NCBI GenBank assembly: GCA_032249735.1
Contig: JAVVHA010000016.1
Span: forward strand, 1-48,821
Origin: Dehalococcoidia bacterium
GTDB lineage: Bacteria; Chloroflexota; Dehalococcoidia; SM23-28-2; HRBIN24
Length of the DNA: 48,821 nt
Direction of reading: 5' to 3'
In this document: in pieces, positions 1-48,821 of the stretch
Layout: each line of letters starts with the position of its first letter
Position numbering within the stretch: the stretch's first letter is position 1
Made by a program: the position numbers and the translations under genes
The notes under the pieces: generated by a model
Seen by the model: the letters and a program-made list of their open reading frames with translations, nothing else
Databases searched by the model: none
Told to the model about the DNA's origin: nothing

Positions 1-43
1 GTGAGCGCTATGCCCCCCGGACACAGAGGTCTACACAAACTTC

Positions 44-72
44 TTGACACAACCCCTGAAGTCGGGGATAGT
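44..72 (+). promoter_or_regulatory. Putative sigma70-type promoter, leaderless layout
   Basis: A perfect TTGACA at 44-49 is followed after 17 bases by GATAGT at 67-72, a 4/6 match to TATAAT. The expected transcription start (about 79-80) lies almost on the ATG at 83, and no Shine-Dalgarno sequence precedes that ATG, so the mRNA may be leaderless. The promoter call is inference from the boxes and spacing. Confidence 0.4.
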
Positions 73-82
73 ATACCTGAAG

Positions 83-658
83 ATGATGGCCCGGGCAGAT
101 TCGGTGGACATCTTCAGCTATTTTTGGGCGCCACTGGTGGCGGTGGGGGCCAGCTACGGCGGCCGCGTGAACGCTCATATCTCCCTCTCTGTTCTGGGGG
201 CGTCTATCGTCCCCCAGCGGCCTCGCTTGCTATGTGTCATCTATAAGCACAACTACACTCACCAGATGGTGATGCGCTCTGGACGCTTTAGCGTCAGCCT
301 CTTGGCCCATGACCAGCTCCATCTAGTGCCTGCCTTGGGCTTCGTATCGGGCCGCCAAGAGGACAAGATGCGAAACCTGGAGTTCTTTCTGACAGAGGCC
401 GGCGATCCCGTCATGGCCGGCTGTCTGGGGTGGGCCCAGTGCCGGGTGATGGACGCCCTGGACCTGGGGGATGCCACCTGCTTTCTGGCAGCCGTGACGG
501 CGAGGGCCCGCCTGCGTGAGGGGGAACCCTTGTGGTGGTTCCGCGTCCGCCCTATCCTCCCCCCGGAATGGTTGGCCCGTTGGGAGGCCAAGCTGGCCCG
601 CAACATAGAGGCGTCGCTGCGGCTCATGCGCTGGCCCTTCCAGGCCGAGGGCCCATAG
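83..658 (+). CDS. Flavin reductase-like domain protein
   Basis: A 191-residue protein that resembles the flavin reductase-like FMN-binding split-barrel family (DIM6/NTAB type). These proteins bind FMN, and some reduce flavin with NAD(P)H for a partner monooxygenase. The N-terminal part has the family pattern: a DxFSYFWAPLVAVGA segment, an NAHISLS stretch and a hydrophobic LLCVIYK strand, then a region like the usual phosphate-binding segment. The C-terminal third (WFRVRPILPPEW onward) is less familiar. The frame stays open upstream to base 5 with a possible TTG at 44, but the ATG pair at 83/86 behind a TTGACA promoter is the better start. It converges on the minus-strand gene ending at 680, so it is not part of that operon. 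Substrate and partner cannot be told from context. Confidence 0.65.
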   Translation: MMARADSVDIFSYFWAPLVAVGASYGGRVNAHISLSVLGASIVPQRPRLLCVIYKHNYTHQMVMRSGRFSVSLLAHDQLHLVPALGFVSGRQEDKMRNLEFFLTEAGDPVMAGCLGWAQCRVMDALDLGDATCFLAAVTARARLREGEPLWWFRVRPILPPEWLARWEAKLARNIEASLRLMRWPFQAEGP

Positions 659-679
659 GGACGAGGTGCCACCCACCCC

Positions 680-1510
680 TTAGCTACTCCAGTGGCCCAG
701 GATACGTCGCATATCCCGCAGCTCCTGGAGGAGGGAGGCGATATCTACATCCTCCACCTCGGCAGCCAGGGTGCGCTCCCGCACCTCCTGGCTGACGCGG
801 CGAAAGATGTCCAGCAGGGCGCCGTCCAGCCCCACCTCCTCCCCAGGGGCTGGGGCCGCTGCCCCATCACCCTCCTCCTCCCCACTCTGCATCACCCTCT
901 CCTCTGGCCCATCTTGCGCGGCCGTATCCACCGGCCACGCCTCGGACCCCTCATTGATGACGCCAGGGTCATGTGCCGTGGTCTCGGCTGTCAGGGGCGC
1001 CACCGGCGCCTGCGAGGTCGCCAGCTCTGGGGCGACCGACCTCCTCCCACGACGCCACGCCTCAGGGCGCACCAGTAGTAGGAAAACCCACACCCCAGGG
1101 GCCAGCAAGAGGGCTCGCCCCCACCAAGCGGGGACGAGGCCGTAGCCCATATAAGGCACCACCACCTCCGCCTTGAGGACCTCCTCGCCAGGGACCATAG
1201 AAAGGGCTGCCCCATCCGACTCCCGCTGGGCCAAGAGGAGCACATCATCCTGTGCCCTCTGCACCATGAGCACTTGAAACAGGCCGTCCTTGGTCAGCAC
1301 CCTCCACCCTGGCCCCACCTGGTGGGCCGGGCGTGGCCGGGCCACCACTAGGGCCATGTTGGGCAGGGGTAGCAAGGAGGAGGCCTCCTCCCCCTTCACC
1401 TCCCACCCCACGAAAGGTGCCATAGCCCATATAAGCCCAGCCGGCGCTACCATAAGCGCTATCACACCTACAGCCGTCCGCACCCCCGAAAGCACTGCAC
1501 GCACTGTCAT
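680..1510 (-). CDS. Signal peptidase I (S26B)-like membrane protein, probably non-catalytic
   Basis: A 276-residue protein and the last gene of the archaellum cluster. It has an N-terminal membrane helix (about residues 12-35), a beta-rich middle, a second helix near 148-164 and a long acidic, Pro/Ala-rich cytoplasmic tail ending in a charged amphipathic helix. The middle part (MALVVARPRP, then a VPGEEVLKAEVVVPYMGYG segment leading into the second helix) lines up with the C-terminal half of archaeal/Sec11-type signal peptidases. The SGSMxPxI serine motif and the second catalytic residue are not visible, so it is probably an inactive relative. The start is ATG 1510 behind GGAGGAGG; an in-frame GTG at 1513 overlaps that Shine-Dalgarno. 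Only 10 bases separate it from the ArlJ stop, so it is likely co-transcribed. Its role is unknown; a scaffold or substrate-presentation role for archaellins is inference. Confidence 0.5.
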   Translation of the reverse strand: MTVRAVLSGVRTAVGVIALMVAPAGLIWAMAPFVGWEVKGEEASSLLPLPNMALVVARPRPAHQVGPGWRVLTKDGLFQVLMVQRAQDDVLLLAQRESDGAALSMVPGEEVLKAEVVVPYMGYGLVPAWWGRALLLAPGVWVFLLLVRPEAWRRGRRSVAPELATSQAPVAPLTAETTAHDPGVINEGSEAWPVDTAAQDGPEERVMQSGEEEGDGAAAPAPGEEVGLDGALLDIFRRVSQEVRERTLAAEVEDVDIASLLQELRDMRRILGHWSS

Positions 1511-1520
1511 CACCTCCTCC

Positions 1521-3080
1521 CTAGAAGGAGCCCAGACCCATAGACCCGAACATCCTGGCGGCTAGAGGCGGGATAGCCACCAGGGCCAACCCTGTAGCTC
1601 CCATGTTGAGGGCCCCGAAGAGGGCTAACTTATAGTGGGATCCCCCAGCCACCATCTGGGCGGCCAGGGTGTTGATGCATGTGAGGGCCAAGGCCACCCA
1701 GGTGACGGAGGCCATCACGTGTTGGGTGTCCACGCTATGGAAGGTCAGTCCTACCGGAATCCCCAGCTCCTGGGGGGAGAAGGAGCTGACGCTGGCCCCT
1801 GCCAGTATCTCCTGAGCGCGCAACAGCCCTGCGTTGAAGGCGCCTACGATCTCGTTGATGAAGAGGAGAAGGCCTACCAAAACGCCGTGCAAGGGCACGA
1901 TGACGAAGTTGAAGGTGGAGGATACCAGCCTCCTGCGGGCCCGCAGGAGGTAGACCTGTAACCCTAGGTCTGCAGCTATGTTGCCCGAGGCCTCTGGCTC
2001 ACCACCCATGCGCATGGCGTCCCAGAAGGCACTCACCACCCGCCGCACCAGCTCGCTGCCGGTCTCGGCCATGAAGTAGGCCCAGGCGCGCATACTGTCT
2101 AACCCTGCGTCCAGCCGTTGCAGCAGACGCTTCAGTTGGGGCTCCAGCGAGCCTATAGACTTGCGGTCCATATGGCGGAGGCTGTCGGCTATGGTGCCGC
2201 CACGGGCGGCTGTCACCCCTCCCAGAGCCCTTACGAAGTCAGCGATGTCCCGGTCGCGGCTGTTGACCCTCTGCTCCAGAAGGAACACGTACAGCCCCAA
2301 GGGGGCCAGAAGAAGGGCAGAGGCAAGTAGAGCGGGCCCTATTTTGCCAGTCATGACATATGTCAGCAGGCCCAACACCAGCGCTCCCGGCGCCAACGTC
2401 CTCCCCAAAAGCCTGAGCCACCTCACCTCGCGCGAGCCCTGGGCGCCATGATAGATCATGGGGTCGAAGGGGGACACACGCCGGATAAGCCACAGCCCCA
2501 GGACGCCCACAGCCAGCACCCCCACTTCGGTGATGAGCAGAAAGGCAGGGCCCAACTGGTAGATGAGGTTGGAGACGATGGCCACCAGCAGGATCATTAT
2601 GGCCGCTGCCTCCAGGGCCACAAAGGCATCGGTCCACTTGCGCAGGGACTCCAAGTCCCTTTCGAACTCGTTCACATAGTCCTGCATGAGGACGCGCAGC
2701 TCCCGCCGCAAAAACGCCCCTTCCGCCTCGCCGGAGGCCATGGAGTTGCCCAGCCGCAGAAGGATGTTGTGCATGATCTCCTCTTGGGCCATGTGGGCCA
2801 CCCGCTGACAGGCGTGGGCGAAGTCATACCCCAGCCCCCGCACCAGGGAGAGGACGCGCCCGAAGAAGGGGGAGGGGCGATACCCCAAGCTGTGGGCCGT
2901 GTGGAATAGATGGGCGCGGTCCACGTGGGCTGTGGCCAGGGCTGCCAGGTGAGTGAACAGGGAGACCAAGTCATAACGATAGGCACTGACATCGAACAAG
3001 AGCCCGCGGGCGCTGGGCAGCGCCTGGCCTTTAGAAGAGGCCCTGACGCCTGGCCTTGGCAAGGACTTGGTAAAGGTCAT
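1521..3080 (-). CDS. arlJ: Archaellum assembly platform protein ArlJ (FlaJ)
   Basis: A 519-residue polytopic membrane protein of the T2SF/TadC/FlaJ family. In archaella ArlJ is the membrane platform on which the ArlI ATPase drives filament assembly and rotation. There are two cytoplasmic T2SF-like regions: residues about 50-150 (four-helix pattern around LGYRPSPFFGRVL and EEIMHNILLRLGNSM) and about 285-380 (DIADFVRALGGVTAARGG, then a SLEPQLKRLL segment). Each is followed by hydrophobic helices, and the extra C-terminal membrane helices and the length are typical of FlaJ rather than PilC. The ATG at 3080 overlaps the arlI end by 50 bases with a GGGGGTGAAGG-like site upstream; no other ATG occurs in the first 80 codons. 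Gene order I-J matches archaeal operons. Confidence 0.88.
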   Translation of the reverse strand: MTFTKSLPRPGVRASSKGQALPSARGLLFDVSAYRYDLVSLFTHLAALATAHVDRAHLFHTAHSLGYRPSPFFGRVLSLVRGLGYDFAHACQRVAHMAQEEIMHNILLRLGNSMASGEAEGAFLRRELRVLMQDYVNEFERDLESLRKWTDAFVALEAAAIMILLVAIVSNLIYQLGPAFLLITEVGVLAVGVLGLWLIRRVSPFDPMIYHGAQGSREVRWLRLLGRTLAPGALVLGLLTYVMTGKIGPALLASALLLAPLGLYVFLLEQRVNSRDRDIADFVRALGGVTAARGGTIADSLRHMDRKSIGSLEPQLKRLLQRLDAGLDSMRAWAYFMAETGSELVRRVVSAFWDAMRMGGEPEASGNIAADLGLQVYLLRARRRLVSSTFNFVIVPLHGVLVGLLLFINEIVGAFNAGLLRAQEILAGASVSSFSPQELGIPVGLTFHSVDTQHVMASVTWVALALTCINTLAAQMVAGGSHYKLALFGALNMGATGLALVAIPPLAARMFGSMGLGSF

Positions 3081-4728
3081 GGAAGTCCTTCACCCCCGAA
3101 CGATGTAGCTCCTGCAGCACCTTGGCCCGCCGCTCTAGTTCCAGGTACATCTCACGGCGCTTGTTGGCCGGGATGCCGCGCCGGACGGCGATCTTGTGCT
3201 CCAGCAGGTAGCTGTTCATGTAGCCCAAGAACTCAAATCGATCCTGCACCGGGTCCCAACGGAAGGCCTCAGCGAAGGCGAAGGAGTCGGTCACCGAGTC
3301 GTAGCCGAAGATCTCGCTTATGGACAATACCCTGCGGGCTAGCTTGCCTGTGCGCAGACGCACGGCGCTGGTGATGACCACCACGTTGAGGTTGTCCACA
3401 TACGTTTTGGGCACGTTGATGGGGGCAGCGGTGATGCGCTGGATGAGTTTCTCCACGGTGGCGGCATGGAAGGTAGCCATTACCTGGTGGCCCGTCTGCA
3501 TGGCCTGGAAGGCGATGTTCCCCTCCTCGCCGCGGATCTCGCCCACCAGAATGGCGTTGGGGCGCTGGCGCAGAGCGGCCTTGAGGAGGTCGAACATGGT
3601 CACCGCCGCCCCATCCTCGCTGCTGCCCCTCACCACCTCCCGCGTCCAATTGGGATGGGGCACCTGCAGCTCCGGCGTGTCCTCGATGGTGACGATCTTG
3701 GCCTCGGGAGGGATGAAGGTGGTGATGGCGTTGAGGAGGGTGGTCTTGCCCGAAGCTGTCTCCCCGGAGACGAACAGGTTCATCCCCTCTTCAATGACGA
3801 TGGAGAGGTACGCCAACATGCGGTAGTCCAGGCTACCACCCTCCACCAGGTCCAGGACGCTCATGGGGGTGGCGGCGAACTTGCGGATGGTGAAGTTGCT
3901 CCCCCGCTTGGACACCTCGGAGCCGTAGACGATGTTGATGCGGGAGCCATCGGGCAGAGTGGCGTCCACAATGGGCCGGCGGTGGGTGACGGGCTTCCCT
4001 ATCCGCTCCGATAGCCTTCGCAGGAAGGTGTCCAGGTCCTCCTCCTCCTCGAAGACGATGGCCGATTTGAGGGCCTTGAACACCTTGTGCTCGATGAAGA
4101 TGGGCCCCAGACCGCTGCAGCTCACGTCTTCGATGTAGGGATCCAGGATCATGGGCTCCAGGACTCCTAGCCCTACCTTGTCCCGCAAGAGCAAATAGCG
4201 CACGGCCTCCAGCTCGGCAGGCGATACAGGGACCTTCTTGGCCTTCCTCAGGGCTTGCGGGTCTTTGGGGGCGCGGGCGCCGTTGACGGATACCACCCGC
4301 TTGAGGGCCTCCTCCAGCAGCTGCCTTCGCTCCTCGGCGGTGGTGGGCTGTGGGAATTTGGTGACCTCCTCCACTAGCCTGTCTTCCACCGCCTCCAAGA
4401 CGGGGCGCAGCTCCTCGCCCGAAAGGACGGGCTCCACAGGGATGTAATAGTTGCGGGCATCCTGGGGATCGGCCAGGACATGGGCGAAGGTGGCGTTGCC
4501 CACCGGATAGATGATGTTGGGCAGCCCCGCTTCCCCCAGCTTGCGCTCCAGTTTGCGATAGAATTGGGGTACCCCTATCTCGTTTACGGGCAGCGAGTGC
4601 ACGTACCGAAAGAGGTGGGGATGGGCCATGGCCTCCTCTCGTAGCTCCTGAGGAAGGGCCTGACAGATGGGGCACCCCTCGTGGGGCCCCACCTCCTGGA
4701 GGGGGAACGGCAGGCGCACTACAGGCAC
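3031..4728 (-). CDS. arlI: Archaellum motor ATPase ArlI (FlaI)
   Basis: A secretion-type hexameric ATPase of 565 residues, the motor that powers filament assembly and rotation in archaella. Counting from the GTG at 4734 (the preferred start is two codons later), the Walker A motif GETASGKTT is at about 324-332, an acidic motif EDTPEL at 351-356, the Walker B-like ILVGEIRGEE at 395-404 and the His box TGHQVMATFHA at 414-424. The N-terminal domain of about 180 residues fits FlaI-type ATPases and carries a CxxC (GCPIC) close to the start. The chosen start is GTG 4728, six bases behind AGGAGG (4740-4735); the GTG at 4734 would touch that site. It lies between arlH and arlJ with a 12-base gap to arlH. 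A TadA or PilT identity is possible from motifs alone, but the neighbours decide for ArlI. Confidence 0.9.
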   Translation of the reverse strand: MPVVRLPFPLQEVGPHEGCPICQALPQELREEAMAHPHLFRYVHSLPVNEIGVPQFYRKLERKLGEAGLPNIIYPVGNATFAHVLADPQDARNYYIPVEPVLSGEELRPVLEAVEDRLVEEVTKFPQPTTAEERRQLLEEALKRVVSVNGARAPKDPQALRKAKKVPVSPAELEAVRYLLLRDKVGLGVLEPMILDPYIEDVSCSGLGPIFIEHKVFKALKSAIVFEEEEDLDTFLRRLSERIGKPVTHRRPIVDATLPDGSRINIVYGSEVSKRGSNFTIRKFAATPMSVLDLVEGGSLDYRMLAYLSIVIEEGMNLFVSGETASGKTTLLNAITTFIPPEAKIVTIEDTPELQVPHPNWTREVVRGSSEDGAAVTMFDLLKAALRQRPNAILVGEIRGEEGNIAFQAMQTGHQVMATFHAATVEKLIQRITAAPINVPKTYVDNLNVVVITSAVRLRTGKLARRVLSISEIFGYDSVTDSFAFAEAFRWDPVQDRFEFLGYMNSYLLEHKIAVRRGIPANKRREMYLELERRAKVLQELHRSGVKDFHDLYQVLAKARRQGLF

Positions 4729-4740
4729 GTCCACCCTCCT

Positions 4741-5475
4741 CTAGGCCCTGGTGCGGGACACCGGCACCCCCTTTATGCCCACCCCCGGCTCCACGGTGAA
4801 GCTGACGGTGTTGTCCACGGTGCGCACTGCCCCCCGCACCTTCACCACCTCCATGGTGCGCACCAGCTGCTTGCCCAGCTCCTCGATGCGTAGCCGCAGG
4901 TGGGCATCGACGATGGAGTTGGCACGCAGCCGCAGGGACTCGTTGATGGCATAGGAGTGGAGGGTAAGGATGAGGGTGCGCCCCATGTCCGCTGCCTCCT
5001 TGCACTTGGCCAGGAAGCTCAGGACATGCCACTCGTCGAACCTGAAGACGAGAGGGGTGATGGAGTCAATGACGAAGAGCTGGTATCGGGAGCAACGGCG
5101 CACATAGTCCAGGAAACGGTCCATGATCTCCTGGGCCCCGCGGCGGTCCACCCTTAGGTCGGCGGGGAAGAGGGCCGCCCGCCCTAGGATGTAGTAGTCG
5201 CTCATGGGCATGCCGAAGCTGTCCATCATCTCCAGCACCTCCCGCGGGGTGGCCTCGGCCAGGAAGATGGCGGCCCGGAAGCCGGCCCGCAGGGCGCCGA
5301 AGGCCAGTTGCAGGGCGAAGACGCTCTTTCCAGCGTCCGGGTCCCCCTCGATCAGGGTGAGGGAGGATGGGGGAAGACCACCCCCAAGGCGCTTGTCCAT
5401 CTCCAGGACGCCCGTGCTTATAAGGGGCGTCCCCTCCTCCTCCTCTTCCTCCCTCTCTTCCAGGGCTACCTCCAT
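4741..5475 (-). CDS. arlH: Archaellum ATP-binding regulator ArlH (FlaH)
   Basis: A 244-residue RecA/KaiC-fold protein. ArlH forms a ring under ArlI, binds ATP and regulates the motor; it is specific to archaella and absent from ordinary type IV pili. Walker A is GDPDAGKS at residues 44-51; the Walker B aspartate lies in QLFVIDSIT. The fold runs in the usual order: GxxxMDKRLGGGLPPSS entry, P-loop, a FLAEATPREVL strand-helix, Walker B, then LILTLHS. A very acidic stretch follows the first residues. The start is ATG 5475 behind GAGGTG; an earlier in-frame start at 5514 would overlap the preceding gene. It sits between the stator-like genes and arlI, the canonical place. Confidence 0.88.
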   Translation of the reverse strand: MEVALEEREEEEEEGTPLISTGVLEMDKRLGGGLPPSSLTLIEGDPDAGKSVFALQLAFGALRAGFRAAIFLAEATPREVLEMMDSFGMPMSDYYILGRAALFPADLRVDRRGAQEIMDRFLDYVRRCSRYQLFVIDSITPLVFRFDEWHVLSFLAKCKEAADMGRTLILTLHSYAINESLRLRANSIVDAHLRLRIEELGKQLVRTMEVVKVRGAVRTVDNTVSFTVEPGVGIKGVPVSRTRA

Positions 5476-5485
5476 GACCACCACC

Positions 5486-5989
5486 TCAGAAGTAGACGAC
5501 GTACGAAAGGCCACTGGCGGTCACCAGCACCAGCCAGCGGAGAGGGTTGGCACCGTCCACCGGCGGGTTCACCTGCACAGCCATGGCCATCACCTCCCCT
5601 GGGTCCAAAAGCCCCGGGTTGCGCCTGTCGCCACCGATGGCCTCCACCGTCCAGGTGTTGTCCGGGAGGGGACCATCGGCGTAAGGGAGCCAAAAGGTGT
5701 GCACCTGGCCATTGGCGTCGCGGTAGGTGATGATGACGTCCATGAGGCGGGGGTCCCCCAGCACCACCCGCCCCTCATTGCGCAGATGGACACGCAAGAG
5801 GCGACCATCGGGGCTCAGTTCAGTGCTCAGGGGGGAGAGGCGGGTCCCCACTCGCTCCTCGGCCGATGTCACCATCTGCCGCCATGCCCCCTCGAGGGTG
5901 TCCAGCGCACCAGTGGTGACCCCAGCCATCATAAGGCTTCCCACCACCATGACCACCGCTAGGACGAGGGCCGGCAGGCTCTGTTCCAT
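5486..5989 (-). CDS. ArlF/ArlG-like archaellum stator protein
   Basis: A 167-residue protein with one N-terminal hydrophobic helix (about residues 5-27) and no obvious cleavable signal, followed by a beta-sandwich-like domain with the phrase LRVHLRNEGRVVL and a DVIITYRDANG strand. This architecture (pilin-like membrane helix plus a small immunoglobulin-like outer domain containing an N-x-G turn) is that of ArlF and ArlG, which form the static part of the motor outside the membrane. It directly precedes arlH, the position of arlG in euryarchaeal operons, although the sequence alone does not separate ArlF from ArlG. ATG 5989 lies 12 bases after the previous stop. Confidence 0.7.
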   Translation of the reverse strand: MEQSLPALVLAVVMVVGSLMMAGVTTGALDTLEGAWRQMVTSAEERVGTRLSPLSTELSPDGRLLRVHLRNEGRVVLGDPRLMDVIITYRDANGQVHTFWLPYADGPLPDNTWTVEAIGGDRRNPGLLDPGEVMAMAVQVNPPVDGANPLRWLVLVTASGLSYVVYF

Positions 5990-6001
5990 GGGTCCATCCC
6001 C

Positions 6002-6481
6002 TCATAAGGAGAAGACGGTGCTGGCGATGACCCCTGTGGGCAGCACAACGGTGACCACGTAGTCATTGCCCGCCTGCAAGGGGGAGGCGGTGCGGATGGT
6101 GATGCGAGCTGTGGCGTAGGGGGTCCACTTGGTGTCGTTCTCGATGGCCGCCTCCCAGCACGTGGGCTGGCCCCCCGTCTGGGCGCAGGGGGGGATGCGC
6201 TGGAAATCGCCCACCGGGCCGAAGAAGACGTCCAGCCGGTCGGGGTTGGCGATGGTGACAGCCCCCACGTTCTTGGCCCATATCTGTACCTCAGTGCCAC
6301 CGGAGACGGCCGCCGTTTCCACAATCCGTACATCGCTGCGGATGCGGTCGCTGACGCGGGCGCTTACGGCCGCCACATCCCCTCCTGCCCTCTGGACCGA
6401 GGGGAGCACCGTGTTCACCACGATGGAGGAGGCAAGGAGGCTTGCCACCACCAGGAGGACGGTGATGAGCACCTTGTCCAT
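6002..6481 (-). CDS. ArlG/ArlF-like archaellum stator protein
   Basis: A 159-residue protein: an N-terminal helix (MDKVLITVLLVVASLLASSI), a linker with AVSARVSDRIRSD, and a beta domain containing VQIWAKNVGAV and LDVFFGPVGDFQRIP. The WxKNVG and DVFFGP phrases resemble, from memory, the archaeal FlaG family (COG3353/3354). By gene order it is in the arlF slot, so the two stator genes may be swapped relative to archaea. ArlG/ArlF form a complex outside the cytoplasmic membrane that anchors or caps the rotating filament. The start is ATG 6481 behind GAGGAGGGGAG. There is no recognisable S-layer-binding signature, and how such proteins are fixed in a bacterial envelope is not visible here. Confidence 0.72.
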   Translation of the reverse strand: MDKVLITVLLVVASLLASSIVVNTVLPSVQRAGGDVAAVSARVSDRIRSDVRIVETAAVSGGTEVQIWAKNVGAVTIANPDRLDVFFGPVGDFQRIPPCAQTGGQPTCWEAAIENDTKWTPYATARITIRTASPLQAGNDYVVTVVLPTGVIASTVFSL

Positions 6482-6491
6482 GCTCCCCTCC

Positions 6492-7049
6492 TCATGACGG
6501 ACTGGCCAGCTGGTCCAGCTCCCTCAAGGCCACGAGCCAGGAGGGCATCGCCTCAGGGGAGGACCGCACCAGCTCTTGCAGATGGGCCAGGGCCCTCTCC
6601 ACGTTGGGCGGGAGGGGCTTGAGAAGCCTATACATGGCCAGCAGGTGCTCCACCCTTTGGGGGCCCAGCTGTTGCATGGCCTTCAGCACCCAGGCCACTA
6701 TATCCCCTCCGACGCCGCCGTCCCAGGAGGCGTGATGGGCAGGGCCTACCATAGACCCCTGATGGACCGGGGCTCCCGTGGACTCCTGATGAAGCTCATC
6801 CCCCTCCTTCTTGTGGGGGGTGGAAGGTGTGTGGGGGGTGGGGGGGACGGAGGACGCCACCTCCGACCCCCCGTTCTGCCTCACCTCGCCCACCTCCCCA
6901 TCCTCCGCCTCCTGCGACGGGAGGCCATGCACGAGGGGGTTGGCCCTGGCCAGCATCACCTCACGTAGGTCCAGCAGGACGCTTTTGACCTCCGCCTTTA
7001 GGAGCTTCAGCTCCTCCTCCAGCTCCCGCATCTTGGCCTCGCCGTCCAT
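6492..7049 (-). CDS. ArlD/ArlE-like archaellum cytoplasmic adaptor
   Basis: A 185-residue soluble protein in the arlC/D/E slot between archaellin and the stator genes. Residues 1-35 form a charged coiled coil (MRELEEELKLLKAEVKSVLL), 45-110 are a Pro/Ser/His-rich linker, and the C-terminal 70 residues form a helical domain (DIVAWVLKAMQQLG ... LAMYRLLKPLPPNVERALAHL). That domain pattern, W-x(8)-G-x(7)-L-x(2)-Y then V-x(3)-L, matches the FlaD/E domain that couples the archaeal motor to CheF and the chemotaxis system. The match was made by eye. ATG 7049 has only a G-rich upstream stretch as ribosome binding site. A one-gene ArlCDE replacement would be a simplified switch complex. Confidence 0.6.
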   Translation of the reverse strand: MDGEAKMRELEEELKLLKAEVKSVLLDLREVMLARANPLVHGLPSQEAEDGEVGEVRQNGGSEVASSVPPTPHTPSTPHKKEGDELHQESTGAPVHQGSMVGPAHHASWDGGVGGDIVAWVLKAMQQLGPQRVEHLLAMYRLLKPLPPNVERALAHLQELVRSSPEAMPSWLVALRELDQLASPS

Positions 7050-7053
7050 AGCA

Positions 7054-7095
7054 CACCCCCCAAGGCTGGGGGTGCCCCTACACCCTGGAGCACCC
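7054..7095 (-). promoter_or_regulatory. Alternative GC hairpins between archaellin and ArlD/E-like gene
   Basis: The 55-base gap after the archaellin gene contains two mutually exclusive hairpins. Stem A pairs 7054-7060 with 7068-7074 (CACCCCC/GGGGGTG, 7 bp). Stem B pairs 7070-7075 with 7090-7095 (GGGTGC/GCACCC, 6 bp). They share bases 7070-7074. No U-run follows, so this is not a classical terminator. It could reduce read-through or protect the archaellin mRNA end, so that archaellin exceeds the motor proteins. That function is inference. Confidence 0.4.
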
Positions 7096-7104
7096 CCTAA
7101 GCCA

Positions 7105-7689
7105 TTAGTGCAGATCCATCACCGGGTCGATGCCCGCTGGCATGGTGCGCGCGATGAGCATGGTGCCGCCGTTGGTGGCGATGACCTCGATGGTGAAATG
7201 CTCGTTGGCGCTCAGGTTGTTACCGCTAGGGGTAGGCAGGGCGATGCTGATCTCGGCCAGCTCCCCAGGCTCCAGCAGGCTGTCACCATCACCCAATATC
7301 CAGTTGACGGTGTAAGGAATATCAGCCTCCCGGGCGTCCTGGTCGATGTAGTTCATCACTACAGTATTAGTCGTAGCATCTGGGTCTAGGTTGATGGGGG
7401 CACCGCCCGCAGCCAGGGCTAGCTCGAAGGTGATATTGTCGGGCGTGCCACCACTGGAGGTGACCACCACCGAGCCATGGAGCTCCAGGTTGGCCTGGGC
7501 CTTCTGCAGGCCGGCGAACACCGTCTCCTTGCCCCGTTCGGCGCTGAACAGCCCCGTGGAGAGGACCACGAAGGCGAACACGGAGGCCACGATGACGAAG
7601 GCGATGAGGATGATGGCCGTCTCAAGGCCCGTTATGCCCCTCTCGTCCTTCGCCAGCCTCCAAAGTCCCCTCAATATTCGCTTGCACAT
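7105..7689 (-). CDS. arlB: Archaellin (ArlB-type major filament protein)
   Basis: A 194-residue class III type-IV-pilin-like protein. The N-terminus is MCKRILRGLWRLAKDERG followed by ITGLETAIILIAFVIVA, a short positive leader, a predicted cleavage after Gly18 and a hydrophobic assembly helix of about 30 residues. The ITGxxTxIxxIAxVxVA phrase is the archaellin signature. Glu at +5 is a feature shared with bacterial type IV pilins. The rest is a beta-rich outer domain (LHGSVVVTSSGG, YTVNWILGDGDSLLEPGE, HFTIEVIATNGG). The start is ATG 7689 with AGGAGGT upstream; the ATG at 7707 is poorer. It is the first gene of the arl set. No dedicated prepilin peptidase (ArlK/PibD) lies in the window, so leader cleavage must be done by an enzyme encoded elsewhere. 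Confidence 0.88.
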   Translation of the reverse strand: MCKRILRGLWRLAKDERGITGLETAIILIAFVIVASVFAFVVLSTGLFSAERGKETVFAGLQKAQANLELHGSVVVTSSGGTPDNITFELALAAGGAPINLDPDATTNTVVMNYIDQDAREADIPYTVNWILGDGDSLLEPGELAEISIALPTPSGNNLSANEHFTIEVIATNGGTMLIARTMPAGIDPVMDLH

Positions 7690-7810
7690 CCTCACACCTC
7701 CTACCATCAGGAATCATGGGATCTGCCCTTGCCTTGAAAGCACCTGAGCCGTACCGCCTGCTCCCACCTCCTCTCCTCGTCATGATGGATGACCACTGGG
7801 CAGCCACCGT

Positions 7811-8740
7811 TTACGGCCAGGAGAGCTCCAGCCCTGTCCAGCAGTCCACCCCCAGGCAGTCAGGCAGGTGACGCCCTCCGATGGTGAGGGGCATCGGTCG
7901 CTCCAGCGTCCCCTCCACGGTGGTAAGGGCCAGGTGCAGATGGGCGCATCCGGGGGCGATGAAGGCCAGGGACCCCACATAGGTGCCCACGGAGACGTGC
8001 GCTCCCGGCTGCCGCAAGGGCATGGGCACCGTATCAGGGTCCAGATGGATGAGCCGCAGGCGCATCTCCCTCTCCCCCTGCCAGAAGCGGATGACGAGGG
8101 TGGCCCCCGCCTGGGCGCCCCTCACAGTGCCGGTGGGGCAATCGGCTACCGTGCCCACTGACATGGCCACCACCTCTCCCTCCACAGGGGAGAAGACGGG
8201 GGTGCCAGCGGTGGGGGCGTCCATGCGCACCAGATCGAGGGCAAAGGTATGGACGCCCGTGTGCAGGTTGCACCGGTACCCGCACGATACGCGCCACCGC
8301 CCAGGCACAGGCGTCCCCAGCCCCTGCCACTCCTCCTGTGGGACAGGCGACGGCTCCTGCCACACGCTCACAGGGCGATGGGCCAGGGGCCGCCCTGCCC
8401 TTGCCGCTCGCACCACAGCCCTGGGGTCATCGGCGGATGGGGCCTCGGGCGATACCATGACCCTCCGCCCGGCCAGGACCTGCGGGGTTGGTGTGGGGAG
8501 CACCGTCGCGGCTGGGGGCTTTCGGGCGGCGGGGGTGGGCGCAGCCGGAGCCGGGCGCGATGGAAGAGGGCTACCGGTTGCTGCTGCCCCCTGCGAAGGA
8601 GACCACGGGGCGCTCTGGGCCTGGACCCCTTGGGCCACCCGACCCAGGAGTAGGGCAAGCATGACCCCTGTGGCCACCAGCGCGGTGGCCAAGGCCAGGG
8701 CACCTTTCGTCTCCCTTAGGCTCCGTCGCCACCCCGCCAT
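7811..8740 (-). CDS. M23-family metallopeptidase, secreted or membrane-anchored
   Basis: A 309-residue protein with an N-terminal hydrophobic segment (about residues 14-36) as signal or anchor, a Pro/Ala-rich linker to about 95, and a C-terminal LytM/M23 domain. Visible hallmarks are a HTFALDL metal-site segment, GTPVFSPVEGEVVAM, LRLIHLDPD and the HxH motif in GCAHLHLAL, so the zinc site looks intact. M23 enzymes cut peptide cross-links in peptidoglycan, or act as scaffolds. The stop lies 121 bases before the archaellin start on the same strand, and the gene is 42 bases after the MMPL gene, so the three may share transcription. A role in opening the wall for an archaellum is inference from position only. 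Confidence 0.75.
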   Translation of the reverse strand: MAGWRRSLRETKGALALATALVATGVMLALLLGRVAQGVQAQSAPWSPSQGAAATGSPLPSRPAPAAPTPAARKPPAATVLPTPTPQVLAGRRVMVSPEAPSADDPRAVVRAARAGRPLAHRPVSVWQEPSPVPQEEWQGLGTPVPGRWRVSCGYRCNLHTGVHTFALDLVRMDAPTAGTPVFSPVEGEVVAMSVGTVADCPTGTVRGAQAGATLVIRFWQGEREMRLRLIHLDPDTVPMPLRQPGAHVSVGTYVGSLAFIAPGCAHLHLALTTVEGTLERPMPLTIGGRHLPDCLGVDCWTGLELSWP

Positions 8741-8782
8741 CCCACGGGAGGATGACGGAGAGAGGGCGGGCGTTTCCCGTCT

Positions 8783-10978
8783 TCAGCCCTCATGCCCAAG
8801 GGGAAAGCGTGGCAGCCACCGCAGGAAGGGGGGCAAATACCACACGCGCTGCCCCATCAGCCTCAGGATGGAAGGGAGGAGCACCAGCCGCACTACGGTG
8901 GCATCGACGAATATGGCGAAGGCCAGCCCCAGGCCCGCCTGGCGCAGGTCCGTCAGCTCTCCCGCCCCCATCACGGCGAAGACGGCCACCATGATGAGGG
9001 CAGCACCGGTGATGACGCTGCCGGTGGCCTCCAGACCGCGGGCCACCGCTTCCGCGGCGTCTCTTGTCCGCCCGTAGTGCTCCCGCACTCGGCTCAGCAG
9101 AAAGACCTGATAGTCCATGGAGAGGCCGAAGACCAAGGCGAACAGAAAAAGCGGGATCCATACCTCCACAGCCTCAGTCTGCGGCAGGCCCACCATCTGG
9201 CCCCATCCCCTTTGGAACACTAGGGCAATGAGCCCGTAGGCAGCCCCTACAGAGAAGAGGTTCAAGACCACGGCCACAAAAGGCAACACCACGGAACGGA
9301 AGGCCACCATGAGGAGCACCGCGCTCAAGCCGAGGACTAGGCCGTAGGTCAGGGGAGCATAGGAGCGGGTCATCTCCACGTAGTCCAGCATGCGGGCGGC
9401 CTCTCCTGTCACCATCGCCTCCACGGGAGCTCCTTGGAAGGTCTGGCGAACTAGCTCCCGCAAGCGCCTGACCGCCGCCTGGGCCTCGGCGCTCACGGGG
9501 TCGCCTCTCACGGGGGCCGTGACCACCGTCACCGCCTTTTCCAGGAACGGCTGCACCAAGACGGGAGAGGCGAAGTCGGGGTGGGATGCAAGGGCCTCTT
9601 TAAGGGCCTCGATGCCCTTTTGGACTGAAGGGGCGGCCAAGTCCCCTTTCACCACTACCTCCACGGGAGATGCCAGGCCATAGGAGAACCGCTCCTCCAA
9701 AGCCAGAAACCCCTTCTTGGCGGGGAGCTCATTGGGCAACGTCTTGTAGCCCGAGACGCCTGTCTCCATCTCTAGGGCCATGGCTGCCATGGGAAGGAGT
9801 ATCGCCAGCCCCACCGCCGCCGAAAAGGCCGGACGCCTTAGGACGATACGGCTCCACCACATTCCCCGCAGCGCCGTCTCCACGGCCCGGGGCACGGGGA
9901 GGGACAAGAACGATGTCCTGTCCTTCAGGACGGACAAAATGGCTGGCAGAAGGGTCAGGCAGGCCAAAATGGCCACCAATACGGCAGATGCCGCCCCCAA
10001 GGCCAGCCCTACGAACACGTTGAAGGGAACCAACATCACCCCAATCAGGGAGAGAACCACCACCAGCCCGCTGAAGAAGATAGCCCGCACCGCCGTGGCG
10101 CATACCACTTCCACGGCCCTCTCAGCCGCCACCCCGGACCGGCGCTCCTCGCGATATCGCGAGAGGACGAATAAGGCGTAATCGATGCCCACCGCCAGGC
10201 CCATGGTGACCACGATGTTGATGGTGAACACAGGCGCGTCCACAGCCCTCCCCACCACTGCCACGATGCCCAAGGCCATGACGATGGCCACCCCGGCCAT
10301 GGCCAAAGGCAAAGCGGCAGCCGCTAAGGAGCCGAAGACCAGGAGCAGGACCACTGTGGCCATCGGCACTCCTACTAACTCCGCCCGCCGCAGGTCCCGC
10401 TCAGCCAAGGCGTCCAGGTCGTGCACCAGGCTGGCCTCCCCCGCCATGAGCACCTGGAACCCCTCCTGGCTGGCCTCGGCCAGGGCTCGCCTCAGCACCC
10501 CTATGGTGGAGCGGGCCGCCTGCTCTGGGCGCTGGGTCAAGACCACCACCATTACCGTGGCCCTACCATCAGGCGACCGGAGGGCGTCCAGGCCCGTGTC
10601 GTAATAGGTAAGGACCGATTCCACAGCCTGTGGGCCCAGGCCTAGGGCTGCCCTTTGCAACGCTCCTACCTGCTCTCGGAAAGCCGCCTCGTCCACCGAG
10701 TAGATGGGGGAGGAGACCACCACGGCCTCCTGCGCCCTCAGAGGGCCTCGCACCGCCTCCAGGACATCGTCGGCACGCTGGGACTCCACCGGCGTCAAGA
10801 ACCTCACCACCGGGCTCAACGATCCAGGGAGGACCAGAAGGACCAGTACCACGCTTACGGCTACCAGTATCCCCCACCCCAGAAGGACAGGCCGGGGGTG
10901 CCTCGCCGCTGCCAGCGCTATCCCCCCGACGGAGAGGTCACGGATGCTGAGCACTCTTCGGGATTTGGCGGACGACAC
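8783..10978 (-). CDS. MMPL/RND-family transporter
   Basis: A 731-residue inner-membrane protein with the two-fold MMPL architecture: membrane helix 1, a large extracytoplasmic domain (about 45-200), five helices, a second outer domain (about 400-550) and a final helix block. Signature phrases are GLAVGIDYALFVLSRYREER in the first half and GLSMDYQVFLLSRVREHY in the second, the usual MmpL/YdfJ proton-relay region. Such proteins export lipids or hydrophobic compounds using the proton gradient. In organisms making hopanoids a related family (HpnN) moves hopanoids, but this one is YdfJ-like and carries no specific sign of that. The start is GTG 10978 with no clear ribosome binding site; GTG 10954 is an alternative. 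It is divergent from hpnB across 63 bases. Confidence 0.82.
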   Translation of the reverse strand: MSSAKSRRVLSIRDLSVGGIALAAARHPRPVLLGWGILVAVSVVLVLLVLPGSLSPVVRFLTPVESQRADDVLEAVRGPLRAQEAVVVSSPIYSVDEAAFREQVGALQRAALGLGPQAVESVLTYYDTGLDALRSPDGRATVMVVVLTQRPEQAARSTIGVLRRALAEASQEGFQVLMAGEASLVHDLDALAERDLRRAELVGVPMATVVLLLVFGSLAAAALPLAMAGVAIVMALGIVAVVGRAVDAPVFTINIVVTMGLAVGIDYALFVLSRYREERRSGVAAERAVEVVCATAVRAIFFSGLVVVLSLIGVMLVPFNVFVGLALGAASAVLVAILACLTLLPAILSVLKDRTSFLSLPVPRAVETALRGMWWSRIVLRRPAFSAAVGLAILLPMAAMALEMETGVSGYKTLPNELPAKKGFLALEERFSYGLASPVEVVVKGDLAAPSVQKGIEALKEALASHPDFASPVLVQPFLEKAVTVVTAPVRGDPVSAEAQAAVRRLRELVRQTFQGAPVEAMVTGEAARMLDYVEMTRSYAPLTYGLVLGLSAVLLMVAFRSVVLPFVAVVLNLFSVGAAYGLIALVFQRGWGQMVGLPQTEAVEVWIPLFLFALVFGLSMDYQVFLLSRVREHYGRTRDAAEAVARGLEATGSVITGAALIMVAVFAVMGAGELTDLRQAGLGLAFAIFVDATVVRLVLLPSILRLMGQRVWYLPPFLRWLPRFPLGHEG

Positions 10979-11041
10979 GGCGATGGGACGCTCAAATAAA
11001 AGATACCGAACTCCCTTTCATGGTAGCTTGGGGGCCCGGAC

Positions 11042-12262
11042 ATGGCCACAGGCGGTAAGATGGTGGGCGTAATGGGCGGACACTGGCTGGAGATGTTGAG
11101 CCTGGGGGCGCTAGTGACCTGGGCAGCGCTGGCCGCCTTTCGGGGGCGCTTCTGGGCTGTGGAGCCCCAGCTGCCATCCCCCTCCGCTAGGGAGACGTGG
11201 CCAGCAGTGGTGGCCGTGGTCCCGGCCCGCAACGAGGCCTCCATCCTGCCCGCCACCCTCCCCACCCTGCTGGCCCAGGACTACCCAGGCCCCTTCCATA
11301 TAGTGCTGGTGGACGACAATAGCGTGGACGGCACAGGCCGGGTGGCCCTTGAGGTGGCCTATGGCATGGGCATGGCCCATCGCCTAAAGGTGGTAACCGG
11401 GGGCCCCACCCCTCATGGATGGGCAGGCAAGGTGTGGGCCATGGCCCAAGGGCTTGCCGCTGCCCCCCTCCACTTCCCCTTCGTGCTGTTCACCGACGCC
11501 GACATCGCCCACCCTCCCCATGGCCTGCGCAGGCTCGTAGACCTGGCCCTAAGGCTGGACCTGGACCTAGCCTCGGTGATGGTGCGTCTGCGTCGGGAGG
11601 GGCTATGGGAGGCCCTGCTGGTGCCTCCCTTCGTCTATTTCTTCGCCAAGCTCTATCCCTTCCGTTGGGTAGCGGACCCCCGAAGGCGGACGGCCGCGGC
11701 CGCTGGAGGGTGCATGCTGGTGCGGCGGGAGGCCCTGGCCAAGGCGGGCGGCCTGCAGGCCATAGCCTCAGCCCTCATCGACGATTGCGCGCTGGCCCGT
11801 CTGCTGAAGGACCGGGGGAGAGCGGGAGGGGGGCGCCTGTGGCTTGGGCACTCCCCCGACCATCGCAGCCTTAGGCGTTATGGTGGCCTCCCTGGGGTAT
11901 GGAGGATGGTGGCCCGCAGCGCCTATGAGCAGCTCCGCCACTCGCCCATCATCCTGGCCCTGACAGTGCTAGGGATGGCCTGGATCTATCTGGGCCCCCC
12001 GGGGGCCCTCCTGCTGGGGCTGTGGCGAGAAGAATGGTGGGGAGCGGCAACCGCGGCCGCCGCCTGGGCCATCATGAGCGCCACCTACGTCCCCATGCTC
12101 AAATGGTACCAGCTATCGCCCCTCTGGGCCCCCACCTTGCCTCTCGCCGCCGCCCTCTATACGGCCATGACCATCGACTCGGCCCTGCGCCACTGGCGCC
12201 GACGTCCTGTGCCGTGGCGGGCACCCTACGAGGAGGGGCCATCTCCTGCTACCATGGACTAA
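11042..12262 (+). CDS. hpnB: Hopene-associated glycosyltransferase HpnB
   Basis: A 406-residue GT2 glycosyltransferase with membrane helices. It has one N-terminal helix, a catalytic GT-A domain (VVAVVPARNEAS at about 58-69, VDDNSVDGTG, HGWAGKVWAMAQG, a DADIAHPP metal-binding segment), the conserved YPFRWVADPRRRTAAAAGGC and ALIDDCALA stretches, and C-terminal helices. The DPRRRTAAAAGGCMLVRR and SPDHRSLRRYGGL phrases are typical of the HpnB subfamily, linked to hopanoid gene clusters and probably involved in hopanoid head-group modification. Here it stands 18 kb from the main hpn operon and directly before terC. ATG 11042 has only a weak G-rich upstream stretch; ATG 11060 and 11072 are possible. 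Confidence 0.82.
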   Translation: MATGGKMVGVMGGHWLEMLSLGALVTWAALAAFRGRFWAVEPQLPSPSARETWPAVVAVVPARNEASILPATLPTLLAQDYPGPFHIVLVDDNSVDGTGRVALEVAYGMGMAHRLKVVTGGPTPHGWAGKVWAMAQGLAAAPLHFPFVLFTDADIAHPPHGLRRLVDLALRLDLDLASVMVRLRREGLWEALLVPPFVYFFAKLYPFRWVADPRRRTAAAAGGCMLVRREALAKAGGLQAIASALIDDCALARLLKDRGRAGGGRLWLGHSPDHRSLRRYGGLPGVWRMVARSAYEQLRHSPIILALTVLGMAWIYLGPPGALLLGLWREEWWGAATAAAAWAIMSATYVPMLKWYQLSPLWAPTLPLAAALYTAMTIDSALRHWRRRPVPWRAPYEEGPSPATMD

Positions 12263-12273
12263 GGGACTAGAAG

Positions 12274-13248
12274 ATGGAGTATCCCATCTGGGCCTGGGCG
12301 GCCTTCACCGTCGGCGTCATCTTCATGCTTCTACTGGACCTCCAGGTGTTCCACCGTGAGGCCCACGAAGTGCGTGCTCGGGAGGCCGCAGCCTGGAGCC
12401 TGGTATGGATCGCTGCCGGTGTGCTCTTTGGATTGTTCGTGTGGTGGGAGCGGGGAGGCCAGGCAGGTCTGGAGTACTTTACGGCCTACCTGATAGAGAA
12501 ATCCCTCAGTCTGGACAACGTCTTTGTCTGGATGGTTGTCTTCGGCTACTTCGCCCTGCCCCCCCGCTATCAGCATCGCGTCCTCTTCTGGGGGGTGGTG
12601 GGGGCCATTGTGATGCGCGGGCTCTTCATCGCCGCCGGGGTGAGCCTCCTGAAGGCCTTCCACTGGGTGGTCTACGTCTTCGGGGCCATCCTGGTGGTCA
12701 CCGGCCTGCGCTTGGCCTTTAAAGGTGAGGAGGAGGTCCTGCCCGAGCACAACCCCATCCTCAGGGTGGTGCGACGCTTCATCCCTATGACGGAGACGTA
12801 CGAAGGCCAAGCCTTCTTCGTGCGGAGAGCCGGACGCCTCATGGCCACCCCTATGCTGGCGGTGCTGGTGGTGGTGGAGACCACCGACATCATGTTTGCC
12901 GTGGACTCGGTGCCAGCGGTGCTGGCCATCACTCGCGAGCCTTTCATCGTTTGGACCAGCAACGTGGCCGCCATCTTGGGTCTGCGAGCCCTCTATTTCC
13001 TTATCTCTGGCGTCCTGCGCCAGTTCCGCTATCTCCATTATGGCCTGGCGGTGGTTCTCATCTACGTGGGGGGGAAGATGGCAGCCAGCGAGTTCTACAA
13101 GATACCTACCCTCATCTCCCTGGGCGTCATCGCCGTCATCGTGGGCACAGCCATCGTCCTATCCGCGGTGGCGGAGATGCGGGAGCGGGCGCAGGCTGCC
13201 CAGCCTGTCAACCCTGGCCCCACCCATGGTCATGGGAAGGACGGATGA
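12274..13248 (+). CDS. TerC/Alx family integral membrane protein
   Basis: A 324-residue protein with 8-9 membrane helices. The family signature appears as EYFTAYLIEKSLSLDNVFVW in the first half and VVETTDIMFAVDSVPAVLA in the second, with the acidic residues thought to handle metal ions (Mn2+ for Alx). The YEGQAFFVRRAGRLMATP loop is characteristic of the Alx-type branch. TerC/Alx proteins export manganese or help metallate exported proteins. The gene follows hpnB by 11 bases and is followed by sua5, so the three form one plus-strand unit. No yybP-ykoY riboswitch is possible in the 11-base gap. Confidence 0.85.
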   Translation: MEYPIWAWAAFTVGVIFMLLLDLQVFHREAHEVRAREAAAWSLVWIAAGVLFGLFVWWERGGQAGLEYFTAYLIEKSLSLDNVFVWMVVFGYFALPPRYQHRVLFWGVVGAIVMRGLFIAAGVSLLKAFHWVVYVFGAILVVTGLRLAFKGEEEVLPEHNPILRVVRRFIPMTETYEGQAFFVRRAGRLMATPMLAVLVVVETTDIMFAVDSVPAVLAITREPFIVWTSNVAAILGLRALYFLISGVLRQFRYLHYGLAVVLIYVGGKMAASEFYKIPTLISLGVIAVIVGTAIVLSAVAEMRERAQAAQPVNPGPTHGHGKDG

Positions 13249-14248
13249 TGGAAGACCATCCCCCAGGGTGCTAAAGGTGGACCCTCTGCGGCCCCAGCGG
13301 GAGGTGGTTGAGGAGGCGGGGCGGGCGCTACGGGAGGGCCTGCTCGTGGCCTTCCCTACGGAGACGGTCTATGGGCTGGGGGCCCACGCTCTGAAGGCGG
13401 AGGCCGTGGCCAGGGTCTTTCTGGTGAAAGGGCGCCCCCCTGACAACCCTGTCATCGTCCACGTGGGCTACCCGGCGGATGTGGAGGTGGTGGCCAGGGA
13501 GGTGCCAAAGGCTGCCCTCCTGCTCATGGCCCGCTTCTGGCCAGGCCCCCTCACGCTGGTATTGCCACGTTCCCCCGCCGTGCCAGACGTCACCACCGCT
13601 GGTCTGGACACGGTGGCGGTGCGCATGCCCTCCCACCCTGTTGCCCTGGCCATCATCCGGGCGGCGGGGGTGCCGGTGGCCGCCCCCTCCGCCAACCGCT
13701 CTGGAGGGCCCAGCCCCACCCGCGCCGAGCACGTGCTGGAGGACCTGGGCCCAGATGTGGACGTGGTGGTGGACGGCGGGCCCTGCCCCATAGGCGTGGA
13801 GTCCACCGTCCTCGACCTCACCGGCGAGGAGCCTTTGCTTCTGCGCCCCGGCGGGGTCGCCAAGGAGGCGCTGGAGGCAGTGTTGGGGCATCCCATTCGC
13901 CTCGGGCGGGGGGAGGAGGCAGCCCGGTCCCCAGGCACCCGTCATCGCCACTACGCCCCCAGGGCGCAGGTCATGGTCGTCCCCGGTCCAGAGTTGGAGG
14001 CCGCGGCGCGCCGCTTTACGGCCCAGGGGAAGCGGGTGGGGGTCATCGCTACCCGCCCCATCGCCCTGCCAGCGGGATGCCACGTGAGGGTTATGACCAA
14101 CGGCCTCCCCCAGTACGCGCGGGAGCTCTTCCACATCCTGCGAGAGATGGACCGCTTAGGATGCGACGTCGTCATCGCCGAGGCGGTGGAGGAGAAGGGG
14201 CTGGGGCTGGCCATCATGGACCGGCTGCGCCGGGCAGCAGCCCGCTAG
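13232..14248 (+). CDS. sua5: L-threonylcarbamoyladenylate synthase (Sua5/YwlC type)
   Basis: Makes threonylcarbamoyl-AMP from threonine, bicarbonate and ATP for the t6A modification of tRNAs reading ANN codons. The protein is of two-domain Sua5 length (about 330 residues). The YrdC domain shows VAFPTETVYGLGA, KGRPPDNPVIVHV, FWPGPLTLVL, PSANRSGGPSPT and ESTVLDL; the linker SPGTRHRHYAPRAQ and a C-terminal Sua5 domain follow. The start is uncertain: ATG 13232 overlaps terC by 17 bases without a ribosome binding site, while GTG 13268 lies just before the conserved core (LKVDP). The frame is also open further upstream inside terC, but that part is not Sua5. Confidence 0.88.
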   Translation: MGRTDDGRPSPRVLKVDPLRPQREVVEEAGRALREGLLVAFPTETVYGLGAHALKAEAVARVFLVKGRPPDNPVIVHVGYPADVEVVAREVPKAALLLMARFWPGPLTLVLPRSPAVPDVTTAGLDTVAVRMPSHPVALAIIRAAGVPVAAPSANRSGGPSPTRAEHVLEDLGPDVDVVVDGGPCPIGVESTVLDLTGEEPLLLRPGGVAKEALEAVLGHPIRLGRGEEAARSPGTRHRHYAPRAQVMVVPGPELEAAARRFTAQGKRVGVIATRPIALPAGCHVRVMTNGLPQYARELFHILREMDRLGCDVVIAEAVEEKGLGLAIMDRLRRAAAR

Positions 14249-14263
14249 GCCCCTCCCCAGTGC

Positions 14264-14269
14264 TATAAT
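14264..14269 (+). promoter_or_regulatory. TATAAT -10 box of the GYD-protein gene
   Basis: A perfect TATAAT lies between the sua5 stop and the GYD gene, preceded by GC. It is 29 bases before the ATG at 14299, with a GGAGGGAGGTG ribosome binding site between. No convincing -35 box is present 16-19 bases upstream. Confidence 0.5.
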
Positions 14270-14298
14270 GGACGGGCAAGTCGGAGGGAGGTGCGGTC

Positions 14299-14589
14299 AT
14301 GCCGGTGTACATCATGCTCAGCACCCTCACCGAAGAGGGGGCCAAGACCATCAAGGAGAACCCGGCGCGTGTCAAGGAGGTAAACCAGGAGCTGGAGAGA
14401 CAGTTCGGCCTTAAGGTGGTGGCCCAATACGCCGTCCTGGGCCCCTACGATTTCGTCAACATCGTCGAGGCCCCTGACAACGAAACGGTGGCTAGGGCCT
14501 CGGCGGAGATGGCCTCCCGTGGCTCGGTGAAGATCCAGACCTTGGCTGCCATCCCCATGGACGAGTTCATAGCGAGGATGCAGCGCTAG
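14299..14589 (+). CDS. GYD domain protein
   Basis: A 96-residue GYD-domain protein (ferredoxin-like alpha/beta fold). It opens with MPVYIMLSTLTEEGAKTIKE and contains the VLGPYDFVNIVEAPDNETV stretch, where the family GxYD motif appears as GPYD, and ends with a helix after VKIQTLAAIPMDEF. The molecular function of the family is not known. A strong GGAGGGAGG ribosome binding site and its own TATAAT box suggest independent, fairly high expression. Two hairpins follow it, which may end its transcript. Confidence 0.85.
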   Translation: MPVYIMLSTLTEEGAKTIKENPARVKEVNQELERQFGLKVVAQYAVLGPYDFVNIVEAPDNETVARASAEMASRGSVKIQTLAAIPMDEFIARMQR

Positions 14590-14670
14590 GCCCGCGTCTC
14601 GTCTGGACACCCAAGGCCCCTGGGGCTACATTAGGACTGTAGGGGGGCCGCGGGCGCCTTCTGCGTCCAC

Positions 14671-14718
14671 CCGTGACCCTCACGGACATGCGCCCCCGCC
14701 ACCGCCGGGGCGCATGTC
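14671..14718 (+). terminator. Tandem hairpins between GYD and MmgE/PrpD genes
   Basis: Hairpin 1 pairs 14671-14676 with 14680-14685 (CCGTGA/TCACGG, loop of 3). Hairpin 2 pairs 14685-14696 with 14707-14718 (GACATGCGCCCC/GGGGCGCATGTC, 12 perfect base pairs, loop of 10). They share base 14685. No U-run follows either stem, so a factor-independent terminator is not certain; a leader of the next gene, which starts 30 bases later, is an alternative. Confidence 0.45.
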
Positions 14719-14747
14719 GGAGCCGACATCCATTCGGGAGGTAGGTC

Positions 14748-16118
14748 ATGGCCCTGGTGGAGGAGCTGGCGCGATTTGTGGTGCGAGCCGACTATGAGCA
14801 GATATCGCCCGAGGCCCGCCGCGAGCTAAAGGTCCGCATCCTCGACTCCCTGGCGTGTGCTATAGGCGCCCTGGAGGGGGAGCCCATCGTCCTCATCCGC
14901 CAGCACCTGGAGGAGATGGGAGGGGCGCCCCTCTGCACCCTTATCGGCGGTGGCAAGGCCCCTCCCGACCGGGCTGCCTTCTACAACGGGGCTCTTGTGC
15001 GCTACCTGGACTACAACGACTCCTTCCTGGCCCCTGGCGAGACATGTCATCCCAGCGACAACCTGGGGGCCGTGTTAGCTGCCTGCGAATACGCCGACAG
15101 GAGCGGCCGCGACCTCCTGACGGCCCTGGCTGTGGCCTACCAGGTGCAGTGTCGTCTGTCGGAGGTGGCCCCCGTACGGCACAAGGGGTTCGACCACACC
15201 ACCCAGGGAGCCTACGCCTGTGGCGCGGGGGTCGCCAAGGCCCTGGGCCTGGACGTGGAGCGCACCGCCCATGCCATCGCCCTGGCCGCCACCCCCAACA
15301 ACGCCCTGCGGGTCACCCGCACGGGCCGCCTCTCTCACTGGAAGGGGCTGGCCTACCCCCACACCGCCTTTGTGGCCACCCATGGCGCCTTCCTCGCCCG
15401 TAGGGGCATCACCGGCCCCTTGGAGGTCTTTGAGGGCAACAAGGGGTTCATGGACGCCATCGCCGGCCGCTTCCATATCGACTGGGCCCAAGAGGACCTG
15501 GAGATGGTGCGCAAGACCATCATCAAAAAGTACAACGCCGAGATCCACTCCCAATCGGCCATCGAAGGGCTGTTGGAGCTGCAGGCCCAGCACCGCTTCC
15601 GCCCCGAAGACGTGGAACGCATAGAACTGGAGACCTTCCAGGTAGCCTTCATGATCATCGGTGGCGGCGAGGAGGGGGACAAGCACCTGGTGCGCACCAA
15701 GGAGGAGGCCGACCACAGCCTCCCCTATATGCTGGCGGTGGCCCTGCTGGACGGAGATGTGGGACCTGCCCAGTACGAACCAGAACGCATCCTCAGGGAT
15801 GACGTCCAGACCCTTCTGCGCAAGGTCCATGTGCGCCCCAACGACGAGTTCTCCGCCCGCTTCCCCCAGGAGATGCCCGCTCGCCTGCGCGTCTTCCTCA
15901 GGGACGGGCGTGTCCTGGAGACGGAGAAGCGGGACTACGAAGGCTTCCACACCCGCCCCATGTCCTGGGAGAGGGTTGTGGAGAAGCTCCGCCGCCTCGC
16001 CTCCCCTTACGCTGACGCCTCCTTGCAGCGGGAGATCGTATCGTGTGTGGACAACCTGGAGAACGTAAAAACGCGCGACCTCGCCCATCTGTTGGGCCGG
16101 GTAGGAAAGGAGGGATAG
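14748..16118 (+). CDS. MmgE/PrpD family protein (2-methylcitrate dehydratase-like)
   Basis: A 456-residue member of the MmgE/PrpD superfamily, which includes 2-methylcitrate dehydratase, cis-aconitate decarboxylase and other enzymes that act on hydroxy-acids or epimerise small acids. Seen: the N-terminal helical domain with RRELKVRILDSLACAIGA, RYLDYNDSFL, HPSDNLGAVLA and KGFDHTTQGAYACGAGVAKALGL, and the C-terminal domain with HSQSAIEGLLEL, DHSLPYMLAVALLDGDV and PYADASLQREI. The family name is secure; the substrate is not. A GGGAGGTAGG ribosome binding site precedes the ATG. The ComA-like gene starts 4 bases after its stop, so the two proteins probably act together. Confidence 0.82.
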   Translation: MALVEELARFVVRADYEQISPEARRELKVRILDSLACAIGALEGEPIVLIRQHLEEMGGAPLCTLIGGGKAPPDRAAFYNGALVRYLDYNDSFLAPGETCHPSDNLGAVLAACEYADRSGRDLLTALAVAYQVQCRLSEVAPVRHKGFDHTTQGAYACGAGVAKALGLDVERTAHAIALAATPNNALRVTRTGRLSHWKGLAYPHTAFVATHGAFLARRGITGPLEVFEGNKGFMDAIAGRFHIDWAQEDLEMVRKTIIKKYNAEIHSQSAIEGLLELQAQHRFRPEDVERIELETFQVAFMIIGGGEEGDKHLVRTKEEADHSLPYMLAVALLDGDVGPAQYEPERILRDDVQTLLRKVHVRPNDEFSARFPQEMPARLRVFLRDGRVLETEKRDYEGFHTRPMSWERVVEKLRRLASPYADASLQREIVSCVDNLENVKTRDLAHLLGRVGKEG

Positions 16119-16121
16119 ACC

Positions 16122-16943
16122 ATGCAAGACGTGGGCTTCGCCTTCATCCCCCGTAACCAGCGGCAGCCCAAGCCCCGCACCCGGGGCGTCACCGAGATCC
16201 GGGCTGCCTACTACACCCCCTTCGGCCCCCGCTACCTGGAGGACCTCCTGGATACCATGGGGGACTACATCGATAGCATCAAGTTCGCTGGCGGCTCCTT
16301 CACCCTTTACCCCCGTGAGACCTTGCGCAAGATCATCGACCTCTGCCACCGGCACAACGTCCTGGTCTCCACAGGTGGCTTCATCGAGCGGGTCCTCTCC
16401 TGGGGCCCTGACCTGGTGGACAAGTATATCCAGGAATGCCGGGACGTGGGTTTCGACATCATCGAGATCTCCACCGGCTTCATCACTATCCCCACCGATG
16501 ATTGGCTGCGGTTGGTGGAGAAGGTGCAAAAGGCAGGGCTCAAGGCTAAGCCGGAGGTGGGCATCCAGTTCGGGGCTGGTGGGGCCACCGCCGCCGAGGA
16601 GCTGGCCGCCGAGGGGACCCGCGACGTGGAATGGGCCATCCGCCAGGCCAGAACCTTCCTAGAGGCCGGCGCCTACATGATCATGATCGAGTCGGAGGGG
16701 ATCACCGAGAACGTCAAGACCTGGCGGACCGACGTGGTGGCCAAGCTCATCAACGCCCTGGGACTGGAGAAGCTCATGTTCGAGGCCGCCGAGCCTGAGG
16801 TCTTCATCTGGTACATCAAGAACTACGGGCCAGAGGTGAACCTGTTCGTAGACCACAGCCAGATCGTGCAGCTAGAGGCCATCCGCTCCGGCCTGTGGGG
16901 CACCAAGAGTATCTGGGGACGCGTGCTGACCTATAAGGGCTAG
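16122..16943 (+). CDS. Phosphosulfolactate synthase-like protein (ComA family)
   Basis: A 273-residue TIM-barrel protein of the ComA family. ComA adds sulfite to phosphoenolpyruvate to give (R)-phosphosulfolactate, the first step of one coenzyme M route; Bacillus has a paralogue of other use. Family features include RGVTEIRAAYYTPFGPRY, YIDSIKFAGGSF, a VSTGGFIERVL strand, GFDIIEISTGFITIP, PEVGIQFGAGGA and a C-terminal MFEAAEPEVFIWYIKNYGPEVNLFVDHSQI. Several sulfolactate-type positions look conserved, but no ComB, C, D or E gene is nearby. It overlaps no neighbour, and its AGGAGGG ribosome binding site lies inside the end of the MmgE/PrpD gene, indicating one operon. Whether it acts on sulfite or another nucleophile is open. 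Confidence 0.75.
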   Translation: MQDVGFAFIPRNQRQPKPRTRGVTEIRAAYYTPFGPRYLEDLLDTMGDYIDSIKFAGGSFTLYPRETLRKIIDLCHRHNVLVSTGGFIERVLSWGPDLVDKYIQECRDVGFDIIEISTGFITIPTDDWLRLVEKVQKAGLKAKPEVGIQFGAGGATAAEELAAEGTRDVEWAIRQARTFLEAGAYMIMIESEGITENVKTWRTDVVAKLINALGLEKLMFEAAEPEVFIWYIKNYGPEVNLFVDHSQIVQLEAIRSGLWGTKSIWGRVLTYKG

Positions 16944-16955
16944 CCTGTAACCTTG

Positions 16956-17005
16956 GGCCGCCCGGAAGCGTCCTAAGGATAGGATGTCCGTAGGCGGCCT
17001 TTTTT
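16956..17005 (+). terminator. Rho-independent terminator, long hairpin with T6 tail
   Basis: The outer stem pairs 16956-16962 (GGCCGCC) with 16993-16999 (GGCGGCC) and is followed by TTTTTT at 17000-17005. The stem continues inward with CGGA/TCCG (16963-16966 with 16987-16990) and CGTCCT/AGGATG (16969-16974 with 16981-16986, one G-U pair). It begins 12 bases after the ComA-like stop. It includes the ATG at 16984, which argues against that ATG as a start of the next gene, unless the element is a translation-coupled switch. Confidence 0.75.
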
Positions 17006-17070
17006 GGACGCCTGAGCCTCCAGACCAGGGGAGGCGGGCACGAAGGGCCCGCGGCTCCCACAGCAGTCGC

Positions 17071-18546
17071 ATGGGGCCCCATGTGAGGTGGCCCTTCCTG
17101 GTGCCGGTGGCCCTTGGGATAGGGGTGAATATGGCCCTGGCTCGCCTCCTGAGCGCTGCCCTCTCGGAACCCCTTGCCCTCGCTGTGGCCGCCTTGGGCG
17201 CCTCGGCCCTTTCCTTGACCGTTATGGCCACTGTGCTCCAGCCCTTGCTGTCCCGCAGGGAGGAGCTGGCCTATTTGACCAACTACGACCCCCTCACCAG
17301 CCTGCTTAATCGTCACCGTTTCCTGGCAGAGATGCGGGAGGAGATGGCTCGCTGCCTCCGCCATGGACAGCCCTGTTCCCTCCTCGTCATAGACCTGGAC
17401 AACTTCAGGAGCATCAACGACGTCCTAGGCCACCATTGGGGGGATAACGCCCTCACGCAGGTAGCGGCCCTGGTAAAGGAGCAGGTGGGGAACATAGAGC
17501 TGGTAGGTAGGCTTGGGGGCGACGAGCTGGGCATCTTCATCCCCACGGCCACAGCCCAGCAGGCCGAGGCGGTGGCCCGCCGCATCCTGGCCGCCCTGCC
17601 CAACATGAAGACGCTGCCCAAGGCCATGGGCGCCAGCATAGGCATCGCCACCTGCCCGACGGATGGCACCACAGTTGAGGAGCTGCTAGCCAAGGCCGAT
17701 GTGGCCATGTCCCAGGCCAAGACCGCCGGCGGCAACCGTTATCATCACTTCGGCGCCGGTGGCATCGGTTGGCATGGGGGGCCGGCTGCCGTGCGGCGCC
17801 TGCAGGCCGCTTTAAGGGAAGCGCGCTTCCTCCTGTACTGGCAGCCCATCGTCCACCTGGCCAGCAGGCACGTCACGGGCTGCGAGGTGCTCCTGCGCCT
17901 GCGGGACGGAGAGAGGGTCCTCACACCGGAACACTTCCTTCCCATCGCCGAGGCATCGGGGATGATAAGGGATATCGACCGTTGGGTCATAGAGCAGGCC
18001 ATCGTCTCCTATCATCTGCTCAGGCAATACCTCGGGGCCTCCGGCGCCTTCTCCCTTCACATCAATGTCTCGCCCATCACCCTGGCCGACGAGTCCCTGG
18101 CCCTCTGGATCAAGGGCCTTCTACAGGGCCACAGGGTCGACCCCCAGACTATTGTGTTGGAGGTGACGGAGACCACCGCCTCCACCAATCTGGAGGTGAT
18201 GAGTCGGGCCATGGAGGACCTTGTTCAGGCAGGGTGTCGCTTCGCCTTAGATGATTTCGGCTCTGGCTACTCCTCCCTGTTCCGTCTGGCCCACCTGCCC
18301 TTCGCGGTCATCAAGATCGACGGCTCCTTGGTACGAGGGGTGAAGGCCAGTGCTATTGGTCAGGCATTAGTCGAGGTAGTGGTCAACGCGGCCCAGCGCC
18401 TGGGCCTGGAGACGGTGGCCGAACAGGTGGAGGAAGATGGCCCCACCCTGGAGGTGCTCAGGAAGTTAGGTGTCGACCACGCCCAGGGGTACGCCCTGGG
18501 GCGCCCCCAGCCCTTGCCCACTGGGCCAACATCGCCGCACTCCTAG
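17071..18546 (+). CDS. Membrane GGDEF-EAL cyclic-di-GMP enzyme
   Basis: A 491-residue protein with two N-terminal membrane helices (VPVALGIGVNMALARLL and LALAVAALGASALSLTVMA), then a GGDEF domain (NYDPLTSLLNRHRF, DLDNFRSINDVLGHHWGD, motif RLGGDELGIF) and an EAL domain (motif CEVLLRL, INVSP, LEVTET, DDFGSGYSSL, KIDGSLV, AEQVEE, AQGYALG). The GGDEF signature ends in Leu rather than Phe and the EAL motif reads EVL. The acidic residues needed for catalysis (E in EVL, DD, K, E) are present, so phosphodiesterase activity is plausible; cyclase activity is less sure. ATG 16984 would add 29 basic residues but lies inside a terminator, so ATG 17071 is preferred, though without a clear ribosome binding site. 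The convergent neighbour is a polysaccharide synthase, a common c-di-GMP target. Confidence 0.82.
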   Translation: MGPHVRWPFLVPVALGIGVNMALARLLSAALSEPLALAVAALGASALSLTVMATVLQPLLSRREELAYLTNYDPLTSLLNRHRFLAEMREEMARCLRHGQPCSLLVIDLDNFRSINDVLGHHWGDNALTQVAALVKEQVGNIELVGRLGGDELGIFIPTATAQQAEAVARRILAALPNMKTLPKAMGASIGIATCPTDGTTVEELLAKADVAMSQAKTAGGNRYHHFGAGGIGWHGGPAAVRRLQAALREARFLLYWQPIVHLASRHVTGCEVLLRLRDGERVLTPEHFLPIAEASGMIRDIDRWVIEQAIVSYHLLRQYLGASGAFSLHINVSPITLADESLALWIKGLLQGHRVDPQTIVLEVTETTASTNLEVMSRAMEDLVQAGCRFALDDFGSGYSSLFRLAHLPFAVIKIDGSLVRGVKASAIGQALVEVVVNAAQRLGLETVAEQVEEDGPTLEVLRKLGVDHAQGYALGRPQPLPTGPTSPHS

Positions 18547-18610
18547 AGGGCCCAGCCCACAGCTCCAACGCACCGAAAAGATCCCCAATCTAAGGCCCGC
18601 TGCTCTCCGC

Positions 18611-20464
18611 CTACCGCTCCTGGAAGGCCTGCTCGGGGATGGCCAGCCCGTGGGGGGTGCGTTGCCAATAATGGGGCCGGAAAACCAGCTCGTACAGGGC
18701 CCACCAGGCGGCGCAGGAGTGTAGTACCCAGTAAAGGGGCATGAGGATGGCAAAGGGAAGGAGCCACCACCACCGCCGTATGACGATGCCTAACGCGCTT
18801 GCTAAGATGGCAGCAAAGATGCCCGTTGCCCATACCGCTATCATGCCCAGGCGGGCCCATCCCGGGTACAGGACGTCCGTAAGCTGCGGCAGTAGAAGGG
18901 ACGTAAAGGTCAGTAGATATAGAGGGATATAGGCCAGGAAGGCCAGGGAGGATCCCCCTATCAGGATGTTGAAGGAGAGGAAGGGCCGCGGGCCCACCTC
19001 CCGCAGAAGGCGCAACGGATGGCGGGCATGCACCAGCCAGGTCATCATATAGCCCTTCACCCAGCGGGAGCGTTGCTTAAGCCACTGCCAAGGCCGGCTG
19101 GAGGCCTCCTCATAGGTGGTGGAAGGCAAGAACTCGGCGCGGTAACCCATGCGCTGAAGACGAAAACCCAGGTCGGCGTCTTCCGTAACGTTGAAGGGGT
19201 CCCATCCCCCCACCGCCCGCAGGGCCGCGGTCCGCAAGTGGTTGCTGGTGCCACCCAGGGGGAAGGCCATCCCCAGGTGCCTCAGCCCCGGGATGACGTT
19301 GTCGAACCACATAGAGTATTCCAGGGCGAAGAGGCGGGTCAGGAGGTTGTGTCTGGCGTTGTAGAAGTTGAGGGCCGCCTGCACGCATGCCACCTCCTCC
19401 CCAGTACGCTCGAAGTGTAGGACGGCCCGCTTCAGCTGGTCGGGCTCAGGGGCATCCTCGGCATCGTATACCGTGAGGTACTCGCCTTGGGCGAAGAGGA
19501 GGCCCCAGTTGAGGGCCTTGGGCTTGGTCCTGGGCCAGGATGGTGGCACGGTGACGATGCGCATAAACCCCGGCGGCTGCACCTCCTTGCAGGAGCGCAC
19601 CGTCACCTCGTCATCGTCCTCCAGGAGCAGGATGACGTCTAACCTGTCCTTGGGGTAGTCCAAACGCGAGAGGTTATGCACCAGCTGACGGACCACATGG
19701 GGCGGCTCTCGGTACATGGGCACTAGCACAGTGTAAATGGGCCAGTCCCTACGTCCCGACGGCGGCCGCCATGCCTCCCTGGCTTTGGTGAGCCTATAGT
19801 GAATGCCAGCCAGGACTAAGATGAGGACACCACCTCCCAAGGCCAAAAAGACGGCATTCAGGGCCAAGATGATGGCCACCCCCACAAAATGGGGCCAGAC
19901 CACCGCTGCAGCCACCATCCCCAGCAATAGGGCGGCCAGAACCGCCCGCTGTGGCCCCCTGAGAACCATACGCGCCGACATATCCGGCGCCACCCTGTCC
20001 AGGGACTCGACGGCATAGCGGAGGAGGCGGTCCCTCTCCAGGGCGGTGACGAGCCGGGCCACGTCCAGGTCGGTGCCCACTACCTTGTCCTGTCTCTTGG
20101 GGCCGAAGGCTTGGCGGAGGGCCTCTTCGGTGCTGGCGCTAGTAGGGTCGGCCACCAAGGCCTTCACATAGTCCTCCCCTTCCTCCAAGGGGACGAAGAG
20201 ATGGGCCAGGCACCGCTGGGGGCCCACCCTCTCCACCAACGCCCTCACCTGGGGCGAGGCGAGGGCCTCGGGCTCCCGGTCCAGGGCGGGCAGGCCAGTG
20301 AGTCGCGCCGCCGCCTGCCGATACTCCAGCCGCCGCAGCCCATGCCCATACACCAGCTGCCTGAGCAGGGGGAAGCGACCACCATCGGGTTGGTGGCCGC
20401 GTTCCACCGACGCCTCGCCCCTGCTAATAACGCCCATCATGGGCGGCTGCCCTTTCCTCCTCAT
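18611..20464 (-). CDS. Processive family 2 glycosyltransferase with GspE-N-like domain
   Basis: A 617-residue membrane glycosyltransferase. Residues about 30-150 resemble the N-terminal domain of GspE/MshE ATPases (LRRLEYRQAAARLTGLP, then a FVPLEEGEDYVKALVADPTS strand region). Two helices follow (about 178-220), then a GT2 domain with YTVLVPMYREPPHVV, a VILLLEDDDEVT segment, VYDAEDAPEPDQL, a TEDADLGFRL acid and the QRSRWVKGYM (QxxRW) motif of processive synthases, and four C-terminal helices. It probably polymerises and exports an exopolysaccharide or adds sugars to a lipid. A TTG at 20473 and ATGs at 20440/20437 are alternative starts. The canonical c-di-GMP-binding repeat of MshEN is not obvious. 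A 6-bp hairpin (20474-20479 with 20487-20492, GGGCCC arms) lies upstream. Confidence 0.78.
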   Translation of the reverse strand: MRRKGQPPMMGVISRGEASVERGHQPDGGRFPLLRQLVYGHGLRRLEYRQAAARLTGLPALDREPEALASPQVRALVERVGPQRCLAHLFVPLEEGEDYVKALVADPTSASTEEALRQAFGPKRQDKVVGTDLDVARLVTALERDRLLRYAVESLDRVAPDMSARMVLRGPQRAVLAALLLGMVAAAVVWPHFVGVAIILALNAVFLALGGGVLILVLAGIHYRLTKAREAWRPPSGRRDWPIYTVLVPMYREPPHVVRQLVHNLSRLDYPKDRLDVILLLEDDDEVTVRSCKEVQPPGFMRIVTVPPSWPRTKPKALNWGLLFAQGEYLTVYDAEDAPEPDQLKRAVLHFERTGEEVACVQAALNFYNARHNLLTRLFALEYSMWFDNVIPGLRHLGMAFPLGGTSNHLRTAALRAVGGWDPFNVTEDADLGFRLQRMGYRAEFLPSTTYEEASSRPWQWLKQRSRWVKGYMMTWLVHARHPLRLLREVGPRPFLSFNILIGGSSLAFLAYIPLYLLTFTSLLLPQLTDVLYPGWARLGMIAVWATGIFAAILASALGIVIRRWWWLLPFAILMPLYWVLHSCAAWWALYELVFRPHYWQRTPHGLAIPEQAFQER

Positions 20465-20601
20465 ACCTTCCAAGGGCCCAGTATTCGGGCCCCCGTCTTA
20501 TAGATGCCCGGGGACGAAGCTTGTTACTGCAGTCGGCGATGTGCAAGCGGGGAGGAGCGCGGGGTTCACAACGTGGTTAGCGGTGTCTACTGGCGCAAAG
20601 T

Positions 20602-20607
20602 TATAAT
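20602..20607 (+). promoter_or_regulatory. TATAAT -10 box before the FMN-barrel/UbiA gene
   Basis: A perfect TATAAT lies 20 bases before the ATG at 20627, with GGGAGGG at 20614-20620 as ribosome binding site. A weak -35 candidate, TTAGCG at 20577, has a long 19-base spacer. Confidence 0.5.
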
Positions 20608-20626
20608 GGCCGAGGGAGGGATATCC

Positions 20627-21979
20627 ATGGGTGCGATGGTGTCCGAGGCCCTACGTGCCGCCTGGAAGGTGTTGCGCGACCACAAGACCCTCACACTGGT
20701 CAGTTCAGGCGAAGGCCAGGTGTGGGCGGGCAAGGTCTATTATGGTGTGAAGGACGGCTACCTCTATGTGGCCCTGGAGCAAGGCCGTAATTACCGCAAT
20801 GTGGTGGCCAACCCCCGCGTCTTCTTCGTCATCGAGCATGGGGTGCCTGACCGCTTTATCCAGGGCGAGGGCATAGCCGAGCGGCTGGGGCCCATCGAGG
20901 AGCGGCCGGAGCGGCACATCATCTTCCGCAACGCCTTCGAGCTGGTCCCCTTCGCCAAGTCCTTCCCCGGGGTGGAGGTCTTTCGCATCCGCCCCACTCG
21001 CATATATGTGTCCGACTACACAGGCGACTGGAAGCCCCGCGCCGAGGTGGAAGTTACCGATGAGGTGCTCCGCGTCTTCCAGACGGACCTGCCCTTCGGG
21101 ATACCCTGGTGGAAGGTCCTCTGGCAAGCGACGCGCCCCTTCGCTTTCACAGTGACGTTGGTGCCTGTGCTCCTGGGAGCCCTTCTCGCCCCTACTTTCT
21201 CCTGGGGATGGCTGGGCCTCACCCTGGCAGCGGCCCTCCTCCTCCATGCTGGGGTAAATGTCCTCAGCGATAACTTCGACTACCGCCGAGGTGCCGACAC
21301 GTGGCGCGTGCTGGGCTCTAGCCGCGTCCTGGTGGACGGCCTGATGGGGGTGACAGAGCATCTCCTTTGGGGCCTCCTTCTGTTGGGCCTAGGCTGTGCC
21401 TTGGGCATTGCCCTTGCGGGGTTGCGGGGATTGCCGGTGTTGGGGTTTGGCCTGGCCGGCGTGTTGCTGGGGCTGTTCTACACCGCCCCTCCTCTCGGCC
21501 TCAAGTATCGGGCCTTGGGCGATGTGGCCGTATTTTTGGCCTTCGGCCCTCTCATGGCCATGGGCGCATACTTTGTGCAGGCACAAGAGCTCTCCTGGCG
21601 GGCCGGAGTGCTGGCGGTGCCAGCGGGACTTTTGACCATCGGTATCCTGCATGGCAACAATTTCCGGGACATCCTAGAGGACAGAAAGGCCGGGTATACC
21701 ACTGTGGCCGGGCTGCTGGGGCCGCGGGGGTCCAGCCTCTACTATCTGTTGCTGGTGGCGGGGGCGTACGGGGCCACTGCGGCCTTCGTGGCGGCCGGCT
21801 GGCTGTCGCCGTGGTGCCTCATGGTGCTGGCCACCCTCCCCTATGCCTGGCGCAACGTGCGCATCGCCTTCAGGCCGGCGCGGGTGGCGTTTACGTGGCT
21901 AGACCTGTTGACAGCCCAGCTTCACCTCTTGTTTGGCCTGGCGCTAGTGGCGGGGGTGGCCATCGGCCGCTGGAGCTAA
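20627..21979 (+). CDS. FMN-binding split-barrel / UbiA prenyltransferase fusion
   Basis: A 450-residue two-domain protein. Residues 1-150 resemble the pyridoxamine-5-phosphate-oxidase-like split barrel (KTLTLVSSGEGQVWAGKVYYGVKDGYLYVALEQ-type strands, VVANPRVFFVIEHG). Residues 165-450 form a UbiA/MenA-type prenyltransferase with eight or nine helices and both acidic motifs: NVLSDNFDYRRGADT (first) and NNFRDILEDRKAGYTTVA (second). UbiA enzymes attach prenyl chains to aromatic acceptors, as in menaquinone synthesis. The start is ATG 20627, six bases behind GGGAGGG; earlier in-frame ATGs lie upstream of the TATAAT box. The stop overlaps the convergent HAD gene by 4 bases (shared CTAA). No other quinone gene is close. 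Confidence 0.8.
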   Translation: MGAMVSEALRAAWKVLRDHKTLTLVSSGEGQVWAGKVYYGVKDGYLYVALEQGRNYRNVVANPRVFFVIEHGVPDRFIQGEGIAERLGPIEERPERHIIFRNAFELVPFAKSFPGVEVFRIRPTRIYVSDYTGDWKPRAEVEVTDEVLRVFQTDLPFGIPWWKVLWQATRPFAFTVTLVPVLLGALLAPTFSWGWLGLTLAAALLLHAGVNVLSDNFDYRRGADTWRVLGSSRVLVDGLMGVTEHLLWGLLLLGLGCALGIALAGLRGLPVLGFGLAGVLLGLFYTAPPLGLKYRALGDVAVFLAFGPLMAMGAYFVQAQELSWRAGVLAVPAGLLTIGILHGNNFRDILEDRKAGYTTVAGLLGPRGSSLYYLLLVAGAYGATAAFVAAGWLSPWCLMVLATLPYAWRNVRIAFRPARVAFTWLDLLTAQLHLLFGLALVAGVAIGRWS

Positions 21980-22647
21980 GGTCCTTTACGGCCTTCCCCT
22001 AGGAGGAGAAAGGCCCTAGCCGCGGGATGGGCCAGGGAGGGCACCACCAGGTGGGCCTCCCCCAGCAGATGCGGGGGGCGGGTGGTAGCCACCGCCAAAC
22101 ACCACATGCCCGCCCGCCTTGCCGCCTCCACTCCCTCTGGGGCATCCTCCACTACTATGCAGGAAGTCGGCGCGCACCCCAGTAGGGAGGCGGCCAAGAG
22201 AAAGCCTTCGGGGTCGGGCTTCCCTCTCGTCACATCCTCTTCCCCCACCAGGCAAGCGAAGGCCTCCCTGATGCCCAGCGAGATGAGAATGGTCTCGATG
22301 TTGGCCTTAGGGGTGGAGGACACAATGGCTTGGGGGATGCCTAGGGCCTGGGCCTCCTTCACCAGTTCTACAGCGCCCGGCAGAGGGCGCACGCGGCCGG
22401 CGATAAGCCGCCTGAACGATTCCTCCTTGCGGTGGGCGAGCCTCGCCATCTCCTCCTGGGGCAGGGGGCCCAGCAACCGCGTCAAGATGGCATCGTTGCG
22501 CAGGCCCAGGAGCTGGGTGCGGAACGTCTCCTCGTCCAGGCTCCGCCCCAGCTCCTCCAGGAGCATGCGGAAGGCCTCGTAGTGGTAACGGGTGCTGTCC
22601 ACCAGCACCCCATCCAGGTCCCAGAGGATGCAGGGGGGCTCCCTCAT
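21976..22647 (-). CDS. HAD-superfamily hydrolase (beta-phosphoglucomutase/phosphatase-like)
   Basis: A 223-residue HAD subfamily IA enzyme. The catalytic motif DLDGVLVDS is at residues 10-18, followed by a helical cap domain, motif II in VSSTPKAN, Lys in RGKPDPEGF and the acidic motif VVEDAPEGVEAA. These features fit phosphatases such as Gph or the beta-phosphoglucomutase branch; the substrate is unknown. ATG 22647 overlaps the TetR stop in an ATGA, which implies translational coupling with the regulator. An upstream in-frame start would lie inside the TetR gene and adds non-HAD sequence. Confidence 0.82.
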   Translation of the reverse strand: MREPPCILWDLDGVLVDSTRYHYEAFRMLLEELGRSLDEETFRTQLLGLRNDAILTRLLGPLPQEEMARLAHRKEESFRRLIAGRVRPLPGAVELVKEAQALGIPQAIVSSTPKANIETILISLGIREAFACLVGEEDVTRGKPDPEGFLLAASLLGCAPTSCIVVEDAPEGVEAARRAGMWCLAVATTRPPHLLGEAHLVVPSLAHPAARAFLLLGEGRKGP

Positions 22648-23291
22648 CCGGTGAGGCCCGTAAGGGCCCGCCACGCCTCCTGGAGACGCTGCCGCATGGC
22701 CGCGTCCCACACGTTGAGCATCTGGGCCGTGATGGCCAGCTCCCCCAGGCCCACGAGGGCCCAGGCCACCGTCTCGGCATCGGCCTCCGAGGTCACGGCC
22801 CCTTCACGGCGGGCCTGTTGCAGAAGCTGGGCCAGGAGGGAGTGGGCCTCCCTCAGGTGCTTGCTGGCTAGCTCACGGATATCGGGGTCGTCGGACTCCT
22901 CCACCGCCCTCCTGAACATGAAGAGCAGCTCTGGCCGCCGCTCCAAGTCCTCCAGGAAGGCACGGGCCACAGCCTTGAGGGCCGCCGCTGCCGAGGGCGC
23001 CCCCTCAGCCGCCTGCCGCCAGCCCCCCAGCACCTCCTGGGCCGCTTGACGAGCTGTGGTCACGAACAGCTCGTATTTGCTCTCGAAGTGGCGATAGATG
23101 GTGGGCTCAGCCACATCGGCCCGGCGAGCGATGTCAGAGGTACCCACCTTGCCATACCCGTGGTGAGCGAACTCACGGGTGGCGATCTGGAGGAGCTGAC
23201 GGTACCGCTCCTCCCCTTTCATGCGGCGTCTTGGCCTCTTCTCGACGTCTTCCCTCACGTCTCTCCTTTCAGGGAGCTCCCTATTCCCCAT
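22644..23291 (-). CDS. TetR-family transcriptional regulator
   Basis: A 215-residue regulator. The N-terminal helix-turn-helix is clear (ATREFAHHGYGKVGTSDIA, RRADVAEPTIYRHFESK), with the usual TetR spacing; the C-terminal two thirds are helical ligand-binding/dimer segments. ATG 23291 sits 8 bases behind a TATACT box with no Shine-Dalgarno, so it may be leaderless. ATG 23222 (MKGEERYRQL), just before the DNA-binding domain, is an alternative. It is divergent from the luciferase-like gene at 23449 and co-translated with the HAD gene; control of either side is plausible. Confidence 0.85.
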   Translation of the reverse strand: MGNRELPERRDVREDVEKRPRRRMKGEERYRQLLQIATREFAHHGYGKVGTSDIARRADVAEPTIYRHFESKYELFVTTARQAAQEVLGGWRQAAEGAPSAAAALKAVARAFLEDLERRPELLFMFRRAVEESDDPDIRELASKHLREAHSLLAQLLQQARREGAVTSEADAETVAWALVGLGELAITAQMLNVWDAAMRQRLQEAWRALTGLTG

Positions 23292-23298
23292 AATAAGT

Positions 23299-23304
23299 AG
23301 TATA
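23299..23304 (-). promoter_or_regulatory. TATACT -10 box of the tetR-HAD unit
   Basis: On the minus strand, TATACT (5/6) occupies 23304-23299. A GGGACA-like -35 lies about 19 bases upstream (23329-23324). The predicted start at about 23292 coincides with the ATG at 23291, so the transcript may be leaderless. The box overlaps a GTATAC palindrome (23300-23305) that could be part of an autoregulatory operator. Confidence 0.4.
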
Positions 23305-23411
23305 CCATCGCCCACTTCACCGTGTCCCCATCTCCATTCATAAGGACGGCAACGTAACGGCCAAGGAGGAATGGATGCCCTGGATGATATCTCTGCACTA
23401 TTGAGGCGAGG

Positions 23412-23417
23412 TATAAT
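23412..23417 (+). promoter_or_regulatory. TATAAT -10 box of the luciferase-like oxidoreductase gene
   Basis: A perfect TATAAT lies 31 bases before the ATG at 23449, with a GAAGGAGGG ribosome binding site between. No good -35 match is seen. It is divergent from the tetR promoter within a 157-base gap, so the TetR protein may control both. Confidence 0.5.
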
Positions 23418-23448
23418 GATTCCCACACAAGGGCGAAGGAGGGCGGCC

Positions 23449-24630
23449 ATGAAGGTAAGTCTGTTCTACCTGCCCAGCATCGGCCCCCGTGAAGAGATAG
23501 AGAAGGGATTGGCCGGCCTGCGCAATGACCTCTACCAGCAGATGCTGGAGGAGCTCAAGGAACAGGCGCAATTGGCAGACCAGCTGGGATATGACTCCAT
23601 CTCCTTTACCGAGCACCACTTCCACATCGAGGGGTTCGAGATCTCGCAGAACCCCATCCTGCTGGACCTGTTCGTGGCCCTGCACACCCAACGGATTAGG
23701 GTGGGGCAATTGGGCATCGTGCTGCCAGCGCACAACCCACTGCAGGTGGCGGAGGACCTGGCCATGGTGGACCACATGACCAAGGGCCGGCTGGACGTGG
23801 GGTTCGCCCGCGGCTACCAGCGCAGGTGGGTGGACACCATGGCCCAGCACTACCATCAGGTGCACGGTGTCCTGCCCGGCCAGCACGACCAGGCCGATCA
23901 GGCCAACCGGGAGGCCTTTGAAGAGTGTTATCAGATCATCAAGATGGCCTGGACACAGGACCTGATGGAGTTTCGGGGCAAGTTCTGGCGCATCCCTCCC
24001 GAGGGCACCCCTTGGCCTTTGGAGGCCACCCGACGCTGGGGTGCGGGCGTGGATGAGGAAGGGTTCGTGCGGCGCATCGGCGTGGTGCCCAAGCCCTATC
24101 AGAAGCCCCATCCCCCCATCTTCCAGCCCTTTGCCTCCAGCGAGACCACCATCCGCTGGTGCGCGCGGGAGGGCATCACCGCCATCCTTCCCCCCATGCA
24201 CCTCCAGCTCCAGAACCACCTATACCAGGTCTACCGAGAAGAGGCCTATCACCACGGGCGTCGTCTGGCCGAGGGGGAGGGGCTGGGCGTCCTGCGCGAC
24301 CTGGTGGTGGCCGACACCGATGAGGAGGCCCTCCAGCTCTGGCTACAGGGCCCTGCCTTCGTGGCGTTGATGTGGTTTGCCCCCTTTGGGTTCGACCGGG
24401 TGCTGGCGGAGCCGGGGCGCACCTCTCCCCTCACCCCTCAAGAGATGCTGGACCGTTCCCTCATCTTGGTCGGAAGCCCAGACACCGTCAGCCGCCAGTT
24501 GGAGCATCTGCTCCAGAGCACGCCCATCACTTGGCTCTTCGCCTGGATCTACAACGGCCTCATCCCTCACCACAAAGTCATGCGCAGCCTGGAGCTGTTC
24601 GCCACCAAGGTGCTCCCCAGGTTCCGGTGA
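23449..24630 (+). CDS. LLM-class flavin-dependent oxidoreductase
   Basis: A 393-residue TIM-barrel enzyme of the bacterial luciferase-like monooxygenase family using FMN or F420. Family features: MKVSLFYLPSIGPR at the N-terminus, ADQLGYDSISFTEHHFHIEG, RIRVGQLGIVLPAHNPLQVAEDLAMVD-type core, GRLDVGFARGYQ (split by a loop) and PKPYQKPHPPIF. The EHHF motif resembles alkanal monooxygenase-like members rather than the G6PD/Mer-type F420 enzymes. The substrate cannot be read from sequence. The start is ATG 23449 behind GAAGGAGGG. It is divergently transcribed from the TetR regulator, which suggests regulated expression, perhaps for degradation of an organic compound. Confidence 0.82.
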   Translation: MKVSLFYLPSIGPREEIEKGLAGLRNDLYQQMLEELKEQAQLADQLGYDSISFTEHHFHIEGFEISQNPILLDLFVALHTQRIRVGQLGIVLPAHNPLQVAEDLAMVDHMTKGRLDVGFARGYQRRWVDTMAQHYHQVHGVLPGQHDQADQANREAFEECYQIIKMAWTQDLMEFRGKFWRIPPEGTPWPLEATRRWGAGVDEEGFVRRIGVVPKPYQKPHPPIFQPFASSETTIRWCAREGITAILPPMHLQLQNHLYQVYREEAYHHGRRLAEGEGLGVLRDLVVADTDEEALQLWLQGPAFVALMWFAPFGFDRVLAEPGRTSPLTPQEMLDRSLILVGSPDTVSRQLEHLLQSTPITWLFAWIYNGLIPHHKVMRSLELFATKVLPRFR

Positions 24631-24672
24631 GGGCAGGAGAGGGAGGGGGCACCCACCCCTTACCAAGGGACC

Positions 24673-25722
24673 CTAGGCGGCCAGGAAGTAGACGCGGCCG
24701 TCCATCTCTATCTCCTTGAGGCGACCCTGGCCCACCAGATAGCGCAGGTGGGCCAGCGTCTCCCCAAGGGCGGCCCGCTTCATCCAAGGCGTTAGGTCAT
24801 CGTAGGGGCCCGTGGTCCATTTTATGCGGCGGGCCACCTCGTAGGCGGTGACGGGCCCTTCATGCCCTACAGCCTCTAGCATCTCGTCCAACCGCTCCCG
24901 GTGGTGATCCCAAAGCTCCTGTATGCGCCGTTGGAACCAGTCCACATCCCACTCGTGGGCGGGCAGGAGCCTGTCCACCTGCAGGGAGGCCACCCTCTCC
25001 AGGCTGTGCAGATAATTGGCCAAGGGGTCGTCCAGCTGCTCGGGGTGGAGGCTCACATTGGGGGTGATGACGGGCAGGATGTGGTCACCGCTAAGGAGCA
25101 GGCGGTGGTTGGGCTCATATAAGCAGACGTGACCTGGGGAATGCCCGGGCGTCCAGATCACCTGGAAGACGAAGTCCCCCACTTCTATGGTCTCGCCGCC
25201 CCGCAGGGCGACGTCGGGGTGTTCCACAGGCGCCACGAAGAAGCGCATAGGCATGGAGCTCCGCTCTAGCTCCTCCTCCTGTGTAAAGGGCACGCCGTGA
25301 CGTAGGAGCCAGGCACGCAGCCGCTCTAGCAGCTCCTCAGGAGCCACATAACGACTCCGCATGAACTGAGCCTCCACCTCATGCATCCAAACATGACAGC
25401 CAGCCTCCGCCCGCAGCCGCCCAGCCATGCCACAGTGGTCGGGGTGGCTGTGGGTGAGCACCAAGTTCTGGATATCGCCCACCCCTAGGCCCAGTTCCTT
25501 CAGCTGTTCCGCCAGGGCAGCATAGGCATCCTCAGTGTTCCAACCGCAGTCCACCAGCATGGCCTCGCCCTTGCTCACCACCAGGTAGGGGAGGACATAT
25601 GGCAGGGCCTTGAGGGGACGGGGGCTCAACTCCAGCTCGTGTCGCATCCGGTAAGCCTCGCCGCGCTGGAACTCAGGGAAAGGGGTCACCATCTGATATA
25701 TGCCCGCAGCGACGCGTTTCAT
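24673..25722 (-). CDS. Metallo-beta-lactamase-fold hydrolase
   Basis: A 349-residue MBL-superfamily protein. The zinc motif HSHPDH is at residues 91-96, with a later metal His in TPGHSPGHV, a bridging Asp in LLSGDHIL and a final His in LLPAHEW. The C-terminal 80 residues form a winged-helix-like extension (ERLDEMLEAVGHEGPVTAYEVARRI) as in LACTB2-like family members. Hydrolysis of a thioester, ester or phosphodiester is possible. The ATG is preceded by GAGGTGAGG. It is divergent from the dienelactone hydrolase gene. Confidence 0.8.
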   Translation of the reverse strand: MKRVAAGIYQMVTPFPEFQRGEAYRMRHELELSPRPLKALPYVLPYLVVSKGEAMLVDCGWNTEDAYAALAEQLKELGLGVGDIQNLVLTHSHPDHCGMAGRLRAEAGCHVWMHEVEAQFMRSRYVAPEELLERLRAWLLRHGVPFTQEEELERSSMPMRFFVAPVEHPDVALRGGETIEVGDFVFQVIWTPGHSPGHVCLYEPNHRLLLSGDHILPVITPNVSLHPEQLDDPLANYLHSLERVASLQVDRLLPAHEWDVDWFQRRIQELWDHHRERLDEMLEAVGHEGPVTAYEVARRIKWTTGPYDDLTPWMKRAALGETLAHLRYLVGQGRLKEIEMDGRVYFLAA

Positions 25723-25787
25723 GCCTCACCTCGTCTCAGGCTCTCTTAAACGTCAAGGTAAGACAAACGGCGTGAGCGGTCAATGCG

Positions 25788-25816
25788 TTGCCCATCGCCG
25801 TGGCAGGGATCATAAT
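25788..25816 (+). promoter_or_regulatory. Sigma70-like promoter of the dienelactone hydrolase gene
   Basis: TTGCCC at 25788-25793 (4/6), a 17-base spacer, and CATAAT at 25811-25816 (5/6). The predicted start is about 25823, followed by an AGGAGGG ribosome binding site and ATG at 25850. Confidence 0.5.
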
Positions 25817-25849
25817 GGCCATGGTCACCCTGCAGGAGGGATGGGAGGC

Positions 25850-26563
25850 ATGCCGGTCATCTGGGAGCAGGTGATGGTGGAAGGAAGCCCCATGTGGTGC
25901 CACATCCACACCCCTGTAGGCGCTGGGCCCTTCCCTGGCGTGGTGGTGGTCATGCACGCCCCAGGGGTGGACGCCTTCATCCAGGACATATGCGAGCGCC
26001 TAGCTCTGGAGGGGTATGTGGCCATCGCTCCTGACCTCTACCATCGGCAGACGGAGGAGCAGGCGAAGGACGACCCCATCACCCGTATGGGGCGCCTGAG
26101 GGACACGGAGATCGCCCAAGATATCAATGCCGCCTTGGACCACCTGCGTTCCCTCCGCCAGGTATCCCCAGAGCGGATAGGCATCATCGGCTTCTGCATG
26201 GGGGGACGCATCGCCTACATGATGGCTGCCCTCAACCCCACCTTCCGCGCTTGCGTGGACTTCTATGGCGGCAATATCGCCGTCCCTTGGGGGGAAGGGC
26301 CCTCACCCCTCGACCTCACCCCCCAGATAAACTGCCCCGTGCTGGGGCTTTTCGGCGCCGAGGACACCAACCCCAGCCCTGAGGACGTGGCCCGCCTGGA
26401 TGCCGCCTTGACCAGGCACAACAAGCCCCATGAGTTCCACATATATCCAGGTGCCGGCCATGCCTTTATGAACCAGGCCCGACCTTCCTATCGCCCGGAG
26501 GCCGCCCGCGACGCCTGGCAGAGGTGCCTCGAGTTCCTAGGTCGCCACCTCAAAAGCACCTAG
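25850..26563 (+). CDS. Dienelactone hydrolase family protein
   Basis: A 237-residue alpha/beta hydrolase. The nucleophile is Cys116 in GFCMGGR, with Asp172 (GAEDTNPSPED) and His204 (GAGHAFMN) completing the triad, as in dienelactone hydrolase; this Cys-Asp-His set is characteristic of the family. It would hydrolyse lactones or esters, for example in aromatic ring degradation. The start is ATG 25850 with AGGAGGG nine bases before; ATG 25841 would leave no spacing. The stop shares a CTAG palindrome with the stop of the convergent gene at 26560. No other ring-cleavage gene is near. Confidence 0.85.
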   Translation: MPVIWEQVMVEGSPMWCHIHTPVGAGPFPGVVVVMHAPGVDAFIQDICERLALEGYVAIAPDLYHRQTEEQAKDDPITRMGRLRDTEIAQDINAALDHLRSLRQVSPERIGIIGFCMGGRIAYMMAALNPTFRACVDFYGGNIAVPWGEGPSPLDLTPQINCPVLGLFGAEDTNPSPEDVARLDAALTRHNKPHEFHIYPGAGHAFMNQARPSYRPEAARDAWQRCLEFLGRHLKST

Positions 26564-28998
26564 GGATAGATAAGGCTGGGGCCATGTGGCACCTTATAGA
26601 TGGTCAGGCGGTTCGTCCTGAAGGCCACCTCTAGGAAGCCGTCGAACTTGGCCAGGGCCTGTTCCCGCTGCGGCCATAAGGGGAGGGGAGCTTCCTCTAC
26701 ATACCTCTGCCGCTCCAAGGGGCCCACCACCACATAGCGCACATCGTATTTATGGAGGAGGCGCAGAGCCTCCTCCACATCGAGGGTGGTGTAGATGGTC
26801 TCGATGTCCCGCGCCCGCCCCACGATGGGTGAAGGATCGGGGCGCCATTGCCATTCGTGCCCTTCCCAGCCCAGCACTGTGACCAGGCCGGTGCGGGACG
26901 ATATGCGGGCGAAGTCGGTATAGTCTTCCCCGAACGCCTCTAGGACCACTGGCGAACCTCGCACATGCTGGCGGAACCACATGACGGCGGCGTATTCGTC
27001 GGGGGCGTGGCGGGCCACGAAAGCGAGGCCATCCAGGCCGCCCCCTGAGCGGCGGAAGGCCTCGGTGCGCTCCAAGGTCACCGTAAGGGGATAGATGAAG
27101 GCCGCCCCCATGATGGCCAACGTGACGCCTTGCCATGCCCATCGCAGGGGTGGGGAAAGCCAGGCTGAAGAGCCTTTCTTCCACAGAGCAGCGGCCCCGA
27201 TCCCGCCCACTACCGCCATGATGGTCCACGTGTGGTACCAGAACCGGAAAACGGTGTTGTAGCGAAAGCCCACCGGATCCCGAATGAAGAACGTCTCCCC
27301 ACCCAGCAGCAGGAGGAGGGCCACCAGGGCCAAGGCCATGGGAAGGGCGCGCTCATCGTCCCTCCCACGCAAGGTGCGGGCCAAACCTGCCCCCGCCATG
27401 GTCAAGAAGGCCACCAACATGAGCATGGTGAGCCAGTTGAGATTTTCCCACCTCAGCTTTACCTCCCCCAGGAATCCCTCGGGCCGTGGGGACACGTGGC
27501 CCAGCCCGCTCAGGGCCAGGACGGAAGCAGCCCAGGCCATAAGGGGGACCGCCCACGCCGCCACCCCAAACCCTACCTCCAGCCTCCCCCATCGTCGCCC
27601 CAAGGCGATGGTGGCCGTCCACCACAGAGGCAGCCAGAGGGAGGGGAGCCAAAAGATGAGGAAATGCACAGGCCTGGTCACCACGGAGTCGATAGGAGGG
27701 TAGCCTCGCACCAACCGCTCCCATGCCTGATTGGGGGCGATGCCCGAGGCGGGCGTCTGCAGCGTTACATAGAAGGGGGCATACAACAGCAGCGCCCCCA
27801 AAGCCAGGGCAGATGCCGCCCCGAGGGCGTCCCAGAAGCCCCCCTCTCGCCTGCCCTGGATGGCCCCCAGGGCCATCGCCCCCACCACCAGGACGCCGAA
27901 GGTGGGGAGGGCCCAAAGGTCGGTGAAGCCCAGCCCCCCTAGCACCATAGCCCCCACCACGGGCTGCCATGGCTCTCGCCGCCAGCGGAGTAAGACATGC
28001 CCTTCCCGCGCCTCTAGGTAGAGGTCTAGGGCCAGCCCTAAGGCCACCAGCGTCAGGGGCAGGGCCAGGACATGCGGATGCAGGTCGCCAAACTGGAAGC
28101 TGAAGAAGGGGAATTCCTGCACGTCCCAGGGAGATCCCATTCGAGTGGCCTTCCACCACCACCAAAAGGCCGTGGGATACCAGGCGCGACACGCGCTAGG
28201 GTTCAGGGTGCAGTTGTAGGGCTCCAGACCGTAGATGCCCACCCAGGCGTAGAAGGCACTGTTGCCGATGCCGTGGCGGGCTAGCAGCTCGAAAAGGCCG
28301 GCCAGGTTGCTCACCACCAGTAGCAGCACCACCGAGATCACCCCAGCTCCTAAGGCCCGCCACTGGCCCTCGCCACGGCCCAGGAGAAGCGTCAGGTTGT
28401 AGGCCAGGCCGAAGGCAGCACAGGCCGCCATGGCCGCCACCATGCAGAGCATCAGACCGAAGGTGATGCTCGTGGGCAGACCCGTCAGATGCGTAAGGGC
28501 CCCTGCCTGGACGTAGCCGAAGTAGTAATAATTGATAGAGTAGCCACTGAGCCAAGGGTCCGGCGGCGGGAAGCTGGAGGAGCGGACCACGCTGTTGAGG
28601 AAGGCCAGCTCGAAGGGTTTCTCGCCCCAGATGATCTCGGGCACGAAGGAATGCAGGAACACGGCCGCCAGGTAGGTGACAAGGAAAAGGGACTCTATCC
28701 ACAGGACATAGGGCCACCACATGCGCCACCAGGCCCGCCATTGCTCCCAGCGGGCCACCGCCACGGCCACGCCCACAGCTGCCAGCAGTACGAGGGCCAT
28801 CAGGAAGAGCCCCCGACCGTTAGGCGCTAGCCCCACCACACCAGCAATCCATCCCACGTAGGCCAGGGTCAGCAGGCCCAGGGGCTTGGCCAGGCTATAT
28901 CCCCTATCAGGGAGGCGGGGGAAGAGGAGGAAGGTTACGGGCAGAAAGGCCAAGGCCGCCCCTTGCGCCGCCGCCCAGAAGAAGAGCGCCTCCTTCAT
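26560..28998 (-). CDS. YYY-motif membrane protein (DUF2298, GT-C-like)
   Basis: An 812-residue polytopic membrane protein with about 14-16 helices. It carries the phrase YSINYYYFGYVQAGALTHLTG, the triple-Tyr feature that gave its name to the Chlor_Arch_YYY family known from Chloroflexi and archaea. An acidic-plus-aromatic outer loop (EIIWGEKPFELAFLN) follows an early helix, which is reminiscent of GT-C glycosyltransferases. The C-terminal soluble domain (about 650-812) includes RIGLV-like strands and KYDVRYVVVGPLERQRY, typical of this family. Function is unknown; transfer of sugars from polyprenyl-phosphate donors in envelope building is a plausible guess. The start is ATG 28998 behind GGGAGGGT. 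Confidence 0.75.
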   Translation of the reverse strand: MKEALFFWAAAQGAALAFLPVTFLLFPRLPDRGYSLAKPLGLLTLAYVGWIAGVVGLAPNGRGLFLMALVLLAAVGVAVAVARWEQWRAWWRMWWPYVLWIESLFLVTYLAAVFLHSFVPEIIWGEKPFELAFLNSVVRSSSFPPPDPWLSGYSINYYYFGYVQAGALTHLTGLPTSITFGLMLCMVAAMAACAAFGLAYNLTLLLGRGEGQWRALGAGVISVVLLLVVSNLAGLFELLARHGIGNSAFYAWVGIYGLEPYNCTLNPSACRAWYPTAFWWWWKATRMGSPWDVQEFPFFSFQFGDLHPHVLALPLTLVALGLALDLYLEAREGHVLLRWRREPWQPVVGAMVLGGLGFTDLWALPTFGVLVVGAMALGAIQGRREGGFWDALGAASALALGALLLYAPFYVTLQTPASGIAPNQAWERLVRGYPPIDSVVTRPVHFLIFWLPSLWLPLWWTATIALGRRWGRLEVGFGVAAWAVPLMAWAASVLALSGLGHVSPRPEGFLGEVKLRWENLNWLTMLMLVAFLTMAGAGLARTLRGRDDERALPMALALVALLLLLGGETFFIRDPVGFRYNTVFRFWYHTWTIMAVVGGIGAAALWKKGSSAWLSPPLRWAWQGVTLAIMGAAFIYPLTVTLERTEAFRRSGGGLDGLAFVARHAPDEYAAVMWFRQHVRGSPVVLEAFGEDYTDFARISSRTGLVTVLGWEGHEWQWRPDPSPIVGRARDIETIYTTLDVEEALRLLHKYDVRYVVVGPLERQRYVEEAPLPLWPQREQALAKFDGFLEVAFRTNRLTIYKVPHGPSLIYP

Positions 28999-29091
28999 AC
29001 CCTCCCATCCAGGTTACGACACGGCCTCCTTGCAAGCATGCAGTGCCCTCCGCGTGCCCGCATGCTAAAATAGGGCCAAGGAGGCAATGAT

Positions 29092-29394
29092 ATGGTCACG
29101 CCAGAGCTAGTGCGGGAGGCCCTTAGGGATGTATACGACCCCGAAATCCCCGTCAACATCGTAGACCTGGGCCTCGTATACGATATCCAGGTGAAGGAGA
29201 ACGGCGTCGTCTACATCCTCATGACCCTTACATATCCTGGCTGCCCCATCGGCCCCGTCATAGTGGAACAGATAGAGGAAGCCGTGGGCTCCTTGCCGGG
29301 GGTCAAGTATGTGGACGTGGAGTTCACCTTCGACCCACCCTGGACGCCCGATAAGATGTCGGAGGAGGCCAAGGAAGCCCTGGGAATAGACTGA
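29092..29394 (+). CDS. MIP18/DUF59 family iron-sulfur assembly protein (SufT/PaaD-like)
   Basis: A 100-residue DUF59 protein: REALRDVYDPEIPVNIVDLGL at the N-terminus, a VYILMTLTYPGCPIGPVI strand-turn with the single conserved Cys, and VEFTFDPPWTPDKMSEEA at the end. SufT/MIP18-like proteins help mature Fe-S proteins; PaaD is a relative in phenylacetate degradation. AAGGAGG and a TAAAAT box (29066-29071) precede the ATG. The probable selenoprotein gene follows 10 bases after its stop and is likely in the same operon, so a link to redox or Fe-S biology is suggested. Confidence 0.88.
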   Translation: MVTPELVREALRDVYDPEIPVNIVDLGLVYDIQVKENGVVYILMTLTYPGCPIGPVIVEQIEEAVGSLPGVKYVDVEFTFDPPWTPDKMSEEAKEALGID

Positions 29395-29404
29395 GGAGGT
29401 AGGC

Positions 29405-29689
29405 ATGAGCTTAGAGGATCGCTTCCAGGGCAAGCTCTCTGTGGAGATCAAGTATTGCGTGCCTTGAGGGTACCTGCCCCTGGCCGCCTGGATGGCGACC
29501 GAGATCTGGCACGAGTTCGGGATGCAGGCTCCGGTGACCCTCATCCCTGTGGGGGGAGGACGCCTGGAGGTCTATCTGGGCGGGGAGAAGGTGTTCGACA
29601 GGAAGGCCGAGGGCGGAATCTACCCCGACTTGAAGCGAGTGCGGGAGATAAAGGAGCTCATCCGCCAACGCCTAGAGCAGGCGGGGTGA
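29405..29689 (+). CDS. Rdx (SelW/SelT/SelH)-family protein, probable selenoprotein
   Basis: A 94-residue thioredoxin-like Rdx-family protein. Translation from ATG 29405 reads MSLEDRFQGKLSVEIKYC, then Val-Pro, then TGA (29465-29467), then GYLPLAAWMATEIWHEF onward without a further stop to TGA 29687. Reading TGA as selenocysteine gives a C-V-P-U motif at residues 18-21, exactly where SelW-type proteins carry CxxU or CxxC. The downstream part matches the family: a GGGRLEVYLGGEKVFDRK strand and PDLKRVREIKELIR helix. A GGAGGT ribosome binding site lies 4 bases before the ATG. It follows the MIP18-like gene by 10 bases. An unaided gene caller would start at ATG 29492 and lose the active site. Selenocysteine machinery (selA, selB, selC, selD) is not in the window. 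Confidence 0.82.
29465..29500 (+). promoter_or_regulatory. Candidate bacterial SECIS element downstream of in-frame UGA
   Basis: Just behind the UGA, CGCC (29485-29488) pairs with GGCG (29494-29497) around a five-base loop UGGAU (29489-29493). One C-A mismatch below, GG (29482-29483) pairs with CC (29499-29500). The loop starts 21 bases after the UGA and its second base is G, agreeing with the known bacterial SECIS pattern (a hairpin 16-37 bases after UGA, with G among the first two loop bases). The stem is short, so the support is moderate. Confidence 0.5.
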
Positions 29690-29720
29690 GGCCCAGCGCC
29701 CTCGCAGCCCCGTGGCCCCT

Positions 29721-31670
29721 CTAAGGCGTATCCCGCAGCAGGGACTGGATACGCCCCAGGGCCATGAGGGGCCAGTAGTTGCGATACAGGTGGTAGTTTA
29801 TGTAGAAGTCGCTGGGGAAGCCTGTGCCAGTGAAATAGGGCTCTTCCCAGGTCCCATCTTCCTGCTGGGTCTCCACCAGATAGCGTGCCCCGCGCACCAA
29901 AGCCTCTCCCACCAGGGCGTCGGCCCCCTCAGGCGCAGCAGCCACCAAAGCCATGAGGGCCCAGGCCGTCTGGGAGGCCGTGCTCTCGCCTCTGCCCTTA
30001 AGAGCGGGGTCATCATAGCTGGCACAGGACTCCCCCCATCCACCGTCGGGGTTCTGGTGCTCTAGGAGCCACCGCACCGCCCGCCGCACATACGGGCGGC
30101 CCATGTCCTCGCCGATGGCCCTCAGGGCGGGCAAGACCGCCCCCGTCCCATAGATGTAGTTGACACCCCACCGTCCCCACCAGGGCCCATCGGCCTCCTG
30201 CCGACGCCGCAAGAAGCGTAGGGCACGGGCCACCGGGGGGAAGGAGGGATCGTAGCCCAGGAGCCCCAGCATTTCCACCACATGGGCGGTGACATCCTCC
30301 GTGGGGTAGTCCAGCACCTCCCCGAAATCGCAGAAGGGCATGTGGGTGATGATGCGCCTGGTGTTGTCCTTATCGAAGGCGCCCCACCCTCCATCGCTGC
30401 TCTGCATGCCCAGGACCCACCGCAGCCCCCTCGCCAGAGCCCAGGCCTTGCGCTCCCTCTCCGGCAGACGGGTGCGGTGGAGGGCCATCATCACCTCCGC
30501 CGTGTCGTCCACATCGGGATAGACGTCGTTGTCGAACTCGAAGGACCAGCCCCCTGGCTCCACCCCCTTCACCTTCACCTGCCAGTCGCCGCCAGTGAGG
30601 ACCTGTTCCTTGAGGAGCCAGCGCGCCGCCCGCACCAGGGCCTCGTGGTCAGGGGGCAGGCCGGCGTCCAAAAGGCCTATCATGGCCAGGGCCGTATCCC
30701 ACACCGGCGAGATGCAGGCCTGAGGCGCATATACCTCCTCGTCCTCCACCCGGTACGCTCCTTCGAAGGCCTCCAGCCCTCGCTTCATCACCGGATGGTC
30801 CAGAGGGTATCCCAGGAGCTTGAGGGCGATGAGGGAGTAGATCCAGGGTGGCTGGATGCCTCCCCAGGCACCATCGGCCTCCTGTCGCGCCAGGATCCAC
30901 TTCTCGGCCTCCCTTATGGCCGCTCGCCGCAACCATGGCAGCGCCACCGCCTCGTAGCCGTGGAGGAGCCGGTCCACCGCCCAGAAGAAGCCCCGCCAAG
31001 ACAGAGCCGGCTGGGGCCTGGGGATGGGGCGCATAAACTTCTCCTTAGGCCCTGGGAAGAGCTCGTCCAGGCGAGCCTGCTCAGGCACCGCACACACAGG
31101 CCGCTTGGCCCAGATGATGAGGATGGGCACCACGGTGGCCCGTGCCCAAGACGCGAACTCATAGAGGTTGATGGGGAACCAGCTGGGCAGGAACATGAAC
31201 TCGGGGGGCATGGCCGGTAGGGCGGCCCAGTCCCACTGGCCGAAGAGGGCCAGCCACAGTTTAGTGAACACCCTGGTCCTGGGGACCCCTCCTTGCGAGA
31301 GGATAAAGGCGCGGGCCTTCTGCAAGAGGGGATCCTCCGCCGAGACGCCCGCCAACTTCATGGCAAAATAGGACTCCACGGTGGCGTTGAGGTCGGGGGG
31401 GCCGCCGTAATAGATGGCCCAGGTGCCATCGGGCCTGGCCTGGCGGCGCAGATAGTTGACCACCTTCCGCCACCGGCCCTCCTCCCCCACCCCCAGGAAG
31501 TGGGTGAGCATAAGGTACTCAGCTGCCATGGTGACGTTGCTCTCCAGCTCCCCCCACCAGTAGCCATCAGGGTGTTGGGTGCGCAAAAAGTAGTCCACGG
31601 ACCGGCCTATGGCCTGCGCTAGGGCATCCCGCAGACGCCCTGCCTCGCCTGGGGGAAGAACGGGCCACAC
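29721..31670 (-). CDS. shc: Squalene-hopene cyclase
   Basis: A 649-residue terpene cyclase that converts squalene to hopene/hopanol. The catalytic acid motif DVDDTAE is at residues about 386-392, and several QW-type repeats are visible (QEADGAWGG at about 263-271, SSDGGWGAF, NPDGGWGES, QEDGTWEE). Length and motif positions fit SHC of about 630-650 residues and not oxidosqualene cyclase, whose motif lacks the extra DD. The start is GTG 31670, behind GGAGGTG. It is the last gene of the hopanoid operon; hpnG ends 3 bases upstream. Confidence 0.95.
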   Translation of the reverse strand: MWPVLPPGEAGRLRDALAQAIGRSVDYFLRTQHPDGYWWGELESNVTMAAEYLMLTHFLGVGEEGRWRKVVNYLRRQARPDGTWAIYYGGPPDLNATVESYFAMKLAGVSAEDPLLQKARAFILSQGGVPRTRVFTKLWLALFGQWDWAALPAMPPEFMFLPSWFPINLYEFASWARATVVPILIIWAKRPVCAVPEQARLDELFPGPKEKFMRPIPRPQPALSWRGFFWAVDRLLHGYEAVALPWLRRAAIREAEKWILARQEADGAWGGIQPPWIYSLIALKLLGYPLDHPVMKRGLEAFEGAYRVEDEEVYAPQACISPVWDTALAMIGLLDAGLPPDHEALVRAARWLLKEQVLTGGDWQVKVKGVEPGGWSFEFDNDVYPDVDDTAEVMMALHRTRLPERERKAWALARGLRWVLGMQSSDGGWGAFDKDNTRRIITHMPFCDFGEVLDYPTEDVTAHVVEMLGLLGYDPSFPPVARALRFLRRRQEADGPWWGRWGVNYIYGTGAVLPALRAIGEDMGRPYVRRAVRWLLEHQNPDGGWGESCASYDDPALKGRGESTASQTAWALMALVAAAPEGADALVGEALVRGARYLVETQQEDGTWEEPYFTGTGFPSDFYINYHLYRNYWPLMALGRIQSLLRDTP

Positions 31671-31673
31671 AGT

Positions 31674-32372
31674 TCACCTCCAGATCTGGAAAAGGGCAAG
31701 AGCCATACGCCGCAACCGCAGAAGGGCACGCGCCACCCCCACCATCAGGGGCAGGGCCGCCCCTGGACGGCCTGCCAGAGAGGAGAGGCGCCACCTCCCT
31801 TGGTCGGTCACCGGCAGGTGGTCGTGCAGGGCGTCCGCCACCGCTCTGATGGCCAGGAAAGGCAGCCCACGTGCTATCGCCTCCTGGGCCAGCCAGTAAT
31901 CCTCCATCTGCACCAGGGCGGCGCCGAGGCGACGGGCCACCTCCTCCTTGTCCGCCGGGCGGGCCATCACCGCCCGCACCGTGCAGGAGGGGCCGGTGGT
32001 GCAGGGCAGGCCCGCCCGCTGGGCCGCCTGCTGGGCCATCTCCACCAGCCAAGGCGTGGTAGGCAGGGGCTCACGCTCCCCATCCCACAGGGCGATGGCC
32101 GTGGCCAAGAAGATATGGCCGCGACCAAGCCCCTCCACCGTGGCCCCGCCCAGGCCCATGGCCAACGCCGCCTGCGGCAGGTACGCCCGCAGCACCTGCC
32201 CGGCAGCGGTGGCCGCCCTGTTCCCCATACCCACGCGACACACCATCACCTCTCGTCCCGCCAGCCAGCCCTGCACCAGGTGTAACCCCTTTTGGACCCG
32301 CCTCTCCCGCCCCTGTAACAGGCTGGCGATGGCCCAGGCCTCCCATGCCAAGGGGGCGAAGACCACCACCAT
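31674..32372 (-). CDS. hpnG: Adenosylhopane nucleosidase/phosphorylase HpnG
   Basis: A 232-residue protein of the nucleoside phosphorylase (PNP/UDP) fold. HpnG removes adenine from adenosylhopane to give (phospho)ribosylhopane. Seen: VFAPLAWEAWAI at the N-terminus, VCRVGMGNRAATAAGQVL, a GLGGA strand, a VQMEDYWLAQEA helix with the family acidic residue, and FLAIRAVADALHDH. The ATG is 4 bases after the hpnH stop with GTGAGG as ribosome binding site, and shc follows. In isolation it could be an MTA/SAH nucleosidase, but placement between hpnH and shc settles it. Confidence 0.88.
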   Translation of the reverse strand: MVVVFAPLAWEAWAIASLLQGRERRVQKGLHLVQGWLAGREVMVCRVGMGNRAATAAGQVLRAYLPQAALAMGLGGATVEGLGRGHIFLATAIALWDGEREPLPTTPWLVEMAQQAAQRAGLPCTTGPSCTVRAVMARPADKEEVARRLGAALVQMEDYWLAQEAIARGLPFLAIRAVADALHDHLPVTDQGRWRLSSLAGRPGAALPLMVGVARALLRLRRMALALFQIWR

Positions 32373-32376
32373 GACC

Positions 32377-33390
32377 TCACGCGCCGCGCAAAGAGCGCCA
32401 GGCCAGCTCCAACATCTCCCTGGGGTGGGACATGGCCCGCAGGATGGCCGACCCCTCGAAGCCGCAGTGCATCATACACGTCTCACAGCGCGGGTCCTTG
32501 CCCCAGCCGTACTTGTGCCACTCCACAGTGGTCATGAGCTCCTGGAAGCTCTGGGCGTGGCCATCGGCGATGAGGTAGCAGGGCTTGCGCCACCCCAGCA
32601 CTGTATACGTGGGGGTGGTCCATTGGCTGCACTCATAGAGGCGCTTGCCCTGAAGGAAGTCGCGGTAAAGGGGGTTGTTGTAGAAGCGAATGCCCCGCTT
32701 GCACCCCTCGAAGATACGGCGGAAGAAGGTCTGGGCCTCCTGTCTCTGCATGAATATAGGGTGGTGGGCCACCTCCTTATAGGCGAAGCCCGGAGATACC
32801 ATCATCCCCTCCACACCCATCTCGTTGAGCATCTGGAAGAGGTGGTGGTACTCCTCAGGGTCGGTGCCGTTGTAAAGGGTGGTGTTGGTGCACACCCGGT
32901 AGCCCCTCTTACGAGCCTCCCAGATCATGCGGATGGCCACATCGTAGACGCCCTTGCGCTCTACCGCGCGGTCGTGGGTTGGCCGCAGGCCGTCCAGATG
33001 GACCACGAAGGCGAAATACTTGGACGGGGGGATGACCTTGAAGGCCCGCTTGTAAAGCAGGGTGTTGGTGCAAAGATACACGTAGCGCTTTTGCTTAATG
33101 ATGCCCTGCACTATCTCCCCGATCTGAGGGTGCATGAGGGGCTCCCCGCCCGCTATAGACACCACCGGGGCGTCGCACTCCTCCACGGCCCGCAGGGCCT
33201 CCTCCACGCTCATGTAGCGGTCCAAGACATCGGCGTACTCGCGGATGCGTCCGCACCCGGTGCAGGTGAGGTTACAGGCCTCCAAGGGCTCCAGGATCAT
33301 GGTGAGGGGGAAGTATTTGCGACCTTTTATCTTCTGCTTGATAAGGTAGAAGGTGAGCTTCAGCGTGAGCCCCAAAGGTTGGCCGGCCAT
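32377..33390 (-). CDS. hpnH: Adenosyl-hopene transferase HpnH (radical SAM)
   Basis: A 337-residue radical SAM enzyme that joins a 5-deoxyadenosyl group to diploptene to give adenosylhopane, the start of hopanoid side-chain extension. The iron-sulfur motif CNLTCTGC is at residues 39-46; the SAM-binding region has SIAGGEPLMHPQIGEI. The C-terminal segment contains GWGKDPRCETCMMHCGFE, with the Cys residues found in HpnH. GAGGAGGG lies 7 bases before ATG 33390. It sits between the polyprenyl synthase and hpnG genes. Confidence 0.93.
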   Translation of the reverse strand: MAGQPLGLTLKLTFYLIKQKIKGRKYFPLTMILEPLEACNLTCTGCGRIREYADVLDRYMSVEEALRAVEECDAPVVSIAGGEPLMHPQIGEIVQGIIKQKRYVYLCTNTLLYKRAFKVIPPSKYFAFVVHLDGLRPTHDRAVERKGVYDVAIRMIWEARKRGYRVCTNTTLYNGTDPEEYHHLFQMLNEMGVEGMMVSPGFAYKEVAHHPIFMQRQEAQTFFRRIFEGCKRGIRFYNNPLYRDFLQGKRLYECSQWTTPTYTVLGWRKPCYLIADGHAQSFQELMTTVEWHKYGWGKDPRCETCMMHCGFEGSAILRAMSHPREMLELAWRSLRGA

Positions 33391-33408
33391 ATGTGCGCCC
33401 TCCTCACG

Positions 33409-34434
33409 CTAGTATTCCCTCTCCACCAAGAAGGAGACCACGGCCTCCAGCTCCTGTCGCGGCCCTGGGGCCAGAGGCAGGGAGGACAAGGTGTCCATGG
33501 CCTCCTGCAATAGTTCATGGGCCAGGGTCAAAGAGCGTTGGCGCGCTTCCACCTCCTCCAGAGCCTGCATCACCCGTTGCACCATCTCCTCGTCCACGGT
33601 GGGGATGGTGTATGCGGCCACCACCGTCTCACGCTGCGGGCCCTCCGTCTCCAGGGCGTAGACGATGGGGAGGCTCTTCTTGCGGCGTCGGATATCGGCG
33701 CCGGCGGGCTTCCCCGTGCGGGAGGGGTCGCCCCAGATACCGAGGACATCGTCCTTGATCTGGAAGGCCACCCCCAGCTGGCGCCCTGCCCTGCCCATGG
33801 CCTCCCAGACCTGGGTGTCTGGGGTGGCGCAGATGGCCCCCAGGGAGAGGGCAGCCGCAAATAGGGCGCCCGTCTTGCGCCTCACCATCTCCAGGTAGGC
33901 CTGCGTTGTTATGTCGACTCGGTCCTCGAACTGCAAGTCCATCACCTGGCCCTCCACCATCTCCAGGGTGGCCCGGGCCAGGGTAGACACGGCCACCACC
34001 CCCCTCTCAGGGGGGACCCCTGCCTCGGGCAGGCGCGCTAAGGCCTCTTGGGCCAGGGCCAGGAGGGCGTCGCCGGCGTTGATGGCCTGCCCTTGGCCCC
34101 ATATGGCCCAGACGGTGAGGCGGTGCCTCCTCTCCCTGTCCTGGTCCTGGATGTCGTCGTGGACGAGGGAGAAGTTGTGCACCAGCTCCAGGGCCACGGC
34201 CGCTGGCAGGGCCTGCTCCCACCTGCCCCCGAGGGCCTCGCAGGTCAAAAGGCACAAGATGGGCCTTAGGGCCTTGCCTAGGGGGCCGGGCTGGGGCCGG
34301 CCCTGGGCGTCCTCCCAGCCCAGGTGGTACCGCATCATGCGGTACAGCAGGGTTGGCTCCCTGGGCTCCAGGAAGGAGCCCAGGGCCGCTACCACCTGCC
34401 CCCTCAGCTCCTCTACCCGCTCTGGCAGGGTCAA
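33409..34434 (-). CDS. Polyprenyl diphosphate synthase (FPP/GGPP synthase type)
   Basis: A 341-residue all-helical trans-prenyltransferase. The first Asp-rich motif DDIQD is at residues 93-97 with Phe five residues before it; the second reads DDVLGIWGD from 228. Chain-length rules (aromatic residue at -5) suggest a short product, FPP or GGPP. Its place between yjbQ and hpnH in the hopanoid operon favours FPP as feedstock for HpnCD. The start is a TTG at 34434 behind GGGGAGTGAGG, 4 bases after the yjbQ stop. Confidence 0.85.
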   Translation of the reverse strand: MTLPERVEELRGQVVAALGSFLEPREPTLLYRMMRYHLGWEDAQGRPQPGPLGKALRPILCLLTCEALGGRWEQALPAAVALELVHNFSLVHDDIQDQDRERRHRLTVWAIWGQGQAINAGDALLALAQEALARLPEAGVPPERGVVAVSTLARATLEMVEGQVMDLQFEDRVDITTQAYLEMVRRKTGALFAAALSLGAICATPDTQVWEAMGRAGRQLGVAFQIKDDVLGIWGDPSRTGKPAGADIRRRKKSLPIVYALETEGPQRETVVAAYTIPTVDEEMVQRVMQALEEVEARQRSLTLAHELLQEAMDTLSSLPLAPGPRQELEAVVSFLVEREY

Positions 34435-34438
34435 GGCC

Positions 34439-34876
34439 TCACTCCCCTATGAGCTGGACCACCACCTCACGGTCGCGCCCATGATCCAGCTCCACCAGGA
34501 ATATGCGCTGCCACTGGCCCAGCAGGAGCTTCCCCTCCACCACGGGAACAGCCTCGCTGGCACCGAGAAGCAAGTGCTGACAGTGGGAATGCCCGTTGGG
34601 CCGCTCCCCGTTTTGGGAGAAGGCGTGAGCGTAGACGTTGTGCCTATATTCGCCCTCCGGCGGGGCCAAGCGGCGCAGCATGTCCTCCATGTCCTGCAGA
34701 AGGTGGGGACAATTCTCGTTGATGCGCACGGCGGCCGTGGTATGGCGGGAAAAGATCACAGCAAAGCCATTGGTGATGGCCGCCTCCCTTACAGCTTCCA
34801 TCACCTGGTCGGTGATGTCCACGAACTGAGGCCCACGCTGGGTGCGTATACGGATGGTCTGCGTCAGGCACCGCAT
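34439..34876 (-). CDS. yjbQ: YjbQ family protein (UPF0047)
   Basis: A 145-residue UPF0047 protein. Conserved phrases are GFAVIFSRHTTAAVRINENCPHLLQDM, SHCQHLLLGASEAVPVVEGKLLLGQWQRIFLVELDHG-type strands, with the His and Glu residues that bind a metal ion. E. coli YjbQ has been linked to thiamine-phosphate synthase side activity; the true role is unsettled. It overlaps ispH by 13 bases and is followed by the prenyl synthase, so it is part of the isoprenoid operon; no thiamine genes are nearby. Confidence 0.85.
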   Translation of the reverse strand: MRCLTQTIRIRTQRGPQFVDITDQVMEAVREAAITNGFAVIFSRHTTAAVRINENCPHLLQDMEDMLRRLAPPEGEYRHNVYAHAFSQNGERPNGHSHCQHLLLGASEAVPVVEGKLLLGQWQRIFLVELDHGRDREVVVQLIGE

Positions 34877-35763
34877 GACTTCTCACCTCCTGAGGAAGAT
34901 GAGGGGATGGCCGCACAGGCGCCATCCCCCAGTCGGGCCAGCGTCTCCACCACCTCATCGATGGACTCGTCAGGCGTGGAAGCGCCAGCAGTGACCCCCA
35001 CCACCTCCTTGCCCACCAGCCAGGCGGGGTCCAGCTCCGCTGCCGTCTCCACATGATAGGTCTCCACCCCAGCCTCGCGGCAGGTCTGGGCCAGCTTGCG
35101 GGTGTTGGCGCTGTTCTTCCCCCCCACCACGATGACCAGGTCGCATTGGGCGGCCAGCTCACGCGCCGCCTCGTAGCGCTCGTCCGTCTCCGGGCAGGTG
35201 GTGTTGATGACGCGAAGCTCGTTGAGGCGGCCGATGTTGCGGGCCACGAAGCGGGCCACGAATTGGGCGAAGGAGGCCTCACTCTTGGTGGTCTGGGAGA
35301 GGAGGGCGGCCTTCCGCCGTGGGATCTCCACCTCCGCCTCGGGGTCCAGGATGGCCACACCCTGCCCCCGTGTCCAGGCCAAGACCCCCCTCACCTCGGG
35401 GTGCTCGGCCTCGCCGTAGATAATGACCTTAAACCCCTCATCCACCAGGCGCTGCGCTACCTTCTGGGACTTGCGCACGATGGGGCAGGTGGCATCGATG
35501 AACCGCAGCCCCCGCTGACGGGCCAGCTCCACGATCTCCGGCCCTCGCCCGTGGGCGGTAACGGCGATGGCCTGCTCCCGCACCTCTTCCAGGGATGAGA
35601 CCACCCGTACCCCCTTGTCTTGGAGGCGGCGCACCACCACCGGGTTGTGGACCACAGACCCCAGGCTAGCGATGGGCCCCTCCTGAGCCCCTTGTTCCAC
35701 CATCTCGATGGCCCGCCTCACCCCGAAGCAGAAGCCCATCACCTTGGCCTTGACGATCTTCAT
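34864..35763 (-). CDS. ispH: 4-hydroxy-3-methylbut-2-enyl diphosphate reductase IspH
   Basis: The last MEP-pathway enzyme, reducing HMBPP to IPP and DMAPP with a [4Fe-4S] cluster. The 299-residue protein has the three cluster cysteines at 12 (GFCFGV), 93 (DATCP) and 190 (NTTCPET), the His residues in VVHN (39) and EHPE (121), and the AGASTPDESI motif at the C-terminus. ATG 35763 is preceded by AGGTGAGG with 6-base spacing; an upstream ATG at 35784 is less good. It follows hpnE by 43 bases in the hopanoid operon and supplies the precursors. Confidence 0.94.
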   Translation of the reverse strand: MKIVKAKVMGFCFGVRRAIEMVEQGAQEGPIASLGSVVHNPVVVRRLQDKGVRVVSSLEEVREQAIAVTAHGRGPEIVELARQRGLRFIDATCPIVRKSQKVAQRLVDEGFKVIIYGEAEHPEVRGVLAWTRGQGVAILDPEAEVEIPRRKAALLSQTTKSEASFAQFVARFVARNIGRLNELRVINTTCPETDERYEAARELAAQCDLVIVVGGKNSANTRKLAQTCREAGVETYHVETAAELDPAWLVGKEVVGVTAGASTPDESIDEVVETLARLGDGACAAIPSSSSGGEKSCGA

Positions 35764-35806
35764 GGTATCCCTCACCTTTCGCACCAGACTATAAGCGATG
35801 AGTGCC

Positions 35807-37192
35807 TCATGTCCTTCGCTGCTCCTGGAGCTCGGCTGTGGATCCCACCTCCCCTCTCATGGCTGCAAGGCAGGCGCGGGCCGCTTGTAGCCCACTTCGT
35901 ACGGCCGATTCCATGGTGGCTGGCCAGCCGGTGGCCGTCCAATCGCCGGCCAAAAATAGGCCCCGCACTGGCGTACGGGGTCCTGGGCGCAATGCCCTTA
36001 TGCCCGGCCGCGGCGTAAAGGTGGCCTTGGGTTGCTTGACCACCAAAGCGGCCATCACATTGGTGGCCCTGGCGCGGGGGAAGAAGGCCATCATCTCCTT
36101 GACCATCACCTCCTGCAGCTGGCGGCCAGGCCAGTGGACCCAATGGTGGGCAGCGCTCAGGGATATGTCCACGTACTGGACAGGGCCGCCCAGGCCCCAC
36201 ATGCGGCTCTTGTTAAAGGCCCATTGCAGGGAAGAGTTGAGGAAGGCCACCATCTCCTCCTTCATCACCGGCCCCTCATACCACAGATGCACATTGACGA
36301 TGGGCGAGAATTCTATGCGCCGGAAACGGGCGAAGAAAGGCTCCTCCTGCAGGCTCGGGGGCAGGATGGAGAGGAGGGCGTCGGGGGGAACGGCGCAGAC
36401 CACGGCCCCTGCCTCCACATACTGGCCATCCTCCGTGACCGCCCCCACCACCTGGCCATGGCGCACCACCACCTCTCTAACACCACGGCCCGTGACTACC
36501 ACCCCTCCCCTGGCCTCCAGATAGTCGCGGGCGGCCTCCGCCAGCTCCGAAAGCCCCACTCGTGCATAGCCGATGGCCGAGGCCTCCCAGCGCCACAGGA
36601 GCCCCTCCTGGAACACCATGGCCGCCAGATCCGCGCTCACCCTATCCACCTCCTCGTTGAGGGTGGCGCGGATAATAAGGTCCCAAAAGTTCTGGATGAC
36701 GTGGCGCCCCTGGCCGTGGGCCCGCAGCCACTCCCCAAAGGAGACGCTGTCCAAGTCCCACTGGCGGGCCCGGTCCAGGGTGTGCAGACGCCAAAGGGCA
36801 TACATGGCCACCAGCTTTTCCCCCATGGAGAGAGGGCGGAAGCGCAAGAAGGGCACCAAAAGATGCAGGGGGGCAGGGGCCCTCAAGGTCCTGAGAACGC
36901 TCCGCCCCGTCAGCTTGTCCATGATGGGCAGGTAGAGGCGAGGCTGGAGCTTGGTCTTGTCCCGCACCCTTAGCCGCTCCAGGAAGCGCACATACTCGGT
37001 GCAGCACGCCAGGAAGACGTGCTGCCCATTGTCCACCATCCAGCCATGGCGGCCATCCATAAACGAATAGGCCCGACCACCCAGGAAGGGGCGTTTCTCC
37101 ACCAAGGTGGGGCGCAGACCAGCGTCGGCCAGCTCGCAGGCCGCCGCCAGCCCCGCTAGGCCACCCCCTATCACCAGGACATCGCTCCTCAT
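35807..37192 (-). CDS. hpnE: Hydroxysqualene dehydroxylase HpnE
   Basis: A 461-residue FAD-dependent amine-oxidase-fold enzyme that removes the hydroxyl group of hydroxysqualene to give squalene. The N-terminal dinucleotide fold reads VLVIGGGLAGLAAACELADAG, with VEKRPFLGGRAYSF after it, and the C-terminal FAD segment is GLFLAGDWTATGWPATMESAV. Length and the phrase WMVDNGQHVFLACCTEY fit the squalene-associated HpnE branch rather than phytoene desaturase. ATG 37192 overlaps the hpnD stop in an ATGA. A 43-base gap separates it from ispH. Confidence 0.92.
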   Translation of the reverse strand: MRSDVLVIGGGLAGLAAACELADAGLRPTLVEKRPFLGGRAYSFMDGRHGWMVDNGQHVFLACCTEYVRFLERLRVRDKTKLQPRLYLPIMDKLTGRSVLRTLRAPAPLHLLVPFLRFRPLSMGEKLVAMYALWRLHTLDRARQWDLDSVSFGEWLRAHGQGRHVIQNFWDLIIRATLNEEVDRVSADLAAMVFQEGLLWRWEASAIGYARVGLSELAEAARDYLEARGGVVVTGRGVREVVVRHGQVVGAVTEDGQYVEAGAVVCAVPPDALLSILPPSLQEEPFFARFRRIEFSPIVNVHLWYEGPVMKEEMVAFLNSSLQWAFNKSRMWGLGGPVQYVDISLSAAHHWVHWPGRQLQEVMVKEMMAFFPRARATNVMAALVVKQPKATFTPRPGIRALRPGPRTPVRGLFLAGDWTATGWPATMESAVRSGLQAARACLAAMRGEVGSTAELQEQRRT

Positions 37193-38052
37193 GGCGTCAG
37201 AAAGGCCTTGGCCAGCTCACCCATAGCTAGGGCCACCTTGGTCGAGCTGTTGAGGGAGACCCTCTCGCGCAGGACCACCTCCGGCTCCCTGGCGATGTGC
37301 TCCAGGATACGGCGGTAGATGCCAGCCATGACACCCACGCAGGCCCGCGCTCGCCGGGGCAACAAAGGCAGGAGCCCAAGGCCCTGGCGGTAATACTCCC
37401 GCGCCCTCTCCACCTCCAGCCAGAGCAGACGCTGGAAGGCCGGGCCACCCCGCCCCGCTCTCAGCTCCTCCTCGCTGTAGCCCACTGCCGCCATGTCCTC
37501 CAGAGGTAGGTAGATACGGTCGCGGGCCAGGTCCTCCTGCACGTCCCGCAGGATGTTGGTAAGCTGCAGGGCGATGCCCAGCTGGACGGCACGGCGGTGG
37601 GCCTCCTCCCCATCGCGATAACCGAACACGTGGATGCATATGAGCCCCACCACCGAGGCCACCAAGTAGCAGTATCGCTCCAGCTCTTGGAAGGTTTGGT
37701 AGCGACGCACCCGCAGGTCCATCTCCACCCCGTCCACTAGGTGGCGGAGGTACTGGTGAGGAATGCCATAGCGCTGCACGGCGTCTGAGAGGGCAATGAA
37801 CACCTCCCCCTGGGGCCTCCCTTCCAGGCACTGAGCCAGCTCCTCCCTTAAGCGGCCCAACTGCCTCTCCTTCTCCTCAGGGTCCGCCCCATCCTGGTCC
37901 ACGATGTCGTCGCATTGCCTGGCGAAGGCGTAGACAGCATAGATGGCCTGCCGCTGCGGCCGGGGCAGTAGGAGGAAGCCGTAATAGAAGTTCTTGGCCT
38001 CGCGACGGGCCACCTGGGCGCAATGGGCGTAAGCCACCTCCAGGGATGTCAT
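37189..38052 (-). CDS. hpnD: Presqualene diphosphate synthase HpnD
   Basis: A 287-residue squalene/phytoene synthase-family protein. The first Asp-rich motif is in RQCDDIVDQDG, the second in LTNILRDVQEDLARDRIYLP. It couples two FPP to presqualene diphosphate; HpnC and HpnE then give squalene. The HpnD assignment rests on its position directly before hpnE and its FYYGFLLLP start; HpnC and HpnD are paralogues and could be interchanged. The frame stays open upstream as far as 38532, but that is antisense to nothing functional and lies inside hpnC; ATG 38052 with AGGTAGGCGGG is the real start. Confidence 0.9.
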   Translation of the reverse strand: MTSLEVAYAHCAQVARREAKNFYYGFLLLPRPQRQAIYAVYAFARQCDDIVDQDGADPEEKERQLGRLREELAQCLEGRPQGEVFIALSDAVQRYGIPHQYLRHLVDGVEMDLRVRRYQTFQELERYCYLVASVVGLICIHVFGYRDGEEAHRRAVQLGIALQLTNILRDVQEDLARDRIYLPLEDMAAVGYSEEELRAGRGGPAFQRLLWLEVERAREYYRQGLGLLPLLPRRARACVGVMAGIYRRILEHIAREPEVVLRERVSLNSSTKVALAMGELAKAFLTP

Positions 38053-38063
38053 CCCGCCTACCT

Positions 38064-38927
38064 TTAGAAAGGCATGAGACCCCGCACTGCCAGCATGGCC
38101 TTCCTGGCCTTGGAGAGGGTAGGACGGTGGTGGAGGACGTCGTAGCCGATGGCTTCGATAGCGTCCAGGATGGCCAGGCCACCAAGGTTGAAGAGCTTCA
38201 CGTCCAGACGCAGACGCCCCCTCACCATGGCGGCCAGCTTCATCCCCTCCCGTAACAGCCGCCGCGCCCTCTCCACCTCCATGGCCATGAGGCGGCGGAA
38301 CCGCTCGTCGCACACCCCCGCCAACAGCTCCTCCTCCGAATACCCAAAGGCCCGCATATCCTCCTGGGGGATGTAGATGCGCCCCTTCCTCAAGTCCACA
38401 GACACGTCCTGCCAAAAGTTGGCCAGCTGTAGCCCAGTGCAAGTGGCATCGGCTAGCCGCCGCCGCTCCTCGTCCCGGTAGCCGAAGAGGTAGAGCACCA
38501 GATGGCCCACGGGGTTGGCCGAGTGCTCGCAATAGTGCAAGAGCTCCTGATACGTCCCATACCGGTGGCGAAGCTGGTCCATGCGGTTGGCCTCGATGAG
38601 CTTGAGGAAGGGCTCTGGCGGGATACTGAACTGGGCGATGGTCTCCTGCAGGGCCACGAACACCGGATGGCGGGCCCGCCCTTCATAGGCCCGCCATAGC
38701 TCCTCCTCCCACGCGTCCAGGAGGGCCAAACGGTCCCCCTCCGCCTCGTCCCCTAAATCGTCCACGCCCCGGCAGTAAGCGTATATAGCATACATGTGGG
38801 GACGTAGACGCCGCGGGAGGAGCCAGGAGACCACCGTGAAGTTCTCATAATGCCCAAGCGCTACCTCCCGGCAGTAGGCAAAGGCCGACGCCACCTCCTG
38901 CCGGAGGCCCTCGACGCGCGACGCCAT
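38064..38927 (-). CDS. hpnC: Hydroxysqualene synthase HpnC
   Basis: A 287-residue squalene/phytoene synthase paralogue. Asp-rich motifs are RGVDDLGDE at residues about 54-62 and ANFWQDVSVDLRKGRIYIP. HpnC converts presqualene diphosphate to hydroxysqualene. The N-terminal HYENFTVVSWLLPRRLR phrase is typical of HpnC. It is the first gene of the operon, 12 bases before hpnD, and has a 190-base leader region with a promoter and a long hairpin. The start is ATG 38927; upstream CGCAGGGGGAAG-like sequence is only a weak ribosome binding site. Confidence 0.9.
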   Translation of the reverse strand: MASRVEGLRQEVASAFAYCREVALGHYENFTVVSWLLPRRLRPHMYAIYAYCRGVDDLGDEAEGDRLALLDAWEEELWRAYEGRARHPVFVALQETIAQFSIPPEPFLKLIEANRMDQLRHRYGTYQELLHYCEHSANPVGHLVLYLFGYRDEERRRLADATCTGLQLANFWQDVSVDLRKGRIYIPQEDMRAFGYSEEELLAGVCDERFRRLMAMEVERARRLLREGMKLAAMVRGRLRLDVKLFNLGGLAILDAIEAIGYDVLHHRPTLSKARKAMLAVRGLMPF

Positions 38928-38972
38928 CTTCCCCCGCAGGATCGGATATGGAAACCTCAGGATAACGCCTGG

Positions 38973-39032
38973 GGGGACGGGGCTAGACGCACGATATGAT
39001 GATAAGTGCCACCTTTAACTCTCCCCGTCCCC
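38973..39032 (-). promoter_or_regulatory. Long-loop hairpin in the hpnC operon leader
   Basis: A perfect 10-bp inverted repeat, GGGGACGGGG at 38973-38982 and CCCCGTCCCC at 39023-39032, encloses 40 bases that contain a nested GCAC/GTGC stem (38989-38992 with 39006-39009). It lies in the predicted 5' leader of the hopanoid operon, downstream of the promoter at 39079-39108. A regulatory leader or a terminator of the upstream gene without U-run are both possible. Confidence 0.4.
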
Positions 39033-39078
39033 TACCCGAGCCTGCGCTCATCACCCCCCTTCGCCCTCGGTCTTTCCG

Positions 39079-39108
39079 ATTGTGCAAGACTGATGGCCCT
39101 ATTGTCAA
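39079..39108 (-). promoter_or_regulatory. Sigma70-like promoter of the hopanoid operon
   Basis: On the minus strand, TTGACA (39108-39103) is followed by an 18-base spacer and CACAAT (39084-39079, 4/6). It lies directly downstream of the AmmeMemoRadiSam-like gene stop and gives a leader of about 145 bases before hpnC. Confidence 0.45.
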
Positions 39109-39117
39109 CTGGTGGCC

Positions 39118-40245
39118 TTAGAGGCGATAGGTAAGGGAAATGGGGACGTCGCTTACCTGGCGAGGCCGCGGCCCCCTCCACCAGATGCCGGGGATACGGG
39201 CGCCACACTGGGGGCAGAGGCCATCGGTGGTCACCTCATAGCGGCGGATGCGGTAACCGAACCGCTCCACCAGTAGATGGCCGCACTGGGGGCAATAGGT
39301 GTTCTCCAACTCCCCCACCATGCCCGGGAGGTTGCCGGCATACACGAAGTTGAGCCCCTCCTCCTTGCCGATGCGGGCGGCCCTTAGGAGGGTAAGGGCA
39401 TCGGTGTTCTCGGGCTCCGTCATCTTGTAGTCCTTGTGGAAGGCGGTGACGTGCCATGGTATGTCCTTGGACACGGAGGCGATGAAGCGGGCCGCCTCCC
39501 GCAGCTCCTGGTCGGAATCGTTGAACCCAGGCACCACCAGCGTCACCACCTCCACCCAGTAGCCCATCTGGTGGGCCATACGGATGGTCTCCAGGACGTT
39601 CTCCAGCTTCCCCCCCAGGTAACGGTAGTTTTTGGGGCTCATGGACTTAAGGTCCACCTTGTAGCAGTCCAGCCACGGCCGCAAGTACTCCAGCACCTCA
39701 CGAGTGGCGTTGCCGTTGGAGACATAGGCCGTGAGGCAGCCTTTGGCCTTGGCCAGCCGGAACACCTCCACCGCCCACTCAGAGGTGATGAGAGGCTCAT
39801 TGTAAGAGCTCACATAGGCGTGCGCCCCCATTCTCTCCCCTATCCTCACCATCTCGTGGGCGGTTATCTCCATAGGCTCTATGCCAGCCACTGGGTCCCG
39901 TAGGGCCTGGGAGGTGACCCAGTTCTGGCAGTAGGGGCAGTGGTAATCGCAGCCCAGCATGCCAAAGGTGAGGGCCAGGGCCCCCGGGAGCACATGGAAG
40001 AAGGGTTTCTTCTCGATGGGGTCGCACTGGAGGGCAGCCACATAGTTATGGGGCACCATGAGGACGCCATGGCGGTTGAAGCGAACTTGGCAGATGCCCC
40101 TCTGCCCCGGGTGGATAAGGCAGCGGTGCCCACAGGCGAAGCACCGCACCTTGTCCCCGTCCAACTTCTCATACAGCTCGCCGGGGCGGCAGTAGCGGTC
40201 CAGGAGCTGGGCAAGGGTGATGGCTCGGCCGATGAGCTTGGGCAT
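39118..40245 (-). CDS. AmmeMemoRadiSam-system radical SAM enzyme
   Basis: A 375-residue radical SAM protein of COG1180 (AmrS type). The cluster motif CDYHCPYC stands in MLGCDYHCPYCQNW. An N-terminal Cys/His region (VRCFACGHRCLIHPGQRGIC) and a C-terminal zinc-ribbon-like pair of CPQCG motifs flank it, the typical layout of the family. Its partners AmmeMemoRadiSam A and B (AMMECR1, MEMO) are not seen within the window, and its product is not established. ATG 40245 lies 10 bases behind TATAAT (40260-40255), so it may be leaderless. The gene is followed by the hopanoid operon on the same strand but separated by its promoter. Confidence 0.82.
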   Translation of the reverse strand: MPKLIGRAITLAQLLDRYCRPGELYEKLDGDKVRCFACGHRCLIHPGQRGICQVRFNRHGVLMVPHNYVAALQCDPIEKKPFFHVLPGALALTFGMLGCDYHCPYCQNWVTSQALRDPVAGIEPMEITAHEMVRIGERMGAHAYVSSYNEPLITSEWAVEVFRLAKAKGCLTAYVSNGNATREVLEYLRPWLDCYKVDLKSMSPKNYRYLGGKLENVLETIRMAHQMGYWVEVVTLVVPGFNDSDQELREAARFIASVSKDIPWHVTAFHKDYKMTEPENTDALTLLRAARIGKEEGLNFVYAGNLPGMVGELENTYCPQCGHLLVERFGYRIRRYEVTTDGLCPQCGARIPGIWWRGPRPRQVSDVPISLTYRL

Positions 40246-40254
40246 TCCACTGCA

Positions 40255-40260
40255 ATTATA
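40255..40260 (-). promoter_or_regulatory. TATAAT -10 box next to the radical SAM gene start
   Basis: On the minus strand TATAAT at 40260-40255 ends 9 bases before the ATG at 40245, leaving no room for a ribosome binding site. No -35 match is seen; a leaderless mRNA is likely. Confidence 0.5.
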
Positions 40261-40287
40261 CCGCACCCCGGGAGCCGTAGCCGCATG

Positions 40288-41199
40288 CTAGCCATCGCCA
40301 AGGGCCATCTGGGCGAAGAGAGTGATGGTGTCCAGGGCCTCCTTCCGGCCTAGCCATATGGGCGGGGCCACCACCAAGTGCTGGACACCCACGTCCCGAT
40401 ATTGACCCACCATGGCCTGGACCTGCTCTGGCGTGCCCATGATGGGCCGGGCTTCCTCCAGCGGTCTTTCGGTGATGACAAGGGGGGCGATGACTCCCAA
40501 GGTGAGGCTCTGGGGGTCGCGGCCGGCCTCGGCAGCCATCTCCTGGACCAGCTGCCACCTCCTGGCCACCTGGTCGGGCGGGAGGGCAAAGGCCAGCCAG
40601 CCATCGCCAAGATATGCTGCCCTTCTCAGGGCGGCAATGGCGTGACCCCCTACCAATATGGGCGGCGGCTCAGGGGGGAGGGGGCCAAAGCCCACCCCCT
40701 CCACTTGGTAGAAGCGGCCGCGGAAGGTGGGGAACTCATGGGCCCATAATTCGCGCATGAGCTGGATCTGTTCGTCGGCCATAGCTCCCCGCTGGCGCCA
40801 GGGGGAGCCCAAGGCATGGGCCTCCTCGCGCATCCACCCCACCCCTACCCCCACCAGCAGCCTGCCACGAGAGAGGATCTGCACCTGAGAGAGCATCTTG
40901 GCCGTCAACACCGGGTTACGATGGGGCAACACTAGCACGCCGGTGCCCAAGAGGACGCGTTCGGTAATGGCCGCCAGATACGATAGGGTGGTGATAGGCT
41001 CCCACCAGGGGATATCTGGAGGGTAGGGCGAGCGCCCCCTCCGGCTGTAGGGATAGCGGGAATCGACGCGCACGGGGATGACCGTGTGGTCGGCAGCCCA
41101 TAGGGAGTGGTAGCCCAGGGCCTCCACCTCACGGGCCAAGGCCGGCAGGGAATCGGCGTCTAGCCAGCGGCCAATGAACGACATAACCCCAAACCGCAT
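40288..41199 (-). CDS. LLM-class F420-dependent-type oxidoreductase
   Basis: A 303-residue luciferase-like enzyme, shorter than the 23449 protein and closer to F420-dependent family members (TIGR03619-like). Seen: MRFGVMSFIGRW, ALGYHSLWAADHTVIP, WEPITTLSYLAAITERVLLGTGVLVLPHRNP-type core, GRLLVGVGVGWMREE and PPPILVGGHAIAALRRAA. The substrate is unknown. ATG 41199 follows GAGGGGG with 8-base spacing; ATG 41214 is an alternative. It shares the strand with the radical SAM gene but that gene has its own -10 box. Confidence 0.8.
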   Translation of the reverse strand: MRFGVMSFIGRWLDADSLPALAREVEALGYHSLWAADHTVIPVRVDSRYPYSRRGRSPYPPDIPWWEPITTLSYLAAITERVLLGTGVLVLPHRNPVLTAKMLSQVQILSRGRLLVGVGVGWMREEAHALGSPWRQRGAMADEQIQLMRELWAHEFPTFRGRFYQVEGVGFGPLPPEPPPILVGGHAIAALRRAAYLGDGWLAFALPPDQVARRWQLVQEMAAEAGRDPQSLTLGVIAPLVITERPLEEARPIMGTPEQVQAMVGQYRDVGVQHLVVAPPIWLGRKEALDTITLFAQMALGDG

Positions 41200-41263
41200 G
41201 ACTTTCCCCCTCATAACGCTTGGGACTATTGTATAGCTCCGCGCCTCCCTCTCACCCGTGTGC

Positions 41264-41269
41264 TAGACT
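41264..41269 (+). promoter_or_regulatory. Extended -10 box of the glcDEF operon
   Basis: TGC followed by TAGACT at 41264-41269 (TGn extended -10, 4/6) ends 6 bases before the GTG start of glcD at 41276. No -35 match and no ribosome binding site are seen, which fits a leaderless mRNA. Confidence 0.35.
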
Positions 41270-41275
41270 TAAGAC

Positions 41276-42718
41276 GTGAACCCTAAGCTCAGGCGAGAGC
41301 TGGAGCGTGTCGTTGGCCCATCCTGGGTGCTCACTCACCCCGCCGAGCTTCTGACCTACGAATACGATGCCACCATCGAGAGGGCTCTGCCAGATGCTGT
41401 GGTGCTCCCTGGCTCAGCCCAGGAGGTGGCAGCAGTGGTGCAGGTGGCCCGTCGCTTCCGAGTGCCGGTGGTGGCCAGAGGGGCAGGGACCGGTCTCTCG
41501 GGAGGGGCCGTGCCCTACGGCGGGGGCATCGTGGTGGTCACCTCCCGGCTCAACCGCATCCTCAAGATCGACCCGGAGAACGCCATAGCGGTGGTGGAGC
41601 CAGGAGTGTTGAACCTGGACGTCAGCCGCGCCGCCGCTCCCTATGGCCTCCGCTTCGCCCCTGACCCATCCAGCCAGAAGGCCTGCACCATCGGCGGCAA
41701 CATCGCGGAAAACGCAGGCGGCCCTCACTGCCTCCGCTATGGCACCACCACCAATCACGTCCTGGCCCTGGAGATGGTCACCGCCGAGGGCCAGCTGGTG
41801 TGGATGGGAAGCCCCTGGGGGGAGGGCCCAGGCTACGACCTGGTGGGGGCCGTGGTGGGCTCTGAGGGGACCTTGGGCATCGTCACCAAGGCGGTGCTGC
41901 GACTCCTTCCCCTGCCGCCGGCCATCATCACCCTCCTGGCCATCTTCGACACCGTTGAGCAGGCCAGCGAGGCCGTCTCGGCCATCATCGCCCACGGCAT
42001 CGTCCCCGCCGCCTTGGAGATGCTGGACAAGGCGGTGATGGAGGCGGTAGAGCCCTATATCCACGCCGGCTACCCACCTGATGCCGGCGCCGTCCTCCTC
42101 GTCGAGGTGGAGGGGCTGGAAGAAGCCGCCGAGGCCGAGGCCCAGGCCGTGCGGGGCGTCTGCCAGGAGCTAGGAGCGCGGGAGGTGCACATGGGCTTCA
42201 CCCCCGAGGAGAGGGAGCGTCTGTGGGCGGGCAGGAAGGCCGCCTTAGGGGCCCTGGGGCGCCTGGCCCCCTCCTACTACATCCTCGACGGGGTGGTGCC
42301 CCGCACTAAGCTCCCTCACGTCGTGCGCCAGGTCTACGAGATATGTCAAAGCTATGGCCTTAGGGTGGCCCACGTCCTCCACGCCGGCGATGGCAACCTC
42401 CACCCCAACATCCTCTTCGACGAGCAGGAGCCAGGAGCGGTGGAGAGGGTGTTGCGGTGTGGGGCAGACATCATCAGGGCCTGCGTAGAGGCCGGGGGAT
42501 CCATTACCGGCGAGCATGGCGTGGGGTACGAGAAACGCGACTTCATGCCCTGGATCTTCACCCCCCACGACCTGGAGGCCATGCGCCAGCTGAAAGACGC
42601 CTTCGGGGCCGGCGACTTTTTCAACCCCCACAAGATATTCCCCGAAGAGCAGCAGGAGACGTCCATGGTGCCCCAGCGCCCAGCTATTCGCCACGCCGGC
42701 CCCGATGCCTACGTCTGA
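41276..42718 (+). CDS. glcD: Glycolate oxidase-type FAD-linked oxidase subunit GlcD
   Basis: A 480-residue FAD-linked oxidase of the PCMH/VAO family. FAD-binding stretches: VVARGAGTGLSGGAVPYGGG, GGNIAENAGGPHCLRYG, VVGSEGTLGIVTKAVLRLLP; the C-terminal substrate cap has HAGDGNLHPNI and GEHGVGYEKRDF. It oxidises a 2-hydroxy acid such as glycolate or lactate, with electrons passing through GlcF. GTG 41276 lies right behind an extended -10 box, so a leaderless start is probable. glcE follows 10 bases after its stop and glcF after that: a three-subunit enzyme. Confidence 0.9.
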   Translation: MNPKLRRELERVVGPSWVLTHPAELLTYEYDATIERALPDAVVLPGSAQEVAAVVQVARRFRVPVVARGAGTGLSGGAVPYGGGIVVVTSRLNRILKIDPENAIAVVEPGVLNLDVSRAAAPYGLRFAPDPSSQKACTIGGNIAENAGGPHCLRYGTTTNHVLALEMVTAEGQLVWMGSPWGEGPGYDLVGAVVGSEGTLGIVTKAVLRLLPLPPAIITLLAIFDTVEQASEAVSAIIAHGIVPAALEMLDKAVMEAVEPYIHAGYPPDAGAVLLVEVEGLEEAAEAEAQAVRGVCQELGAREVHMGFTPEERERLWAGRKAALGALGRLAPSYYILDGVVPRTKLPHVVRQVYEICQSYGLRVAHVLHAGDGNLHPNILFDEQEPGAVERVLRCGADIIRACVEAGGSITGEHGVGYEKRDFMPWIFTPHDLEAMRQLKDAFGAGDFFNPHKIFPEEQQETSMVPQRPAIRHAGPDAYV

Positions 42719-42728
42719 GGAGGCCAAC

Positions 42729-43976
42729 ATGCGCCAGGGCACCCTGGAAGCCGCCCTCTTGGACGTGGTGGGGAAGGAGGATCTGGTGACGGGAGAGGGC
42801 CTCGCCTCCTACTCCGTGGACGGCAGGCAGCCACAGGCGGCCGTCAGGCCAGCCTCGGTGGCCCAGGTATCGGAGGTGATGGCCTTAGCCCACCGCCTTG
42901 GGCTGGCAGTCATACCATGGGGCGGCGGCACCATGATGGGAGTAGGTAACGTCCCTACCCGCTACCACCTAGCCTTGGATCTACGGCGCCTGGACCGGCT
43001 GGTGGAGCACGAGCCAGCCGACCTCACCCTCACTGTGCAGGCGGGCATGACTGTCGCCCGCCTGCAAGAGGCGTTGGCTCCCCACGGGCAGATGGTCCCT
43101 CTTGACCCACCGTGGCCCCGGCAGGCCACTATAGGAGGGACGTTGGCCACCGCCGCCGCTGGGCCTGCGCGCTGCTCCCTAGGCCTGCCCAGGGACGTGA
43201 CCATAGGCATCAAGGTGGTGATGGCTGATGGGCGCGTCACTAAGGCTGGCGGCAAGGTGGTGAAGAACGTCGCCGGCTATGACCTCTGCAAGCTGTATGT
43301 GGGCTCCATGGGCACCTTGGCCATCATCGTGGAGGCCAGCTTCAAGCTCCTTCCCCTCCCGCGCACGCGGGAGACCCGGGCCTTCGCTTTTCCCGCACCC
43401 ATGCCGGCCTGGCAAGCGGCCACAGAGGCCTGGCGACGCCACCTGGCTTTGGGCTCCCTCTACCTGCAGTGGCAGGGGGGACCTTATACGTTAGTGGTGA
43501 GGCTTACGGGCATCCAAGAGGCGGTGGACCGCTCCCTCTCCGCCCTGGCGGCCATCGCTCAGGGCCTCGGGGGTGAGGCCACAGACGTGGAGGAGAGGTG
43601 GGAGGAGGCCATGATCTCCCCCGCTGAGGCACGAGGCCTGACCATGAAGCTCTCTGTCTCCCCCTCCCGAGTGCCGGCCTGCCTGGAGGGGCTGGCAAAA
43701 CTCTCCCCTTCGCTGACCATGGCCATGCCCCTAGCGGGGGTGTGCTACGCCCGATGGCCTGAGGCGGGGGAGCCATCTTCCCTGGCCCGTAAGGCCATGG
43801 CACTGGCAGAAGCGCTGGAAGGCGTGGCGGTGATCCACGCCTGTGAGGCGGCCCTTAAGGAGGAAATGGACGTCTTTGGCCCCCTCCCCCCCTCCTTCCA
43901 CATCATGAAGGCCGTAAAGGAGCGATGGGACCCCAGAGGGAACCTAAGCCCGGGGCGTTTCTTGAGACGCTGGTGA
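42729..43976 (+). CDS. glcE: Glycolate oxidase FAD-binding subunit GlcE
   Basis: A 415-residue FAD_binding_4-family protein, paralogous to GlcD but with a shorter C-terminus. Features: VIPWGGGTMMGVGN, TIGGTLATAAAGPARCSLG, VKNVAGYDLCKLYVGSMGTLA. GlcE is an accessory FAD subunit of glycolate oxidase. ATG 42729 is preceded by GAGGAGG; ATG 42705 would overlap glcD. The last 52 bases overlap glcF. Confidence 0.88.
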   Translation: MRQGTLEAALLDVVGKEDLVTGEGLASYSVDGRQPQAAVRPASVAQVSEVMALAHRLGLAVIPWGGGTMMGVGNVPTRYHLALDLRRLDRLVEHEPADLTLTVQAGMTVARLQEALAPHGQMVPLDPPWPRQATIGGTLATAAAGPARCSLGLPRDVTIGIKVVMADGRVTKAGGKVVKNVAGYDLCKLYVGSMGTLAIIVEASFKLLPLPRTRETRAFAFPAPMPAWQAATEAWRRHLALGSLYLQWQGGPYTLVVRLTGIQEAVDRSLSALAAIAQGLGGEATDVEERWEEAMISPAEARGLTMKLSVSPSRVPACLEGLAKLSPSLTMAMPLAGVCYARWPEAGEPSSLARKAMALAEALEGVAVIHACEAALKEEMDVFGPLPPSFHIMKAVKERWDPRGNLSPGRFLRRW

Positions 43977-45247
43977 AGGACGCCTCGTTCGTCGAGGGCC
44001 TAGCCAGGTGCGTCCATTGCGGGCTCTGCGTGCCCCACTGTCCCACCTTCCGTATCCTGCGCGTGGAGCCTGACTCGCCCCGGGGACGTCTGCACATCAT
44101 GAGGGCCCTGACGTGGGGACGCATCGGCCCTGCGCCCAGGGCCCTGAAGCATCTGGACCTCTGCCTCCTCTGTCGCCACTGCGAGGCCGTTTGCCCGTCG
44201 GGGGTGCCCTTCGGCCACCTGATGGAGACGGTGCGGGCGGAGCTTCGGTCCTCTGGGCCGCTGTGGTGGGCGGTCCGGCGTCTGGCAGCGCGTGTCCTCC
44301 TAAGACCACTGCCCATGTTGTCTGCCCACTGGCTCTTGCGGGCTGTGGGGAACCTGCCCATGCCCATATCCCTCCTCCGCAGGGCAGCGCCCGGCGCAGC
44401 CCTCCTCATGTCCCTGGCCCAGGCCCCGAGAAGAGCCCCTTACCTGCGAAGGGGCCTTCTGGCCCGGCCTAAGGGCGAACGTAAGGGGAGAGTAGCCTTG
44501 CTTTTGGGGTGCGTCGTCCCTTACCTCACACCTCAGACCCACGTGGCCACCGTGGCCCTGCTAGCCCGCGCCGGCTTGGAGGTGGTAGCCCCCGAGGGCC
44601 AAGCGTGTTGTGGCGCCCTGTACGCCCACATCGGCGACCTGACCACTGCCCGCCGTCTGGCCCGCCGAAACATCGATGCCTTCCTGGGGAGCCATGCGGA
44701 GGCCATAGTGGTCAACGCCGCCGGATGTGGCGCCATGCTCAAGGAGTACCCCCACCTTCTGGCCCACGACCGCCGCTACCGCCCCCTTGCTGAGCGCTTC
44801 GCATCCTTAGTCCGTGACGTCACCGAGCTGCTGGCGCAGATGCCCCTCCCACCCCCACCGCAGGCCCTGCCTATGGACGTCACCTATCAGGACCCCTGCC
44901 ACCTGGCCCACGCCCAAGGCATACGCGAGGCCCCCCGACGCCTGTTACGCATGATCCCAGGCATCCGTCTTGCGGAGATGGAGGCCCCGGACGAGTGCTG
45001 TGGCAGCGCCGGCGTCTATAACCTCCTCCACCCCCATGTGGCGTCCACCCTGGCGCGGCGCCGCATGGCCCAAGTGGTGGCTACGGGTGCGCAGGTGGTG
45101 GCCACAGCCAACGTGGGGTGTGCCCTTCAGCTGCAGGCGGCGGCCAGACTTTACGGCCGGCGCCTGCGCGTGGCCCACGTGGTGGAGCTCCTGCACCAGG
45201 CCTACCGGGCCACCCCAAACGAAGATTCATCCTTGACAAATGCGTGA
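43925..45247 (+). CDS. glcF: Glycolate oxidase iron-sulfur subunit GlcF
   Basis: A 440-residue protein with two ferredoxin-type 4Fe-4S motifs (CVHCGLCVPHCPT, CLLCRHCEAVCPS) and two CCG domains (GQACCGALYAHIG and DECCGSAGVYN). It passes electrons from GlcD/E to the quinone pool, probably through the membrane side of the complex. ATG 43925 overlaps glcE by 52 bases and is preceded by AAGGAG. The end of the gene contains a TTGACA box used by the promoter of the next gene. Confidence 0.9.
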   Translation: MGPQREPKPGAFLETLVKDASFVEGLARCVHCGLCVPHCPTFRILRVEPDSPRGRLHIMRALTWGRIGPAPRALKHLDLCLLCRHCEAVCPSGVPFGHLMETVRAELRSSGPLWWAVRRLAARVLLRPLPMLSAHWLLRAVGNLPMPISLLRRAAPGAALLMSLAQAPRRAPYLRRGLLARPKGERKGRVALLLGCVVPYLTPQTHVATVALLARAGLEVVAPEGQACCGALYAHIGDLTTARRLARRNIDAFLGSHAEAIVVNAAGCGAMLKEYPHLLAHDRRYRPLAERFASLVRDVTELLAQMPLPPPPQALPMDVTYQDPCHLAHAQGIREAPRRLLRMIPGIRLAEMEAPDECCGSAGVYNLLHPHVASTLARRRMAQVVATGAQVVATANVGCALQLQAAARLYGRRLRVAHVVELLHQAYRATPNEDSSLTNA

Positions 45248-45260
45248 AAGACGGTACAAT
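45233..45260 (+). promoter_or_regulatory. Strong sigma70-like promoter inside the end of glcF
   Basis: TTGACA at 45233-45238 (6/6), a 16-base spacer, and TACAAT at 45255-45260 (5/6). The -35 box lies inside the last codons of glcF. It would start an mRNA near 45267, ahead of the small gene at 45284. Confidence 0.65.
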
Positions 45261-45283
45261 CGGTGCACGAGCAGAGGGATAAT

Positions 45284-45538
45284 ATGGGGCTGTGGTTCGG
45301 TGGTGACGTGGTGGACCCTGAGGAGCTGGAACGGTCAGAGGAGCTAGAGCGAGCGCTGGACGATCTGCTCCATGGTCGGGAGCCCCAAGTCGCCGACCCA
45401 GAGCTTAAGTCCCTCCTAGAGGTGGCCCGTCAGCGTTACCAATTGGCCCTGGAGCTGAGGAGAGAGGCAGAAAAGCACCGCCAACGTGTTTGGCAGCTCA
45501 TAGAGGAAAAGCTACGCCGCCAAAGCACCCCCAAGTGA
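45284..45538 (+). CDS. Small charged coiled-coil protein, unknown function
   Basis: An 84-residue protein that I do not recognise. It begins MGLWFGGDVVDPEELERSEE, has an acidic first half and a basic helical second half (LLEVARQRYQLALELRREAEKHRQRVWQLIEEKL), which looks like one long amphipathic helix or coiled coil. No cysteines or membrane segment. GAGGGA lies 4 bases before the ATG, and a strong TTGACA/TACAAT promoter stands upstream. An in-frame GTG at 45263 is too close to the -10 box. It is flanked by glcF and a CoA-transferase with their own signals, so it is probably a free-standing gene. Confidence 0.65.
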   Translation: MGLWFGGDVVDPEELERSEELERALDDLLHGREPQVADPELKSLLEVARQRYQLALELRREAEKHRQRVWQLIEEKLRRQSTPK

Positions 45539-45555
45539 TATCCATCCCCCACCCC

Positions 45556-45586
45556 TTGACATAGCTAAGCAAGGGCACTACATAAT
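45556..45586 (+). promoter_or_regulatory. Promoter of the CoA-transferase genes
   Basis: TTGACA at 45556-45561 (6/6) and CATAAT at 45581-45586 (5/6) with a 19-base spacer; TACATA at 45579-45584 is an alternative with 17. The ATG at 45596 lies 9 bases behind CATAAT, so the 5' leader is almost absent. Confidence 0.55.
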
Positions 45587-45595
45587 AGGGGAGCC

Positions 45596-46579
45596 ATGGT
45601 GAGGCAACTGGAGATCCTGGCCGAAGGACAGGGTGAATATCACCCCGTAGACCCCGATGGGTTCCGCCAATGGGTACGGGACCATAAGAAGCGGGCCCTA
45701 GTCCCCAAGCTCATGACCGAGAAAGAGGCCATCGAGAAGTTCGTCCAGGACGGCGATTACCTGGTCTATGAGTGCAACTACCTGCAGCGGGGCCCGGCGG
45801 CCCTCATCAGGGAGATCATCCGGCAACGCAAGAAGAACCTGTGGTTGGGAGCCAAGTTCACCTGGGTGGCCGCTGCCCTACTGGTGGAGGCCGGCTGCGT
45901 CTCCAAGATGGACGTGGGGTTCTTCCTATTCGGGCCCGTGGTGGAAAAGGCAGCCAAGGAGGGGCGCATCAAGATATACGAGTACTCCAACGTGGTCATG
46001 ACCAACCGCATTAAGGCCGGGGCCATGGGCATACCCTTCATACCCGTGCGCTCCTTCGGCGGCACCGACGGCTTCAAGTATTCGGGGGCCAAGATCATCA
46101 GAGACCCTTACACCGGGCAGCCCACTGTCATCGTACCCGCCCTCAACCCCGACGTGGCCATCATCCACGTGCACCAGGCCGACGTCTATGGCAATGCCCG
46201 CATCTTCGGCACCGGCATCTCCGATGCCGAGGCCGCCCTGGCATCCCGCAAGGTCATCATCTCCGCCGAGGAGATCGTGGACACGGAGGAGATACGCCGT
46301 AACCCCGGCCTCACCGTCATCCCCTACTACTGTGTGGACGCCGTGGTCCACCTCCCCTTCGGCGCCTACCCTGGGGAGATGGCTGGCCGCTACGCCTCAG
46401 ACGTGGAGCACGTGGTGGAGGTGGTGGGGCGCACCATGCGGGGGGGCCTCCAGGAATACCTGGAGAAGTGGGTCTACGGTGTGGAGAGCCACCAGGAGAT
46501 GCTCGACAAGCTGGTGGGGTGGCGCAAGCTCCAGCAACTCCTGCAGAGGGCCACCATAAAGGAGGGATACCTGCCATGA
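45596..46579 (+). CDS. CoA-transferase subunit alpha (glutaconate CoA-transferase-like)
   Basis: A 327-residue class I CoA-transferase subunit (SugarP_isomerase/NagB-RpiA fold). Features: KEAIEKFVQDGDYLVYECN, a GAKFTWVAAALLVEAGCV helix, a VPVRSFGGTDGFKYSGAK-like loop and ALNPDVAIIHVHQADVYGNARIFGTG. These fit GctA-type and IpdA-type proteins. Class I enzymes move CoA from one acyl-CoA to another acid; IpdAB instead opens a steroid ring. Its ATG is close behind a promoter. The downstream beta gene overlaps the stop by ATGA. Confidence 0.8.
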   Translation: MVRQLEILAEGQGEYHPVDPDGFRQWVRDHKKRALVPKLMTEKEAIEKFVQDGDYLVYECNYLQRGPAALIREIIRQRKKNLWLGAKFTWVAAALLVEAGCVSKMDVGFFLFGPVVEKAAKEGRIKIYEYSNVVMTNRIKAGAMGIPFIPVRSFGGTDGFKYSGAKIIRDPYTGQPTVIVPALNPDVAIIHVHQADVYGNARIFGTGISDAEAALASRKVIISAEEIVDTEEIRRNPGLTVIPYYCVDAVVHLPFGAYPGEMAGRYASDVEHVVEVVGRTMRGGLQEYLEKWVYGVESHQEMLDKLVGWRKLQQLLQRATIKEGYLP

Positions 46580-47487
46580 TCCAGATGCATCCTGCCAAGG
46601 GGGAAAAGGCCGCCTACTTCAACGAGCGGGAGCACCAGATCTGCGTCATGGCCCGCCTCATCGAGGACGGCAAGACCTATTGGGTGGCAGGTGGTGGCAC
46701 TCCCATGGCCTCCATCCTTCTGGCCAAGAAGCTCTACGCCCCCAACGCCGTATACGTGACGGAGGACGGGGTGCTGGCCCCCGAGCCCGCCCTGCCCCTG
46801 GACCCCATCATGACCATGGTCAGCTCCCGCGCTAGCTACCGCGCCCTGCAGTGGGGCACCATGAACAGCGTAGGCTTCCACGCCCAGGTGGGGCTCATGG
46901 ACTACGGCATTCTCAACACCCTCCAGGTGGACCCCTATGGTAACATCAACTCCACCCTCCTGGGATCCTATGAGGCGGGGGAGTACCGTCGCTTCGGCGG
47001 GCCAGGTGGCGCCGACTCCATCGCCTCCCTGTGCTGGCGCACCATTCTGATGACAGACCATCAGAAGCGCAAGTTCGTGCCCCGCGTGGACTTCATCTCC
47101 TCCCCTGGCTTCCTGGACGGCTCCCCTGGGGCGCGGGAGCGGGCAGGCCTGCCCAGGGACACCGGCCCCTACCTGGTCCTCACCCCCTGGGCCCTCTTCG
47201 ACTACGAGGACCGGTACCTGCGTCTCATCGGCATCTCCCCCTTCGTCACCGTGGAGCAGGTGCTGGCGGAGATGAGCTTCCGGCCTAAGGTGGCTCCCCA
47301 GCTCCTCACCCTGGAGACGCCCACCGAGGAGGAGCTCACCATCCTGCGCACGGAGATCGACCCCCGGGGGCAGGTGACCATCATAGGCGACATCGGACGC
47401 TGGATCCAGCGGCGGGAAGACGGCACCTACGCCCCGGCTGAGGAGGGCAGAGGCGGCGGCAATCCCAACCTACCCCGCAGCTGGTAG
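46576..47487 (+). CDS. CoA-transferase subunit beta (glutaconate CoA-transferase-like)
   Basis: A 303-residue beta subunit. Seen: ICVMARLIEDGKTYWVAGGG, MDYGILNTLQVDPYGNINSTLLG, GGPGGADSIASLCWRTILMTDHQ, and VTVEQVLAEMSFRP at the end. The usual active-site glutamate of class I beta subunits is not evident near the GGPGGA region, which may favour an IpdB-like ring hydrolase, but this was judged by eye. ATG 46576 is translationally coupled to the alpha subunit (ATGA). The 690-base non-coding region begins behind its stop. Confidence 0.78.
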   Translation: MIQMHPAKGEKAAYFNEREHQICVMARLIEDGKTYWVAGGGTPMASILLAKKLYAPNAVYVTEDGVLAPEPALPLDPIMTMVSSRASYRALQWGTMNSVGFHAQVGLMDYGILNTLQVDPYGNINSTLLGSYEAGEYRRFGGPGGADSIASLCWRTILMTDHQKRKFVPRVDFISSPGFLDGSPGARERAGLPRDTGPYLVLTPWALFDYEDRYLRLIGISPFVTVEQVLAEMSFRPKVAPQLLTLETPTEEELTILRTEIDPRGQVTIIGDIGRWIQRREDGTYAPAEEGRGGGNPNLPRSW

Positions 47488-47611
47488 AGCACAGGGCCTC
47501 TAGCCCCCCTCACCTGCCCCCTCCATACCCTGGCCTCTGCAGGTGCCCCTGCGACATCTCAGCCTTGCCCCAGCCCCATCATCCCCTATCGTGGCCGGAC
47601 GGCGCACTATG

Positions 47612-47633
47612 AGGATGGACAGGTGTCCATCCT
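47612..47633. promoter_or_regulatory. 22-bp perfect palindrome, probable operator
   Basis: AGGATGGACA at 47612-47621 and TGTCCATCCT at 47624-47633 are exact reverse complements separated by GG. The loop is too small for an RNA hairpin, so a homodimeric DNA-binding protein is the likely reader. It ends 16 bases before the TTGACA box of the promoter at 47649, the position of an activator or repressor site. Confidence 0.5.
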
Positions 47634-47648
47634 GCGTTGGCCAAATGG

Positions 47649-47678
47649 TTGACAGAGGCATGGAAAGTCGGCTATCCT
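47649..47678 (+). promoter_or_regulatory. Promoter of the intergenic RNA / leader ORF
   Basis: TTGACA at 47649-47654 (6/6), an 18-base spacer, and TATCCT at 47673-47678 (4/6). The predicted start is about 47685, directly before the hairpin at 47693. Confidence 0.5.
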
Positions 47679-47684
47679 CTTGTC

Positions 47685-47772
47685 TAAGGACAGGCCGATA
47701 GAAGGGATTTGTCTGCAGAGAAAGGCGAAGCCCTTGTATCGGCCGGCCGGTAGCGCCCCTGGGCTAGATACC
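47685..47772 (+). ncRNA. Candidate structured RNA (two hairpins)
   Basis: Hairpin 1: GGCCGATA (47693-47700) pairs with TATCGGCC (47737-47744), then after a G-G mismatch AAGGG (47702-47706) with CCCTT (47731-47735), closing a 24-base loop rich in purines (GAGAAAGGCGAAG). Hairpin 2: TAGC (47751-47754) with GCTA (47763-47766), extended by CC/GG. An AGGAGG ribosome binding site (47781-47786) follows. It could be a riboswitch or a leader RNA; I could not match it with a known family. Confidence 0.35.
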
Positions 47773-47795
47773 AGCGAGAAAGGAGGATGTTGCAC

Positions 47796-47888
47796 ATGAG
47801 CCCGGGACTCAGCAGGGCTGGCCCCGGGGGCACGGCCTCTCCCCCAGCCATCCGTTTGGCCTTTCCTCCCTGGGCCCCCCATAGGTAA
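47796..47888 (+). CDS. Possible 30-residue leader peptide
   Basis: ATG 47796 follows AGGAGG by 9 bases and opens a 30-codon ORF rich in Pro, Gly, Ala and Arg (MSPGLSRAGPGGTASPPAIR and so on), ending TAA at 47886. Position behind a promoter and a structured RNA resembles an attenuator leader, but composition is simply GC-rich and coding support is weak. An ATG at 47787 touches the ribosome binding site. Confidence 0.25.
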   Translation: MSPGLSRAGPGGTASPPAIRLAFPPWAPHR

Positions 47889-48177
47889 TGGCGGCCAAGG
47901 AGGCACGCTCGCCCGCCTGGCACGTAATAACTTGCTGCTACCAGCGTTTGACTTAACGGGTGCCAGATGGATAGCCCAGGTGGGCCAAAGGTTGACCCAG
48001 CTCGTTGGCCAAGTGGACAGTTGACCATGGAGCGTGGTGGCAACTATGTAGCCGCCACATGGAGCGCCCTAGGGAGGACGCCGGAGAGGTCGCTGGTGGG
48101 AAGGGCGCAGGGCAGGGGCCCTGGCCCCACGGTGACCGCCGAAGTGCGACGAACGGTACATGAAGGGAGGAGATAAT

Positions 48178-48540
48178 ATGGGATTTAAACGTACAGGCCT
48201 CATATGGGTATTAGGGGCGTTGGCTGCCTGTTTGGCCATCGCGATACTAGCCCTGACCACAGGCACCCCCAGCTCCACCGCTGGTGGCGGTCCCCCTCAG
48301 GGTTTGCACTGCCCTGAGGAAGGCGTAAAGGTCGAGAATCCACCGTCACCATACACTTACGACGCGTCCCCGAAGATCGTCACCGCGGTCTGCATCAAGG
48401 CAGGAAGCACCCAATCAGGAGGTGGCAATACCGGGTGGATCGAAAGTGACGGAACCTACGACATCACCGGCCAACCAGATGGGTGTTACAAAGTCAGTGG
48501 AATAGGAACGAGTTCTGTCACCATCGAGAAGGTGGGGTAG
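48178..48540 (+). CDS. Secreted protein, N-terminal part, ended by in-frame TAG
   Basis: A 120-residue reading frame. The start is ATG 48178, behind GGGAGG with 7-base spacing; it has an N-terminal hydrophobic helix (TGLIWVLGALAACLAIAILA) as signal peptide or anchor, then a small Cys-containing domain (GLHCPEEGVKVENPPSPYTY, VTAVCIKAG, PDGCYKVSGIGTSSVTIEKV) of a type often seen before Thr-Pro repeats in Chloroflexota surface proteins, as far as I remember. The TAG at 48538-48540 interrupts; the same frame continues with [15 protein letters not shown], the expected end of the domain (fourth Cys), and then the repeats. Either a nonsense mutation, a sequence error or a real short product. Confidence 0.6.
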   Translation: MGFKRTGLIWVLGALAACLAIAILALTTGTPSSTAGGGPPQGLHCPEEGVKVENPPSPYTYDASPKIVTAVCIKAGSTQSGGGNTGWIESDGTYDITGQPDGCYKVSGIGTSSVTIEKVG

Positions 48541-48821
48541 GGCCCCACCTGCAAGGACATCAGCTACATTAGAGTCAAGACGGGAGACCCCACGCCCACT
48601 GCCACCGCTACCCCCACCGAGACGCCTACGCCCACTGCCACTGCTACCCCCACCGAGACCCCCACGCCTACGCCCACTGCCACCGCTATCCCCACGGAGA
48701 CGGCCACACCCACATCTACGCCTACGCCGACGCCGACGCCTACGCCCACTGCCACTGCTACCCCCGCCGAGACCCCCACGCCTACGCCCACTGCCACCGC
48801 TATCCCCACGGAGACGGCCAC
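48541..48821 (+). pseudogene. Continuation of the secreted protein: domain end and Thr-Pro repeats, cut by window end
   Basis: The frame of the 48178 gene runs on behind [19 protein letters not shown], then [16 protein letters not shown]-like repeats to the window end with no further stop. Such Thr/Pro/Ala-rich stretches are common as stalks in surface proteins and are often O-glycosylated. No start signal is found after the TAG, so this part is expressed only if the TAG is not a true stop. Confidence 0.5.
48624..48821 (+). repeat. Tandem DNA repeat with 114-base period encoding Thr-Pro repeats
   Basis: Bases 48624-48707 recur at 48738-48821 with one mismatch (48652 A against 48766 G), giving a 114-base period; smaller 12-18-base units are repeated inside. 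The array may continue beyond the window. Such near-identical copies can change number by slippage or recombination. Confidence 0.75.

Follow-up and report, generated by a model that had tools for sequence, protein, structure and literature searches.

The question raised by this locus is whether a TGA at position 29465 closes a reading frame or is read within it as selenocysteine (Sec). The locus lies in a stretch of 48,821 nucleotides from a Dehalococcoidia bacterium, the whole of which is referred to here as the window. A preliminary description had proposed an overlooked selenoprotein of the Rdx/SelW family, with 73 residues beyond an in-frame TGA, a ribosome binding site ahead of the start, and a fragment of 65 residues from 29492 as all that standard gene calling would give. 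Direct translation and reading of the sequence bore out these three points. The frame opens at ATG 29405, carries the TGA (29465-29467) as residue 21 and continues for 73 sense codons to a terminal TGA at 29687-29689, and the plain ORF list holds just 29492-29689 (65 aa) of it. The predicted protein reads MSLEDRFQGKLSVEIKYCVPUGYLPLAAWMATEIWHEFG...QRLEQAG. The features of the locus are as follows:

29092..29394, plus strand: PF01883 gene (SUF-associated / MIP18-type Fe-S assembly), E 1.7e-24, 10 nt upstream of the SelW-like ATG
29394..29399, plus strand: Shine-Dalgarno AGGAGG, 5 nt before ATG 29405, read directly
29405..29689, plus strand: predicted SelW-like (Rdx) selenoprotein gene, 94 aa, with C18-V-P-U21, PF10262 and TIGR02174 matches and a conserved TGA
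29465..29467, plus strand: in-frame TGA, predicted to be read as Sec (conserved TGA; Sec machinery in the genome)
29481..29501, plus strand: predicted bacterial SECIS hairpin (synonymous freezing of stem codons; covariation among Sec homologues but not among Cys ones; fit to a published model)

When the TGA was taken as a residue, the protein matched PF10262 (Rdx) with 60.4 bits (cut-off 22.6; E 1.9e-16) and TIGR02174 (SelT/SelW/SelH) with 41.4 bits (curated cut-off 34.2), and with both scores above the curated cut-offs the Rdx/SelW assignment was upheld. The CxxC/CxxU motif following the first strand is C18-V-P-U21. Every aligned sequence has C or U at its two redox positions, and the TGA falls on the second of these as had been described. 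Four solved Rdx structures with Cys were matched by sequence (2p0g, 2fa8, 2ojl, and 2obk; best 2p0g, E 6e-12) over approximately 75-78 aligned residues, sharing the position of the CxxC; they differ in having Cys for Sec, and a SECIS is not expected in them. The protein also belongs by sequence to the same family as NF041051 (SelTWH_Campy), scoring 52.4 bits but remaining below the 88-bit cut-off of that model.

Close homologues (59-80% identical) were available from 16 genomes of the same order and from six of a sister family of the class. A TGA was found at the same codon in 22 of these 22, the window gene being counted, and Cys in none. At the level of the order, a close homologue was present in 16 of 25 genomes and the TGA in 16/16. 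It could be supposed that an ordinary Cys SelW gene has here been altered by a sequencing error or by a pseudogene lesion, as TGA is one base away from TGC or TGT and Cys paralogues do exist in the class. However, the same-codon TGA recurs in separate genomes, having turned up independently in each of the close homologues read, and is therefore not a base-call error but genuine. In addition, the frame downstream is under protein constraint, with residues of the close homologues kept on both sides of the TGA despite third-position divergence. An error or a lesion is thus extremely improbable.

The same conservation bears on the reading of the UGA as a true stop, with a shorter protein initiated internally from ATG 29492. 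This would agree with the 65-aa ORF that ordinary gene calling yields. Against it, the residues E-I-x-Y-C ahead of the TGA are conserved with synonymous variation, and the 65-aa form would be without the first strand and the entire redox motif; ATG 29492 also starts inside the loop of the hairpin and encodes a family-conserved position. Such a product is very unlikely, and given the TGA in 22/22 close homologues the true-stop reading was rejected together with those of sequencing error and pseudogene.

Across the class, a match was found in 105 of 393 genomes. The rows read numbered 81 (57 Sec and 24 Cys, three of the latter coming from Aenigmatarchaeota and Microgenomates outside the class), with Cys at the TGA-aligned position in L038, L039, L055, and others. 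In a tree of these rows, which rests on 86 columns and is resolved only in part, the window protein was placed in a fully supported group of 58 rows, in which Sec predominates and Cys forms are nested. This nesting suggests Sec-to-Cys losses. One of the nested forms is the Cys SelW of L055, whose genome also has a Sec paralogue (L088); it is likely a Sec-to-Cys conversion that lost its hairpin. Tandem pairs of a Sec SelW gene with a Cys SelW paralogue, approximately 310-370 nt from start to start, occur in several genomes of the class (L062, L079, L080, L081, L082, L083, and L084); Cys rows as a group are without SECIS covariation. No relative was found in the viral contigs searched, and plasmid matches were at most about 40% identical among the five listed.

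A small SECIS-like hairpin after the UGA had also been described. It is present, with arms at 29481-29488 (UGG-C-CGCC) and 29494-29501 (GGCG-A-CCG) around an apical loop UGGAU (29489-29493). The 5-nt loop lies 21 nt after the UGA on an upper stem of 4 bp with three further pairs (-10.2 kcal/mol), in agreement with every constraint of the published bSECIS model (loop of 3-9 nt, upper stem of 4-16 bp, G in the first two loop positions, a distance of 16-37 nt to the UGA and MFE <= -7.5, as quoted in PMC13188914). As stand-alone evidence the hairpin did not hold up: in single-sequence folding it was not more stable than shuffles (z -0.34 to 1.23), 5 of 60 synonymous randomisations reached its energy, and an Rfam search returned nothing relevant. 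Since its folding energy is unremarkable, the hairpin on its own is no evidence, and it is the comparative data that make it convincing.

Among 21 close homologues, codons +6, +7, +10, and +11 after the UGA, which form the two arms, were without synonymous variation (GCC 21/21, GCC 19/19, GCG 21/21, and ACC 20/20), with Ala, Thr, Pro, and Gly codons outside the hairpin varying freely. Columns of zero variation made up 4/6 within codons +5 to +12 (the hairpin) and 1/48 elsewhere (Mann-Whitney p 0.0013, a value which, like the other given below, is optimistic because homologous rows are related). In 33 Sec sequences, 83% of stem cells were paired, with 24 double-change cells against 1-9 in slid controls, and stem covariation was 0.345 against 0.153 when shuffled, a score reached by none of 500 shuffles. 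RNAalifold picked the upper stem unaided, with compensatory changes in three of its four pairs. Pairing at the stem positions was found in 78% of cells in Sec homologues compared with 33% in Cys homologues, and under synonymous randomisation the stability of the SECIS-like hairpin gave a mean z of -1.09 in Sec rows and +0.07 in Cys rows (p 9e-6; rows related). The fit is not uniform, with pair 20-34 mismatched in 24 of 33 rows and weaker hairpins in L034 and in the close homologues L049 and L050. Taken as comparative sequence evidence, synonymous-site freezing among close relatives and covariation, with compensatory pair changes in Sec homologues farther away that are missing from Cys homologues, support a SECIS function for the hairpin.

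The genome of the window (1.73 Mb, 28 contigs, 99% complete) was found to hold all of the Sec genes whose presence the preliminary description had proposed to check: a tRNA-Sec (71 bits; called by ARAGORN as tRNA-SeC with anticodon TCA), SelA (567 bits), SelB (342 bits over two matched stretches), and SelD (371 bits). Its selD (L019, C14:30080-31003) is a Sec gene itself, with an in-frame TGA in TCAGUAGKAG and a strong hairpin downstream. In the order, SelA was above the cut-off in 20 of 25 genomes and was matched in all seven of those of good quality. It might still be argued that the UGA is read as Cys or Trp through near-cognate or suppressor readthrough while the Sec machinery serves other genes, as decoding is not revealed by sequence alone. 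The completeness of the machinery, the covarying SECIS specific to the TGA forms and the placement of the UGA exactly at the Cys position of homologues all speak against this, and make it a highly improbable account.

The conserved TGA, the Sec genes and the constrained hairpin together give good support to the view that the standard Sec machinery of bacteria reads through the UGA. The interpretation as a selenoprotein is therefore supported from sequence, and we put at roughly 0.96 the probability that this is a SelW-like Rdx selenoprotein whose UGA at 29465 is decoded as Sec via the hairpin at 29481-29501, Sec insertion itself being what we infer. Ribosomes would start at 29405, and SelA would form Sec-tRNA-Sec with selenophosphate that SelD provides. 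The hairpin would recruit SelB carrying this tRNA at the UGA, and translation would run on to 29689. The product would be a small protein of thioredoxin-like fold in which C18-x-x-U21 cycles between thiol/selenol and selenenylsulfide, and would thus act as a redox carrier or reductase dependent on thiols.

In proteins of thioredoxin-like fold a CxxU pair forms a redox centre of the thiol/selenol type, and by analogy a redox role is probable for the window protein. The function of SelW-like proteins has been regarded as unclear, with the CxxU motif suggesting redox (PMC1088965), and those of bacteria are largely uncharacterised (PMC13188914). The PF01883 gene directly precedes the Sec SelW-like gene in 16 of 16 order-level loci, and the two are likely in the same operon; its product also matches TIGR02945 (2.3e-35), below the cut-off. 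As speculation, the pairing hints at Fe-S cluster work. That in this order the selenoprotein is a redox partner dedicated to the Fe-S assembly-type protein encoded next to it is doubtful. Downstream, a convergent squalene-hopene cyclase gene was present in 11 of 16 order-level loci. In the window it belongs to a minus-strand hopanoid and isoprenoid cluster (29721-35784) with an HpnG-like phosphorylase (under the cut-off), HpnH, IspH, and a polyprenyl synthase with similarity to encapsulin cargo NF041169 (likewise below the cut-off). A large membrane protein with a Chlor_Arch_YYY domain (TIGR03662, 435 bits) is encoded on the minus strand at 26560-28998.

SelW-like CxxU proteins are a known bacterial selenoprotein family, catalogued since 2005-2006, of which the window gene is a further member. 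The Sargasso Sea set yielded 48 SelW-like genes (PMC1088965), and 10 were counted in a 2006 genome survey, where Chloroflexi had three selenoproteins (PMC1794560); the family was the most abundant of selenoproteins in the Global Ocean set (PMC2398784) and is listed as a PF10262 CxxU selenoprotein (PMC13188914). With these relatives (PF10262/TIGR02174) the window gene shares the predicted fold family, the CxxU, the UGA with its immediate downstream hairpin and the small size (PMC1088965, PMC1794560, PMC2398784, PMC13188914). It differs in its Chloroflexota (Dehalococcoidia-related) subclade and in the PF01883 neighbour of its order, with no difference at the level of the family. No description of SelW-like selenoproteins from this lineage was found in the open papers searched.

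The window gene is thus a firmly supported member of the family, to which 57 Sec sequences of a single class are added along with it, and it illustrates how such genes are truncated by ordinary gene calling. The conserved PF01883 neighbour offers a testable lead on SelW-like function, and the partnership, if true, would be the first concrete pathway for a bacterial SelW.
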